Origin: Beijerinckiaceae bacterium
Lineage (GTDB): Bacteria; Pseudomonadota; Alphaproteobacteria; Rhizobiales; Beijerinckiaceae
Assembly (NCBI GenBank): GCA_947478455.1
Contig: CANJWR010000002.1
Coordinates: forward strand, 1 to 64,000
DNA length: 64,000 nucleotides
Reading direction: 5' to 3'
Shown piece after piece: positions 1 through 64,000 of this stretch (position 1 is the first letter of the stretch; every line of letters begins with the position of its first letter). The notes under the pieces were generated by a model that made no database searches, was not told where the DNA came from, and was given only the letters and a program-made list of their open reading frames with translations. Made by a program: the position numbers and the translations under genes.

Positions 1-1
1 C

Positions 2-133
2 GGACTTCTGGAGGCCATCAACGGAAACGTCCAGGCCGCCAAACGCAAGGCAAAAGGCTATCGCAGCAAGCGCAACCTCAAGTTGATGGTCTACCTCATC
101 GCCGGAGGGGTGCTGGACACGCTACCCACATGA
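2..133 (+). mobile_element. C-terminal end of an ISL3-like family transposase (truncated by window edge)
   Basis: Frame-2 translation GLLEAINGNVQAAKRKAKGYRSKRNLKLMVYLIAGGVLDTLPT* resembles the ISL3/IS1001/IS204 transposase C-terminus (NGxxEAINxxxxxAKRxAxGYR). Confidence 0.75.
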
Positions 134-149
134 AACAGCGACGAGCCCT

Positions 150-431
150 TATGAGACGCAAAAGGTCATCCGCTACTCTTCGTTTGAGGACTATCATACT
201 CAATATCCCGATTGCTGCCAGGTTCGCTGGTACGGCCCGAAGGAAAGCCCCTATTGGCCCGAGCCTGACCTGTTCCAGCGTATCTCGGGCGATTACGGCT
301 TCGGTGTTTTTATCGAATACCGAAGCCTGCGTGAGCGCCCCGACGGCAGCCGCTACAACATTCGTTCCGTCACTTTGCGATATTTCACCAACTGCGGAAG
401 CGACTCGCCGCCTTATCTGAATGGCGGCTGA
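150..431 (+). pseudogene. 5'-truncated hypothetical protein fragment
   Basis: Frame 3 open to TGA at 429-431 (YETQKVIRYSSFEDYHTQYPDCCQVRWYGPKESPYWPEPDLFQRISGDYGFGVFIEYRSLRERPDGSRYNIRSVTLRYFTNCGSDSPPYLNGG*), with no plausible start codon; begins right at the putative IS end. Confidence 0.5.
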
Positions 432-509
432 GTGAGCGATACGCTGCGCACCTATGGAGTGTCGAAATGAACCTGCCATCATCTGCAGGAGATTTGATGG
501 GTCCTGAGC

Positions 510-887
510 CTAGGCCACAGCGCCGTAGATGAGGCGGTTCCCATCCGGATCGGTGACAGAGAACTCCCGCATCCCGTAGTCGTAAGTCTGAGGCGGCGCG
601 ACGACCAATGCGCCTCGACCGCTGAGTTCTGCAAAGGCTGCGTCGACGTCGCGCACGAAAATGCACATGCCGGTTTGCCCCGGCGCACGTTTGGCGACCT
701 GTTCGGCAGCGATGTGGATCGCCACATCGTCACGGCACAGACAGGCGTAGAAGGCGGGCTCGCCCCACATGAACTCGACGCCGAAGCCGAGCACGTCCCG
801 ATAATAGGCGAGGCCCACCTGAAAATCGCTGACGGGAATGACCGGAGCAGAGCCGGTCAACGTAGTCCCTGCCATTGAAGTCTTCAT
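510..887 (-). CDS. VOC family (glyoxalase/bleomycin-resistance-like) protein
   Basis: 125-aa ORF: PVSDFQVGLAYYRDVLGFGVEF...FSVTDPDGNRLIYG. Confidence 0.85.
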   Translation of the reverse strand: MKTSMAGTTLTGSAPVIPVSDFQVGLAYYRDVLGFGVEFMWGEPAFYACLCRDDVAIHIAAEQVAKRAPGQTGMCIFVRDVDAAFAELSGRGALVVAPPQTYDYGMREFSVTDPDGNRLIYGAVA

Positions 888-922
888 GAGCCCTCCTGCA
901 GAGTTAAAGCTCTGGCTTTCTT

Positions 923-1342
923 TCAGGCTTCGATATCGACGAACTTCTTCACCCAGATTTCCTGCGCCTTGCCGCCCTCGCGCACCATCAGGAAATGGCC
1001 CGTGATGCCTTCCGGCAAAATCCAGCGGCCATCGATTTCCTTCCCGTCGCTGCTGACGGAGCCGTCATAGACGACCACATGCTCCCAGCCGTCTGACCCG
1101 TCGTATTTCTTGGTAAAGCTCACATGCAGGGCGCGGCGCGCGCCGTCGATCATCGCGCAGGGTGTGGCTTTCGGGCGCATTTCGACCGCGCAGGTTTCCT
1201 GCGTCGTGCCGCTGATGAAATTGCCCGTGTCGATCAAAGTCGCCAGAAACGGCACCGGCTCATCGATGGTCTCATAGGAATAAAGACCTTGCCAGACGCC
1301 GGTGAGATTGACGTCCTGACCTTCGTTACGCGCATTGCTCAT
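923..1342 (-). CDS. hypothetical protein
   Basis: ORF with likely start MSNARNEGQDVNLTGVWQGLYSYE; the longer upstream extension is probably not translated. Confidence 0.6.
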   Translation of the reverse strand: MSNARNEGQDVNLTGVWQGLYSYETIDEPVPFLATLIDTGNFISGTTQETCAVEMRPKATPCAMIDGARRALHVSFTKKYDGSDGWEHVVVYDGSVSSDGKEIDGRWILPEGITGHFLMVREGGKAQEIWVKKFVDIEA

Positions 1343-1494
1343 CGGGGCGGCCTCCGGGCCAAGGTTTCTCACCCGAAGCAAATAGTCGCTCGGCGACGCT
1401 TTCGCCAGTAGCCCAGCACTCGACGTGTCGATGCAGGCTGGCGTAATATCAGTTATCCAAACAAGGCGGATCAACCCGGAGGAAACCAGAGCCC

Positions 1495-2442
1495 ATGTCG
1501 CTGCCCGAATTCACCCTCGTCACCCGCACCCAAGGCAATAACCGGGCTCTCAAGGAAGGAATCGTCAAGCCGAAGATGTTCGTGCCGAAGATCGTCGAGG
1601 TCGAGCCCCTGATTGCAGGCTTCCGGCGCATGGTGCGCGGCAATGAGTTCGACATCTGCGAAATGGCGATCACCACCTATATTTGCGCCAAGGAGCACGG
1701 CAAGCCCTTCACGGCGGTGCCGATTCCGCTGGTGCGCCAGTTCCATCACGGGGCCATCCAGATCAACACGAAGGCCGGCATCAAGTCGCCGAAGGATCTG
1801 GAAGGCAAGCGGGTCGGGGTCGCCCGCGGCTATACGGTCACCACAGGCGTATGGGCGCGCGCCGTCCTGAACGTGCAATACGGCGTGGATCTGAAGAAAG
1901 TCACATGGGTTCTGTCCGGCGACGAGCATGTGGCGGAATACAAGGCTCCTTCCAACGTCATCCCGATCGAGCCCGGCAAGAAAATGGAAGACATGCTGGC
2001 CTCGGGCGAACTGGTGGCGGCCATCGGGCTGGAGATGGAACATCCTGACGTCGGACCGCTGATCCCCAACGCGCAGGATGTCGGGCTGGCGACCATGAAG
2101 GCCAACGGTCATTATCCGATCAACCATCTGGTGGTGATCAAGGACGAACTGATTGCGAAACATCCGGGTCTGGCGACCGATGTTTTCAACGCCTTCGCCG
2201 AATCCAAGCGCCGCTATGTGGCGGATCTGCGCGCCGGCAAGGTCGAGAATCCGACCGCCTTCGACAAACTGCATCAGCGCGTGATGGACGCGACCGGCGC
2301 CGATCCCCTGCCCTACGGGCTTGAGCCCAACCGCAAGGTGATCGAGGAACTGGTCAACAATGCCTACATGCAGGGCATCATCACGAAGCCGGTGAAGCCC
2401 GAGGACGTGCTGGTTCCCGAGACATGGGGACTGGTGGGCTGA
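1495..2442 (+). CDS. 4,5-dihydroxyphthalate decarboxylase-like / periplasmic-binding-fold protein without signal peptide
   Basis: 315 aa; NEFDICEMAITTYI, GIKSPKDLEGKRVGVARGYTVTTGVWARAVLNVQYGV and PYGLEPNRKVIEELVNNAYMQGI resemble Pht5-type proteins; no N-terminal signal. Confidence 0.7.
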   Translation: MSLPEFTLVTRTQGNNRALKEGIVKPKMFVPKIVEVEPLIAGFRRMVRGNEFDICEMAITTYICAKEHGKPFTAVPIPLVRQFHHGAIQINTKAGIKSPKDLEGKRVGVARGYTVTTGVWARAVLNVQYGVDLKKVTWVLSGDEHVAEYKAPSNVIPIEPGKKMEDMLASGELVAAIGLEMEHPDVGPLIPNAQDVGLATMKANGHYPINHLVVIKDELIAKHPGLATDVFNAFAESKRRYVADLRAGKVENPTAFDKLHQRVMDATGADPLPYGLEPNRKVIEELVNNAYMQGIITKPVKPEDVLVPETWGLVG

Positions 2443-2584
2443 CGTTTTCCGGCCCGGGCGCAAAACTCGCCTGACTAGAACATGATGGCAGCGACATTGC
2501 ATCTTCGGTGCGGTTCGCTTCCAATGCTCATCATGCAAGCGACAAGGTCGACGCAAACGGCGTCGGCTCGAGAATGGAGATCGC

Positions 2585-3886
2585 GTGTCCCGGGAAAGCG
2601 GCTGGTCCAACATTTCGGAGGCGTTGAGCAACCGTAATTACCGGACCTATCAGGGTGGCCGCTTCCTCTCGCAGATCACCATCTGGATGTACAAGGTGGC
2701 GATCGGCTGGATCGTCTGGGATCTGACGCAATCAGCTGCGTGGCTGGGCGTTTTCGGGCTGCTTGATCAGGCGCCGGCCCTGTTTATCATGCCGATTGCC
2801 GGCGCGATGGCAGATCGCATGGACAGCCTGAAATTCATTCGCGTCACGCAGGTTATTCTGGTGGTTCAGGCGCTCGTGCTCAGCCTGCTGGTGGCGCTCG
2901 ATCTCGTCAATCTGGCCGTCCTGATCATTTTTTCGCTCACCTACGGAATCGTCAATGCGGCGCAACAGCCAGCAGGACAGTCGATCATTCCGCAATTGCT
3001 GTCGCGCCAGAACCTGACCGCCGCCTACGGGTTGAACTCTCTGTCGTTCAATATCTCGCGCTTCATCGGCCCCATGATCGCCGGCATCATCATCACCCAA
3101 TGGGGAACCGCGCCGGCGATTTTTTCCAACGCCATCGGGGCGACGATTTTTTCAGTCGCGCTTGTCTATACCCGCATCAACTACGCACTGCCGCAGCGCC
3201 CGCACGGTGCGTCGACCCATATGCTGCGCGATATTCAGGACGGCCTGCGCTATGCCCGTCGCCATCCGGGCATCGGGCCATCTATGGCGATTTTGACATC
3301 GCTGTCTGTGCTGCCTTTCACCATTGATCTTTTGCTGCCCAGTCTGGCGGACGGCGTTTACAAAGCGGGCGCCAACGGCCTCGCTTGGATGACGTCCGTG
3401 ATGGGCGTGGGAGCGATGGTGCAGGCCATCGTGATCGCCCGGCGCGGCCATATTGCGGGACTCACGGTAAATTTCGTCAGAGGAATTGCGGTGCTGGCCG
3501 TCGCGGTTGTGGCGCTGGCGTTCAGCCCCAACCTGTGGACTGCACTCATCTGCATTTTTGTGATCGGCTTCACCTCATCGCTCATTCGCGTGTCGGGAAT
3601 GACGTTGTTGCAATATGGCGTCGATGCCGACATGCGCGGGCGTGTGGCGAGCTTTTACTCGGTCATCAGCCACACAGGGCCCGCGGTGGCGTCACTGATC
3701 GTCGGACTGGCGGGCGACCGCTTCGGCCTGCCGCCGACACTGACGGTTATCGGCATTTTGACCTTTGCGATCTGGGCCTGGGGCGTTCGTCGCCAGAAAT
3801 CCATCGCGCATTCGCTTGAGCGCGAACCTCCCGAGACGATTCCAGCAATAAAAACGCCGCCCCGGCAGGCCGAGGCGGCTCAATAA
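2585..3886 (+). CDS. MFS transporter
   Basis: 433 aa, ~12 hydrophobic segments, MFS motifs (GAMADRMDSLKF, ADMRGRVASFYSV). Confidence 0.85.
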   Translation: MSRESGWSNISEALSNRNYRTYQGGRFLSQITIWMYKVAIGWIVWDLTQSAAWLGVFGLLDQAPALFIMPIAGAMADRMDSLKFIRVTQVILVVQALVLSLLVALDLVNLAVLIIFSLTYGIVNAAQQPAGQSIIPQLLSRQNLTAAYGLNSLSFNISRFIGPMIAGIIITQWGTAPAIFSNAIGATIFSVALVYTRINYALPQRPHGASTHMLRDIQDGLRYARRHPGIGPSMAILTSLSVLPFTIDLLLPSLADGVYKAGANGLAWMTSVMGVGAMVQAIVIARRGHIAGLTVNFVRGIAVLAVAVVALAFSPNLWTALICIFVIGFTSSLIRVSGMTLLQYGVDADMRGRVASFYSVISHTGPAVASLIVGLAGDRFGLPPTLTVIGILTFAIWAWGVRRQKSIAHSLEREPPETIPAIKTPPRQAEAAQ

Positions 3887-3915
3887 TTTCGTTCCTGTTG
3901 CGGCCGATTTTGCGT

Positions 3916-4764
3916 TCAGGGCTTTTGCAGGAATTCGACGAGACGCGGGATCGTGGCCTCTTCGGTCTGGGCCGCGACTGGCGCATCCCAATATTCCGAT
4001 TTCGGCAAGCATTCATGCAGGTAACGCGCCGCCGAGGTGGCGTGGGATGCGTCGTTGCCCGGCACAATATAGGCAGGGATGTCGCAACACAGCATGTCTT
4101 CCGGCTCCGGGCCGGGCGCGGTGTCGCGGTCGAACATGGTGCGGCCGAAACCAGCGACGATATACTTGTACTTCTCGACGTCGAGCTTTGCGTAGCTCTC
4201 CGCGAAAGCATCATCATGCTGCAGCACCGAGGCCCAAGGCCCGCCGCGCGGGTCGGCGCCGAACGGCTTCTTGCCTTCGCGGGCGAGCTTCACGACAGCC
4301 GCAATGCCCTCGCGCTGCACAAAACCCAGATGCTCGGCGAAACGCGCATGGCTCGACAGGCGATATTTCGCGCCGCCCACCGGCCAGTAGAGAATCATCT
4401 TCATAACGCGCTCGGGGTGCATGCAGCCAAACATCGCCACTGGCGAAACGCCCATGCAGCCGCCTATCAGATGGGCCTTTTCGATTTTCAGATGATCGAG
4501 AAGTCCGACGCCCTGACGGACGAAATCCGCATAACGCACACGCTCGACGCGCCCGCCCGAAAGGCCGCATTCGCGCCGGTCGAATGCTATGCAGGTGAAG
4601 TGCTTCTGCAGGTTTTCGAGCGGCTTGAACTTGGCGTAGATGCCCATGTTCGACCATTTTTCAATGGTCGCGTCGAATCCGCCGGGCGCATACATGAGCA
4701 GCGCCGGGCCGGAGCCGTGAACCTCGTAACGGGTCGAGATGCCGTCGATGATTGCGGTCGCCAT
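3916..4764 (-). CDS. alpha/beta hydrolase
   Basis: MATAIIDGISTRYEVHGSGPALLMYAPGGFDATIEKW...FDRRECGLSGG; start chosen at 4762-4764 because the longer ORF overlaps the upstream gene. Confidence 0.8.
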   Translation of the reverse strand: MATAIIDGISTRYEVHGSGPALLMYAPGGFDATIEKWSNMGIYAKFKPLENLQKHFTCIAFDRRECGLSGGRVERVRYADFVRQGVGLLDHLKIEKAHLIGGCMGVSPVAMFGCMHPERVMKMILYWPVGGAKYRLSSHARFAEHLGFVQREGIAAVVKLAREGKKPFGADPRGGPWASVLQHDDAFAESYAKLDVEKYKYIVAGFGRTMFDRDTAPGPEPEDMLCCDIPAYIVPGNDASHATSAARYLHECLPKSEYWDAPVAAQTEEATIPRLVEFLQKP

Positions 4765-4775
4765 TTGTGCTCCGA

Positions 4776-5588
4776 TCAGCCGAGGATCTGCTTGCCGGCG
4801 CGGGCGTCTGCAACGAGCGCCTTGAAGGCGTCGACCGTACCCTGTGCGGTGTTGAAATAGGTCTGCGTCTTGCTGTCGATCCACTTCTCGCCGTAGCCCA
4901 GCACTGTCTGCGCCAGACGCACGCGGCCGTCGAGCCACGGCCCGCCGCCGAAACCGCCGATCACTGGGATCTTCACCGCATCTACAACCGCTTTGCCGGC
5001 GACCGGGCCGGAATTGGTGAAGTCGAGCGCCACTGCGCCGGCCTCTTCGAGCATCTTGGCTTCTTCGACGAGCTTCTTCGCGGCCTCGGCGGTCGCCTGC
5101 GCGCCCGACGAATTCTGCGAGCTGTAGGGAATGCCGAAGCGGATCGCCGTCTGCGGCGTCAGGCCGAACTGCGCGAAGACCGGAATGCCGGCCTTGTTGA
5201 AGGCCCTTACGGCTTCGGGAAAATCAGCGGCCGCGTCGAGCTTGATCATGTCGGCGCCGCCTTCCTTCATGATGCGGACGGCCGCCTTGAGGGCGCTGTC
5301 GAGCCCTTCCTGCAGATAGCCGTAGGGCATGTCGCAAGAGACAAGAACGCGCGTTGCGCCGCGCCGCACGGCCTTGCAGCAGACGAGGATTTCGTCGAGC
5401 GTCACCTGCAGCGGATTGGTGTGACCCCAGAGATTTGCGCCGACGCTGTCGCCGATCGAGACGAAATCGACGCCGGCCATTTCGGCAAAACGGGTGGTCG
5501 GATAATCCCAGGCGACTACGCCGATGCTTTTCTTGCCTTCGCGCTTCATCTGCTGAAGCATCGGAATGGTGACGGCTTCCTCGGCCAT
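4776..5588 (-). CDS. PanB/PEP mutase-superfamily TIM-barrel protein (3-methyl-2-oxobutanoate hydroxymethyltransferase-like)
   Basis: TIPMLQQMKREGKKSIGVVAWDYPTTRFAEMAGVDFVSIGDSVGANLWGHTN, PanB-like signature. Confidence 0.75.
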   Translation of the reverse strand: MAEEAVTIPMLQQMKREGKKSIGVVAWDYPTTRFAEMAGVDFVSIGDSVGANLWGHTNPLQVTLDEILVCCKAVRRGATRVLVSCDMPYGYLQEGLDSALKAAVRIMKEGGADMIKLDAAADFPEAVRAFNKAGIPVFAQFGLTPQTAIRFGIPYSSQNSSGAQATAEAAKKLVEEAKMLEEAGAVALDFTNSGPVAGKAVVDAVKIPVIGGFGGGPWLDGRVRLAQTVLGYGEKWIDSKTQTYFNTAQGTVDAFKALVADARAGKQILG

Positions 5589-5723
5589 GGGTTTCCTCTA
5601 GCTGTGCGACGGGCCCGCTGGGGGCGCTGATTTGCGCCTCACTGGCCGCGCCGTGAGGACTTCTGGCTTTCTGCACCATCGCCGCAACAGGCGTCAATCG
5701 CCTGCGCACCCGGCAAAATGAAA

Positions 5724-5748
5724 CAGGGCCGCGTTTTGCGCGGCCCTG
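5724..5748 (-). terminator. intrinsic terminator of the OmpW-like gene
   Basis: CAGGGCCGCG-TTTT-(G)CGCGGCCCTG hairpin; minus-strand tail TTTCATTTT. Confidence 0.75.
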
Positions 5749-5773
5749 CAGTCGAATTCAGATCAGACAGATC

Positions 5774-6451
5774 CTAGAAGCGGTAGGTCACGCCCGCGCC
5801 GATGATCCACGGATTGATGCGCAGGTTGCCGGCAATCGCGCCAGCAGCGAGCTTCACGCGCGGCTCCATGAGGATCTTCTTGACGTCGACGTTGAAGCCC
5901 CAGTTCTGGTTGATCATGTAGTCGAAGCCGATCTGGCCGGCGACGCCCCACGAGTCAGAGATGCTGACCGGCGCAACGGCGGGGTTCTTGACGCTCGTAT
6001 TGAAGTAATGCGTCCAGTTGATGCCGACGCCGACGTAGGGCTTGAAGGCGCCGAAGTCGGTGAAATGATACTGCAGGGTCAGTGTCGGCGGCAGGGCGGT
6101 CGTCGAGACCAGATTGCCGAAGGCCGCAATGGTGCCGGTTGCCTTCACGGTGTGCGGGGTCACGCCGAGGATCAACTCAACTGCGAGATTCTTCGTGAAG
6201 AAGTAAGTGATGTCGAGTTCGGGAACGACAGACTTGCTGATGCCCAGACCATAGCCGGCCGGCAGGCCGGTGAAGTCACCGCCACCCTGCGGGAGCACGC
6301 CGAGAGCGCGGACACGAATCATCCACGGGCTCTGCGAGAAGGCGATCGGCGCCAGGGGCGACTTGGTGGAGGGAAGGTCGGCCGCCACGGCCGGCAGAGC
6401 GACGGAAGCGAGAAGAACAGCTGCGAAAGCGGAACGAATGGTCGTTTTCAT
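5774..6451 (-). CDS. ompW: OmpW family outer-membrane protein
   Basis: Signal peptide MKTTIRSAFAAVLLASVALPAVAA; beta-barrel pattern, LELILGVTPH-like segment, C-terminal GAGVTYRF. Confidence 0.85.
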   Translation of the reverse strand: MKTTIRSAFAAVLLASVALPAVAADLPSTKSPLAPIAFSQSPWMIRVRALGVLPQGGGDFTGLPAGYGLGISKSVVPELDITYFFTKNLAVELILGVTPHTVKATGTIAAFGNLVSTTALPPTLTLQYHFTDFGAFKPYVGVGINWTHYFNTSVKNPAVAPVSISDSWGVAGQIGFDYMINQNWGFNVDVKKILMEPRVKLAAGAIAGNLRINPWIIGAGVTYRF

Positions 6452-6541
6452 AAGAAGAGCCCCGGTTATTTTTAAATTCGGTCTGTGCGACGCAAGCGCC
6501 GCCGCCGTTTCGGAAACTGGACCTTGGGCTTCCGGAGAGTC

Positions 6542-6555
6542 TTGATCTTGATCAA
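6542..6555. promoter_or_regulatory. FNR/FixK-type palindrome
   Basis: TTGATCTTGATCAA exactly matches TTGAT-N4-ATCAA, ~90 bp upstream of the ompW start. Confidence 0.7.
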
Positions 6556-6614
6556 GCCCCAGCGCTGTCAACACAAGGGAAAGGATTGTGTGACGTTTAC
6601 GCCACAATCAGGTC

Positions 6615-7193
6615 TCAATGGGCGGCGAGCGCCAGATTGCACCACGAGCCCCGCGCCCTACCTTCGTAGGGACGCGCCATATCGGCGCCGAGCATGAGTG
6701 AAGCCAGATCGTCGGACTGCCCGTCCGCATAGGCGATCTCGACGCTAGCGACGACCCGCCCGAAAAACTTGTCCGATGCAATATTGTGCAGTCGCACAGC
6801 GCCGGACAACAGAAAATCTGCAAGCAAATCCTTCGCCGCGAGCGCCCGGCCTGCCTCATCGGCGCATTGAGCTTTCAACTCGGGCGCATCAATACCCCGG
6901 ATGCGAACGAGCGTGGCGATGTCCTGACCGAACCAGACGTGAATTGTCGCCTCAAATGTGTCGCCATCGACGACGCGCAACACATTCGCCCCATAGGGGC
7001 CGGCGATCGGCGTGCGCCGGGACTGCAGACTGGCGGACGTCTGATGAGACGGAACCGCGGGAATCGGCTTGAGCGCGCTGATCGGTACGGGCGCCGGGCT
7101 TTTGCCGAAATCCGGCACCAAACCGCCGCCGAGCATGATCGCCAACGCCGGAAGGGCGAGTCGCAAACTGACGAATGACAGGCGGCGAAGCAT
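6615..7193 (-). CDS. thermonuclease (SNase-like) family protein
   Basis: VLRVVDGDTFEATIHVW...VRIRGIDAPELKAQCADEAGRALAAKDLL. Confidence 0.9.
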   Translation of the reverse strand: MLRRLSFVSLRLALPALAIMLGGGLVPDFGKSPAPVPISALKPIPAVPSHQTSASLQSRRTPIAGPYGANVLRVVDGDTFEATIHVWFGQDIATLVRIRGIDAPELKAQCADEAGRALAAKDLLADFLLSGAVRLHNIASDKFFGRVVASVEIAYADGQSDDLASLMLGADMARPYEGRARGSWCNLALAAH

Positions 7194-7264
7194 GTCGGAA
7201 CACTGGCGCAAACGCGCCGGAATGTCAAATTATTCCTACTCGTCTAAATTGTATTCGGTTGTAT

Positions 7265-7474
7265 TCAGAAATCGCTGGTCAGCCCCTTCACTTCCCAGTC
7301 GCCATAGCGCACCGGGTCCAGCCCGCCCCGACCGTTGATTTCCTTCGGCTCAGCAGCGGCCGCCATCTCACGCTGCCGGCGACGTTCTGCGGCTTCCGCC
7401 AACGCCCGCTGAGCGGCCGGGCTCAATTCCCGGCGGGGCTCGACGGGCGCAACGCTTTCGGACTTATTTTCCAT
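7265..7474 (-). CDS. DUF1674 / SdhAF4-like protein
   Basis: C-terminus [25 protein letters not shown]. Confidence 0.85.
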
Positions 7475-7505
7475 CGGCTCCATGGCCTGCATCCGTGCTG
7501 TTGAT

Positions 7506-7535
7506 CTTGCGAAACATGGCATTCTGTCCCCACAT
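7506..7535 (+). promoter_or_regulatory. candidate RpoH (heat-shock sigma) promoter for htpX
   Basis: CTTGCG-N16-CCCCACAT upstream of htpX. Confidence 0.5.
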
Positions 7536-7599
7536 ATATGTCGCTGGCTTGGCTTTCCAGTCGGCGCGTCCTTTTGTTCCGGACGACGGGAGATCAAAA

Positions 7600-8538
7600 A
7601 TGAACATGATGCGGACCGCTCTCCTCCTTGCCGCCATGACGGCGCTGTTTGTGGTGGTCGGCGGCCTGTTGGGCGGCCAGAGCGGCATGATGATCGCGCT
7701 GCTGATCGCGGTCGGCACGAACCTCTTCGCCTGGTGGAACTCGGACAAGATGGCGCTCGCGGCGTCCGGAGCGCAGGAGGTCGACGCTACCAGCGCTCCC
7801 GAGTTGGTCGCGATGGTAGCCGAACTGGCAGGCCGCGCCGGCCTGCCCATGCCGCGCGTCTACGTTATCGAGAACGAGCAACCCAACGCCTTCGCCACGG
7901 GCCGCGACCCCGAGCATGCGGCGGTAGCGGTCCATACCGGCCTCATCAACATGCTCAACCGCGACGAAATCGCCGGCGTGATTGCGCACGAGCTGGCGCA
8001 TATCAAAAATCGTGACACGCTGACCATGACGATCACAGCATCGCTGGCGGGCGCGATTTCCTCTATCGCCCACTGGGGCATGTTCATGGGCGGCAATCGC
8101 GAACGGGGCGGGCTCGGGGTTGTCGGGTCGATTGCGGTCGCGATTCTCGCCCCGATGGCCGCCATGGTGGTGCAGATGGCCGTCAGCCGCGGCCGCGAAT
8201 ACGAGGCCGACCGCGCGGGCGCGCAGATCAGCGGCCAGCCGCTGGCGCTCGCCAGCGCGCTCGCCAAGATTTCAGGCGGCGTCGCGCATATTCCCAATGA
8301 AAACGCCGAGGCTCATCCGGCCATGGCGCATATGTTCATCATCAATCCGCTGACAGGCGGCGGCATGGACAATCTGTTCTCGACCCATCCCAATGTCGAA
8401 AACCGCATCGCAGCCCTGCAGCAACTGGCCAACGAAATGGGCAGCGGCGGCGCGCCGCGCGGCGGCGGCTTCCTCGGCGGCTCCGGCATTTCGGGCGGCG
8501 CAAGCGGAAGCCGCGCCCGCAAGGGGCCCTGGGGCTGA
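7600..8538 (+). CDS. htpX: zinc metalloprotease HtpX
   Basis: [12 protein letters not shown] zinc-binding motif, [27 protein letters not shown]-terminal TM segment. Confidence 0.95.
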
Positions 8539-8553
8539 TCTGGACGAAAAAAC

Positions 8554-8580
8554 CCCGCCGTGTTGACGCACGGCGGGCGC
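8554..8580 (+). terminator. intrinsic terminator after htpX
   Basis: CCCGCCGTG-TTGACG-CACGGCGGG followed by CGCTTTCTTC. Confidence 0.7.
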
Positions 8581-8677
8581 TTTCTTCATCTACCGTTGCG
8601 TTTTGCTTCGTTGTTGCGACAGCTGCGACGCCCTAAGCTTGCCCGGAAGCGCAATTCTGCGCGGGGGGAAGCCGACG

Positions 8678-9319
8678 ATGGATATTGCGCTCTATTATGC
8701 GCCTGTGACCTGCGCTCTCGTTCCGTATGTGAATCTGACGGAAGCGGGAGCGACGTTCGAGGCGCGGCCCATCGACATGCGCAAGGGCGGGAACAAGACG
8801 CCGGATTATCTCATGCTCAATCCGCTGCACAAAATTCCCGTGCTGGTGGTGGACGGCAAGCCGCTGACCGAGAATGTCGCCATCCAGATCTGGATCGCCC
8901 GCAATTTCCCTGCTGCGAAATTACTGCCAGCCGATCCGTGGCAGGAAGTGAAAGCAATTTCGCTGCTGGCCTGGTGCGCCTCGGGCCTGCATCCGCATCT
9001 GTCGCGCTATAACGGGCCGAAGAAATATTGCGATGCACCCGATCCCGAAGCCGCCATCAGGCCGATCGCGCTCAAGATGGTTCTTGAGAATTTTCAGGTC
9101 GCCGAAGACCTGCTGGCGGGCCGCAAGTTCTTCTTCGATCATTACACGGCAGTGGACGCCTATTTCTTCTGGTGCTTCCGGCGCGCGTTACAGATGAACT
9201 TTGATCTGGAGAAGCTCCCGAATTGCCACAGGCATTTCGAACACCTGAACGCGCGCGCCAGCATCCAGAAGGTTCTGGCCTTCGAGCAGCAGGTGAAGAC
9301 GCAGTTCGGGCGGCCCTGA
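8678..9319 (+). CDS. glutathione S-transferase family protein
   Basis: MDIALYYAPVTCALVPYVNLTEAGATFEARPID...HKIPVLVVDGKPLTENVAIQIWIA. Confidence 0.9.
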   Translation: MDIALYYAPVTCALVPYVNLTEAGATFEARPIDMRKGGNKTPDYLMLNPLHKIPVLVVDGKPLTENVAIQIWIARNFPAAKLLPADPWQEVKAISLLAWCASGLHPHLSRYNGPKKYCDAPDPEAAIRPIALKMVLENFQVAEDLLAGRKFFFDHYTAVDAYFFWCFRRALQMNFDLEKLPNCHRHFEHLNARASIQKVLAFEQQVKTQFGRP

Positions 9320-9321
9320 AC

Positions 9322-10023
9322 TCAGGCCTGCGCCGAAACGCTCTGCGCGATCTGGCGTTCGAGATTTTCCAGCAATCCCGACGCCAGATTGAGCGATGAG
9401 CCGAGCGTCGCAAGAAATTGTGTTTCGCGCGGATCGTCAAGATCGATCGCCAGCCGCGCGGCGAGCCAAAGTTCGGAGGCCTGCTCGGGACCATTGGCGA
9501 GAGCGGCGATCTCGTAAGCCGTAGCGGGCCGCGCAATGGCGTCGAAAATGAAGGCCTTGTCGTCGGGCGACAGACCCAGTTTTCCGACATGGTCGAAGAT
9601 CAGTTTCTGTTCGTCGGGGCCGATATGACCATCCGCATTGGCGGCAGCGATCATGGCGCGCACGAGCGCCAGTTCGAACGGCTTGCCGTCAGTCGCCAGC
9701 CGCTGCAATTGCGGCGGCTGATTGAAGCCGGCGGGTTCCGGCGAAGCCTGTTGCGTCTGTTGTTCCTGCCATGACTGCCAGGCCTTGAGCGCCAGCGCGC
9801 CCAATGCGGCTGCGCCGCCATAGCCGACCACCCCGCCGGCAAGCTTGCGAACCTTCTTTCCGCCGAGCAGGAGGCCGAAAAGGCCGCCCACAGCGAGACC
9901 GCCGAGCGCTCCGCCAGGAATGCCCTGAGGCAGATACTGGTCCTTTGCCTTGCGGGCCATGTCGGCTGCGGAACTTGCAGCGCCAGCGCCAAAAAATTGT
10001 TCAAGCAGCTTCGCGGGGTCCAT
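9322..10023 (-). CDS. DUF533/TerB-like tellurite resistance family protein
   Basis: MDPAKLLEQFFG...VRAMIAAANADGHIGPDEQKLIFDHVGKLGLSPDDKAFI. Confidence 0.85.
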   Translation of the reverse strand: MDPAKLLEQFFGAGAASSAADMARKAKDQYLPQGIPGGALGGLAVGGLFGLLLGGKKVRKLAGGVVGYGGAAALGALALKAWQSWQEQQTQQASPEPAGFNQPPQLQRLATDGKPFELALVRAMIAAANADGHIGPDEQKLIFDHVGKLGLSPDDKAFIFDAIARPATAYEIAALANGPEQASELWLAARLAIDLDDPRETQFLATLGSSLNLASGLLENLERQIAQSVSAQA

Positions 10024-10152
10024 GACGAATTCCTTTGTGGTGCGGACAATATGTTGTGGTTCGAGCCGGGCATATCAAGGGACAGAAGGACACGGCAGGG
10101 CTTGGTGTTTTTGTGGAAACCGGATAGGTCGCGGCGGGGGGAAGACAGACGC

Positions 10153-11388
10153 ATGAGCCATAGGGCCGACGAGCACGCATCGCTGTTTCGTGTGAAGCCG
10201 TTCGTGCTGATGTTCACGACGCGCGTCAGCACCACGACCGCAAACCAGATGTTCGGCGTGGCTGCCGGCTGGCATGTGTATGAAGCGACCAGCAGTCCAT
10301 TTCTGCTGGGCCTCTCGGGACTTGCGCAATTCCTGCCGCCTCTGCTGCTGACGCTCTATGCGGGGCAACAGGCGGATTTCCGTGACCGCCGGATGATCTT
10401 GCGCACCTGCTATGCGGTTGAATTCTGTGTGGCTATCAGCCTGATGATCCTGTCGGGCGCATCGACCCTCTGGCTGCCGATGTTTTACGGGCTGCTGTTC
10501 GTCAATGCGATTGCGCGCACGTTTGAAGGACCGAGCCTGCAATCTCTTCTGCCGCTGGTGGTGCCGCGCGCCATTCTGGGGCGCGCGGTTGCGACGAATT
10601 CCGTCGCCGGTCGCCTGTCGCAGCTCATCGGCCCCACAACCGGCGGGCTTCTGTTCGCCTGGTCTCCGCAAGCCGTTTATTTCGCCTGCGCTTCGCTGGT
10701 GCTGATCGCTGGCGTGGCCAGCAATTTCCTGCCCGCTTCGCCGCCTGCGCCTATCGGCGAAGGTTCCGAAAAGCCGTCGATGTTCGGCGGCCTGAAATTC
10801 ATCTGGTCGTCGAAGCCGCTTCTGGGCGCAATGTCGCTCGATCTCACCGCGACGCTGTTTGGCGGCGTGACGGCGCTGCTGCCGATCTTCGCCCGCGATA
10901 TTCTCGAAATCGGCCCGTGGGGCTTTGGAATTCTGCGCTCGACGCCGGCGCTGGGCGGACTGCTGACTGCGCTCATTCTCAGCCGCTTTCCGCTGGGACG
11001 GCGCGGCGGCTGGTTCATCTTCATCGGCATGAGCGTCTATGGCGTCGGCACTATCCTGTTCGCACTTTCGAACATGGTGGCCCTTTCGATTTTTCTGATG
11101 TTCATGGTCGGCATGGGCGACATGCTGAGCGGCGTCACGCGCCAGACGCTTATTCAGGTGATGGCGCCAGACGATACGCGCGGCCGGGTGATCGCCGTGA
11201 ACGGATTGTTCAACAACACCGCAGGGCAACTGGGCGCATTTGAATCAGGCATTGCGGCGGAACTGTTGGGGGCGCAGGGCGCGGTGCTATTCGGCGGCAT
11301 TGCGGTGCTGAGCGTGACAATGCTGTGGGTGCGCTTGTTTCCTGAACTGCACAGCCTCGACTGGCGCAAGCAGGTAATGGGGCGGTAA
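10153..11388 (+). CDS. MFS transporter (EntS-like)
   Basis: Polytopic ORF; start set at MSHRADEHASLFRVKPF. Confidence 0.8.
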   Translation: MSHRADEHASLFRVKPFVLMFTTRVSTTTANQMFGVAAGWHVYEATSSPFLLGLSGLAQFLPPLLLTLYAGQQADFRDRRMILRTCYAVEFCVAISLMILSGASTLWLPMFYGLLFVNAIARTFEGPSLQSLLPLVVPRAILGRAVATNSVAGRLSQLIGPTTGGLLFAWSPQAVYFACASLVLIAGVASNFLPASPPAPIGEGSEKPSMFGGLKFIWSSKPLLGAMSLDLTATLFGGVTALLPIFARDILEIGPWGFGILRSTPALGGLLTALILSRFPLGRRGGWFIFIGMSVYGVGTILFALSNMVALSIFLMFMVGMGDMLSGVTRQTLIQVMAPDDTRGRVIAVNGLFNNTAGQLGAFESGIAAELLGAQGAVLFGGIAVLSVTMLWVRLFPELHSLDWRKQVMGR

Positions 11389-11628
11389 GACGGGAACGCA
11401 GCCTCCCCCGATTTCCATTGACCCGCAGGCCCATCCCGTGTACTCACACCCTTGCTGCATCGCAGCGAGAAGCGCTCCAGTCGCGTAGACCGGTTTCGAC
11501 CGGCGATCTGTCGAGCGCTCCCTGACCCCCTGACGACGGCCCAATACGCGGGGCATGTCCCCCACATCCCCTTGAATCCGCGCGCGGCAACCGCGCCGGG
11601 GCGCCGATTCGCATCAGAAAGACTTTAC

Positions 11629-12996
11629 GTGTCCCATTTTTCCGACCTCGGCCTGCCCGAGGTACTCCTTCGCGCCCTCAAGCACGAAGGTTACGAGATC
11701 CCCACGCCGATCCAGGCGAAATCGATCCCCTCGCTGCTTCAGGGCCGCGATCTGCTCGGCATCGCCCAGACCGGCACCGGCAAGACGGCAGCCTTCGCGC
11801 TGCCGATCATCAGCCGCCTGATCGCCGACCGCCAGCACGCCGGCCCCCGTCAGGTTCGGGCGCTCATTCTGGCGCCGACGCGCGAACTGGCCACACAGAT
11901 CGCTGAATCCTTCAAGGCCTACGGACGCTTTGCGAAAATCTCCGTGGCGGTCGTCATCGGCGGTGTCAGCATGGGCGCGCAGGTGCAGGCCATGGCGGGC
12001 GGGCTTGATGTGCTCGTCGCCACGCCGGGCCGTCTGCTTGATCACATGCAGCAGGGCAAGGTGAAGCTCGACATGACCGAAATCGTCGTACTCGACGAGG
12101 CCGACCACATGCTCGACCTCGGCTTCATTGTGCCGATCCGGCAGATTCTCGCCAAGACTCCCAAGAACCGCCAGAGCCTGTTTTTCTCGGCCACCATGCC
12201 GAAAGAAATCGCCGGCCTCGCCAACGACATGCTGCGCGATCCCGTTCAGGTGGCGGTGACGCCCGCAGCCACCACGGTCGAGCGCATCGCGCAGGAAGTG
12301 TTCTTCTGCGACAGCGCCGCCAAGCGCGATCTGCTGGTCGAAATCCTGAAAGACCCGAAGCACAAGCGCACGCTCGTCTTCACCCGCACAAAGCGCGGCG
12401 CGGACAAGGTCGCCCAGCATCTGGCCGCCAACGGCATTACGGCGGACGCCATTCACGGTAACAAGAGTCAGGGCCAGCGCCAGCGCGCCCTCGACGGTTT
12501 CAAATCCGGCCGCACGCGCGTGCTGGTGGCGACCGACATTGCGGCTCGCGGCATCGATGTCGACGGCGTCTCGCATGTGGTGAATTACGAACTGCCGGAA
12601 GTGCCGGAAGCTTACGTGCATCGCATCGGCCGCACGGCCCGTGCGGGCGCCGACGGCGCGGCGGTTTCGTTCTGCGACAATTCCGAGCGCAACCTGCTGC
12701 GCGCCATCGAGAAGACAACGCGCCAGTCTATCCCTTCTGTGGATCGTCGCGGATCGCGTCCGGAGGCTTCGGTGGCGGCCAAGCCGCAACCAAACCAGAA
12801 GACGCCCTATAACGACGAGCGTCGCGGCCGCAACAACCGCAATCAGCCGGGCCGTGGCGGCGACCAACGCAAGCCCGAACAACGCAAGGCCGGCGGACAC
12901 AAGGCCGGCCCGCGTCCGGGCGGCGAGGCGGGACGCTCAGCATCCGCAAAGCCGCAGCAGCGCAGCGGGCAACGCCCGGCCGCGCGTCCGCAATAA
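11629..12996 (+). CDS. rhlE: DEAD/DEAH-box RNA helicase (RhlE-like), GTG start
   Basis: AQTGTGKTAAF, VLDEADHMLDLGF, SAT motif, HRIGRTARAG, basic C-terminal tail. Confidence 0.9.
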   Translation: MSHFSDLGLPEVLLRALKHEGYEIPTPIQAKSIPSLLQGRDLLGIAQTGTGKTAAFALPIISRLIADRQHAGPRQVRALILAPTRELATQIAESFKAYGRFAKISVAVVIGGVSMGAQVQAMAGGLDVLVATPGRLLDHMQQGKVKLDMTEIVVLDEADHMLDLGFIVPIRQILAKTPKNRQSLFFSATMPKEIAGLANDMLRDPVQVAVTPAATTVERIAQEVFFCDSAAKRDLLVEILKDPKHKRTLVFTRTKRGADKVAQHLAANGITADAIHGNKSQGQRQRALDGFKSGRTRVLVATDIAARGIDVDGVSHVVNYELPEVPEAYVHRIGRTARAGADGAAVSFCDNSERNLLRAIEKTTRQSIPSVDRRGSRPEASVAAKPQPNQKTPYNDERRGRNNRNQPGRGGDQRKPEQRKAGGHKAGPRPGGEAGRSASAKPQQRSGQRPAARPQ

Positions 12997-13114
12997 ATCA
13001 AACACACGCCGGTCTCGCGTTTGCGTGAGGCTGGCGTGCGGTTGCGTTCACGCAACCTTCATTAGGGCGTGTCATCGCAAGCCTGCTAGGCTTCAGGGCA
13101 ATCGGGGACACGTC

Positions 13115-13540
13115 ATGTTCAAACATCTGCTCGCCGCCGCTGTTTTATGCGGCGCTGTCGCAACCTCTCCCGCATCGGCGCAGACGTCGCGCATTCAGGT
13201 GAAGGGCGAACTCGTCGACACATGGTGCTCGGTCACCGGCATCATGTTCGCCGCCGGCACGGCGCATCACATGTGCGCGGTCTGGTGCGCGGTCGGCGGC
13301 ATTCCGGTCAGCATCAAGGATGAGGCCGGCAATTATTACATGGTCCTGCGCATCGCCGAGGATGACGAGAACGCTTCCAATCCGCGCTTTGTCAAAATCA
13401 TGAGCCATGAAGTCAGCGTCGACGGCGAGCTCGTCGAACGCGACGGCACGAAATATCTGTTCGTCACCCGCGTGATCGACGACCAGGGCGTCGTCAATCT
13501 GACCCACGAAGACAACGGCATTCAGCCGTTCGGGAACTGA
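13115..13540 (+). CDS. secreted Cys/His-containing hypothetical protein
   Basis: MFKHLLAAAVLCGAVATSPASAQ signal peptide; CSVTGIMFAAGTAHHMCAVWCAVGGIPVSI. Confidence 0.8.
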   Translation: MFKHLLAAAVLCGAVATSPASAQTSRIQVKGELVDTWCSVTGIMFAAGTAHHMCAVWCAVGGIPVSIKDEAGNYYMVLRIAEDDENASNPRFVKIMSHEVSVDGELVERDGTKYLFVTRVIDDQGVVNLTHEDNGIQPFGN

Positions 13541-13543
13541 GCC

Positions 13544-14053
13544 ATGCGCAAACTTCTCGCGACCGCCTTCGCCATTTGTTCCATGTCCTCGACCTCTCAT
13601 GCCGCAGAGGCCTGGGGCATCGAGCATGAAAAGCTCGTCGAGTTTTCGGCGCGTGTCGTCGACATCGCCTGCACCCTTAAGAATGATTGCCCGCCCGATT
13701 GCGGTGGTGGAAAACGACTGCTCGGACTGATGACCGAGGACGGCAAGCTGCGCACTGCCGTCAAAGCCTCGGTCGATTTCGCCGGCGCTGTGAATGACCT
13801 TTTACCCTACTGCGGCAAGACGATTCAGGTGGACGGGTTGCTGATCGAAAATCCCGCCATCACGATGGTGATGGTGCAGAGAATGCGCGAGCGCGCCGAT
13901 CAGGACTGGGTGAAGACCGAAGCCTTTGCGCGCAACTGGGAAGCCCGCAACGGCAAATCGGACGAATGGTTCCGTAACGACCCGCTGGCGAAAAAAGTCA
14001 TCGCGGAAGATGGCGTTTACGGGATCAAGGGTCTCGAACCGCCGAAGCAATGA
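13544..14053 (+). CDS. secreted Cys-rich hypothetical protein
   Basis: Signal peptide, then CTLKNDCPPDCGGGKRL...LLPYCGKTIQVDGLL; overlaps the start of the SCO gene. Confidence 0.8.
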   Translation: MRKLLATAFAICSMSSTSHAAEAWGIEHEKLVEFSARVVDIACTLKNDCPPDCGGGKRLLGLMTEDGKLRTAVKASVDFAGAVNDLLPYCGKTIQVDGLLIENPAITMVMVQRMRERADQDWVKTEAFARNWEARNGKSDEWFRNDPLAKKVIAEDGVYGIKGLEPPKQ

Positions 14054-14628
14054 TGCTGTCGCGCCGCAATCTGCTGGCGATTGTCGCCGCCGGGCTCGCA
14101 ACATCCGCTCTTGCGCAGACACCCGATCCGCTCGCGGATCGTTTCGGCGGGCCTTTCAGCCTGGTCGCGCAGGACGGCAGACGCATCAGCGATATGGATT
14201 TTCGCGGGCGCTTCATGCTGGTCTATTTCGGCTACACGCATTGTCCCGACGTGTGCCCGGTCGATCTGTTCACGCTGGGAGAGGCGATGAAAATGCTCGG
14301 CCCGCTGGCTGACAGGGCGCAACCTTTGTTCATCACGGTCGATCCGGAGCGCGACACGCCGGAATTGCTGGGCGACTATGTGGCGAGCTTTCATCCGCGT
14401 CTGCTGGGTCTTTCGGGCAGCGAAGCCGAGGTTGCAGCAGCTGTGCGCGCCTACAAGGTCCATCGGGTGAAATATACGCCCGCCAATAATCCGACATCCT
14501 ACGGAATCGACCATTCATCCCTGACCTACCTGATGGGTCCGGACGGCAAGTTCCGCACGCTCGTTCCGCACAATACGACGCCGGAGCGCATGGCGGCGAT
14601 CCTGCGGCCCTATCTGGAGCGCAACTGA
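14050..14628 (+). CDS. SCO1/SenC family copper/thiol-redox protein
   Basis: FGYTHCPDVCPVDLFTLGEAMKML (CxxxC) and downstream SYGIDHSSLTYLMGPDG; Tat-like N-terminus MMLSRRNLLAIVAAG. Confidence 0.92.
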   Translation: MMLSRRNLLAIVAAGLATSALAQTPDPLADRFGGPFSLVAQDGRRISDMDFRGRFMLVYFGYTHCPDVCPVDLFTLGEAMKMLGPLADRAQPLFITVDPERDTPELLGDYVASFHPRLLGLSGSEAEVAAAVRAYKVHRVKYTPANNPTSYGIDHSSLTYLMGPDGKFRTLVPHNTTPERMAAILRPYLERN

Positions 14629-14668
14629 ACGGATCGCGCCTTCCGATCCTGTGTGCTAGAAGCCTCAA

Positions 14669-15781
14669 ATGAACCAGCACGCGAAACGCCGCTATCAGCA
14701 GGGCATTGCCCGGCTCGAAGCCATGGACAAGTCAAACCTCCCCGCCCCCGAGCCGAAGGCTCCGGCGCTTGATCCCGTCGGGGCTGGCCGGCATGAGTTC
14801 GAGGTTGCGGCGGAACACCCGGCCGAACGTCTCGACAAGTTTCTCGCCGGCGTTGCAGGTCTTTCGCGTTCGCGCATCCGGGCGCTGCTGGATGAAGGAC
14901 AGGTCAGCGTGGATGGCGCGCGCGTCGATGACGCCAGCCTGAAGGTGCGGGCGGGCCAGAAGATTGCAATCGACGTACCTCCCCCTGCCCCGGCCGAGCC
15001 GGAAGGCGAATCCATCGATCTCACCATCGTGTTCGAGGACGATTACCTGATCGTCATCGACAAGCCTGCGGGGCTGGTGGTGCATCCCTCTGCGGGCCAT
15101 GAAACCGGCACGCTGGTCAATGCGCTTATCGCCCATTGCGGCGCGTCTCTTTCTGGCATCGGCGGCGTGATGCGGCCCGGCATCGTGCACCGCATCGACA
15201 AGGACACATCGGGACTTCTGGTTGTGGCAAAAACCGATGCGGCCCATCAGGGCCTTTCGGCCCTGTTTGCCGATCATGGACGCACGCTTTCACTGACGCG
15301 CGAATATCGCGCCTTTGTTTGGGGCGCGCCGAGCCGTCAGCGCGGCATGATCGAGACATTTATCGGCCGCCATCCGCACAATCGCGAAAGGCAGGCGGTT
15401 GTGGCGAATGAGGAACGAGGGCGTCACGCGATCACGCATTTCGATATCGAGACAACATACGGCAAGGAGAAGGACGGCAAGCCCATGGCGTCCATGGTGC
15501 GCTGTGCGCTGGAAACGGGACGCACGCACCAGATCCGCGTTCACATGGCCCATATCGGCCATCCGCTGATCGGCGACCAGACCTACGGGAGCGGCTTCAA
15601 GACAAAGGCGGCGCTGCTACCGGAAAAGCTGCAGACTCTCGTGCGCTCGCTGGGCCGTCAGGCACTGCACGCAGCTGTGCTGGGGTTTGAGCATCCGGTG
15701 ACGGGCGAGGAACTGATGTTCCAAAGCTCTTTGCCTGATGATCTGGCGGCGCTTGAGGCAGCCCTTGAAGAGCTGAACTGA
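14669..15781 (+). CDS. RluA/RluD family pseudouridine synthase
   Basis: S4-like domain plus GIVHRIDKDTSGLLVVAKTDAAH. Confidence 0.93.
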   Translation: MNQHAKRRYQQGIARLEAMDKSNLPAPEPKAPALDPVGAGRHEFEVAAEHPAERLDKFLAGVAGLSRSRIRALLDEGQVSVDGARVDDASLKVRAGQKIAIDVPPPAPAEPEGESIDLTIVFEDDYLIVIDKPAGLVVHPSAGHETGTLVNALIAHCGASLSGIGGVMRPGIVHRIDKDTSGLLVVAKTDAAHQGLSALFADHGRTLSLTREYRAFVWGAPSRQRGMIETFIGRHPHNRERQAVVANEERGRHAITHFDIETTYGKEKDGKPMASMVRCALETGRTHQIRVHMAHIGHPLIGDQTYGSGFKTKAALLPEKLQTLVRSLGRQALHAAVLGFEHPVTGEELMFQSSLPDDLAALEAALEELN

Positions 15782-15790
15782 GGGAACCGT

Positions 15791-17050
15791 TCAAGTATCC
15801 AGCGCGAGAGTCGCCTGGGTACGCACCAGCCGCTTGGCGCGATACATGGCGCGGTCGGCATATTCTATGATCAGATGCTTCTGGGCGACTTCGCCCGGAT
15901 AGATCACACGCCCGACGCTCGCGGTAATCGTGTGTTCGGAATCTTCGGTCTCGACCGGCATTGATATCAGGTGATGCACGCGCTCGACGAGCTGGGCGAT
16001 CTCATGCTCGTCCTTGATGAACTCCACCAGAATCGCAAATTCATCGCCGCCAATCCGCGCAACAATATCCTCGCGCCTTATGGCGTGACGCAGGCGGCTG
16101 CCGATCTTGCACAAAACCTTGTCGCCGATCTGGTGGCCGAAATCGTCGTTGATCTTTTTGAAGCCGTTGAAGTCGAGATAGAGCATGGCGAGCTGGCCGC
16201 CGTGACGGTCGACACGCGCGCAGGCCTGATCGAGACGTTGATGCAGATAGCGCGCGTTGGAAAGCCCGGTCAGCGGGTCTTCGTTGGCGAGCGCCGCCAA
16301 ATGGGCGCGCTCGGCGTCGCGTTGTACCCGCAGCCGCACATTGGCGCGGCTATAGACCGTGAAGGCCAGAACCACGATGCTGAAAGCCGTGGTGAGCGTC
16401 ATGGCATGGTTGAGTGTTGTGCTCGACTTTGAACTGTAATCAGGGAGCGGAATCCCGAGTCCGTGCGAGACAAAAAGCTGCAACAGGCAACTCACGACGA
16501 CAAGCCCCACCGCCAACGCGCCGGCGCGCCCGCCGTACAGGCAAAAGAAAATCGCCGGCAACACAATCAGGATCGGCGCCGCTTCGGAGTTCGGGAAGCC
16601 CCCTGTAACCGGAGCCGGAAACAGGCAACCGAACGCCACTGTCCATGCGGTGATCAGGCGCGCGCGTCGATAGTTTCCCTGAACCAGACTGTAGAGCGTA
16701 TAGCCGAAGATGCAGATCAGAACGACAATGAAGGGGCCGAAAATGCTTTTGGTCGAAGCGGCCATGTAGGTGTCATCGACGCTCAGGAAGATGGCCAGAA
16801 AGCCCGCAAGAATGAAAAGAATAACCAGCAGGATTTGCAGCAGCAGCGAAGCCGGGAAATCGAAATCCTGATTGATTGGCAAATTTCGCCGCATTCTGGC
16901 GATCAAAGGCTCAATCGTGACGGATTGCAGTTTCCGAGCGACCTGAATCAAGCCCAGCATCCCGATGCGATCCCTGAAAATAAAGTTCAGCCGCCGCAAA
17001 TCTGAATTGCATGTTGCGATGGCTATCAATGAATTATCGACCTTTATCAA
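15791..17050 (-). CDS. membrane-anchored GGDEF diguanylate cyclase
   Basis: DPLTGLSNARYLHQRLDQA...RIGGDEFAILVE; N-terminal multi-TM region. Confidence 0.9.
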   Translation of the reverse strand: MIKVDNSLIAIATCNSDLRRLNFIFRDRIGMLGLIQVARKLQSVTIEPLIARMRRNLPINQDFDFPASLLLQILLVILFILAGFLAIFLSVDDTYMAASTKSIFGPFIVVLICIFGYTLYSLVQGNYRRARLITAWTVAFGCLFPAPVTGGFPNSEAAPILIVLPAIFFCLYGGRAGALAVGLVVVSCLLQLFVSHGLGIPLPDYSSKSSTTLNHAMTLTTAFSIVVLAFTVYSRANVRLRVQRDAERAHLAALANEDPLTGLSNARYLHQRLDQACARVDRHGGQLAMLYLDFNGFKKINDDFGHQIGDKVLCKIGSRLRHAIRREDIVARIGGDEFAILVEFIKDEHEIAQLVERVHHLISMPVETEDSEHTITASVGRVIYPGEVAQKHLIIEYADRAMYRAKRLVRTQATLALDT

Positions 17051-17146
17051 ATCTAGATCGTGAGCATTTATAATTCGTTAGCCTAGGCTTTCCGCCAGGT
17101 CGCTCGACCGACATTTTCCCTGCCGGGTCAGGCGACCTATAGTGCG

Positions 17147-18241
17147 TTGACTGATTCACGCCCGGGCGCGCCCGGTCCCGACAGACTGCAGGTTCCTTTG
17201 GCAGCGCCTCCCAGACGGCTGGTCACTCCAGAAAAGCGCGACGACGACGTGGACGCCTCGCTGCGGCCTCTTTCGCTTGAGGATTTCACCGGGCAGGAGG
17301 CCGCCCGCAAGAATCTGCGCGTCTTCATCGAGGCCGCCAAATCCCGCAATGATGCGCTGGACCATGTGCTGTTCGTCGGCCCGCCCGGACTCGGCAAGAC
17401 AACGCTGGCGCAGATCGTGGCGCGCGAACTGGGTGTCAATTTCCGCTCGACCTCCGGCCCGGTGATTGCCAAGGCTGGCGATCTGGCGGCGCAGCTCACC
17501 AATCTGGAAGAGCGCGATGTTCTGTTCATCGACGAAATCCACAGGCTTAATCCGGCGGTGGAGGAAATTCTCTATCCGGCCATGGAGGATTTCCAGCTCG
17601 ATCTCATCATCGGCGAGGGGCCGGCTGCGCGCTCGGTGAAGATCGATCTGGCGAAATTCACCCTCGTGGGGGCCACCACCCGGGCTGGTCTGCTGACCAC
17701 CCCCTTACGCGACCGGTTCGGCATCCCGATCCGGCTGAATTTCTATACGGTCGGTGAGCTGGAAAGCATCGTGCGGCGCGGCGCGCGGGTTCTGGGCGTG
17801 CCGATGAGCGACGAGGGCGCCAACGAGATCGCCAAACGTTCGCGCGGCACGCCGCGCATCGCCGGGCGACTGCTGCGCCGGGTCCGCGACTTCGCCATCG
17901 TGGACGGCGACCTGCAGGTGACACGCGCCGTGGCTGACAAGGCCCTGCGCCAGCTCGATGTGGACGCCATCGGCCTCGACGTGATGGACCGGCGCTATCT
18001 GGAGATGGTGGCGATCAATTTCGGCGGCGGTCCGGTCGGGATCGAGACCATTGCGGCGGCCCTGTCGGAGCCGCGCGACGCCATCGAGGAGATCATCGAG
18101 CCGTTTCTGCTGCAACAGGGCTTTCTGCAGCGCACCCCGCGCGGACGGCTACTGACCGCCAATGCTTTCCGCCATCTTGGGCTTGCGGAGCCCAAGCGTG
18201 AGGCGGCGCAGTTCGGACTTTTTGTGGATGAGGGAGAATAG
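17147..18241 (+). CDS. ruvB: Holliday junction branch migration helicase RuvB
   Basis: [12 protein letters not shown]...[41 protein letters not shown]. Confidence 0.98.
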
Positions 18242-18344
18242 GCGGGCCTGTCTTGCCTGGATAAGTGGTCTAAAATCCGGCCTGATTTTAGCCAGCCAGA
18301 AATGCAGCCATGCAAAGGTCGTGATCGACCAGCAGAATAGCGCC

Positions 18345-18758
18345 ATGATACCTCATCTCTTCCCCGTCCGGGTCTATTACGAAGACACCGATTTCTCCGG
18401 TGCGGTCTACCACGCCAATTATCTGCGATTCATGGAACGGGCGCGCACCGAACTGTTGCGGTCGCGCGGCGTGCATCAGGGCGTGGCCATTTCGGGACGC
18501 AAGGGCGAGGCGTTCGGCTTCGTGGTGCGGCGGATGGAGATCGACTTTCTCAAGCCCGCCCGGATGGACGACGAACTGATCGTCGAAACAGTTGCAAAAA
18601 ATGTCGGCGGCGCGACTATTGACCTCACTCAGCGGGTTCTGCGCGGCGAGGAGCTGCTGGCGAGCGCCAAAGTGCGCATCGGCTGCGTGGTGGACGGCCG
18701 CGCAGGACGACTTCCGGTCTGGGTCCGGGAAAAACTGGGGCTCAATCCGGCTTCCTGA
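18345..18758 (+). CDS. ybgC: tol-pal associated acyl-CoA thioesterase YbgC
   Basis: RVYYEDTDFSGAVYHANYLRFMERARTELLR hotdog motif; adjacent to tolQ. Confidence 0.95.
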   Translation: MIPHLFPVRVYYEDTDFSGAVYHANYLRFMERARTELLRSRGVHQGVAISGRKGEAFGFVVRRMEIDFLKPARMDDELIVETVAKNVGGATIDLTQRVLRGEELLASAKVRIGCVVDGRAGRLPVWVREKLGLNPAS

Positions 18759-18779
18759 TCCCCGTCCCATTTCAGTATA

Positions 18780-18795
18780 GTAACCGGACATTAAC
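18780..18795 (+). promoter_or_regulatory. candidate CtrA-like box upstream of tolQ
   Basis: GTAA-CCGGACA-TTAAC (one mismatch to TTAA-N7-TTAAC). Confidence 0.45.
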
Positions 18796-18933
18796 CCTGA
18801 CGGAGTCTTAACTCCTTCTTCCGGGCGGCTATCCGGCGGTCTGGCGTTCGCCAGCCCCAGAAATGACCGATTTCGCGCACAGACAGCCGGAGCGAGCCTT
18901 GCGGCCGCTCCCTTGAACCAAGGACGTTTTCAC

Positions 18934-19650
18934 ATGGAAGGACAGCTCGGCGCTTCGGTCGAAGTCTCGCTCTGGAGCATGTTCTGGGGGGCGCATTTCG
19001 TCGTCAAGCTGGTGATGGTGGGGTTGCTGGTCGCCTCCATCTGGTGCTGGGCGATCATCATCAACAAGACGATCTTGCTGCAGCGCACCAGTAAGGCAAT
19101 GGACAAGTTCGAGGAATCGTTCTGGTCCGGCAATTCGCTGGAAGAGCTCTACCAGTCCCTGTCGACCCGACCGACCATCGCGATGGCGAGCCTGTTCGTC
19201 GCCGCCATGAAGGAGTGGAAGCGCTCCTTCGCCAATGCGGGCGCCGCCTTCATGGGCCTGCAGGCCCGAATCGAAAAGGTGCTGGACGTGTCCATCGCCC
19301 GCGAGGTCGAGCGCCTCGAATCGCAATTGCTGGTTCTGGCCTCTGTCGCCTCTGCCGGCCCGTTCGTGGGCCTGTTCGGTACGGTCTGGGGCATCATGAC
19401 GTCGTTCCGCTCCATTGCGGCGTCGAAGAACACCTCGCTGGCGGTTGTGGCGCCGGGCATCGCGGAGGCGCTGTTCGCCACCGCTATCGGTCTTTTCGCT
19501 GCCATACCGGCGCTCATTTTCTACAACATCCTGCAGGGCAAGGTGGCGCGTTCGCAGGCCCGCATGGAAAGCTTCGCCGACGAATTTTCGTCCATCCTGT
19601 CCCGCCAGATCGACCACCATGTGGCGACCGAGCGCGATCGCGCAGCCTGA
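18934..19650 (+). CDS. tolQ: Tol-Pal system protein TolQ
   Basis: GLFGTVWGIMTSF, ALFATAIGLFAAIPALIFYN; tol cluster position. Confidence 0.95.
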   Translation: MEGQLGASVEVSLWSMFWGAHFVVKLVMVGLLVASIWCWAIIINKTILLQRTSKAMDKFEESFWSGNSLEELYQSLSTRPTIAMASLFVAAMKEWKRSFANAGAAFMGLQARIEKVLDVSIAREVERLESQLLVLASVASAGPFVGLFGTVWGIMTSFRSIAASKNTSLAVVAPGIAEALFATAIGLFAAIPALIFYNILQGKVARSQARMESFADEFSSILSRQIDHHVATERDRAA

Positions 19651-19674
19651 TCCGGGCATAGTGGAGATCTTGCG

Positions 19675-20121
19675 ATGGGAATGAGTGTTTCGGCAGGCGG
19701 CAAATCGGGGCGCAGAAAGCGCGGCGTACCGCGTTATGGCGCGATGGCCGAAATCAATATGACGCCGTTCATCGACGTCATGCTGGTGCTGCTCATCATC
19801 TTCATGGTGGCGGCGCCCTTGCTCGCCACCGGCGTGCCGATCGATCTGCCCGAGACGAAGGCGGCGGCGCTCAACATCGACACCAAGCCGATCAGCGTTT
19901 CCATCGACGAGCGCGGGACGATCACCCTGATGGACCAGCCGGTAAAGGTGGAAGATCTGCCCGCCAAACTGAAGGAACTCGCCAAGGGCGGTTTCGACGA
20001 GCGCATCTATGTGCGCGGATCGAAGCAGGTGAATTACGGCCGTGTGGCCGAAGTCATGTCGCTCATCACCAGCTCCGGCTACAAGAAAGTCGCGCTTGTG
20101 ACGGAGCAGGAGAAGAAGTGA
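19675..20121 (+). CDS. tolR: Tol-Pal system protein TolR
   Basis: AEINMTPFIDVMLVLLIIFMVAAPLL. Confidence 0.96.
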   Translation: MGMSVSAGGKSGRRKRGVPRYGAMAEINMTPFIDVMLVLLIIFMVAAPLLATGVPIDLPETKAAALNIDTKPISVSIDERGTITLMDQPVKVEDLPAKLKELAKGGFDERIYVRGSKQVNYGRVAEVMSLITSSGYKKVALVTEQEKK

Positions 20122-20128
20122 GTTTGCG

Positions 20129-21304
20129 TTGGTGAAAATCTCCGCAACCGAACCCGGCGTCATCGTTTCAGGGCTGCTGCATGTCGGCATCCTACTGGCG
20201 ACGCTCGTGGTTTTTTCGGATGCGCCGCAGTTCGACAATTTGCAGGAGAGCGTACCCGTCGAGGTTTTAACCGACAAACAGTTCAACGAAATCACCAAAG
20301 GCGGAAAGACCGCAAAAGCACCCGCGCCGCAGCCCACGAAAGTGGACAAGGTTGCGGATGTTCCCGAGCCAAAGCCCTCGCCGCCGAAGCCGCAGGAAGC
20401 CAAAGTCGACGTGCCGACACCGCCGCCGAGTTTGCGCCGCATCGAGGAGCCGGAGGAGGATGACGACGAAGAAGACGTCAAGCCGCCTGCCCCGGCGCCC
20501 ACGCCACCGCAGCGCGTTGCGGCCCTGCCGCCGCCGCGTCCACAGCCAGAGCCGCCCAAACCTGTCGCGCGCCCGCCCGATCCGCCGAAGGCCGAGGCCA
20601 TTGAGCCGCCGAAGCCCCCGAAGCCTCCCGAAAGGCCGAAGCCGGAGGTAAAAGCGCCTGCGCCGCCGAAGGTCGACGAAAAGTCGAAGGTGGACCAGCT
20701 CGCCAAATTGCTTGAAGCGAAGAAGGCCGAAGACAACGCCAAGGCGGCTGCGGATGCGAAAGCCGCCGCCGACGCAAAGGCGGCCGCCAGCGCGAAAGCC
20801 GCTGCCGACGCAAAAGCCGCTGCTGCAAGAGCGAAATCCGCCGAGGCGTCGAACGAGAAGTCGAAGTTCGATCCGAGCAGCATTTCGAAAGCCTTGTCGA
20901 AAGACAGTGCGCAGCAAAAGCCTTCAACAGGCCGCGCTGTGAGCCAGACCGCGTCCATCGGCAGTTCGACCGCGAATGCGCCGCGCATGTCGCCTTCGCT
21001 CTGGGGACAGCTCGATGGCTATATGCAGGATCAATACAAGCAGTGCTGGACCTATCTGGGCCTCGGCAGCAGCCAGAAATATGTTCCGCAGATCAGGGTT
21101 CAGTTCAACCAGAACGGCAGCCTTGTGGGACAGCCGGAGTTGTTGAACAAGCCATCCGATCCCAATCTGCGCTCGCTTGCGGAAAGCGCCGTGCGCGCCG
21201 TGAAGAAATGCGACCCGCTGCGCATTCCGGCGCAATACGCTCCCTATTACAACGAGTGGAAAGCCCGCATCCTGCGCTTCGATCCGGAAGAAATGGCCGG
21301 CTGA
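20129..21304 (+). CDS. tolA: TolA-like cell-envelope protein
   Basis: N-terminal TM, long Pro/Lys/Ala-rich region, C-terminal TolA/TonB-like domain; cluster position. Confidence 0.88.
20740..20850 (+). repeat. low-complexity Ala/Lys/Asp repeat in TolA
   Basis: Repeated [24 protein letters not shown] coding units. Confidence 0.85.
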
Positions 21305-21368
21305 TGAGCAGATTCTGCATGTGGACTTATCGCTCCCCGACCCATTCGCCCAACAGGATTGCAGGCTC

Positions 21369-22691
21369 ATGACGTTCAGCCTTTCCCGCCGCAACGCAAC
21401 AGCCCTGATTGCCGGCGCAGCCGCCGCGCCGTGGATCGCGCCAGCACGGGCGCAGGAACGCTATCTCGACATTCGCCCAGGCGGACAGTTTCGCCCGGTG
21501 ACGATTGCGGTGACGAATTTCGTCGGCGAGGCGCAGCAAGGCGCAGCGACGACCTCGGTGATCACCAATAATTTCAAGCGCTCGGTTTTCCTGCAGCCGC
21601 TGGAACAAAAAAGTTTCGTCGAGACGATCAGCAATCCCGATCAGGCTCCACAGATGGATTCGTGGAAAATGATCAACGCGCAATTTGTCGTCACTGGTCG
21701 TTCGGGCCGCAATCCGGACGGACGCCTGCGCACCGATTTCCGCCTGTGGGACGTGGCGACAGGCCAGCAGGTCGCCGGACAGCAATATGTCACCGATCCT
21801 GCGAATTCGCGCCGCGTGGCGCATATCATATCGGATGCGATCTTTGCGCGCGTCACCGGCGAAAAAGGCCATTTCGACACGCGCGTTGTGTTCGTCGATG
21901 AATCCGGCCCGAAAGAAAAACGCCGCAAGCGCCTCGCCATCATGGATCAGGACGGCGCGAACATTCGCTATCTGACACGCGGCGACGATCTGGTGGTGAC
22001 GCCGCGTTTCTCGCCGTCGTCGCAGGATGTGACGTTCATGTCCTTCGGGGCGGGCGACCCGAAAGTCTATGTGCTCAACATCGAGAACGGGCAGCGCGAG
22101 GTCGTCGGCAATTTTCCCGGCATGACATTCAGCCCACGCTTCTCGCCCGACGGACAGCGCATCATCATGTCGCTGTCGCAAGGCTCGGCCACAAACCTGT
22201 TCACGATGGATCTGCGGTCGCGCTCCACCATGCGACTGACCAATACAGCCGCCATTGACACATCGCCGTCCTATTCGCCCGACGGGTCGCAGATTGTGTT
22301 CGAATCCGATCGCGGCGGCGGCCAGCAGATCTACACGATGGGCGCAAGCGGCGGCGGCGGCAAGCGCATCTCGTTCGGCGAAGGCGCACGATATTCCACG
22401 CCCGTCTGGTCTCCCAAGGGCGATTACATCGCCTTCACGCGCCAGAAGGGCGGATCGTTCGGCATCGGAGTTATGAAACCAGATGGTTCGGGCGAACGCA
22501 TTCTCACCGAGGGTTATCACAACGAGGGCCCCACCTGGGCTCCCAACGGTCTCTACCTGATGTTCTTCCGCGATCCCGGCGGCCAGTCAGGCTCGAAGAT
22601 CTTCATGTGCGACATTTTCGGACGTGGCGAGTTTCCGGTCGCGACGCCGGCCTTCGGGTCAGATCCGTCGTGGGGTCCGCTGCTCGGCTGA
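21369..22691 (+). CDS. tolB: Tol-Pal system beta-propeller TolB
   Basis: [41 protein letters not shown]. Confidence 0.96.
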
Positions 22692-22724
22692 TCTGCAGAA
22701 TTGCGATTGAAAATTGCCATCTCG

Positions 22725-22750
22725 CAGCCCGCCTCCCGGCGGGCTGTTTG
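22725..22750 (+). terminator. hairpin after tolB
   Basis: CAGCCCGCC-TCCC-GGCGGGCTG then TTTG. Confidence 0.65.
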
Positions 22751-22789
22751 CGTTGTGGAACAAACCAATGCTGCGCCGCATTATGGCCA

Positions 22790-22805
22790 TTAACGAACCA
22801 TTAAC
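22790..22805 (+). promoter_or_regulatory. candidate CtrA box upstream of pal
   Basis: TTAA-CGAACCA-TTAAC, exact TTAA-N7-TTAAC. Confidence 0.65.
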
Positions 22806-22931
22806 TATGACGCTCGTTAGGGCCAATGTGAGTGAATGGATTCACCCGCGATCAAGGTTGATGGAACCTTCGATTAACTATCAGGGCGCTACGACTTGGG
22901 CACCGGCAGTTGTGTGTGAAGGAGTTCCGGT

Positions 22932-23444
22932 ATGTCAGTTTTCAACAGCGTGCGCCTCGTCAAATTCGCCGCCGTTTTGTGTGTGGCGTTTGGCATGGCG
23001 GCCTGTTCCAAGAGCCCAGACGAGAATGGCGCTAACGGCGCAAATCTCGCAGGCCAGGGAGCCGGCGCAGCGACGCCCGGCAGCGCGCAGGATTTCGTCG
23101 TCAATGTTGGCGACCGCGTGTTCTTCGAGACCGACTCGACAGAACTTACGCCGACCGCACAGGCCACCCTCGACAAGCAGGCGCGCTGGCTGAACCAGTA
23201 CAGCCGCTACAGCTTTACGGTAGAAGGCCACGCGGACGAGCGCGGCACCAGGGAATACAATTTTGCGCTCGGCGCGCGCCGCTCCGAAGTCACCAAGGAA
23301 TATCTGGTGGCGCGCGGCATTTCGAGCTCCCGTATGAAGACGATCTCATACGGCAAGGAACGTCCGGTTTCGGTCTGCAACGATATTTCTTGCTGGTCGC
23401 AAAACCGCCGTGCGGTGACCGTCCTTTCAGGCGGGACATCGTAA
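22932..23444 (+). CDS. pal: peptidoglycan-associated lipoprotein Pal
   Basis: Lipobox GMAAC; OmpA-like FTVEGHADERGTREYNFALGARRSEVTKEYL. Confidence 0.97.
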   Translation: MSVFNSVRLVKFAAVLCVAFGMAACSKSPDENGANGANLAGQGAGAATPGSAQDFVVNVGDRVFFETDSTELTPTAQATLDKQARWLNQYSRYSFTVEGHADERGTREYNFALGARRSEVTKEYLVARGISSSRMKTISYGKERPVSVCNDISCWSQNRRAVTVLSGGTS

Positions 23445-23494
23445 AACCCTACGGGCGCTCTGCCCGTCTTTGTGAAGTGAAGACCCTCAACTTT

Positions 23495-23524
23495 GCCGGC
23501 GCCTTCGTGGCGCCGGCTTTTTTA
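23495..23524 (+). terminator. intrinsic terminator after pal
   Basis: GCCGGCGCC-TTCGT-GGCGCCGGC followed by TTTTTTAT. Confidence 0.9.
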
Positions 23525-23647
23525 TGTCCGCTTACATTCGAGAACATTTTGGCGCTGCCGCCCGGATGGCGCCATCCGGCGACCAAATTTTGGCCGAACT
23601 GGCCACATTATGGTAACGAGGCTGTTCTGACGGGATCGGGCTTGAAA

Positions 23648-24754
23648 ATGGCGAATCACAAAATCACTGCGGCGCTGGCGTTTGGCCTGTCGCTGCTGGC
23701 CGCGAATGCTCCGGCGAGCGCGCAATTGTTCAATCGTCCGCCGGGCGCTGTGCCGGGCGGAGGCGAGTTTCAGCAGGCGCAGGGCGTCGACAGCGCTGGC
23801 TTGCTGGTCAAGGTCGACCGCCTCGAAAATCAGGTGCGCAATCTGAACGGCCAGATCGAGCAGATGCAATTCCAGATGCGCCGTCTGGAAGATCAGCTGC
23901 GCAAGTTCCAGCAGGATGTTGATTTCCGCTTTCAGGAAATTTCAGGAAAGCCCGCCCCCCGGCAGACGCCGCCGGCCACCACGCCGCAGCGGCGCGGCGA
24001 TGCTTTCGATCCCGACGCCGAACCCACAGCCCCGGGCGCACCCCGCAGACTTGGTACACTCGAGGTGCCCGGCCAGACTGCCCGTCTTTCGCCCCGAGGC
24101 GGCCTGCCGCCGGCTGGCGACATCATGATCGACGATGAAATTGCTCTGGACAATGGCGACGCTCCACTGGATCTGAACCCACGCTCGCAGCGCAATGCTC
24201 TCCCGCAGCCGCGCCAGACTGCGGCAGTCGACCCCGGTTTCCCGACCCTGCCGCGCGTGCTGCCGGCCAATCCGCAGGTTCAGCAGCGCTCCGTTCAGAC
24301 CCCGCAGGGGCCGATCGGTGCCGAGATCGCCCCGCCGGCTGGCCCGGCCGTGGCCGCCCTGCCTCCCGCGACTGGCCCTGCGGCCGAGTATGACGCTGCG
24401 CTGGTCTCCTACAAGGCCGGACAGTTCGAAGCCGCCGGCGATGGTCTGCAGGAGTTTCTGCGGAAATACCCGAAGGATCGCCGCGTTTCGGAAGCGGTCT
24501 TCTACCTCGGCGAATCCTTCGCCAAACGTGGACGCCATCGCGAGGCGGCCGAGCAATATCTCAAAGTCTCGACGGATTTTTCGAAGGCCTCTCGCGCGCC
24601 GGAAGCCATGGTGAAACTCGGCATGTCGCTCGACAAGCTGGGCTTGAAGGAACAGGCCTGCGCCACGTATGGCGAAGTACCACGCAAGTTTCCCAATGTT
24701 TCGGCCTCGCTGCGCACCGCCGCCGAGCGCGAGCAGAAGCGCAATCAATGCTGA
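23648..24754 (+). CDS. cpoB: Tol-Pal coordination protein CpoB/YbgF
   Basis: Signal peptide, coiled-coil RLENQVRNLNGQIEQMQFQMRRLEDQLRKFQQD, C-terminal TPRs. Confidence 0.93.
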   Translation: MANHKITAALAFGLSLLAANAPASAQLFNRPPGAVPGGGEFQQAQGVDSAGLLVKVDRLENQVRNLNGQIEQMQFQMRRLEDQLRKFQQDVDFRFQEISGKPAPRQTPPATTPQRRGDAFDPDAEPTAPGAPRRLGTLEVPGQTARLSPRGGLPPAGDIMIDDEIALDNGDAPLDLNPRSQRNALPQPRQTAAVDPGFPTLPRVLPANPQVQQRSVQTPQGPIGAEIAPPAGPAVAALPPATGPAAEYDAALVSYKAGQFEAAGDGLQEFLRKYPKDRRVSEAVFYLGESFAKRGRHREAAEQYLKVSTDFSKASRAPEAMVKLGMSLDKLGLKEQACATYGEVPRKFPNVSASLRTAAEREQKRNQC

Positions 24755-25773
24755 CGAACGGGGTCTTTTTCCAGCGTCTGGAGAAAGACTTCGCGCCGTT
24801 CGCCCATTCTCGCGGGATTTTGATCGCCGTCTCGGGCGGGCCGGATTCCATGGCTCTCTTGCGACTTGCGCATCACTGGGCGACAATTCCCGGTCGGCCG
24901 CCGGTTTCCGCCGCCACGGTCGATCATGGATTGCGGACTGATGCGCGCATCGAGGCCGAACAGGTAGGCGCATGGTGTGCGGCTCTGGCGGTTCCTCACA
25001 CCATCCTGGCGTGGGAGGGCGAAAAGCCAGTCACCCGCATTCAGGAACGCGCACGCGACGCCCGATACGCGCTGTTGGAAGACCATGCGGTCTCGCTAGG
25101 GTTCGACACACTTTTCACCGCCCATCACGCAGACGATCAGGCCGAGACTGTGCTGTTTCGTCTTTTGCGCGGCAGCGGCATCGCCGGGCTGGCGGGCATG
25201 TCCGTCGATGCGCCTCGCGGCGCAATCCGCCACGGCAGGCCCCTGCTCGGCTGGAAAAAGGACGAGCTGATCCGGGTTTGCGTCAAACTGGGCCAGACGT
25301 TCTTCACCGATCCATCCAATTATGATCCCCGCTACGCGCGCACACGCATGCGCGAGCTTGCAAAATTGCTGGCCGACGAAGGTTTGGATGCAAACGCACT
25401 TGGGCGACTGGCAGGCAGAGCGCAGCGAGCCGATGCGGCGCTCGATGCGGTCGCCACGGCTAGGCGTGAGGCGCTTCTCGTTTCTGGCGATCCAGCCCGT
25501 GCGGTGCTGGACGCCACCCTGCTTTTTGTCGAACCGGAGGAAATTATCCTGCGAATTCTGGGTGGCGAAATCGCCCGGCTCGGAGATCGCAGCGCCAGGC
25601 AACCGCATGTGCGGCTCGAACGGCTCGAACGGCTGGCGGACGAACTGAAAGACGCGGTCCGGGCCGGCCAACCCATCGCGCGCACCCTCGGAGGCGCAAT
25701 GATCTCCGTCAGCCCCGGCAAGGGCTTAACTGTAAAGGCAGAGCCGCCGCGCCGGCCGCTCCGGGGAAATTAA
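24748..25773 (+). CDS. tilS: tRNA(Ile)-lysidine synthase TilS
   Basis: ILIAVSGGPDSMALLRL PP-loop; AHHADDQAETVLFRLLRGSG. Confidence 0.96.
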   Translation: MLTNGVFFQRLEKDFAPFAHSRGILIAVSGGPDSMALLRLAHHWATIPGRPPVSAATVDHGLRTDARIEAEQVGAWCAALAVPHTILAWEGEKPVTRIQERARDARYALLEDHAVSLGFDTLFTAHHADDQAETVLFRLLRGSGIAGLAGMSVDAPRGAIRHGRPLLGWKKDELIRVCVKLGQTFFTDPSNYDPRYARTRMRELAKLLADEGLDANALGRLAGRAQRADAALDAVATARREALLVSGDPARAVLDATLLFVEPEEIILRILGGEIARLGDRSARQPHVRLERLERLADELKDAVRAGQPIARTLGGAMISVSPGKGLTVKAEPPRRPLRGN

Positions 25774-25858
25774 CTGTTTGTGCTTAAGTTATGCGCAGGA
25801 TGGGCTTGTCAAATGCTCGCCAATTGACTGCCGCCGCTAACGATCCTGTGGACCTTCC

Positions 25859-25888
25859 CTTGGCAAAGGCTGGTACGACGCCTAGATT
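25859..25888 (+). promoter_or_regulatory. candidate RpoH promoter upstream of ftsH
   Basis: CTTGGC-N16-CCTAGATT; same spacer as the htpX candidate. Confidence 0.4.
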
Positions 25889-25954
25889 GTGGGTTGCAGG
25901 GATGCGGCTCGCCAGAACTTCCGTTTTCGCGCTAACCCCTGGTCAGGGACACAA

Positions 25955-27871
25955 ATGAATCCAAACGTCCGGAATTTCGCGCTCTGGGTCATCATCTTTC
26001 TGCTCGTCGTAGCATTGGTGATGCTGTTCCAGAATCCGGGTCAGCGCGCACAGACACAGGACATCACTTTCAGCCAGTTGCTGAACGAGGTCGATCAGGG
26101 CCGCGTGCGGGAAGTTACGATTGCGGGTCACGAGATCAGCGGTCACTTCACCGACAACCGCGCCTTCACCACCTATGCGCCGAACGATCCGTCGCTGGTG
26201 CAGAACCTTTACAAGAAGAACGTGTCGATCTCGGCGCGTCCGCCGTCCGACGGCAATTCGTGGCTCGTGACGTTGCTGGTCAACGGCCTGCCGCTGATCG
26301 CCTTCCTGGGCGTGTGGATATTCCTGTCCCGGCAGATGCAGGGGGCTGGCGGAAAAGCCATGGGGTTCGGCAAATCGAAAGCCAAGCTCCTGACCGAGGC
26401 GCACGGGCGCGTGACGTTCGAGGACGTTGCGGGCGTCGACGAGGCCAAGGAAGACCTTCAGGAAATCGTCGAATTCCTCCGCGATCCGCAGAAATTCCAG
26501 CGGCTTGGCGGACGCATTCCGCGCGGCGTTCTGCTCGTCGGCCCTCCCGGCACCGGCAAGACCCTGCTGGCCCGCGCCATCGCCGGCGAAGCCAATGTGC
26601 CGTTCTTCACGATCTCGGGCTCGGACTTCGTTGAAATGTTCGTCGGCGTCGGCGCGAGCCGCGTGCGCGACATGTTCGAACAGGCCAAGAAGAACGCGCC
26701 CTGCATCATTTTCATCGACGAAATCGATGCTGTCGGTCGTCATCGCGGCGCCGGCCTCGGCGGCGGTAACGACGAACGCGAGCAGACGCTGAACCAGTTG
26801 CTGGTCGAGATGGACGGCTTCGAGGCGAACGAGGGCATCATCCTCATCGCCGCCACCAACCGTCCTGACGTGCTGGATCCCGCCCTGCTGCGTCCGGGCC
26901 GTTTCGACCGCCAGATCGTGGTGCCGAACCCCGACGTCACGGGCCGCGAGAAGATCCTGAAGGTTCACGTCCGTAAGGTGCCTCTGGCGCCGGACGTCGA
27001 CCTCAAGGTCGTCGCGCGCGGCACTCCGGGCTTCTCGGGCGCTGACCTGATGAACCTCGTCAACGAGGCAGCCTTGATGGCGGCGCGGCGCGGCAAGCGC
27101 ATCGTCACCATGGCTGAATTCGAGGACGCCAAGGACAAGATCATGATGGGCGCGGAACGCCGCACCCTCGTGATGACCGAGCAGGAAAAACTGCTCACCG
27201 CCTATCACGAAGGCGGCCACGCCATCGTGGCGCTGAACGTGCCGGCGACCGATCCCGTCCACAAGGCGACGATCATCCCGCGCGGTCGTGCTCTGGGCAT
27301 GGTCATGCAATTGCCGGAGCGCGACAAGCTGTCGATGAGCTACGAGCAGATGACCTCTCGTCTGGCCGTGCTGATGGGCGGACGCGTGTCGGAAGAGATC
27401 ATCTTCGGCAAGGACAAGGTGACGTCGGGCGCGCAGTCCGACATCGAACAGGCGACGAAACTCGCCCGCGCGATGGTCACCCGCTGGGGATTCTCGGACG
27501 AACTCGGCACCGTCATGTACGGCGAGAATCAGGAAGAGGTGTTCCTCGGCTATTCCATGGGCCGTCAGCAGAACATTTCGGAAGCGACCTCGCAGAAGAT
27601 CGATTCGGAAGTGCGCCGTCTGGTCGAACTCGGCCTGTCGGAAGCAACCCGCATCATCACCGAGAAGCGCGACCAGCTCGAAATCCTCGCGAAGGGTCTG
27701 CTTGAATACGAGACCCTGAGCGGCGACGAGATCATGGGCCTGATGGAAGGTCGCCCGCCGGTGCGCGATTCAGGCGACGATACGCCGGCCTCGCGGACCT
27801 CGCCGGTGCCGTCCGCCGGCAAGCCCCGGCCCAAGCCCGACGGCGGGCTGGAGCCTCAGCCGCAGGCCTGA
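25955..27871 (+). CDS. ftsH: ATP-dependent zinc metalloprotease FtsH
   Basis: [27 protein letters not shown] zinc motif. Confidence 0.98.
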
Positions 27872-27890
27872 GCGACGACATCAAATCGGA

Positions 27891-27920
27891 AAGCCCGGCC
27901 ATCGCGCCGGGCTTTTTCGT
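27891..27920 (+). terminator. intrinsic terminator after ftsH
   Basis: AAGCCCGGC-CATCGC-GCCGGGCTT-TTTCG. Confidence 0.85.
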
Positions 27921-27943
27921 TTCAGGCTTTCGGAACGCGAAAA

Positions 27944-27971
27944 CCCTCCGGACGGGGGCACGTCCGGAGGG
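27944..27971 (-). terminator. perfect 11-bp hairpin, probable minus-strand terminator
   Basis: CCCTCCGGACG-GGGGCA-CGTCCGGAGGG; minus-strand tail TTTTCG. Confidence 0.7.
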
Positions 27972-28040
27972 CTCTCGTACTGGACCAGGGTGGAGAGACC
28001 CCGGCCGCAGAGGAGCCGGCAGGATCTCGAAATGGGTCGC

Positions 28041-28331
28041 CTAGTTGCAAACCCGGATGCGGCGGTAGCCGACCACGTCGCCGAAGCGGTTGTAAACGGC
28101 CCGGCGTTCCATCCAGCATTCGCCGCCATAAACTCGCTGCGGGGCGTAGTAGCCCGGGGAGGCGTTGGCGGCTCCGGCGGCCAGAGCGCCGAGAGCCAGA
28201 CCGCCGATGATCCCGGCAGCCACCAGACCGCCGCCGCGAGCAGAAGCGGGCGTCGCGGTCGAGGCCAGTGTGGCGGCCAGTGTGACGGCGACGAGACTTG
28301 CGGTGATGGATTTCTTGCAGATGGCGTTCAT
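28041..28331 (-). CDS. small secreted Gly/Ala-rich hypothetical protein
   Basis: MNAICKKSITASLVAVTLAATLASTATPASA signal; GGECWMERRAVYNRFGDVVGYRRIRVCN C-terminus. Confidence 0.8.
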   Translation of the reverse strand: MNAICKKSITASLVAVTLAATLASTATPASARGGGLVAAGIIGGLALGALAAGAANASPGYYAPQRVYGGECWMERRAVYNRFGDVVGYRRIRVCN

Positions 28332-28614
28332 GGCTCTCTCCAGAGTTTGTCTCGCGGCCGCATGTCCGACCGGCGATGAAATGACCCTAGTCGGCGCCTG
28401 CCGCAGCCGATGTGCGCGGGCGCACACGACGAACCGGGCGGCCATATGATCGGCAAAATCGTTCTCAACGCTTTTCTTTGCGGACTCCGGGGCGGCTGCT
28501 GGACACGCTCCGGTGATTCTGCTAATTCCCCGCACCACGGTGTGACGCGCCGTAAGCGTCAGGGAAGCTTTTTATCCGAACCGGCCTTAGACGCCGTCAA
28601 GACAGGATCACCGA

Positions 28615-28857
28615 GTGCAAGTTCTCGTTCGCGACAACAACGTCGACCAGGCCCTCAAGGCCCTCAAGAAGAAGATGCAGCGCGAGGGTATCTTCCGCGA
28701 AATGAAGCTGCGCGGCCATTACGAAAAGCCGTCCGAGAAGAAGGCCCGCGAGCGCGCGGAAGCCATCCGCCGGGCTCGCAAGCTGGCCCGCAAGAAGCTG
28801 CAGCGCGAAGGCCTGCTGCCGATGAAGCCGAAGCCCGTCATGGGCGCTCCGCGCTGA
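28615..28857 (+). CDS. rpsU: 30S ribosomal protein bS21
   Basis: [49 protein letters not shown] start. Confidence 0.97.
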
Positions 28858-28908
28858 TCGAACGAATTTAACAGGGTGGAACGATCTCCCGCCCTGCTTT
28901 AATAAATG

Positions 28909-28950
28909 AGGGCGCCCCGGATTTATCCGTACGGGCGCCGTTATTTTTTC
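28909..28950 (+). terminator. terminator after rpsU
   Basis: GGCGCCCCGGATTTATCCGTACGGGCGCC stem-loop followed by TTATTTTTTC. Confidence 0.75.
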
Positions 28951-29078
28951 TTCTATTGACTGAAACGCGCCAGCCAGTGCTATCGTTAATTGAACACTAA
29001 TGACTGATCCCTAGATGTCTCACGCCTGATGTATGAGTTGTGACGCAGCCCGGTTGGGTAGAGCGTCAAAGCAGGACG

Positions 29079-29975
29079 ATGTCGATGACCAAGCTTTTCG
29101 CCCCCCTTTCGGCTCCCGTAAACCGTTGCGGTCCGCCCCGTGCGCTGCTCACACTCGCGGGCGTTTCGATGTTGGCTCTAGCGCTGGCAGGCTGCGAAAG
29201 CGGCGGCAGCCTTGGCAATCTGCGCGGCGCAGGCGTAGCGGAGGTCGAGGCTCCGGACGCCAATGCGAGCGTCAACATCCAGTCGCTCTCGGAAGTTGTT
29301 CAGCGCAACCCCAATGACGCCGGCGCCCTCAACACGCGCGGCGCCGCCTATGCGAAAATCGGCCGCTATCAGGAAGCCGTTGCGGATTTCAGCAAGGCCA
29401 TCCAGCTTGAGCCGAATTCGGTGTCGGCCCTCACCAACAGGGCGCTGGCCTATCGGCAGACCAACCGCAACGACGCCGCGCTTGCCGATTTCAACCGCGC
29501 CATCGACGCGAATCCCAACCACGCGCCGGCGTGGCTCGGCCGCGCCAATCTGCTGCGCGCCCAGGGCAATCTCCAGCAGGCCATGACGGATCTCGACCGC
29601 GCCATCCGGCTGAACCCCGAGAATGCGCAGGCCTTCCATTCGCGCGGCCTTATCCGCCAGCGCGAGGGCGATCATCCGCGCGCCGTCTCGGACTTCGACA
29701 ATGCGATCGACCGCGATCCCTTCGCGTCGGCCCCCTATCTGGCGCGCGCCCAGAGCCTGACCGAAATCGGCAAGTTCGATGCGGCGATCGAGGATTTCAA
29801 CGCAGCTCTCAACGTCGACAACAAGAACGCCGACGGCTGGGCGGGTCTGGGCCTCGCCTACGAGCGCAAGGGCGACCGTGCGAAGTCAGCGGAGAACTAC
29901 AACCGCGCCATTACGCTGGAGCCAAACCATCCGCTGGCGCGCGCCGGTATGTCTCGCGTGGGCGGAAGAGTTTGA
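29079..29975 (+). CDS. TPR-repeat lipoprotein
   Basis: Lipobox ALAGC, multiple TPRs (NTRGAAYAKIGRYQEAVADFSKAIQLEPN). Confidence 0.9.
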   Translation: MSMTKLFAPLSAPVNRCGPPRALLTLAGVSMLALALAGCESGGSLGNLRGAGVAEVEAPDANASVNIQSLSEVVQRNPNDAGALNTRGAAYAKIGRYQEAVADFSKAIQLEPNSVSALTNRALAYRQTNRNDAALADFNRAIDANPNHAPAWLGRANLLRAQGNLQQAMTDLDRAIRLNPENAQAFHSRGLIRQREGDHPRAVSDFDNAIDRDPFASAPYLARAQSLTEIGKFDAAIEDFNAALNVDNKNADGWAGLGLAYERKGDRAKSAENYNRAITLEPNHPLARAGMSRVGGRV

Positions 29976-29997
29976 AATCTGCAACCATCCACAAATG

Positions 29998-30024
29998 AAA
30001 ACGGCGGCCAAAGGCCGCCGTTTT
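29998..30024. terminator. bidirectional terminator
   Basis: AAAACGGCGGCC-AAA-GGCCGCCGTTTT perfect 12-bp stem between convergent genes. Confidence 0.92.
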
Positions 30025-30052
30025 CATTTCGCGCCGATGAATTGCACAGGCC

Positions 30053-31456
30053 TTAGTGGCCCAGCGCTTTCACGATGTTCTCGACCATCTTCTTGGCGTC
30101 GGCGAACAACATCATCGTGTTGTCCTTGAAGAACAGTTCGTTCTCCACGCCCGCATAGCCCGAGCCCATGCCGCGCTTGATGAACAGCACGGTCTTGGCC
30201 TTCTCGACGTCGAGAATCGGCATGCCGTAGATCGGCGATTTCGGATCGGTCTTGGCTGACGGGTTGGTGACGTCGTTGGCCCCGATCACGAAGGCCACGT
30301 CGGCCTGACCGAATTCGGAATTGATGTCCTCGAGTTCGAAGACCTCGTCGTAGGGCACATTGGCTTCCGCCAGCAGCACGTTCATGTGGCCCGGCATGCG
30401 GCCCGCAACCGGATGGATCGCGTATTTGACCTCGACGCCTTCCTTCTTGAGCAAATCGCACATCTCGCGCAGCGCGTGCTGCGCCTGCGCCACCGCCATG
30501 CCGTAGCCCGGCACGATGATGACCTTCTGGGCGTTCTTCATGATGTAGGCTGCGTCTTCCGCCGAGCCCTGCTTGACCGGGCGGGTTTCGACTGCGCCGG
30601 CGGCGGCTGCATCCGTCTCGCCGCCGAAACCGCCAAGGATGACCGAAATGAAGGACCGATTCATGCCCTTGCACATGATGTAGGACAGGATCGCGCCCGA
30701 AGAGCCGACCAGTGCGCCGGTGATGATCAGCGCCAGATTACCCAGCGTGAAGCCGATGCCTGCCGCCGCCCAACCCGAATAGGAGTTGAGCATCGACACC
30801 ACGACCGGCATGTCCGCGCCCCCGATGGGAACGATCAGCAGCACGCCCAGCGCAAACGACACGAGCGCAATGCACCAGAACACGAAGTGACTCTCGTTCG
30901 ACATGAACACGCCGATGAGGATCACCAGCAACGCCGCCAGCGCGATATTGATGAGGTGGCGCTGCGGCAGCATGATCGGCTTGCCGGACATGCGTCCGTC
31001 GAGCTTCAGGAAGGCGATCACCGAGCCGGTAAACGTAATCGCCCCGATGGCGAGGCCGAGCGACATTTCAAAAAGGCTGGCGCCGTGAATGTTGCCCACG
31101 GTGCCGATGCCGAAAGCAGCTGGGGCATAGAGCGCTCCTGCCGCCACGAGCACCGCCGCCATACCGACGAGCGCATGGAACAGGGCCACGAGCTGCGGCA
31201 TCTCGGTCATCTGCACCGTGCGGGCGCGCCACGCGCCAATGCCACCGCCGATGGCGATGCCGGCGATCACCAGCACCCAGCTCGAGAAGCCAGAGGGGAG
31301 CGCATACAGCAGCGTGGTGACGACCGCGATGCCCATGCCGACCATGCCGAACAGGTTGCCCTGACGCGACGTGGAGGGATGCGAAAGCCCGCGCAGGGCG
31401 AGAATGAACAGGACGCCCGATACGAGATAGAGAAGTGCGGCGAAATTGGCGCTCAT
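30053..31456 (-). CDS. pntB: NAD(P) transhydrogenase subunit beta
   Basis: VIIVPGYGMAVAQAQHALREM, MSANFAALLYLVSGVLFILALRGLSHPSTSRQGN. Confidence 0.97.
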   Translation of the reverse strand: MSANFAALLYLVSGVLFILALRGLSHPSTSRQGNLFGMVGMGIAVVTTLLYALPSGFSSWVLVIAGIAIGGGIGAWRARTVQMTEMPQLVALFHALVGMAAVLVAAGALYAPAAFGIGTVGNIHGASLFEMSLGLAIGAITFTGSVIAFLKLDGRMSGKPIMLPQRHLINIALAALLVILIGVFMSNESHFVFWCIALVSFALGVLLIVPIGGADMPVVVSMLNSYSGWAAAGIGFTLGNLALIITGALVGSSGAILSYIMCKGMNRSFISVILGGFGGETDAAAAGAVETRPVKQGSAEDAAYIMKNAQKVIIVPGYGMAVAQAQHALREMCDLLKKEGVEVKYAIHPVAGRMPGHMNVLLAEANVPYDEVFELEDINSEFGQADVAFVIGANDVTNPSAKTDPKSPIYGMPILDVEKAKTVLFIKRGMGSGYAGVENELFFKDNTMMLFADAKKMVENIVKALGH

Positions 31457-31461
31457 GGGGC

Positions 31462-31881
31462 TCAGCCCTTCTTCTTGTACATCGACAACATGCGCTCGGT
31501 GACCATAAATCCGCCGAAGATGTTGACCGATGCGAGGATCAGGGCAATGAAGCCGAACACGCGCGCCCAGAGCGGGCCGTCGTCTCCCGGCGTCGAGGCG
31601 TCAACGCCGACCGACAGCAGAGCGCCAACCACGATGACCGACGAGATGGCGTTGGTGACCGACATCAGCGGCGTATGCAGCGCCGGCGTCACCTGCCATA
31701 CCACGTAATAGCCCACGAAAACCGCCAGAGCGAAAATCGCCAGACGGAACACGAAAGGATCGATCGCCCCGCCCGAGGCCGCGTGAGCGGCGCTGCCGGC
31801 GGCGGCCGAGATTGTGTCGGCGTAATTTTGCGCCGCCTTCTGGACCGTGTCGATAAATTGTTGGGTCGCTTCGGTCGCCAT
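31462..31881 (-). CDS. pntA2: NAD(P) transhydrogenase subunit alpha part 2
   Basis: [41 protein letters not shown]. Confidence 0.95.
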
Positions 31882-31921
31882 GGATTCGCCCTCTCTGTTG
31901 GGCTGGATCGGAAGCCGGGCC

Positions 31922-33061
31922 TCAGGCCTTCGGCAGGAAGTTCGGATGCACGACAGCGCCGTCGCGAGTCAGCAGGGTCGCTTTGACGAGTTCGTCGTCC
32001 CATTTCACGGCAATTTCCTTCTTTTCCTTGTCGATCATGGTTTCGACAAAGGCCAGAAGGTTCTTGGCGTAAAGGCTCGACGAGGTTGCCGCGAGACGAC
32101 CCGGCACATTGAGGTGGCCTACAATTTTTACGCCATTGTCAGTTATGAAAATTTCGCCGGGCTTTGCGAGCGCGCAATTGCCGCCGCGCTCGACCGCCAG
32201 ATCGATAATCACCGACCCCGGACGCATGGAGGCGACCATTTCGGCGCTGATGAGCTTCGGCGCCGGACGGCCGGGAATGAGCGCGGTGGTGATGACGATA
32301 TCCTGCTTGGCGATATGGGCCGCCGTGAGGGCCGCCTGCTTCGCCTGATATTCCTTCGACATTTCCTTGGCGTAGCCACCGGCGGTCTGGGCCTGCAGGA
32401 ATTCCTCGTCCTCGACGGCAAGAAACTTCGCGCCGAGCGATTCAACCTGCTCCTTGGTGGCGGGCCGAACGTCAGTTGCGGTCACGATGGCGCCGAGGCG
32501 GCGTGCCGTCGCAATAGCCTGCAAGCCTGCAACACCGACACCCATGATGAAAATACGGGCAGCCGGGACTGTTCCGGCGGCAGTCATCATCATGGGCAGA
32601 GCGCGACCATATTCGGCAGCGCCGTCGATCACTGCCCGATAACCGGCCAGATTTGCCTGCGAAGAGAGCACATCCATGACCTGCGCACGCGTAATGCGCG
32701 GCATGAATTCCATAGCGAATGCTGAAATGCCGGCTTCTGCCATGGCGGCGAGCGCCGCATCCTGACCATAAGGATCCATTATGGCGATGACCACAGCGCC
32801 ACGCTTCAGGCCCGTCAGCGCGTCAACCGCCGGGCGGCGCACTTTCAGGATGACATCTGCGTCCGCAACCGTTTCCGTCGCATTTGACGCAAGGGCCGCT
32901 CCGGCGGCCTCATAATCAGCGTCGGTGATGCCGGACGTGAGACCCGCCCCACGCTGGACCACCACGGTTGCGCCGAGGCCAATGAACTTCTTCACCGTTT
33001 CGGGTGTCGCGGCGACGCGCGTTTCGTTTGCCTCGGTCTCGGCTGGAATCGCGATGCGCAT
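31922..33061 (-). CDS. pntA1: NAD(P) transhydrogenase subunit alpha part 1
   Basis: [40 protein letters not shown]. Confidence 0.96.
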
Positions 33062-33174
33062 GCGTAACTCCGAATTGGCGACGGCCGCGAAGGATCGCAG
33101 CCGGGCGTCAACCAATATCAATCAACTGGCGGCCTTCAAGCAAGAAGGCAGCCAGATGCGGTCTCGCGGATCGT

Positions 33175-33324
33175 TCAGAGAAGCGTGACGGCCATGAAAA
33201 CCAGAATGCCTACGCAGATAATCGTGCCCCACTTGGCGAGGCCGATGAACATGCGATAGGTGGCTTCGTGTTCGGCATAGTCCATGTCAGGATGGCCACC
33301 GGTTGCGCCGTGATTGTCAGCCAT
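33175..33324 (-). CDS. aa3-type cytochrome c oxidase subunit IV (49 aa; absent from the ORF track)
   Basis: Manual translation MADNHGATGGHPDMDYAEHEATYRMFIGLAKWGTIICVGILVFMAVTLL*. Confidence 0.9.
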   Translation of the reverse strand: MADNHGATGGHPDMDYAEHEATYRMFIGLAKWGTIICVGILVFMAVTLL

Positions 33325-33422
33325 TTAGTCCCCCTCTTGCGCGCATGATTTTGCTGCTGACCGTCGATTAGCCGAATCCGCCACGACGGGCAAGGTCGAC
33401 AAAGCCGCAGCCTGGTCCGACG

Positions 33423-33932
33423 TCAGCTTCCCAACAGGGAGACGATCCACGACGGCGCGCCGGGATAAAGAATTGCAGCCATGAAAGCCGCCGCCAGCCC
33501 GAACGGCAGTGACTTGCGCGCATGGAGTTGCTCCAGCCAGCCGATTCCGGCGAGCTTCTCCGGCAGGGGGCGAGAACGCCACCAGGACTGAACAGGCCAT
33601 ACGGCCAGGCCGATCGCCAGAATGCCGGCCCCGAATACAAGCAAATTCGACCAGCCGATCCACGTAGCGATTGCGGCGGCGATTTTGGCGTCGGCGCTGG
33701 AGACCCAGCCCAGGCAGAAAAGGCAGAAGCCGATGCCGAGAACAGACAATCCACAACTTAATCCGTCAAGGATGAACCCTGCAGACGCCCCTTCGCCTAT
33801 CGAGACTGCCACGAACCCGCCAACCAGCGCGACAGCGACGCGGCTGATGCCGTGTGGCGAAAGCAGGTTTGCCGACACCGCCCAGACCATCAGGGCCCGG
33901 AACAGGATCAGGGAAGGCAGATTGTGGATCAT
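33423..33932 (-). CDS. prepilin peptidase (A24/CpaA-like) membrane protein
   Basis: Multi-TM ORF; GFILDGLSCGLSVLGIGFCLFCLGWVSSADAKIAAAIATWIG resembles A24 peptidases. Confidence 0.7.
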   Translation of the reverse strand: MIHNLPSLILFRALMVWAVSANLLSPHGISRVAVALVGGFVAVSIGEGASAGFILDGLSCGLSVLGIGFCLFCLGWVSSADAKIAAAIATWIGWSNLLVFGAGILAIGLAVWPVQSWWRSRPLPEKLAGIGWLEQLHARKSLPFGLAAAFMAAILYPGAPSWIVSLLGS

Positions 33933-34059
33933 GGCCGAAACACCGCGCCGGAGATGAGGCTTGAGAATAAGGCGATGCCTGTTTCGCAAGGCTTACGGTA
34001 AAGGCGGCAGCAAGCTTAACGGTCGTTAACAGATCGGGTTTTTGTCTCAAAAACAAAAA

Positions 34060-34086
34060 CATCCGCGCATCAGAGATGCGCGGATG
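34060..34086 (-). terminator. intrinsic terminator of the tannase-like gene
   Basis: CATCCGCGCATC-AGA-GATGCGCGGATG perfect 12-bp stem; minus tail GTTTTTGTTTTTG. Confidence 0.9.
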
Positions 34087-34115
34087 AAGCTGTTAATAGT
34101 TACCGTTAAACTGAC

Positions 34116-35642
34116 TTATTGACCAATTCGCTCGCAGACGAAATTGGCCGGATCGTTCTGGTCGCCGTCGCCCTTGTACTTGGGCAGCTTTGGATAGGGG
34201 CAAAGTGGACGCGAGACTTTTGAATCCACCTTGGTGGCGATGACCTGCTCGGGAGCCTGATTCTTTTCGGCCCAGTTTTCCAGTGCGGTCAACATGTCGA
34301 ACTTGTCTGGACCCACGCCACCCCGGCAATGGCCGACGCCCGGAGCCATGAACAGGCGCGTGCTCTTGCCGTCGTCATCGCCGGTGCTCTTCTGGACAGC
34401 TTCAAAGTATTCGATAGTCGCCAGCGGGCTCGGGCCCGGGTCGTTGAAGCCGTGCCACATGATCAGTTTGCCGCCGCGTCCGGCAAAGCGCGCAATGCTG
34501 GGATTCTGGGCGATCACCCGGTCGCCCGCGTAGCTCTTCTCGATTTCCTCGACACCCTTTTCGACATCGAAGCTCATGATTTCGTAATTCGGGTCGTTCT
34601 TGACGAGATGCGACACGAAGGGGGAGCCAAGTACGGCGTTAAGGCCGCGCGGCATTTCGGGCGTGCCGATCATGCGAACGGCCCAGTCGCCTTCTCCGCC
34701 CCGCATGAGCGGATAGGCGCGCCACTTGCCGTCGGCGCCCTTCATGCCTGCATAGACCTTGCGGACCGTCTCGACCTGCTGCGGCGTCAGACACTGGGCG
34801 CCCGACTGGCCGGCCTTGCATTCGAGAACGCCCGGATCCCATGTGCACATGCGCGGGTCGGTCAGGATGCCGTCCTTCAGGCCGTCCTGCGCATCGCAGG
34901 CCTCCATCACGGCCTTGCTGATCAGCGGCACATGTTCGGGCATCAGATTGCTGCCCGACTTGGCGTGGAAGGACTGAACGCGGAACACAGAGTTTGTGTA
35001 AACGTGCGCGTTATAGACAGGCGCGCCCGCGATCACGCCGTCGAAATCCTCGCCATAGCGCTGGATTTCCGCCAGACCCTGACGGCCACCGGTTGAGCAG
35101 CCTTCGAAATAGGATTTCAGAGGGTTCTTGCCGTAATGCTCCACGATGATCTGCTTGGCCAGCTTGGTCATCACATTGGTAGCGCGATAGCCGAAATCAG
35201 TAATTGCATCGTTGTTCGGCTTGCCGGGCTCGGCAATAGCAAAGCTTGCATCAAGTGAATTTGCGCTCGCGTGGCCCAAGTCGTTCTGGGCGGTTGCATA
35301 GCCGCGCGAAAGGGCGTTCTCAACAGCTTCTGGCGTCATGTTGCCGGCAAAGCCGCCCCCGCCGACCGCGTAGAGCTTGCCGTTCCAGTTCTGTGGGAAA
35401 CGATACACGACGCCGACGTTTGAACCGCTGGACGGTTTGATGGTCGCCTGAATCTCGCAATAGGCGCCGATCTTCTTTTCAGGATTCGGATCGATCACCT
35501 TGGAGGATTTCACCTTGGTGTTGGCGAACATGCCGTCCGAATCAAGTTCGGCGCAGCTCATCAGATCGCCGGCCATGACCTGCGAAGACACCAGTGACGT
35601 GGCAACCAAAAGTCGCGTAATGCGTGCAGCATGCCGAAGCAT
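34116..35642 (-). CDS. tannase/feruloyl esterase family protein
   Basis: Signal peptide; YFEGCSTGGRQGLAEIQRYGEDFDGVIAGAP; MWHGFNDPGPSPLATIEYFE. Confidence 0.93.
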   Translation of the reverse strand: MLRHAARITRLLVATSLVSSQVMAGDLMSCAELDSDGMFANTKVKSSKVIDPNPEKKIGAYCEIQATIKPSSGSNVGVVYRFPQNWNGKLYAVGGGGFAGNMTPEAVENALSRGYATAQNDLGHASANSLDASFAIAEPGKPNNDAITDFGYRATNVMTKLAKQIIVEHYGKNPLKSYFEGCSTGGRQGLAEIQRYGEDFDGVIAGAPVYNAHVYTNSVFRVQSFHAKSGSNLMPEHVPLISKAVMEACDAQDGLKDGILTDPRMCTWDPGVLECKAGQSGAQCLTPQQVETVRKVYAGMKGADGKWRAYPLMRGGEGDWAVRMIGTPEMPRGLNAVLGSPFVSHLVKNDPNYEIMSFDVEKGVEEIEKSYAGDRVIAQNPSIARFAGRGGKLIMWHGFNDPGPSPLATIEYFEAVQKSTGDDDGKSTRLFMAPGVGHCRGGVGPDKFDMLTALENWAEKNQAPEQVIATKVDSKVSRPLCPYPKLPKYKGDGDQNDPANFVCERIGQ

Positions 35643-35730
35643 CGTGGGCTTTCCTCCATGAACTTCCATGATTTGTACCGGCGCCCTGCAGAACGTCAAG
35701 CAGGCCTGCCGAGGAAAATCCCCGCCGGAT

Positions 35731-37095
35731 TCACCCCGCAACCGCAAAGCTGGCCTGCTGCATGGCGAGCTTCTGCCGAGCCGCAACCTGCGCAACATTA
35801 AAGGCGGTCCCGATAGCCTCGTTGAACATCTGAAAGAAGTTCAACCGGGCGTCGAGATGCAGGAATACGCCACCGAGGCCAACGGCCGCGCGATCCATGA
35901 AGACAAATTCGCGCGGCACCCGCACCGGGCCCTTTTCCTTAAGGGCCTGATGCACCAAAAAGGCCTCGCGCCTGCCATATTTTGACGGAGCAACGCCGTC
36001 CGCGATCGAGCGCACGCGATCGTCGAGCAGCGGCCCGTAGATGAATTTGGCCCAGATGTTGAGAACCTCGATCAGATCCTTCTTCAGGCCTCGAAAGCCC
36101 CAGGTCTCGTAGGCGTGCACGATGCGGGACTGATCGTCCTGCCGCAGGCCTTCGTAGAGATCCACCACGCCGCCTACGAAGCTGGCCGGGAAAATGCGCA
36201 CGCAGCCGTAGTCGAGAAGATTCAGGCCGCGCGGTTCTCCAGCCTCTTCGAATACCGTGTAATTGCCCAGATGTGGATCGCCGTGAATGATCCCGAAGCG
36301 GCTGAAAGGCTGCCACCACGCTTTGAACATTGCGATCGCGATGCGATTGCGGCTGTCCTGATCGTGTTGTCTGAAATCGAGAAGCTTGCGGCCTTCAAGC
36401 CAGTTCATCGTCAGCAGACGTCCGGTCGAAAGATCGGCATGGACTGCGGGTACGCGAATGTCGTTAGCATCGGCAAGGACGTGGGCGTAGAGCGCGGCAT
36501 GTTTCGCCTCGCGGCGATAATCGAGTTCTTCGCGCACGCGCTCGCCGATCTCCTGTGCGATTTCGCGCGTGTCGATGGCAGAGTCCATCCGGCGATGAAT
36601 GGCGAACAGAAAGGACAGTTGCGACAGGTCTGCCTCGACGGCGGACTTCATGTCCGGATATTGCAATTTGCAGGCAAGCGATGCGCCATCGAGCGACGTC
36701 GCGCGATGCACCTGTCCCAGCGAGGCTGCTGCGGCGGGATGCAGATCGAAGGATGCGAAGCGCTTTTGCCAGTCCGGCCCAAGCTCGGCCTGCATGCGAC
36801 GGCGCACGAAGGCCGCCCCCATGGGGGGCGCGTTGGACTGCAACTTCTGAAGCTCTTCGGCATATTCGGGCGGCAGCACGTCCGGGATGGTGGCCATCAA
36901 TTGCGCCACCTTCATCAGCGGGCCTTTCAACCCGCCGAGTGCGCGCCCGAGCGCGGCCGCATTGTCGCCGCCCGAACCGCCGACAAGGCGAGAACCCGCC
37001 ATGCGCGCCGCTACGCCGCCGACGTTGGCCCCCACACGCGCATAGCGCGCCGCGCGGGCGGAAAATCTGTTGGCCTCGTCATCGCGTGTCGGCAT
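35731..37095 (-). CDS. ABC1/AarF (UbiB-like) kinase family protein
   Basis: LGGLKGPLMKVAQLMATIPDVLPPEYAEELQKLQSNAPP...ASLGQVHRA...GIIHGDPHLGNY. Confidence 0.93.
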   Translation of the reverse strand: MPTRDDEANRFSARAARYARVGANVGGVAARMAGSRLVGGSGGDNAAALGRALGGLKGPLMKVAQLMATIPDVLPPEYAEELQKLQSNAPPMGAAFVRRRMQAELGPDWQKRFASFDLHPAAAASLGQVHRATSLDGASLACKLQYPDMKSAVEADLSQLSFLFAIHRRMDSAIDTREIAQEIGERVREELDYRREAKHAALYAHVLADANDIRVPAVHADLSTGRLLTMNWLEGRKLLDFRQHDQDSRNRIAIAMFKAWWQPFSRFGIIHGDPHLGNYTVFEEAGEPRGLNLLDYGCVRIFPASFVGGVVDLYEGLRQDDQSRIVHAYETWGFRGLKKDLIEVLNIWAKFIYGPLLDDRVRSIADGVAPSKYGRREAFLVHQALKEKGPVRVPREFVFMDRAAVGLGGVFLHLDARLNFFQMFNEAIGTAFNVAQVAARQKLAMQQASFAVAG

Positions 37096-37231
37096 CAGAA
37101 TCCTGCTGTTGGCAGGAGAGGTAAGGCGCAGGGACCGAATGTCCAGTGTGGCGCATCGAAGCCGCAAGGCTTCGCAAGGCCCCCCAAAGCCGTTACAATG
37201 GTGCGAAGTCAATTCACCGGAGGGAAGCGCC

Positions 37232-38293
37232 ATGCTTGCGGACAAGAAGAAAACTTTCGCGCGGTTTGCGGCGGCGGCTGCGATTTCGCTGATGTGGAGC
37301 GCCGCACAGGCGCAGCCGAAGACTGTTGCGGAAATTGCTCAATACAAGGGCGCAGACCGCAAGGCGATTTTCGAAGAAGGCGCCAAAAAGGAAGGCCGCA
37401 TTCTGATCTACTCGACCGGCACGCAGGCCGAACCGGTCTACAAGGCGTTCGGCGAGAAATATCCGTTCATCAAGGTGGAATCGCTGCGGCAGGATTCATC
37501 CCTCATCACCCGCCGCCTGCTGGAAGAATATAACGCCGGCACCTTCAACGCCGATGCGCTGCAACTCAACACGGCCGGCCTTCACCCCCTGCTCGAAGCC
37601 GGCGTGCTGCAGCCCTATTATTCGCCCGAAGTCGCGGCCTTCAATCCGGCAGTGGTGGAGAAGAACAACCACTGGGTGATCGACTACGAGAGCTATCTGA
37701 GCCTCGGCTACAACACCAAACTCGTGTCCGAAGCAGATGCGCCCAAAACGCTCGACGATCTGCTCGACCCGAAATGGAAGGGCAAGATGGCCCTGCCCGG
37801 CACAACCACGCTGGCGAACTGGCTTGGCGCTGTCCTGAAAGAAAAGGACGAAGCCTGGGTGCGCAAACTAGGCCAGCAGAACATCCGCATTTATGAAGTT
37901 TCGGCTCGCGCCGTGGCCAATCTGGTGATCTCGGGCGAGATTCCGCTGTCGCCAGCGATCTACAATTCCCATGTGGCGGCGAGTCAGATGGAGAGCAATG
38001 CGCCCATCGCCTGGCGGGCGCTGGCGGGCGTTTACCCCACCAATGACGGCGCAGTCATCACCAGCCGCGCGCCGCACCCGTTTGCGTCCATGCTTTTCAT
38101 CGATTTCGTTCTGTCGCAAGACGGACAGAAGATTCTGCAAAGGCTCGGCTACACGTCGGCCCGCAAGGATCTGCCGGGCGTCGAGCGGCCTTCGAAAATC
38201 TACTATCTGCCCGACGAACCCAACTATCTTCAAAACTACGAAAAGTGGATTGCGCTTGGCCGGCAGGTGTTCGGCACGGGCAAGGCTCCGTAA
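37232..38293 (+). CDS. extracellular solute-binding protein (iron(III)-type ABC SBP)
   Basis: Signal peptide; EGAKKEGRILIYSTGTQAEPVYKAFGEKYPFIKVE. Confidence 0.88.
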   Translation: MLADKKKTFARFAAAAAISLMWSAAQAQPKTVAEIAQYKGADRKAIFEEGAKKEGRILIYSTGTQAEPVYKAFGEKYPFIKVESLRQDSSLITRRLLEEYNAGTFNADALQLNTAGLHPLLEAGVLQPYYSPEVAAFNPAVVEKNNHWVIDYESYLSLGYNTKLVSEADAPKTLDDLLDPKWKGKMALPGTTTLANWLGAVLKEKDEAWVRKLGQQNIRIYEVSARAVANLVISGEIPLSPAIYNSHVAASQMESNAPIAWRALAGVYPTNDGAVITSRAPHPFASMLFIDFVLSQDGQKILQRLGYTSARKDLPGVERPSKIYYLPDEPNYLQNYEKWIALGRQVFGTGKAP

Positions 38294-38313
38294 CGCCACA
38301 TCGATTGCAAAAC

Positions 38314-38345
38314 AAAAGCCCGGCGCAAAACGCCGGGCTTTTTCG
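38314..38345. terminator. bidirectional terminator
   Basis: AAAAGCCCGGCG-CAAAA-CGCCGGGCTTTT-TTCG. Confidence 0.9.
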
Positions 38346-38361
38346 TGTCCGTCCGATAGAT

Positions 38362-38622
38362 TCAGGCGTGAGCTTCTTCGCCCTGTTTGAGCGCGGCCAT
38401 TATGGCGTCTACCAGACGCAGCGCGGACTCCTTGCTCAACTCCACCGCAACCCGCTCGGAGCCGCCGGACGCCACATTGACGAAATCGATGTTGAGCGAA
38501 TGGTCGAGCGGCGCATGGAACGGATGGTCGAAATAGACATTGGCTGAATCAATCGACATCCAGCCGTTCTGGCCTTTGGCCGAGCCATACATGGCGGTCT
38601 TTTCGATGATGTAGGTGCACAT
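38362..38622 (-). CDS. DUF6295-like protein
   Basis: MCTYIIEKTAMYGSAKGQNGWMSIDSANVYFDHPFHAPLDHSLNIDFVN. Confidence 0.65.
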   Translation of the reverse strand: MCTYIIEKTAMYGSAKGQNGWMSIDSANVYFDHPFHAPLDHSLNIDFVNVASGGSERVAVELSKESALRLVDAIMAALKQGEEAHA

Positions 38623-38637
38623 GATTGCGCCTCCGGT

Positions 38638-39384
38638 TCAGCCGAGATGTTTGTGGAAGAATTCGTAGGTTTTCTTCCAGCCATCGACGGCCTGTTCGAG
38701 CCGATAGTTCGGGCGTTCCGCCGCAAAGAAGCCGTGACCGGCGCCATCGTAGCGATGGAACACGTAATCCTTGCCGAGCGATTTCAGAATTTCTTCCGTC
38801 CTGTTCACCTGCACCGGATCGGGGTTCTTGTCGTCATTTCCGAAGATGCCGAGAATCGGACAGTTGATATTTTTTGCATAATCGATGGCCGCGACCGGGC
38901 GCTTCGGGGTCAGTTCCGACGGCTCAACGATGACGCTGCCGCCCCAACAATCGACGAGCGCATTCAGGGACGGAATGCGGCCGGCCGCAATGAACGCATG
39001 ACGGCCGCCCGAGCAGAAGCCCATGATGCCGACCTTGCCGTTGGCTTCCTTGCGGGCGCGCACGAAGGCCAGCGCGCCTTCCATGTCGCCGACCATCTGG
39101 TCGTCGCTGACGCCACCTGCTGCGCGCGACTTCGCTGCCTGATCGTCGGGCGAATTGCCCGGCTCGCGAAAATAAAGGTTCGGCGCAATGCCGATGATAC
39201 CGTGATGGGCAAGCTTGCGGGTCGCCTCCATGATCCAGTCGTCCCAGCCGGGCATGTGGTGGATCAGGATCGCGGCCGGGAAAGGCCCGTTGCCTTCGGG
39301 GCGCGCATAATAGGCCTCGCCCTTGTCGCCGTTGTGGCCCGTAAATTCGACCACTTCCGTGATCATGCCGCGATAGAAAGCCAT
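38638..39384 (-). CDS. dienelactone hydrolase family protein
   Basis: AYYARPEGNGPFPAAILIHHMPGWDDW...VGIMGFCSGGRHAF. Confidence 0.92.
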   Translation of the reverse strand: MAFYRGMITEVVEFTGHNGDKGEAYYARPEGNGPFPAAILIHHMPGWDDWIMEATRKLAHHGIIGIAPNLYFREPGNSPDDQAAKSRAAGGVSDDQMVGDMEGALAFVRARKEANGKVGIMGFCSGGRHAFIAAGRIPSLNALVDCWGGSVIVEPSELTPKRPVAAIDYAKNINCPILGIFGNDDKNPDPVQVNRTEEILKSLGKDYVFHRYDGAGHGFFAAERPNYRLEQAVDGWKKTYEFFHKHLG

Positions 39385-39591
39385 GCTCTACACCCCTCCC
39401 GGATGGAAAATGAACCCAACGAAGGCATCACAATGCCCGCATGTCGGACCCATGTTCAAGAGGGCATCAAGGCATAATTGTATAAGGAACAGCTCGCTGG
39501 CCCTGTGACGCCGAGATCGCCCCGCGGGAATGCAACGCGATCCTGGCGCGCGATCGACGCCAGAATCACTCCATTCTGCCCTGGTGTTTTG

Positions 39592-40251
39592 TCAGGCAGC
39601 CGCCTTCAGGTTCCCCGCCACCGTGAAGGTCGCTCCGGTCTTCGCCGTGATCTCCTCAAGCGTCACACCGTCGGCGAGTTCGATCAGAACCATGCCGCCC
39701 GAACCTTCCTTGTCGATGGTGAAGACACCCAGATCGGTGATGACCATGTCGACCACGTTTGCGCCGGTGAGCGGAAGGTCGCAGCGACGCAACAACTTCG
39801 GGCCGTCCTTGGCCGAATGCTCCATGACGATGACGACGCGCTTGACGCCGGCCACGAGGTCCATCGCGCCGCCCATGCCCTTCACCATCTTGCCGGGGAT
39901 CATCCAGTTGGCCAGATCGCCGTTTTCGGCCACCTGCATGGCGCCCAGAATCGACAGATCGATATGGCCGCCGCGGATCATCGCGAAGGAATCGGCGCTG
40001 GAGAAATAGCTGGTGGTCGGCAGTTCGGTGACCGTCTGCTTGCCGGCGTTGATGAGGTCGGCGTCTTCCTCGCCCTCATACGGAAACGGCCCCATGCCCA
40101 TCATGCCGTTCTCGCTCTGGAGCTGAACGTTGACGCCTGCGGGGATGTAGTTCGAGACCAGCGTCGGGATGCCGATGCCGAGGTTGACGTAAAAGCCGTC
40201 CTTGAGTTCCTTCGCGGCGCGCGCCGCCATTTGATCGCGTGTCCAGGCCAT
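39592..40251 (-). CDS. 3-oxoacid CoA-transferase subunit B
   Basis: [57 protein letters not shown]. Confidence 0.95.
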
Positions 40252-40266
40252 CTTTTCTCTCCTCGA

Positions 40267-40974
40267 TCAGGCGGCCGGACGCGGCCGGGTGGTGCGGTTT
40301 TCGATATATTTTACCGTATTCGGGACGTGCACGATGCGCTTCACGTAGATGCCCGGCGTATGGATATGGTCGCCGTCGATCTCGCCTGCTTCCACCAGAT
40401 GCTCGACCTCGGCAATCGTCACCTTCGCGGCGGTGGCCATCATGGGGTTGAAGTTGCGGGCGGTCTTGCGGAAGACCAGATTGCCTTCTGTATCGGCCTT
40501 CCAGGCGTGGACGAGGGAAATGTCCGCCGTCAGGCCGCGCTCCATGACGTATTTGTGCCCGTCGAACTCGCGGACTTCCTTGCCGTCGGCGATGATCGTG
40601 CCGACGCCGGTCTTGGTGAAAAAGGCCGGGATGCCGGCGCCGCCGGCCCGAATTCGCTCGGCCAGCGTGCCCTGCGGGTTGAATTCCAGCTCCAGTTCGC
40701 CGGACAGGTATTGCTGGGCGAAAATCTTGTTCTCGCCCACGTAGGACGAGATCATTTTCTTGATCTGCCGCGTTTCGAGCAGGAGCCCGAGGTGCTTGCC
40801 GTCCACGCCGGCATTGTTCGAGACGACCGTCAGGTCGCGCACGCCCGAATCACGCATGGCGAGAACGAGGGATTCGGGAATGCCCGATAGCCCGAACCCG
40901 CCGCACATGATGGTCATGCCGTCCCGGATCAGTCCGGCCAATGCTGCTCGCGCGTCGGGGTATACCTTGCTCAT
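40267..40974 (-). CDS. 3-oxoacid CoA-transferase subunit A
   Basis: IMCGGFGLSGIPESLVLAMRDSG...NNAGVDGKHLGLLLETRQIKKMISSYVGEN. Confidence 0.95.
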   Translation of the reverse strand: MSKVYPDARAALAGLIRDGMTIMCGGFGLSGIPESLVLAMRDSGVRDLTVVSNNAGVDGKHLGLLLETRQIKKMISSYVGENKIFAQQYLSGELELEFNPQGTLAERIRAGGAGIPAFFTKTGVGTIIADGKEVREFDGHKYVMERGLTADISLVHAWKADTEGNLVFRKTARNFNPMMATAAKVTIAEVEHLVEAGEIDGDHIHTPGIYVKRIVHVPNTVKYIENRTTRPRPAA

Positions 40975-41191
40975 ATGGTCACCGATCTGGAGTTGGTTTT
41001 GCGCCGATAGACCAGTCAGGCTCGCAAATTATGTGCCTGATTGCCCCGATCAACGGCGAGAGGGTCAGCTGCGGGTCGCCGGCTTGCAAAAAGCCTTGGG
41101 CCCTGCCCTTTGGTGAACTATACCCAATAAGCCGGGAAATGCACCGGTCCGGGTGAAAAAATTAGGGCGGAAGTATCGTTCCGCGAAATCA

Positions 41192-42988
41192 ATGACAATT
41201 CTGAACTTGTACCTCCGTGTCCTGCGCAAGCTGGGTTCCGAATCGAAGCTGGCGGCGCTTCTGGTAGTGGCCAATCTGGCGCTGGCGATTGCGCAATTCG
41301 CCGAGCCGATCCTGTTTGGTCGAATCATCGACCTGCTGACCCAGGCTCAGACCACGAGTTCCGGGGTGAACTGGGATAAGCTCATCACCCTCATCGGTGC
41401 CTGGGTGGGCTTCGGGCTTTTCACCATTCTGGCAGCCGTTCTGGTGGCGCTGCATGCCGACCGACTGTCGCACAGGCGGCGTCTTGTGGTGATGGCCGAA
41501 TATTTCGAACATGTGCTGCACCTGCCCATCGGGTTTCATTCGGCGGTCCATTCGGGCCGCCTGCTGAAGACCATGCTCGACGGAAGCTGGGGCATGGCGG
41601 GCCTGTGGCTGAACTTCTTCCGCGAGAATTGCGCGTCCTTCGTGGCGCTGTTCGTGCTGCTGCCGATGACGCTGTTCCTGAACTGGCGGCTCGGCGGACT
41701 GCTGATCGTTCTGGTCTTCCTGTTCGGGTTCCTGACCGTCTATGTCCTGCGCAAAACAGAAGGCCTGCAGGGCTCAGTCGAGCGCTACAATACCGATCTG
41801 GCGGAGCGGGCGTCCGATGCACTCGGCAATGTGCCGGTGATCCAGAGCTTCACGCGCATCGAATCCGAGGCGACCGCGATGCGACAAATCAGCGCCACGC
41901 TGCTGATGGCCCAGATGCCGGTTCTGTCCTGGTGGGCGCTTGCGGCGGTGGCGACGCGCGCCTCGGCGACACTCACGCTGACGTCGATCTTCATTCTCGG
42001 CACCTGGCTGCATCTGCGCGACCTCGCCACCATCGGCGAGATCGTCACCTTCATGAGCTTCGCCACGATGCTGATCGGGCGTCTCGAACAGGCGGTGGGC
42101 TTCGCCAACTGGATGCTGATGCTGGTGCCTAAGCTGAAAGAATTTTTCGAGGTCACCGACACGACCCCAACCGTTTTCGACAAGCCGGATGCGGTCGATC
42201 CGGGCCGACTGACCGGCGAAGTGTCGTTCGACCATGTAACCTTCAGCTACGACAATCGCCGCAATGCGGTGAGCGATGTGAGCTTTACGGTTCATGCCGG
42301 CGAGACTGTGGCACTTGTGGGGGCGACCGGCTCTGGCAAATCCACCACGCTCGGCCTGCTGCATCGCGTGTTCGACCCCAACGAGGGCCGCGTGGTGATC
42401 GACGGCGTCGATATTCGCGACATGACGCTGAGCGCGCTACGCCGCAACATCGGCGTGGTGTTTCAGGAGCCCATGCTGTTTGCGCGCTCCATTGAAGAAA
42501 ACCTGCGCGTCGGCAAGGCAGACGCCACGCAGGAGGAAATCGAGACCGCCATCGAACGGGCGCAGGCGAAAGACTTTATCGCCCGCCAGCCGGATGGTCT
42601 GGCCACCATTGTGGGCGAGCGTGGACGCTCGTTGTCTGGCGGCGAACGCCAGCGCGTGTCGATTGCCCGTGCGCTTTTAAAGAATCCGCCGATCATGATC
42701 TTCGACGAGGCCACCAGCGCGCTGGACGCCACAACCGAACGTCAATTGCAGAAGGCGCTGGAAGCCGCCACGCAGGGCCGCACGACTTTCGTGATCGCCC
42801 ACAGGCTGGCGACGATCCGCAACGCCAGCCGCATTCTGGTTTTCGATCAGGGCTCCATTGTCGAAACCGGCACGTTCGAGGAACTGGTGGCGCTCGACGG
42901 CAAGTTCGCCGCTCTGGCGCGGGCGCAGTTCATGGCCGACAGCCGGCCCGAACAGCCGAAGGTTTTTACGGACGACCCGTCAGGCTGA
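41192..42988 (+). CDS. ndvA: cyclic beta-1,2-glucan ABC transporter (NdvA/ChvA-like)
   Basis: MTILNLYLRVLRKLGSESKLAALLVVANLALAIAQFAEPILFGRIIDLL; fused ABC ATPase with VGATGSGKSTT and LSGGERQR. Confidence 0.85.
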   Translation: MTILNLYLRVLRKLGSESKLAALLVVANLALAIAQFAEPILFGRIIDLLTQAQTTSSGVNWDKLITLIGAWVGFGLFTILAAVLVALHADRLSHRRRLVVMAEYFEHVLHLPIGFHSAVHSGRLLKTMLDGSWGMAGLWLNFFRENCASFVALFVLLPMTLFLNWRLGGLLIVLVFLFGFLTVYVLRKTEGLQGSVERYNTDLAERASDALGNVPVIQSFTRIESEATAMRQISATLLMAQMPVLSWWALAAVATRASATLTLTSIFILGTWLHLRDLATIGEIVTFMSFATMLIGRLEQAVGFANWMLMLVPKLKEFFEVTDTTPTVFDKPDAVDPGRLTGEVSFDHVTFSYDNRRNAVSDVSFTVHAGETVALVGATGSGKSTTLGLLHRVFDPNEGRVVIDGVDIRDMTLSALRRNIGVVFQEPMLFARSIEENLRVGKADATQEEIETAIERAQAKDFIARQPDGLATIVGERGRSLSGGERQRVSIARALLKNPPIMIFDEATSALDATTERQLQKALEAATQGRTTFVIAHRLATIRNASRILVFDQGSIVETGTFEELVALDGKFAALARAQFMADSRPEQPKVFTDDPSG

Positions 42989-43007
42989 CGGCCCGTCAGG
43001 CTGAGCC

Positions 43008-44309
43008 TCAACCGTCGTCCTCGTCGGCCGATTTTGGCGCGGGCGTGATACGCAGCGTCGTGATCCGGTTGCGGGTTTTCCGCAGGATTTCGAACCGGAA
43101 CCCGTGGAAGGTGAAGATCTGGCCCACATCGGGGATCATGCGGGCCTCGTGAATCACCAGACCTGCAATCGTGGTGGCTTCCTCGTCCGGCAAACGCCAT
43201 TCCATCGCACGGTTGAGATCGCGCACAGGCGCAGCGCCATCGACCGTGATGGACCCGTCCTGATTGCGCCGCAGGCCCTGCACGGCGACATCGTGCTCGT
43301 CACGAATGTCGCCGACGATTTCTTCCAGAATATCCTCGAGCGTCACGAGACCCATGACCTCGCCATATTCGTCGACCACCAGCGCGAAATGCTCCTTGCG
43401 CTGCAGGAATGACTGCAACTGGCCCCGCAGTGTCGTCGTATCGGGCACGAACCATGTGGGGCGCATGATTTCGTCGAGCTTGATATCCGAGACGCCGCCG
43501 TTCTTGTCGAGCGCACGTAGCAGATCCTTGGCGTGCAGAACGCCGACGATATTTTCCGGCTGGCCGCGCCAGAACGGAATGCGCGTATAGGGCGAAGCCA
43601 GGACCTCGCGGACGATCTCCGGCTGCGGCAGATCGGCGTCAATGGTGCGCATTTTGGTTCGATGGACCATCACGTCGGTCACAGTCAGTTCGGTGAGTTC
43701 AAGCAATCCGCCGAACATGTCACGGTCGGTACGTTCCACGCTGCCTTCGCGATGCAGGAGATCGACCTGCCCGCGCAATTCTTCGTGGGCGGAAATGACT
43801 TCATTGTTCTCGCCAAGGCGCACGCCGAAAAGGTGCAAAATCGAATGCACAAGCCAGTTGGCAGCCGCCGACAATGGCCCGAGGATTTTCATCACCACAT
43901 AGATGAAGGGCGCCAGCAGCAGGGATGTCCGGTCGGCCGAAACGATCGCGATGGTCTTGGGCAGGACTTCGGCGAAAATGATGACCAGCACCGACATAGC
44001 GACGGTTGCGTAGATTACGCCTTCCTGACCGAACAACCCGACCAGCACGCTTGTGGCAAAGGCGGAAGCGCCGATGTTGACGACATTGTTGCCGATCAGC
44101 ATGGCGCTGATGAGCTTTTCGCGCACCTCCAGCAGCTTGTTGACGCGGCGGGCATTGGGGTCGCCGGCCGTGTCGAGCGCCAGCATGCGGGCGCGCGATG
44201 CGCCGGTGAGGGCCGTTTCGCCGGCAGAGAAAATGGCCGATAGCGCAAGGCAAAAAAGCACAATGCCCAGCGCCAGCCAGGGATCGGTGTGAATTTCGAG
44301 GTTTTCCAT
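43008..44309 (-). CDS. HlyC/CorC (CNNM) family transporter
   Basis: CNNM TM domain, CBS pair, VVDEYGEVMGLVTLEDILEEIVGDI. Confidence 0.94.
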   Translation of the reverse strand: MENLEIHTDPWLALGIVLFCLALSAIFSAGETALTGASRARMLALDTAGDPNARRVNKLLEVREKLISAMLIGNNVVNIGASAFATSVLVGLFGQEGVIYATVAMSVLVIIFAEVLPKTIAIVSADRTSLLLAPFIYVVMKILGPLSAAANWLVHSILHLFGVRLGENNEVISAHEELRGQVDLLHREGSVERTDRDMFGGLLELTELTVTDVMVHRTKMRTIDADLPQPEIVREVLASPYTRIPFWRGQPENIVGVLHAKDLLRALDKNGGVSDIKLDEIMRPTWFVPDTTTLRGQLQSFLQRKEHFALVVDEYGEVMGLVTLEDILEEIVGDIRDEHDVAVQGLRRNQDGSITVDGAAPVRDLNRAMEWRLPDEEATTIAGLVIHEARMIPDVGQIFTFHGFRFEILRKTRNRITTLRITPAPKSADEDDG

Positions 44310-44318
44310 AGTGTCCAG

Positions 44319-46085
44319 CTAGGTGTTCGCCAGTTCATCGACAAGGAACGACCGCACATCTTCGGCCGGAACGCCTTTGGCGATGAAGCTCTGCCCGATG
44401 CCACGCGCCAGAATGAAGGTCAGCGCGCCGCGCTGGACCTTCTTGTCCTGGAACATGGCTTCGAGAATCCGGTCGGCGTCGACGTCGAGCCCGGCAATGT
44501 CGCGAATGCGCGTCGGCAGGCCGACTTCGCGCAGATGCGCCTCGACGCGGGCGGCGTCGGCCGCACTCGCATGGCCGAGCTTCGACGAAAAACGGAACGC
44601 GCAGGCCATGCCGATGGCGACGCCTTCGCCATGCACCAGACGCGTCGTATCGAAATCGTTCAACGCCTCAAGCGCATGTCCGAATGTATGGCCGAGGTTG
44701 AGAAGCGCGCGATCGCCCTGCTCGGTTTCGTCGCGCGCCACGACGGCGGCCTTGGCCCGGCAGGAGACCCAGATGGCTTCGGCCAGTTCAGGACCGAAAG
44801 CGAAAATCGAGCGCCAGTTGTTTTCGAGCCAGCCGAAGAAGGCCGCATCGTCGATCAGCCCGTATTTTGCGACCTCCGCATAGCCGGCTCGGAATTCGCG
44901 CGGGTCGAGCGTTTCCAGCACGCCCGTATCGGCCAGCACCAGCGAGGGCTGATGGAAGGCGCCGACCAGATTCTTGCCGTGCGGCGAGTTGATCGCCGTC
45001 TTGCCGCCGACCGACGAATCCACCTGCGCCAGAACGCTGGTTGGAATCTGTACGAAGCGCATGCCGCGCCGGATGCACGACGCCACAAAGCCGGCCAGAT
45101 CGCCGACGACGCCGCCCCCGAACGCGACGATCAGATCGCCACGCTCCATGCGGGCTTCGATCACCGCATCGCAAAGACGGGCGAAAACCTCGTAGGATTT
45201 CGACGCCTCGCCGGGCTCGATCACAAAATGCGAATGGCGGATCTGGGCTTCCGACAGGCTCTGCTCCAGCCTCGGCAGATGCTGCGCGGCCAGATTGCGG
45301 TCGGTGATAATGAAACATGCCGCGCGCGAATCGAGATTACGGATCGCCTCCCCGGCATTTTCGATCAGATCGCGCCCGATGTGGATTTCGTAACGCCTTT
45401 CGGCCAGTTCCACCGGCACGATGGTCTGCGGCGATTCTGCGTGGCGGCTGGCCAGCGAATGGTCGAGCGCATCCAGAATCGCGTCAATCACCGCCTCATG
45501 GGGCCCGTCGCGGGAAATCACCGTCAGGTCGGCCAGCGCATAAACCGGATAACGCTCCGCCATCAGGCGCTTCAGCGTATCTTCGGGATCGGGCGTGTTG
45601 AGCATGGGGCGGTTGTTACGCTTGCGCACGCGGCGCAGCAGCACATCCGCATCGGCCTTGAGCCAGATAGACACGCCAGTTTCGGCAATTCTTTCGCGGG
45701 TGGCTTTTGTCATGTAAGCCCCGCCGCCCGTCGCCAGCACCCGCTGGCGTTCGCCCAGCAGGCGGGCGATGACCCGGCGCTCGCCGTCGCGGAAATGCGG
45801 CTCGCCATGACGGGAGAAAATCTCCGGGATCGTCAGACCCGCAGCCGCCTCGATCTCGTGATCGGCGTCGACAAAATCGAGCCCGAGCCGCACGGCCAGA
45901 CGCTTGCCGACAGAGGTTTTGCCCGCCCCCATCATGCCGACCAGCACGATCGAGCGGCCGGCGAGCTTGCGCACCACCGCGGCCACCTGCGCGTCGCGCC
46001 GCGCGCCGGCTTCCACCGGCGTCTCCGCCGCCGGGGCGGCGCCTGCCCCGACCCCGCTTTCGATTGTGTCGACCGTATCGTTCAT
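44319..46085 (-). CDS. aroKB: bifunctional shikimate kinase / 3-dehydroquinate synthase fusion
   Basis: Single ORF: VLVGMMGAGKTSVGKRLAVRLGLDFVDADHEIE (AroK), then FGGGVVGDLAGFVASCIRRGMRFVQIPTSVLAQVDSSVGGKTAIN (AroB). Confidence 0.95.
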   Translation of the reverse strand: MNDTVDTIESGVGAGAAPAAETPVEAGARRDAQVAAVVRKLAGRSIVLVGMMGAGKTSVGKRLAVRLGLDFVDADHEIEAAAGLTIPEIFSRHGEPHFRDGERRVIARLLGERQRVLATGGGAYMTKATRERIAETGVSIWLKADADVLLRRVRKRNNRPMLNTPDPEDTLKRLMAERYPVYALADLTVISRDGPHEAVIDAILDALDHSLASRHAESPQTIVPVELAERRYEIHIGRDLIENAGEAIRNLDSRAACFIITDRNLAAQHLPRLEQSLSEAQIRHSHFVIEPGEASKSYEVFARLCDAVIEARMERGDLIVAFGGGVVGDLAGFVASCIRRGMRFVQIPTSVLAQVDSSVGGKTAINSPHGKNLVGAFHQPSLVLADTGVLETLDPREFRAGYAEVAKYGLIDDAAFFGWLENNWRSIFAFGPELAEAIWVSCRAKAAVVARDETEQGDRALLNLGHTFGHALEALNDFDTTRLVHGEGVAIGMACAFRFSSKLGHASAADAARVEAHLREVGLPTRIRDIAGLDVDADRILEAMFQDKKVQRGALTFILARGIGQSFIAKGVPAEDVRSFLVDELANT

Positions 46086-46158
46086 GCCCCCTGATAACAC
46101 GGGCCGCGCGGGAATTTAACCGGCCCGTGACGCCAGAGTCCCTGCCTGTTGCAAACCT

Positions 46159-46359
46159 GTGCGCGGCGTGATGGAAAAGGAGGTCCGCGTGCGGCGGCCG
46201 GAGACGTCCTTGCCAAGTCTGTTTCGATTTCTGTTCATCGTCGGATTTTTGGCCGCACTGGTCTGGGGCGGCATGTTCGCGCTCGTCACCTTCGTGGAGC
46301 CGACGCCGCGCGAGATGACCCAGACCATTCCGGCGCAAAAACTCAACCAGAACCGCTGA
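46159..46359 (+). CDS. small single-TM hypothetical protein
   Basis: LFRFLFIVGFLAALVWGGMFALVTFVEPTPREMTQTIPAQKLNQNR; immediately upstream of xerD. Confidence 0.75.
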   Translation: MRGVMEKEVRVRRPETSLPSLFRFLFIVGFLAALVWGGMFALVTFVEPTPREMTQTIPAQKLNQNR

Positions 46360-46360
46360 A

Positions 46361-47311
46361 ATGGCCCGCGCGCCGAAACCTGCCGCGCGCCTGATCGGCG
46401 ATTTCCTCGACATGATGGCTGCCGAACGCGGCGCCGCGAAAAACACGCTCGACGCCTACCGGCGGGATCTTTCGGACTATCTGGCCTTTCTGGCCGCCCG
46501 CAAGACCAGCCCCGCAGAGGCCGATTCGTCCACCGTTCAGGCCTTTCTGGTCGATCTGGAAGAGCGCGGCATGAAGGGCTCGTCGGCGGCACGCAAACTG
46601 TCCAGCGTCCGGCAATTCCACAAGTTTCTTTATTCGGACGGGATCTCGACCGGCGATCCGACCAATGTGATCGAGGGGCCGCGCAAGGGCAGACCCCTGC
46701 CGAAGGTGCTGGGGGTCGAGGAAGTCGACCGGCTGCTCACGATGGCGCACGAGGGAATCGCGGACGCCGCCCGACCGTTCGGCGAGCGGCTGCGGGCCGC
46801 CCGCACAGCCTGCCTGCTGGAAGTGCTTTACGCGACAGGGCTGCGCGTCTCTGAACTCGTGGCCCTTCCCCGCTCGGCGCAGCATACGCGCGATCCACTA
46901 TTGATGATTCGCGGCAAGGGCGGACGCGAGAGGCTGGTGCCGCTGTCCGACCCTTCCCGCAGGGCCATCGTGGTCTATCGGGAGCTACTCGAATCCCGCT
47001 ATCCTGATCTGGCGCAGGGGCCGTGGCTGTTTCCTGCCGACAGCGAAAGCGGCCATCTGACCCGGCAGGCCTTTGCGCGCGACTTGAAACTGGCGGCGGC
47101 GCTCGCGGGCATTTCATCCCATCGCATCAGCCCGCATGTGTTGCGCCATGCGTTCGCCAGCCACCTGCTACAGAACGGCGCCGATCTGCGTGTCGTGCAG
47201 GAACTGCTGGGACATGCGGATATTTCGACAACGCAGATTTATACGCATGTGCTCGACGAGCGCCTGAAGGCGATGGTGCGCGATCTGCATCCGATGGGAG
47301 ATGCGGACTAA
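46361..47311 (+). CDS. xerD: tyrosine recombinase XerD
   Basis: LLEVLYATGLRVSELV, HVLRHAFASHLLQNGADLRVVQELLGHADISTTQIYTHV. Confidence 0.95.
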   Translation: MARAPKPAARLIGDFLDMMAAERGAAKNTLDAYRRDLSDYLAFLAARKTSPAEADSSTVQAFLVDLEERGMKGSSAARKLSSVRQFHKFLYSDGISTGDPTNVIEGPRKGRPLPKVLGVEEVDRLLTMAHEGIADAARPFGERLRAARTACLLEVLYATGLRVSELVALPRSAQHTRDPLLMIRGKGGRERLVPLSDPSRRAIVVYRELLESRYPDLAQGPWLFPADSESGHLTRQAFARDLKLAAALAGISSHRISPHVLRHAFASHLLQNGADLRVVQELLGHADISTTQIYTHVLDERLKAMVRDLHPMGDAD

Positions 47312-47347
47312 GCCGCCTTGCGGTCAAACGCCGCAGCCGCGCTTATG

Positions 47348-47361
47348 TTGATTCAAGTCAA
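47348..47361. promoter_or_regulatory. FixK/FNR-type box
   Basis: TTGATTCAAGTCAA = TTGA-N6-TCAA, 56 bp upstream of a 32-aa ORF. Confidence 0.6.
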
Positions 47362-47416
47362 TGAGGGCAGTGCTTCCCGTCAGGTTCAATACCTGCATCA
47401 AAAACGGGGGAAGCTC

Positions 47417-47515
47417 ATGGGTACTTTCGAATTTCTGTTTATCGCCACCGCCATCGTGGCTTTTGCGGCTTTTGCGGCGACGGTCGTGTGGGTCGATCGC
47501 CGCACCAACGGCTGA
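47417..47515 (+). CDS. candidate 32-aa single-TM small protein
   Basis: MGTFEFLFIATAIVAFAAFAATVVWVDRRTNG*; purine-rich GGGGGAAG upstream, then terminator at 47543. Confidence 0.65.
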   Translation: MGTFEFLFIATAIVAFAAFAATVVWVDRRTNG

Positions 47516-47542
47516 GACCTTTTCATAGAATCATTCTGGCCG

Positions 47543-47573
47543 ACCGGTCCGCTTTCGCGGACCGGTCTTGTTG
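47543..47573. terminator. intrinsic terminator between convergent genes
   Basis: GACCGGTCCGC-TTTC-GCGGACCGGTC then TTGTTGTTG. Confidence 0.85.
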
Positions 47574-47576
47574 TTG

Positions 47577-48530
47577 TTACTTCTTGAACTTCGCGAACTG
47601 CTGCTCGACCTTGTCGAGGGTCTGCATGGCGCGCAGGGCGTCTTCGACCGACGAGTTCGGCTGGCGGCCTTCCTGAATGGCCTTGATGAATTCGCGATCC
47701 TGATTTTCGAAACCGTTCTGCGAGACGTCACAGGCCGAAGTGTCGACCTTCTCGCCCTTGGCGGTGTGCAGATCGTCATAGAAGGCGATCCACGTGCCCT
47801 TGTCGCAGATATAGCGATAGGGCGAGCCGATCGGGCCGTCGTTGTTGAACGAGGTCGAGAGCGTGCAGATCGCGCCGTTCTTCGCCTTCATGATGATGGA
47901 GAGGTCCATGGCGATGCCGAGGTTCGGATCGTGCGGGCCCTCGACGCCGTAGATCTGCTCCGGCACGTCGCCGGTCTGGTAGATGAACATATCGACCGTG
48001 TGGCAAGCATGGTGCCACAGAAGATGATCTACCCACGAACGCGGCGCGCCGAGCGCATTGATGTTGGTGCGGCGGAAGAAATAGGTATGCGCCTGAATCT
48101 GCTGCAGCGCGATTTCCTTCTTCTGGATGCGCTGGTGAATCCACTGGTGGCCGGGGTTGAAGCGGCGCACATGACCGGCCATGGCGACGAGGCCGGTTTC
48201 CTTCTGGAGTTTCACCAGATGCTCGGCGTCCTTCAGCGAATCCGTCATTGGGATTTCGATGAGGACATGCTTGCCGGCCTTGAGGCAGGCTTCCGCCTGA
48301 TCGTGGTGCATCTGTGTCGGCGAGGTGAGGATGACGGCGTCCACATCCTTGCGGGTGATGGCGGCGTTGAAATCCGTGGTGTGGAAAGGTACGCCATATT
48401 CCTTGGCGGTCTTCTCGGTGCCTTCGGCGGTGCGGCTCTGGATGGCCGTGACCTCCATGCCGGGGATGTTCCGGAGGGCCTTGAGGTGCGAGACGCCCAT
48501 GGCGCCGTTGCCGACTACGCAAAATCTCAT
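47577..48530 (-). CDS. ligC: 4-carboxy-2-hydroxymuconate-6-semialdehyde dehydrogenase (LigC-like, Gfo/Idh/MocA)
   Basis: VDAVILTSPTQMHHDQAEACLKAGKHVLIEIPM, HVRRFNPGHQWIH, YFFRRTNINALGAPRSWVDHLLWHHACHTVDMF; divergent from ligAB. Confidence 0.88.
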   Translation of the reverse strand: MRFCVVGNGAMGVSHLKALRNIPGMEVTAIQSRTAEGTEKTAKEYGVPFHTTDFNAAITRKDVDAVILTSPTQMHHDQAEACLKAGKHVLIEIPMTDSLKDAEHLVKLQKETGLVAMAGHVRRFNPGHQWIHQRIQKKEIALQQIQAHTYFFRRTNINALGAPRSWVDHLLWHHACHTVDMFIYQTGDVPEQIYGVEGPHDPNLGIAMDLSIIMKAKNGAICTLSTSFNNDGPIGSPYRYICDKGTWIAFYDDLHTAKGEKVDTSACDVSQNGFENQDREFIKAIQEGRQPNSSVEDALRAMQTLDKVEQQFAKFKK

Positions 48531-48686
48531 GGAAGTTTCCTGCGCTCTTTAGATTGAAACGCCGGACGCGCCGCTCGCGCGCCCGTGCGGGGACAAATCG
48601 TCCCGACGGCGCGCGCTTTAGCATGGATGGCGGGGTTTGGGGAATGGCGGGGGGCAGTCTCTCAGTCGTCACGGGAACGGGGTTGG

Positions 48687-48705
48687 GATTGAAACAATTC
48701 CAATC
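48687..48705. promoter_or_regulatory. candidate LysR-type regulator site in ligC/ligA intergenic region
   Basis: GATTG-N9-CAATC inverted repeat containing T-N11-A. Confidence 0.4.
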
Positions 48706-48805
48706 TGCCTCGCCCGGCACCGCGCAGCCTTGCCACCGCCTGCCCGCCATGCCATTTCCCCTCCCAGAGGCTGCCCGGTGCGGCCAAATGGCAGGGGTTT
48801 GACCA

Positions 48806-50049
<1,244 letters not shown>

Positions 50050-50106
50050 GCTGTGACCTCGCCAAACCGTCGCCGGCGGCCCATATAGGCCGTTGGCGCA
50101 CCGTCC

Positions 50107-51624
50107 GTGCGCAATCCGGGGCCTTTCATGACAGCGGATCTGGCCGGCGACCTTCAGACGCGCATTGCCTTCGACAATAGCTATTCGCGCCTGCCAGAGG
50201 CGTTTTTCGAACCGACCGCGCCAACGCCGGTGCGGCAGCCGAGGCTGCTGGCTTTTAACGAAAAGCTGGCGCGGGAACTCGGCCTGCCCGATCTCGGCGA
50301 GGACGAAAAGGCAACGTTCTTTTCCGGCAACGCTTTGCCCGCAGGCTCGCAACCGCTTGCGATGGCCTATTCGGGCCACCAGTTCGGACATTTCTCGCCG
50401 CAGCTTGGCGACGGCCGCGCGATCCTGCTCGGCGAAGTGATCGATCAATCCGGCAAACGCCGCGATGTGCAATTGAAAGGCTCTGGTCCGACGCCCTTCT
50501 CGCGGCGCGGCGACGGACGCGCGGCGCTTGGGCCGGTGATGCGCGAATATCTGGTGAGCGAAGCCTTTCACGCGCTGGGCATTCCGGCGACGCGCGCGCT
50601 TGCGGCGGTGACAACCGGCGAGAAGGTTCTGCGCGAAGTCGCCTTGCCGGGCGGGGTGCTGACGCGCGTGGCTTCGAGCCATATTCGCGTCGGGACGTTC
50701 CAGTATTTTGCAGCGCGCCGAGATCTGGAATCGCTGATGCGTCTGGTCGACTACGTGATCGACCGGCATTACCCACAGGCGCGACAGGCCGAGCGGCCCG
50801 CGCAGGCGCTTTTCGAGTCCGTCATTGCCCGGCAGGCGCAACTCATCGCAAGCTGGATGCATGTCGGGTTCATTCACGGCGTCATGAACACTGACAATAT
50901 GTCGATTTCCGGCGAGACGATTGATTTCGGCCCCTGCGCTTTCATGGATCATTACGATCCCGGCATGGTGTTCAGCTCCATCGATACAGGCGGGCGCTAC
51001 GCCTATTCCAATCAACCCGTTCTGGCGCAATGGAATCTGGCGCGCCTGGCAGAAACGCTGTTGCGGCTGATCGACCCCGACGAAGATCGTTCGCTGGAAC
51101 TGGCGAAAGCGTCGTTGGGGACTTTCATGCCGGCCTTCCAGTCCGCATGGCTCGATGGAATGCGCCGCAAGCTCGGCCTGTTCACAAGCGAGGACGACGA
51201 CGCCGCGCTGATCCAGAGTTTTCTCGATGCGATGCAGGGCGCGAAGGCCGATTTCACCATCGCGTTCCGCACGCTGGCGGATGTTCTGGAAAATGCGCCT
51301 GCGGGACTGCATGAAAATGAGGTTCCGGTGCGAGCGCCCGCGTTTTCCACCTGGGTGGCTCGCTGGAAATCGCGCCTTTCGCGACAGCCGCAGACGAACG
51401 ACGAAGTCGCGCGTTTGATGCGCTCCGTGAACCCGGCGTTCATCCCGCGCAATCACCGCATCGAACAGGCCATCGAGGCCGCCGTTGATCGCGACGATTT
51501 CACGCGCTTTCACGAGCTGCGGACGGTTCTCGAGAATCCCTATGCGGATCAGCCGCAATTCGAGATTTACGCAAGGCCGCCGCTCCAGGAAGAACGCGTG
51601 CTGCAGACGTTTTGCGGCACCTGA
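50107..51624 (+). CDS. selO: SelO/YdiU family protein adenylyltransferase
   Basis: YSGHQFGHFSPQLGDGRAILLGE, VQLKGSGPTPFSRRGDGRAALGPVMREYLVSEA. Confidence 0.96.
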   Translation: MRNPGPFMTADLAGDLQTRIAFDNSYSRLPEAFFEPTAPTPVRQPRLLAFNEKLARELGLPDLGEDEKATFFSGNALPAGSQPLAMAYSGHQFGHFSPQLGDGRAILLGEVIDQSGKRRDVQLKGSGPTPFSRRGDGRAALGPVMREYLVSEAFHALGIPATRALAAVTTGEKVLREVALPGGVLTRVASSHIRVGTFQYFAARRDLESLMRLVDYVIDRHYPQARQAERPAQALFESVIARQAQLIASWMHVGFIHGVMNTDNMSISGETIDFGPCAFMDHYDPGMVFSSIDTGGRYAYSNQPVLAQWNLARLAETLLRLIDPDEDRSLELAKASLGTFMPAFQSAWLDGMRRKLGLFTSEDDDAALIQSFLDAMQGAKADFTIAFRTLADVLENAPAGLHENEVPVRAPAFSTWVARWKSRLSRQPQTNDEVARLMRSVNPAFIPRNHRIEQAIEAAVDRDDFTRFHELRTVLENPYADQPQFEIYARPPLQEERVLQTFCGT

Positions 51625-52512
51625 TCAGCTGCGCAGAACCACGCATGCGCCGCCGACCCTGACGATTTTTGCGCAGAGTTCGTTTGCTGCGCCGCGCGTG
51701 GGCGCAGGCGCGCGCACACGATAGAATGGCCGCACGCCGCGACTGCGCAAGCGGCTGCCGATGATCATCGGCTCGATCTCGCCCAGAACAGCAGCGTATC
51801 TGGCGCGCGCCCGGGCGAAGGACGCTAGCGCCGCCGCCTTGGAAAAATTTCCTGCGAGCTGCACGCCCCACGGGGCCACGAATCCGGTTGGTACCTGCGC
51901 TACAGGCGTATTCCGCCGAATGTCCGCCACCGCATCCGCACAGGCGGGCGGCGCTGATTTCAACATAGATTCCGAGGCTTTTTCGGCAATCTTCGGATCC
52001 GCCCAATCTTCCACCATGTGGCCAGTGATGCGAAAAACATAATTGCGCGTCTCAGCCGGCAAAAAACCGCCGCCTGCGAGCCAGCCTGAAACACGCGAGG
52101 GACCCCCATTATAGGCCGCAGCCACAAGCCCCAGATTGCCGAAACGACGCTGCAGGTCGGCCAGAAATTCAGCTGATTTCGGGATCGCGGATTCAGGATC
52201 GAAAGGATCGGCCAGACCACGCTCCGCCGCTGTACCGGGCATGAATTGCGCAATGCCCTGCGCGCCTGCCGGACTGACCACATGCGGGCGGAAACTCGAT
52301 TCCTGCCAGATCAGGCGCGTCAGAAAAGCAGCGGGAAGTTTGTGCGCAGCAGCTGCGGAATCGATGAGTCTGCAAATAGTGACCGCCAGCGGTTCTTCCT
52401 TGCCGGCAGGCTCAGGCTCGGTCGCGGCATTGGTCGAGCCGAAGACCGCAACACAGAGCGCGCCGACAAAGATCAGCTGCGCGATGGCCCTATTTGAAAA
52501 TCGTGCGGGCAT
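51625..52512 (-). CDS. lytic transglycosylase (SLT domain) protein
   Basis: PAAFLTRLIWQESSFRPHVVSPAGAQGIAQFMPGTAAERGL...AAYNGGPSRV. Confidence 0.93.
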   Translation of the reverse strand: MPARFSNRAIAQLIFVGALCVAVFGSTNAATEPEPAGKEEPLAVTICRLIDSAAAAHKLPAAFLTRLIWQESSFRPHVVSPAGAQGIAQFMPGTAAERGLADPFDPESAIPKSAEFLADLQRRFGNLGLVAAAYNGGPSRVSGWLAGGGFLPAETRNYVFRITGHMVEDWADPKIAEKASESMLKSAPPACADAVADIRRNTPVAQVPTGFVAPWGVQLAGNFSKAAALASFARARARYAAVLGEIEPMIIGSRLRSRGVRPFYRVRAPAPTRGAANELCAKIVRVGGACVVLRS

Positions 52513-52610
52513 TGCGGCCCATGAAACGGTGAAAGGAAAATCTGAATCGGCAAAAGTCGCATCTTGTTTCCCTCTCCCGAATAGAGAGGGAAACGCATCT
52601 CGTATGATCG

Positions 52611-54452
52611 TTACCTGATGGCGCGCACCGCGCCTTTGGCGGCGCTGGTTGCCAACAACGCATAGGCCTTGAGGGCCGTGCTGACCTTGCGCTTGCGGGG
52701 CGCGGCGGGCTGCCAGGCAGCTTTGCCCTTTTGCTCCATCGCAGCGCGGCGAGCCGCCAGTTCGGCGTCGCTGACGGTGAGCGAGATGCGGCGGTTGGGA
52801 ATGTCGATCTCGATGCGGTCGTTTTCTTCCACGAGGCCGATTGCGCCGCCTTCAGCCGCTTCCGGAGAAACGTGGCCGATCGACAGGCCGGACGTGCCGC
52901 CCGAGAAGCGTCCGTCGGTGATGAGCGCACAGGCTTTGCCGAGGCCCTTCGATTTGATGTAGCTCGTCGGATAAAGCATTTCCTGCATACCGGGGCCGCC
53001 GCGTGGGCCCTCGTAGCGGATCACCACGACGTCGCCGGCCTTGACCTTGCCGTTGAGAATCCCGTCGACAGCAGCGTCCTGACTTTCGAACACGCGCGCC
53101 GGACCCGCGAAGGTGAGGATCGAGGCGTCGACGCCCGCTGTCTTCACGATGCAACCATCGAGCGCAATGTTGCCGGACAGGACCGCAAGGCCACCGTCTT
53201 TCGAATAGGCATGCGCTGCGTCGCGAATGACGCCGTTCTGGCGGTCGTCATCGAGAGAGTCGTAACGACGCGACTGGCTGAACGCGACCTGCGTTGGCAC
53301 GCCGCCCGGCGCTGCGCTGAAGAATTCGCGCACGCTTTCGCTTTTCGTCACCGCAATGTCCCAGCGGGCAATGCCATCGGCCAGCGTCGGGCTGTGTACC
53401 GTCGGAATGTCGGAGTTGAGCAGGCCGGCGCGATGCAGTTCGCCAAGGATCGACATAATGCCGCCGGCGCGGTGCACGTCTTCCATGTGAACGTTGGCGA
53501 CGGACGGCGCGACCTTGCACAGCACCGGCACGCGGCGCGACAGGCGGTCGATGTCTTCCATGGTGAAATCGATTTCGCCCTCATAGGCGGCGGCCAGCAG
53601 ATGCAGAACCGTGTTGGTGGAGCCGCCCATGCTGATGTCGAGCGTCATGGCGTTCTCGAACGCCTTGAAGCTGGCGATGTTGCGCGGCAGCACCGATTCA
53701 TCGTTCTGCTCGTAATAGCGCTTGGCGAGATCGACGATCAGATGACCGGCCTCGACGAACAGGCGCTTGCGATCCGAATGTGTCGCCAGCACGGAGCCGT
53801 TGCCGGGCAGCGCGAGGCCGAGCGCTTCGGTGAGGCAGTTCATCGAATTCGCGGTGAACATGCCCGAACACGAACCGCAGGTCGGGCAAGCCGACCGCTC
53901 GATGGTGGCGACATCGGCGTCCGACACCTTGTCGTCGGCGGCAGCCACCATGGCGTCGATGAGATCGACCTTTTTCAAAACGCCGTCGGCAATGAACTTG
54001 CCGGCTTCCATCGGGCCGCCGGAAACGAACACGGCCGGAATATTGAGGCGCAACGCGGCCATCAGCATGCCGGGCGTGATCTTGTCGCAATTGGAAATGC
54101 AAACCAGCGCATCGGCGCAATGGGCGTTGGCCATGTATTCGACGCTGTCGGCGATGACCTCGCGCGATGGCAGGCTGTAGAGCATGCCGTCGTGCCCCAT
54201 GGCGATGCCGTCGTCGACCGCTATGGTGTTGAACTCCTTGGCGACGCCGCCAGCCTGTTCAATCTCGCGGGCCACAAGTTGGCCGAGATCCTTCAGGTGC
54301 ACGTGGCCGGGAACGAACTGGGTGAAGGAGTTCACAACCGCGATAATCGGCTTGCCGAAATCGGCATCCTTCATGCCAGTCGCGCGCCAGAGGCCGCGTG
54401 CGCCGGCCATGTTGCGGCCGTGGGTGGAGGTGCGGGAGCGATAGGCAGGCAT
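52611..54452 (-). CDS. ilvD: dihydroxy-acid dehydratase
   Basis: [76 protein letters not shown]. Confidence 0.97.
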
Positions 54453-54630
54453 GGACGGCTCTCGGTTGATCTGAAGGCGGACACTAAGTGACGCGTGTGG
54501 GGGCGGGGGTCAAGACACTGGCCGATCACCTCTGCCCTGCGCAATCCAATACCCCACCGATCCGCCTCAATAATGGCGCAACCAATGGCCATGCTGGAAC
54601 TATTGCGGGGCGGCGACGGCGGGATCGGAC

Positions 54631-55773
54631 GTGAAGCTGGGCATTCGGGCGGCGGCGATTGCCGGGTTGGCGGCGACCGGCATCGAGCTGTGGGCCGCCG
54701 GTCCGCAGATTTTGCCGCGCGCCATCGACGCATGGGACTGGATTGCGGCTGCGGACGATCCGGTTCAATTGACAGAGCTTGGCCTCAAGGCCCGGCTGAC
54801 CCCGGAGGCCCTGCAGGACGAACTCCAATCCGCGCTCGACGCCGACGATATCGATCTTGCCGAAAGCTTTGTGGCGCTGGCGGATCAGCAGGGTCTGAGC
54901 ATTCCTGACGCGTTGCGAGCCCGGCTTGCAGCAGCCACCGGCGCAGCCGCGTCCGCGCGACGGGGTGCGCGGGATTTCTATTCGGGCCTCATAGATGGCG
55001 AAAGCGCCACTGGCGCCGGGCTGGCGGGCGTCATCGCGGGCGACCTGACCGGCGTGGGCGATGTGCGCGATCTCGTTCGGGAAGGGCAAAAGATCGTCCG
55101 GGGCGAGGAACCCGACCAGCTTGTGCTGGGGCTGGCGGCGGCGGGGCTCGTGCTGACCGGCGCGACCATTGCGTCGGTCGGCGTGGCGCTGCCGGCGCGG
55201 GCCGGCGTCTCCACCCTGCGGGTCGCGACGAAAAGCGGGCGATTGTCGAAACCGCTGGCGGGCGAACTCACGAGGCTGGCGCGCGATGTGGTTGATCCCG
55301 GCGCACTGGCGCTTGCGGCGACGGCGGCCGGCAAGTTCGAAGTGACTGCGGCCAAAGCCGCGCTGGCGAATGCGGTGCGGCCTGCCTCGCTGGCGAGGCT
55401 GCGGAATGTCGCGGAGGATGTGACGACCATCGGCCGCCGGGCCGGAGTGCGCAGCGCCCATGAGGCTCTGGCGATCACCACCGATACAGCCGAAATCCGT
55501 CGCATCGCCCGGTTGGCCGAGACGCGCGGCGCTGGCACACGCGCCGTGCTGAAGGTGCTCGGCCGCGGGGCAATCGCCCTCACATCCGGCGCGGCGCTGC
55601 TGGCCGGATGGGTGATGGCCGGCGTCGGCTATGTCTGGCTTGCCTTGATGTTTACGCTTGCGCTGGTGCGGCGCGCGGCGAAGATCACGCTCTGGAGCGG
55701 GCGCAACTTCACCAGATTGGCACTACGGACGATCAGGCCGGCAGCGTCACCGCGCTCACATGCGCCGCGATGA
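54631..55773 (+). CDS. hypothetical membrane-associated protein
   Basis: 380-aa ORF with N- and C-terminal hydrophobic segments and Ala-rich helical middle (GDLTGVGDVRDLVREGQKIVRGEEPDQLVLG). Confidence 0.7.
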   Translation: MKLGIRAAAIAGLAATGIELWAAGPQILPRAIDAWDWIAAADDPVQLTELGLKARLTPEALQDELQSALDADDIDLAESFVALADQQGLSIPDALRARLAAATGAAASARRGARDFYSGLIDGESATGAGLAGVIAGDLTGVGDVRDLVREGQKIVRGEEPDQLVLGLAAAGLVLTGATIASVGVALPARAGVSTLRVATKSGRLSKPLAGELTRLARDVVDPGALALAATAAGKFEVTAAKAALANAVRPASLARLRNVAEDVTTIGRRAGVRSAHEALAITTDTAEIRRIARLAETRGAGTRAVLKVLGRGAIALTSGAALLAGWVMAGVGYVWLALMFTLALVRRAAKITLWSGRNFTRLALRTIRPAASPRSHAPR

Positions 55774-56125
55774 TGCGCCATCCTTCCGGGAAGCGCGCCC
55801 AGGTCTGGCTTTGGCGCGATATGGGACCAGTTCCGTCGGGCTTTCTGAACAGAGCCCATGTGAGGCCGAAGTCGCGGCCCAGCGTGGTGACCTGAACGCG
55901 ATCCAGTTTACGCGCGCCGCCGGGTTTCCAGACGCCGCTGCGAAACGAGGCGATTTCGGAATGGCCGAATAAATGTTCGCCATTGCCGAAGCGAACCGTA
56001 TTGGGAGACTCCCAGAAGAAACTATTCAGCGCCGCGGTATCGCCGGATTCAATCGCCACATTGTAGGCTTCGAAACTGGCACGCACTTCGGCTACGATTT
56101 CCGGCAGATTGACTTCGTGGCTCAT
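55733..56125 (-). CDS. HpxZ/AtzH-like (DUF3225) protein
   Basis: EVRASFEAYNVAIESGDTAALNSFFWESPNTVRFGNGEHLFGHSEIASFRSGR-like pattern; next to amidase. Confidence 0.83.
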   Translation of the reverse strand: MSHEVNLPEIVAEVRASFEAYNVAIESGDTAALNSFFWESPNTVRFGNGEHLFGHSEIASFRSGVWKPGGARKLDRVQVTTLGRDFGLTWALFRKPDGTGPISRQSQTWARFPEGWRIIAAHVSAVTLPA

Positions 56126-56158
56126 TGGTCATTTCCAGTCTGTCATTAAAGGGCACGC

Positions 56159-57634
56159 CTATTTCAGCGGCGGCACGGTGGACGGCGGCTTGCGGTGATG
56201 CGTCGCCTGTTCATAGGCGTAGGCGAGTTCGATCAGTGTCGGCTCGGTCCACGGACGCCCGACAAATTGCAGCCCGGACGGCAAATCCTCGCCCGTATAG
56301 CCCATCGGCACGACCGCAACCGGCCAGTGCAGGCCGGACGCTACCCAAGTCAGCGCGCCTGCGGGCGTCGTATTGCGATCACCGTTGAGTTTGGGCGCAT
56401 AGGCCGCAACCGGCAGCAGCATGGCGTCGAGTTTTTCGGCGTCCATCGCTTTCAGATAAGCGATACGCATGCGGGCCTCGTCGGCCTCGAGCTTGTGGAC
56501 GACAGGATCTTCGCGCGGCGAAGGCGCCGGCACGGTGGCGCGCAGGCTGACTTCGTGGATGGGATGAAATTTTTCCGCCGCCATGACGTCCGCAAGAGCC
56601 TTGGGAAATTCCGCGCTCGTCTTCGCCAGATAGCGCTCGATCGCAGCCTTCACTTCGCTGAGCGGATGCGATTGCGGCGGGAATTCCTTGAACTCCGGCA
56701 CGATAAAGGGATCAACGACTTCCGTGCCAGCCTTGCGCAAATCCTCAATGGCCTTGTCGAGCAAAGCAACCACATTGGGATCGGACGCACCCGGACGAAA
56801 GGCCTGACGGAGAACGCCAATGCGCTTGCCGCGCGCGCCATCACTTTTGAGAAAGGCCGTATAGGTGGGGGGGATTTTGCCTTCCGCGCCTGCCGTTGCG
56901 GGATCAGCAGCATCAACGCCGGCGATCACATCGAGCAGTTTGGCCAGATCCGTGACGTTGCGGCACATGGGGCCGGACGTGTCGCGGCCGTCGTAAAGCC
57001 CCACCATGCCGGCGCGAGAACAGAGCGCCCAGCTCGGACGCAATCCCGCAAGCGCATTGTTGGACGATGGATTGCGAATGGAGCCGAATGTATCTGACCC
57101 AAGCCCCACAACCCCGAAACTCGCCGCAATGCCTGCGCCGGTGCCGCCCGACGAACCGCCGGTGGCATAGGCAGTGTTATACGGATTGCGACAAAAGCCC
57201 GGCAGCACGGAATTGATGTTGTCGAAGCCGCCGCGCGCCCATTCCGACATGGTGCTCTTGGCCAGAATGATCGCGCCGGCTGCGCGCAGCTTTGCCACAA
57301 GCGTCGAATCCACCGAAGGAACCCAGCCGATCAGCGATGACGAGCCGCCGGTCGTCTGCAATCCGGCGACGTCGAAATTGTCTTTCACCAGAACCGGAAT
57401 GCCGTGCATGGGCCCGACGAGTTTGCCGGTCGCCTTCAGTTGCGCGTCGAGCGCATCGGCGTCCGCCAGCGCCTTTTCGTTCGTGACCACGATGGCCCCG
57501 AGCGCCGGCCCCTTGCGATCGTAGGCGGCGATACGGTCGAGATGCGCCTGCGTCACCTCGCGCGCGCTTGTCTTGCCTTCTAGATAGGCGGCCTGAATGT
57601 CCGCGATAGTCGCTTCAACAACCTGAAACGTCAT
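56159..57634 (-). CDS. amidase signature family protein
   Basis: GPMHGIPVLVKDNFDVAGLQTTGGS...TGGSSGGTGAGIAASFGVVGLGSDTFGSIRNPSS. Confidence 0.94.
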   Translation of the reverse strand: MTFQVVEATIADIQAAYLEGKTSAREVTQAHLDRIAAYDRKGPALGAIVVTNEKALADADALDAQLKATGKLVGPMHGIPVLVKDNFDVAGLQTTGGSSSLIGWVPSVDSTLVAKLRAAGAIILAKSTMSEWARGGFDNINSVLPGFCRNPYNTAYATGGSSGGTGAGIAASFGVVGLGSDTFGSIRNPSSNNALAGLRPSWALCSRAGMVGLYDGRDTSGPMCRNVTDLAKLLDVIAGVDAADPATAGAEGKIPPTYTAFLKSDGARGKRIGVLRQAFRPGASDPNVVALLDKAIEDLRKAGTEVVDPFIVPEFKEFPPQSHPLSEVKAAIERYLAKTSAEFPKALADVMAAEKFHPIHEVSLRATVPAPSPREDPVVHKLEADEARMRIAYLKAMDAEKLDAMLLPVAAYAPKLNGDRNTTPAGALTWVASGLHWPVAVVPMGYTGEDLPSGLQFVGRPWTEPTLIELAYAYEQATHHRKPPSTVPPLK

Positions 57635-57664
57635 GAGTTGCTCGCTTGCTTGAAGGAAAGGCGA

Positions 57665-59284
57665 CTATTCGGCCACTTCGATTCTTGTGAAGTCCTGATA
57701 CCAGTTGCGCGCCTGCACAAAGCCCTTGAGCTTCGGCGACAGGGCGCGCGGACTGGTGTCATGCACGACGAGGATTGAAGCCGCATCGTCGGTCAGTACT
57801 TCGTTGACCTTCGCCATGGCGGCTTCCTGTTTGACGAGATCGAATTCTTCCATTGCGGCCTTCCATGCATCGTCAAAAGCCGGATTGTTATAGAAGCCCC
57901 AGTTGCCGCCCGCAGGAGGGGCGAAGATCGACCGATATGAGGATACGATGCCGGAGCCCGGATCCTGCATGGTCATCGCCACGTTGATGCCGTCAGCATT
58001 GGCGACTTTCGCCCCGCCGCGCAGCATGGTGATCATGGCGGCGAAATCGCGCACGTCATACGTGACGTTGACGCCCACTTCGCGCAGATTTTCCTGAATG
58101 GCCTCGTTCATCGCAATCGGCACCATCTGGCCGCCGCCCGAAGGCGCGATGATGATCTTGAGATTGACGGGCTTTGCGGGACCGTAGCCGGCTTCCGCCA
58201 GAAGTTTCTTCGCAGCCGCCGGATCGTATTTCAGTTCGAACTTCGGTTTGCCGAACCACGGCGCATCCGGCGGCGCAAAGCCCTTCGCCGGAATGCCGGT
58301 ATCGGCCAGCAATTCAGCAATGGCTTCGCGATTGATCGCCAGATTGACAGCCTTGCGCACGCGAATGTCCGAGAAGGCCGAATTTTCCGTGAACGATATG
58401 CGCCACAGCCACGTGTGCGGATAGACGTTAGAGGTGATCTTGAACCCGGCTGCTTTCAGGGGCGCTATCGAGTCAGAGGCCAAAGTATCGATCATGTCGA
58501 TCTGGCCCGAGCGCAGCGCGGCCACGCGCGTATTGGCGTCAGGCACCGGCATTAGCAAAAGCCTGTCGTGTTTGGGAATACGGCTCTTGTCCCAGTAGTT
58601 CTTGTTGGCCTCCATCACCAGTTCCTGACCCTGACGGAGCGATGCGAATTTGTAGGGACCGGTGCCGACCGGCGCGAGGGCGAATTTCTGCCAGTCGCGA
58701 CCCACGACGTCGAACTGCTTCGGGCTGACAAAGAACAGAGTCGAGAGTTCGTAAGTGAGGAACGAGTTGGGTTCTTTCGTCTCGATGAAGATCGTGCGGT
58801 CGTCGATCTTGCCGAAAGAGGCGATGGATATCGTGCGCGAGCGCGCCGTTGCGGCGCGGGTAGCGTTGAACAGCGGCGATTTGGTGTCGGTGAAGGATTC
58901 GAGGTTCCACAGCGCCGCATCAGCATTCCAGGGCGTGCCGTCGTGGAAAGTCGCCTCGCGGAGCTTGAAGGTCCAGCGCGTCTTCTTTTCCGGGTCCACA
59001 GACCAGGATTCCGCCAGTCCCGGCACGAGCCGCGATGGCTTGTCGGCGGAGGACAGATCCCACTGGATGAGGGAGTCGAAAACCGTATATCCGCCAAACC
59101 GCACGCCTTCGAAACCGGCGTCCGGAGCGCCCCAAAGGATGGGAAAATCGCTCAACGAAATTGCAATGCGCAATGTGGAGGCAGCCTGCGCCTGCTGCGG
59201 CAGCGTCAGGATGGCAGGGGCGGCCAGCAGCGCCAGAGCCAGTCTGGCGGCGCGAAACATCGGAACAAGGAGATTTCGGGTCAT
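57665..59284 (-). CDS. ABC transporter substrate-binding protein, SBP_bac_5 (peptide/nickel) family
   Basis: Signal peptide; LVPGLAESWSVDPEKKTRWTFKLREATFHDGTPWNADAALWNLESF. Confidence 0.92.
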   Translation of the reverse strand: MTRNLLVPMFRAARLALALLAAPAILTLPQQAQAASTLRIAISLSDFPILWGAPDAGFEGVRFGGYTVFDSLIQWDLSSADKPSRLVPGLAESWSVDPEKKTRWTFKLREATFHDGTPWNADAALWNLESFTDTKSPLFNATRAATARSRTISIASFGKIDDRTIFIETKEPNSFLTYELSTLFFVSPKQFDVVGRDWQKFALAPVGTGPYKFASLRQGQELVMEANKNYWDKSRIPKHDRLLLMPVPDANTRVAALRSGQIDMIDTLASDSIAPLKAAGFKITSNVYPHTWLWRISFTENSAFSDIRVRKAVNLAINREAIAELLADTGIPAKGFAPPDAPWFGKPKFELKYDPAAAKKLLAEAGYGPAKPVNLKIIIAPSGGGQMVPIAMNEAIQENLREVGVNVTYDVRDFAAMITMLRGGAKVANADGINVAMTMQDPGSGIVSSYRSIFAPPAGGNWGFYNNPAFDDAWKAAMEEFDLVKQEAAMAKVNEVLTDDAASILVVHDTSPRALSPKLKGFVQARNWYQDFTRIEVAE

Positions 59285-59397
59285 GTGTCGGGCTCCCGGG
59301 ACGGATTTCCGAATAGCCGCGCTCAGGTCAGCGCGGTGGATCCATTCCGCAAAGCAACTCGGATGCCAGAGCTCTTGGGCGCCCTGAATAAGAAAAG

Positions 59398-59424
59398 GGC
59401 CGCAGCTCTTGCGAACTGCGGCCT
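59398..59424 (-). terminator. intrinsic terminator of the second ligAB pair
   Basis: GGCCGCAG...CTGCGGCC hairpin; minus tail CTTTTCTTATTC. Confidence 0.75.
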
Positions 59425-59458
59425 TGAAAGTGCGGGAGGATAGGGTCGCGACTAAAAA

Positions 59459-60325
59459 CTATTCGGCGGCGATTGCGCGCGGAACCGAGTTGTTTTCCAG
59501 CAGCATCACGGCGCCGCCCGTATTGGAAATCGGCACATGATACGTGGCGCTCAGTTGCGACACCTGACCCTGCATAGCGCCGCGCATCGCAATCCACGTC
59601 ATAAGTTCGACGCCCTGCGAGCCAGCTTTCTCGATGATTTCGTGATTGGTCAGCCGCGCCAGTGCTTCGGGATCGTTCAGCATCTTGTCCATGCACCACA
59701 GATCGAACGGCTTGTTGATGAAGCCAGCACGCGTCCCGTCGAGCTGATGCGACAGGCCGCCAGTGCCGAGCAGCACGACCTTCAGGTCTTCCGGAAAGGA
59801 TTCGATTGCCTTGCCGATAGCCTGACCGAGCTTGTAGCAGCGGCGTGCGGTCGGCAACGGATGTTGAACCGAGTTGATCATTACCGGCACGGTCGCGACC
59901 GGCCAGTCGATCCCACCCGGATACATCAGAGCCATGGGTAGCGTGAAGGCGTGGTCGACCGCCACTTCCTGACACATGGTGATGTCGAACTCGTTCTCCA
60001 CGAGCTGCTCGATAATGTGCCACGAGAGCTTTGTATTGCCCCGGAAAGGCTTCAGCACCGGAATGCCCCAGCCCTCGTCGGCATTGTGGTATTCATGCGC
60101 TGCGCCCACTGCGAAGGTCGGCATCTTGTCGAGGAAGTTGTTGAGGCCGTGGTCGTTGTAGATCACCACCGCCACATCGGGCTTCTCGCGTGCCAGCCAG
60201 TCGTGGACCGGGTGGAAGGCGTCGAAAAACGGCTTCCAGTAAGGATCCTGCTGCTGCTTCAGCGCAATGGCCTTGCCGATTGAGGGCACGTGCGAGGTCG
60301 TGAGACCGCCAATGATGCGAGCCAT
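59459..60325 (-). CDS. second LigB-type extradiol dioxygenase large subunit
   Basis: MARIIGGLTTSHVPSIGKAIALKQQQDPYWKPFFDAF...VVIYNDHGLNNFLDKMPTFAVG. Confidence 0.9.
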   Translation of the reverse strand: MARIIGGLTTSHVPSIGKAIALKQQQDPYWKPFFDAFHPVHDWLAREKPDVAVVIYNDHGLNNFLDKMPTFAVGAAHEYHNADEGWGIPVLKPFRGNTKLSWHIIEQLVENEFDITMCQEVAVDHAFTLPMALMYPGGIDWPVATVPVMINSVQHPLPTARRCYKLGQAIGKAIESFPEDLKVVLLGTGGLSHQLDGTRAGFINKPFDLWCMDKMLNDPEALARLTNHEIIEKAGSQGVELMTWIAMRGAMQGQVSQLSATYHVPISNTGGAVMLLENNSVPRAIAAE

Positions 60326-60327
60326 GC

Positions 60328-60672
60328 TCAAGCCCCCTGTGCGGCGAGATGCGCCTTGAAGGCGTCGAGCGACATTCCCGTCTGCTGGGCGCCAATGTCC
60401 TGCACGCTCAGGCCGAAAATCCCTGCGAATTTCGCCAGATAATAGACATTGCCGCCGGCCGCGATGAGCTGCAGCACGTTGCGGCTCTTGATCGCCTCGC
60501 GGTGTTCGGCGGACAGGCCATATTTGGCGCAATAGGCGTCTTCGTCCGCCAGAAAGGCATCGCGGTTTTCCTTGGAATTGAAGGAAAAACACATCTTGTT
60601 CAGCGCATAGCCCCTGGCGGCGGCGTCGCCCGTAAATACGGGGGTTCCCGGAATTGGCGCTCCGAATCCCAT
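60328..60672 (-). CDS. second LigA-type extradiol dioxygenase small subunit
   Basis: GTPVFTGDAAARGYALNKMCFSFNSKENRDAFLADEDAYCAKYGLSAEHREAI; directly followed by ligB-like gene. Confidence 0.88.
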   Translation of the reverse strand: MGFGAPIPGTPVFTGDAAARGYALNKMCFSFNSKENRDAFLADEDAYCAKYGLSAEHREAIKSRNVLQLIAAGGNVYYLAKFAGIFGLSVQDIGAQQTGMSLDAFKAHLAAQGA

Positions 60673-60737
60673 GATCGTTCCTTTTGCAATGCGAATTTGA
60701 GCCTGCTAAACGTCTATCGATCCCTCGCCGCGATGCC

Positions 60738-60751
60738 TTGATCCGGATCAA
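60738..60751. promoter_or_regulatory. FNR/FixK-type palindrome in divergent promoter
   Basis: TTGATCCGGATCAA exactly matches TTGAT-N4-ATCAA, between ligA2 and ligI starts. Confidence 0.7.
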
Positions 60752-60798
60752 ACCGGCTGAATTCGCGCGGATTTGAACGAAACGCGAGATAAAAAACC

Positions 60799-61668
60799 AT
60801 GCGCGCGCCCACAATTCTGCCTCCAGATCCGAATCCCAAAACCCCGAAATTCAAGGCCCCTCCGCTCGCCTGCGACTCCCACACCCATATTTTCGGACCG
60901 GGCACTGAATACCCCTACGCGGCGGACGCCAGCTACATTCCGCACGACGCCGGTCTGGCGGATTTCCGCGAGCTGCATCGCCGCATCGGCATCGAGCGCG
61001 CCGTCATCGTCAATGCGAGCTGCCACGGCCTCGACAATACGGTCGTGACCGACGCGATCGCCGCCTCGAACGGCTATTTCAAGGGCGTCGGCAATGTGGA
61101 CGACAGCTTCTCCGAGAAGCAGATCGACGCGCTCGACAAGGGCGGCATCCACGGCTGCCGCTTCACCTTCCTCAAGCGCCTCGGCCGCACGCCGGACATG
61201 AGCGCCTTCCACCGGGTCGTGGACAAGATCAAAGCCTTCCGTTGGCACGTGGTGGTCTATCTCGATCCCGAGACCGTGGCTGACTTCGCCCCGATCCTGA
61301 GCGCCCTGCCGGTCGATTACGTGATCGACCACATGGGCACCGTAAAGGCCGAAAAGGGGCTCGACCAGCCCAACTTCAATGCCCTGATCGATCTCGCCAA
61401 GCGCGACCAGAAGTGCTGGGTCAAGGTATGCGGCTTCGAGCGCGCCTCGGCGACCGGCGCGCCCTTCCATGACGCCGTGCCGTTTGGCCGCAAGCTCGTC
61501 GAGACCATTCCGGACCGGGTTCTTTGGGGCACCGACTGGCCCCATCCGAATGTCACAATCATGCCCAATGATGGCGAGTTGGTGGACCTGATTCCGCTTG
61601 TCGCGCCCGACGCAACCCAGCAGCAGAAGCTGCTGGTCGACAATCCGGCCCGCCTCTACCGTTTCTAA
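60799..61668 (+). CDS. ligI: 2-pyrone-4,6-dicarboxylate hydrolase-like amidohydrolase
   Basis: CDSHTHIFGPGTEYPYAADASYIPHDAG...VWVK-like core, DRVLWGTDWPHPNVTIMPNDGELVDLIP, QQKLLVDNPARLYRF. Confidence 0.88.
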   Translation: MRAPTILPPDPNPKTPKFKAPPLACDSHTHIFGPGTEYPYAADASYIPHDAGLADFRELHRRIGIERAVIVNASCHGLDNTVVTDAIAASNGYFKGVGNVDDSFSEKQIDALDKGGIHGCRFTFLKRLGRTPDMSAFHRVVDKIKAFRWHVVVYLDPETVADFAPILSALPVDYVIDHMGTVKAEKGLDQPNFNALIDLAKRDQKCWVKVCGFERASATGAPFHDAVPFGRKLVETIPDRVLWGTDWPHPNVTIMPNDGELVDLIPLVAPDATQQQKLLVDNPARLYRF

Positions 61669-61767
61669 CAGCGGAACCGACGAACGGCCGGGCTGGCCTC
61701 AACTGGCCCGCGCAGTGCATTGAAGGCGGCGGCCGGGAGCACATATCCCCGTCTCGCGCCCGACAGG

Positions 61768-64000
61768 ATGACCAGAATGAACGTTCACGTTGATGAAGAC
61801 CGTATGGCGATCGAAAAATTCGGCGTCGGCCAGGCTGTGCTGTGCAGCGAAGACCCGACGCTGATCAAGGGTCAGGGCTCCTATACGGACGACGTCAATC
61901 TCGACGGTCAGGTCTATGCGGCGATGGTGCGCAGCCCCTACGCGCACGGCAAGCTCAACGGCATCGACATCGAGGCCGCCCGCGACATGCCGGGCGTTCT
62001 GGCGATCTATACGGGCGATGATCTCAACAAGGCCGGATACGGTTCTTTCCCGTTCCGTGTGGCGCTCAACAACCGCGACGGCTCGTCGGTGGCCAAACCG
62101 AAGCGCTTTGCGCTCGCCACCGGAAAGGTGACCTTTGTGGGCGACCCGGTCGCCTGCATCATCGCCGAAACCGCCGCTCAGGCGCATGAAGCCGCTGAAG
62201 CCGTCGTGCTCGACATCGAGCCCCTGCCCGCCGTGATCGAGGCGCGCGACGCCGCACAGCCCGGCGCGCCGCTGGTTCTGGACGGCGTCCCCGGCAATGT
62301 GGCGCTCGACTATCATTTCGGCGACAGCGAAAAGGTCGAGGAGGCCTTCCGGCAGGCGGCGCATGTGACGCGCCTGCACATCGCGATTCCGCGCATCGTC
62401 ATCAACCCGATGGAGCCGCGCTCCTGCGTGGCTGCTTATGATTCCTCCAGCGAGAGTTTCACTCTCTACGCCGGCACGCAGGGCGTGACGGCCTCGCGCG
62501 GCGCAGCCGCCGAAATGCTGAACGTGAAACCCGACAAGGTGCGGTTCATTGCAAAAAACGTTGGCGGCTCCTTCGGCATGAAGGGCCCGATGTTTCCAGA
62601 ATATATCTGCGCCCTGCACGGCGCGCGCGAACTCGGCCGACCGGTGAAATGGACCGACACGCGCTCGGAATCCTTCTTGTCCGACCATCATGGCCGCGAT
62701 CAGGAGCATGATTGCGAACTGGCGCTCGACAAGGACGGCCATTTTCTGGCGATCCGCTGCAACGGCTACGGCAATCTCGGCGGCTACATGACGCAGATCA
62801 GCCCGCTGTTCTCGTCGTTCAACATCGTCAAGCACGTCAACGGCGCCTATCGCACGCCGCTGATCGAGGTGAACACGAAATGCATGTTCACCAACACCGT
62901 GCCGATCACAGCCTATCGTGGCGCGGGCCGTCCCGAGGGCAATTATTATCTGGAACGACTGATCGACAATGCAGGCGTCGAGATGGGCATCGACCCGATC
63001 GAACTGCGTCGCCGCAATCACATTTTGCCGACCGAAATGCCGCGCAAGACGCCGTCGGGTTCGACCTATGACTCCGGCGACTTCCCGGCCATTCTGAACA
63101 AGGCGCTTGTCCTGTCGGACTTCAACGGCTTCGCAGCCCGTAAGTCCGAAAGCGAAGCGCGCGGCAAACTGCGCGGTCTCGGCGTCGGCCAATTTGTGGA
63201 AGTGACCGCGCCTGTGAATGGCGAGTTAGGCAAGATCACATTCGATCAGGATGGCGGCGTCACGCTGTTCACCGGATCGCACGATCACGGTCAGGGCCAT
63301 TCGACGACCTTCGCGCAGGTGCTGAGCACACAGCTCGGCATTCCGTTCGGCAAGATCCGACTGATGCAGACCGACTCCGATCTGCTGCGCGCCGGCACCG
63401 GCACGGGCGGATCGAAGTCGCTGATGTGCAGCGGCACGGCCATCGTGGAAGCCAGCGAGAAGGTTGTCGAAAAGGGCAAGATCGTCGCCTCGCATCTGCT
63501 CGAAGCCGCTGTCGAGGACATTGCATTCGAGGTTGGTCGCTTCTCGATCGCCGGCACAGACCGCTCGATCACCATCATGGATATGGCGGCGAAGCTGCGC
63601 GAAGGCGTGCGGCTGCCGGAAGACGCCCCGGCTTCGCTCGATGTTGATCATGTCTCCAGCGCCAAACCAGCGACCTTCCCGAACGGCTGTCATATCTGCG
63701 AGGTCGAGGTCGATCCCGAAACCGGCGTCGTCGAAGTGGTGAAATATTCCATGGTGGGAGATTTCGGCGTCGTGGTGAATCCGATTGTGGTTCAGGGCCA
63801 GCTTCATGGCGGCGTCGTGCAGGGCATCGGCGAGTGCCTGATGGAGCGCACCGCTTACGGCGAGGACGGCCAGCTCGCGTCGGGCTCGTTCATGGACTAC
63901 GCCATGCCGCGCGCCGGCGATGTGCCGAGCTTCGCGTATGACGAGAGCCCCACGCGCGCCACCACGAATGCGCTGGGCGTGAAAGGCTGCGGCGAGGCCG
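61768..64000 (+). CDS. xanthine dehydrogenase family molybdopterin-binding subunit (3' end outside window; absent from ORF track)
   Basis: Open frame to window end: MTRMNVHVDEDRMAIEKFGVGQAVLCSEDPTLIKGQGSYTDDVNLDGQVYAAMVRSPYAHGKL...TAYRGAGRPEGNYYLERLID...GVKGCGEA. Confidence 0.92.
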   Translation, partial: MTRMNVHVDEDRMAIEKFGVGQAVLCSEDPTLIKGQGSYTDDVNLDGQVYAAMVRSPYAHGKLNGIDIEAARDMPGVLAIYTGDDLNKAGYGSFPFRVALNNRDGSSVAKPKRFALATGKVTFVGDPVACIIAETAAQAHEAAEAVVLDIEPLPAVIEARDAAQPGAPLVLDGVPGNVALDYHFGDSEKVEEAFRQAAHVTRLHIAIPRIVINPMEPRSCVAAYDSSSESFTLYAGTQGVTASRGAAAEMLNVKPDKVRFIAKNVGGSFGMKGPMFPEYICALHGARELGRPVKWTDTRSESFLSDHHGRDQEHDCELALDKDGHFLAIRCNGYGNLGGYMTQISPLFSSFNIVKHVNGAYRTPLIEVNTKCMFTNTVPITAYRGAGRPEGNYYLERLIDNAGVEMGIDPIELRRRNHILPTEMPRKTPSGSTYDSGDFPAILNKALVLSDFNGFAARKSESEARGKLRGLGVGQFVEVTAPVNGELGKITFDQDGGVTLFTGSHDHGQGHSTTFAQVLSTQLGIPFGKIRLMQTDSDLLRAGTGTGGSKSLMCSGTAIVEASEKVVEKGKIVASHLLEAAVEDIAFEVGRFSIAGTDRSITIMDMAAKLREGVRLPEDAPASLDVDHVSSAKPATFPNGCHICEVEVDPETGVVEVVKYSMVGDFGVVVNPIVVQGQLHGGVVQGIGECLMERTAYGEDGQLASGSFMDYAMPRAGDVPSFAYDESPTRATTNALGVKGCGEA

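Follow-up and report, generated by a model that had tools for sequence, protein, structure and literature searches.

The question raised by this locus is which gene is served by an FNR/FixK box lying between xerD and a LigC-like oxidoreductase gene, and what the product of that gene does. The box stands in the window, by which we mean the whole stretch of 64,000 nucleotides analysed from a Beijerinckiaceae bacterium.

A small gene between xerD and a LigC-like gene

The xerD gene lies on the same strand as the box and stops before it, and the LigC-like gene is convergent, so the box serves neither, and both were rejected as its target. Between them is a 32-codon open reading frame (ORF) with the translation MGTFEFLFIATAIVAFAAFAATVVWVDRRTNG. 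The preliminary description had read a box, a TTCAAT hexamer, a purine-rich stretch, the ORF and a terminator here, and direct reading of the sequence bore out the positions of all five (Table 1). A longer version starting at TTG 47318 (65 aa) was rejected, since it puts the box within the ORF and is not conserved. The downstream hairpin has 11 pairs, nine of them G-C; one hairpin was found in the 2-kb region versus 1.6 expected in shuffles, so that the match alone is weak. Judged by its position, the hairpin would end a monocistronic unit ahead of the convergent gene.

Table 1. Features of the small gene and its neighbours in the window
Feature	Coordinates	Strand	Remarks
xerD	46361-47311	+	Upstream of box
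FNR/FixK box TTGATTCAAGTCAA	47348-47361	+	Sequence read directly; spacing kept in relatives
-10-like hexamer TTCAAT	47385-47390	+	Sequence read directly
Purine-rich ribosome-binding site GGGGGAAG	47406-47413	+	Sequence read directly
32-codon ORF, single transmembrane helix	47417-47515	+	ATG 47417, TGA 47513-47515
Terminator-like hairpin GACCGGTCCGCTTTCGCGGACCGGTC-TTGTTGTTGT, T-rich tail	47542-47567	+	
LigC-like oxidoreductase	47577-48530	-	Downstream, convergent

Two observations concern the surrounding DNA. The segment 47577-50049 holds the LigC-like oxidoreductase gene, ligA in divergent orientation and a LigB-like ORF (protocatechuate 4,5-dioxygenase), and in some relatives (loci L098, L105 and L152) the small gene adjoins a LigB-like gene rather than xerD. 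On the minus strand, a 593-aa ORF at 44319-46100 seems, from its translation read by eye, to fuse shikimate kinase with 3-dehydroquinate synthase.

Distribution and coding evidence

When 60 relatives were searched with the plain protein sequence, eight matches came up, mostly weak, and in all eight TTGA-N6-TCAA lay 69-123 bp ahead of the stretch that matched. With a profile built from those nine sequences, further members were found in the genus, family, order, class and phylum sample; in the family search, hits below about 20 bits were mostly noise and nearly all boxless. The small-protein family is present in many alphaproteobacterial families. Outside the Alphaproteobacteria, no member was seen among the matches listed for the phylum sample, which is also rich in Alphaproteobacteria. 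Within the genus the distribution is patchy, with about 21 of 38 genomes carrying the gene. A DNA pattern combining the box with ETLYL returned candidate records from Xanthobacteraceae, Hyphomicrobiaceae, Rhodospirillales and Ferrovibrio, amid chance matches in AT-rich genomes. With any of three family members or a made-up consensus as query, tblastn against plasmids gave no match, for which the low-complexity filter is possibly responsible, and no copy was found in the fix region of S. meliloti pSymA. The family matched nothing in Pfam, NCBIfam or PDB, and a search of the open literature found no description of it.

Some genomes hold more than one copy. L036 (G022) and L038 (G024) are probable second copies of the SLAASLAYAS or SLAASIAYAS type and are boxless, the same genomes also having a boxed copy; the large genome G369 has three copies (L209, L215 and L216), each with its own box.

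The preliminary description had named conservation of peptide and box in relatives, together with dN/dS, as the check on its reading. Both peptide and box recur across the class, and in each of the 26 pairs compared, all at 62% DNA identity or more, the synonymous difference (pS) exceeded the non-synonymous one (pN). The pS and pN values were 0.75 and 0.24 for the window against G004, 0.55 and 0.29 for the window against G035, and 0.63 and 0.08 for G013 against G020. Going by these sequence comparisons, the ORF is under purifying selection. A conserved RNA in place of a protein was rejected, because pS is much higher than pN and conservation lies at the protein level; 47417-47515 is almost certainly a real protein-coding gene.

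Promoter geometry and the candidate regulator

The window box matches the TTGA-N6-TCAA consensus. The stricter pattern TTGAYN4RTCAA occurs at 28 sites in the whole 4.6-Mb genome, this box being one of them, versus two for the reversed control pattern, indicating that a box of such quality is seldom due to chance. Among 53 homologues chosen on protein profile score alone (at least 25 bits), 45 had a perfect TTGA-N6-TCAA upstream. When 61 loci were fetched with flanks, 53 had the box at -135 to -50, against 0.23 expected in all from the flanks (0.0037 per locus), and the perfect box was absent from the other eight; as the box played some part beside the score in choosing these loci, 45/53 is the less biased figure. 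Two of the boxless homologues, L071 and L084, have different palindromes in about the same position (TTAATCCAGGTTAA and CTAACCCAGGTTAG), which a related CRP/FNR regulator perhaps recognises.

In the box-anchored loci, the median distance from box start to start codon was 71 nt (IQR 69-77) and the leader was about 20-25 nt; most homologues have a purine-rich stretch of the GGAGG or GGGGA type directly 5ʹ of the ATG. Aligned on the box and measured from its centre, the 53 loci showed A in 58% at +30.5 and T in 74% at +34.5. If that centre is placed at -41.5, the two signals fall on -11 and -7, inside a -10 hexamer, which is the class II FNR arrangement. The class II geometry that had been proposed for the window thus holds across the boxed loci, and in the window itself (box centre 47354.5) TTCAAT lies one base further than the family position, so that the fit is within 1 bp.

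A candidate regulator is encoded in the same genome. The product of a gene on contig C96 matches the FnrL model with an E value of 4e-51, below the equivalog cut-off, and has an N-terminal cysteine cluster of the CX2CX7C type; the gene is preceded by its own box, and its product is predicted to be an FnrN/FnrL-like regulator. Boxes also precede the fixNOQP-GHIS (cbb3) operon on contig C53 and genes for a DUF2189 membrane protein, a cation efflux transporter and flbT; in R. capsulatus, too, flbT carries an FnrL site (PMC4634722). On motif, spacing and regulator gene together, FNR/FixK control of the small gene is very probable. The part of the preliminary reading that described a small membrane protein under class II control is therefore strongly supported by the conserved peptide, box, spacing and -10 signal, by purifying selection and by the regulator gene.

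Further boxes were seen apart from this gene. Two more perfect ones lie in the window at 6542-6555 and 60738-60751, the latter 61 bp ahead of an amidohydrolase-family ORF (PF04909), and one elsewhere in the window genome (G000:C25:32366, locus L226) lies 90 bp ahead of an ORF matching a caspase-like (EACC1-associated) domain.

A helix with one conserved face

Family members are mostly 29-46 residues long. The best conserved positions are L9, F16 (92% of the family), F19 (97%), L23 and V/A12, together with an acidic residue at 5 and aromatic residues at 8 and 25. Conservation follows a period of 100 degrees over residues 7-26 (permutation p=0.0016), pointing to a helix with one interacting face. 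Basic residues are nearly all C-terminal, beyond the helix, from which an N-out/C-in orientation is predicted. One conserved face is what docking on a partner would be expected to leave, and the peptide probably docks on a protein partner; homodimerisation could also explain the one-sided conservation. A membrane-acting peptide without a fixed partner would be another reading, lowering membrane potential or slowing metabolism at low oxygen in the way reported for E. coli YohP (PMC12719787). The similar size, single helix, predicted N-out/C-in orientation and stress-type control agree with such an action, but the one-sided conservation and the two near-invariant phenylalanines fit specific packing better, and we regard it as very unlikely.

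Relation to the terminal oxidases

The preliminary description had suggested an accessory to a terminal oxidase. Across the class, ccoN was found in 21 of 29 carriers versus 108 of 261 non-carriers (p=0.0026), an association that genome size may partly underlie; within the genus there was no association (17/21 carriers versus 13/17 non-carriers). For cydA there was none across the class (14/29 versus 109/261), and a cytochrome bd link was rejected on these counts; the window genome itself has no cydA. Six carriers lack both ccoN and cydA, and three of these (G532, G670 and G759) have a perfect box. As carriers without either oxidase exist, the peptide is an obligate subunit of neither cbb3 nor bd, and the obligate cbb3 form of the idea was rejected. 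The small protein would thus belong to the low-oxygen programme, judging from gene content and promoter. What stays of the oxidase suggestion is weakly supported, with the class-wide cbb3 association in its favour, and the lack of association within the genus or with bd and the boxed carriers devoid of both oxidases against it.

A subunit dedicated to cbb3, in an accessory or assembly role and perhaps a distant FixQ/CcoQ-like helix encoded apart from fixNOQP, would account for the class-wide association and for the position of the gene in G515, G022 and G426, where the cbb3 genes (fixNOP-GI) are about 10 kb away or less. FixQ/CcoQ (PF05545), a small cbb3 subunit, is likewise a single helix under FixK/FNR control, and hhalign of the family against it gave a score of 19.0 (probability 25%), whereas none of 60 column-shuffled controls scored above 16.9, a weak resemblance over the helix; FixS and CydX gave no score. 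The family differs from FixQ, however, in having neither its Trp and Pro motif nor its acidic tail, in staying unmatched by the PF05545 model, which matched true FixQ controls, and in being encoded by a stand-alone gene after xerD, outside fixNOQP. Moreover, the window genome already has its own FixQ (in the C53 operon) and FixS, and near-complete carriers such as G024 have no ccoN. Together with the missing association within the genus and the possible effect of genome size, this makes a dedicated cbb3 subunit unlikely.

FixS/CcoS (PF03597) is likewise small, single-helix and FixK-controlled, and the family matches neither its model nor its profile. CydX (PF08173), an accessory subunit of cytochrome bd-I, and CydP from Burkholderiales (PMC9104464) are also single-helix proteins of similar size in low-oxygen respiration, but both are encoded in a cyd operon, whereas the small gene is not part of a cydAB operon. 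CydX has no sequence similarity to the family, which the PF08173 (CydX/YbgT) model left unmatched while matching the E. coli CydX control; CydP is set beside the family by description alone.

Gene neighbourhood and proposed role

At most loci, the small gene is solo and its neighbours are unrelated, so that the partner is not readable from context. Exceptions are G692 and G752, where it lies with fixLJ and fixK, G781 and G515, with fixLJ and an FNR-like gene, and G349, G511 and G022, with FNR-like genes. Oxygen genes neighbour it in roughly six independent lineages, where a rough estimate would predict far fewer than one. A membrane protein acting like MgrB, in feedback on a sensor kinase for oxygen or redox state such as FixL, would suit the loci adjoining fixLJ and fixK or fnr (G692, G752, G781 and G515) and those with fnr-like genes alongside (G349 and G511), but most loci have no nearby sensor and many FixL proteins are soluble; we consider it distinctly unlikely.

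We favour, with somewhat better than even confidence, a monocistronic FNR/FixK-activated gene whose product would serve as accessory helix of a membrane complex or sensor that operates at low oxygen. On a drop in oxygen, the FnrN/FnrL-like regulator would bind the box, contact RNA polymerase and turn the gene on. The peptide would insert N-out/C-in, and its conserved stripe (E5, L9, V/A12, F16, F19, A20 and L23) would pack on a larger integral membrane protein used at low oxygen, which it may stabilise or tune by analogy with CydX, CydP, MgrB or AcrZ. The likeliest partner class would be a membrane complex with a respiratory or redox function, or else a sensor in the membrane that belongs to this regulon, but neither the cbb3 nor the bd oxidase could strictly be the partner; that the partner acts in respiration or redox is about evenly balanced. 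More tentatively, the peptide might be an ancient component, occurring class-wide, that acts as subunit or regulator in some alphaproteobacterial membrane complex different from the cbb3 and bd oxidases, with promoter and helix forming a portable low-oxygen module at many genomic sites; such a gene would have been overlooked, being too short for annotation and standing solo with its own FNR promoter.

Place among known systems and meaning

Small membrane proteins of the YohP, MgrB, AcrZ and MgtS type in E. coli also have fewer than about 50 residues and one helix, and several are stress-induced (PMC12719787); their regulator differs, and the likeness to the family is by description, not by profile. 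The alphaproteobacterial FnrN/FixK regulons have box and regulator type in common with the small gene. The cco operon, fnr itself and flbT are among the shared targets, and the regulon sections consulted contain no description of the small gene; 34 FnrL ChIP peaks in R. capsulatus were without a responding annotated neighbour, so that there is room for unannotated targets (PMC4999443, PMC4634722).

Small oxygen-linked membrane proteins are already known in CydX, CydP and FixQ, and what is new is this family within that kind. The recurrence of promoter and peptide across the Alphaproteobacteria suggests an overlooked, evolutionarily constrained part of coping with low oxygen. The FNR/FixK regulons of this class are regarded as largely mapped, and a protein of about 35 residues that has no family model appears to be a recurrent member of them. 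The conserved box-plus-helix signature provides a simple search handle for any genome. If the family is real, some orphan FNR binding sites could be explained, and it would be a testable new component of how a class with nitrogen-fixing symbionts, methylotrophs and phototrophs among its members lives at low oxygen.
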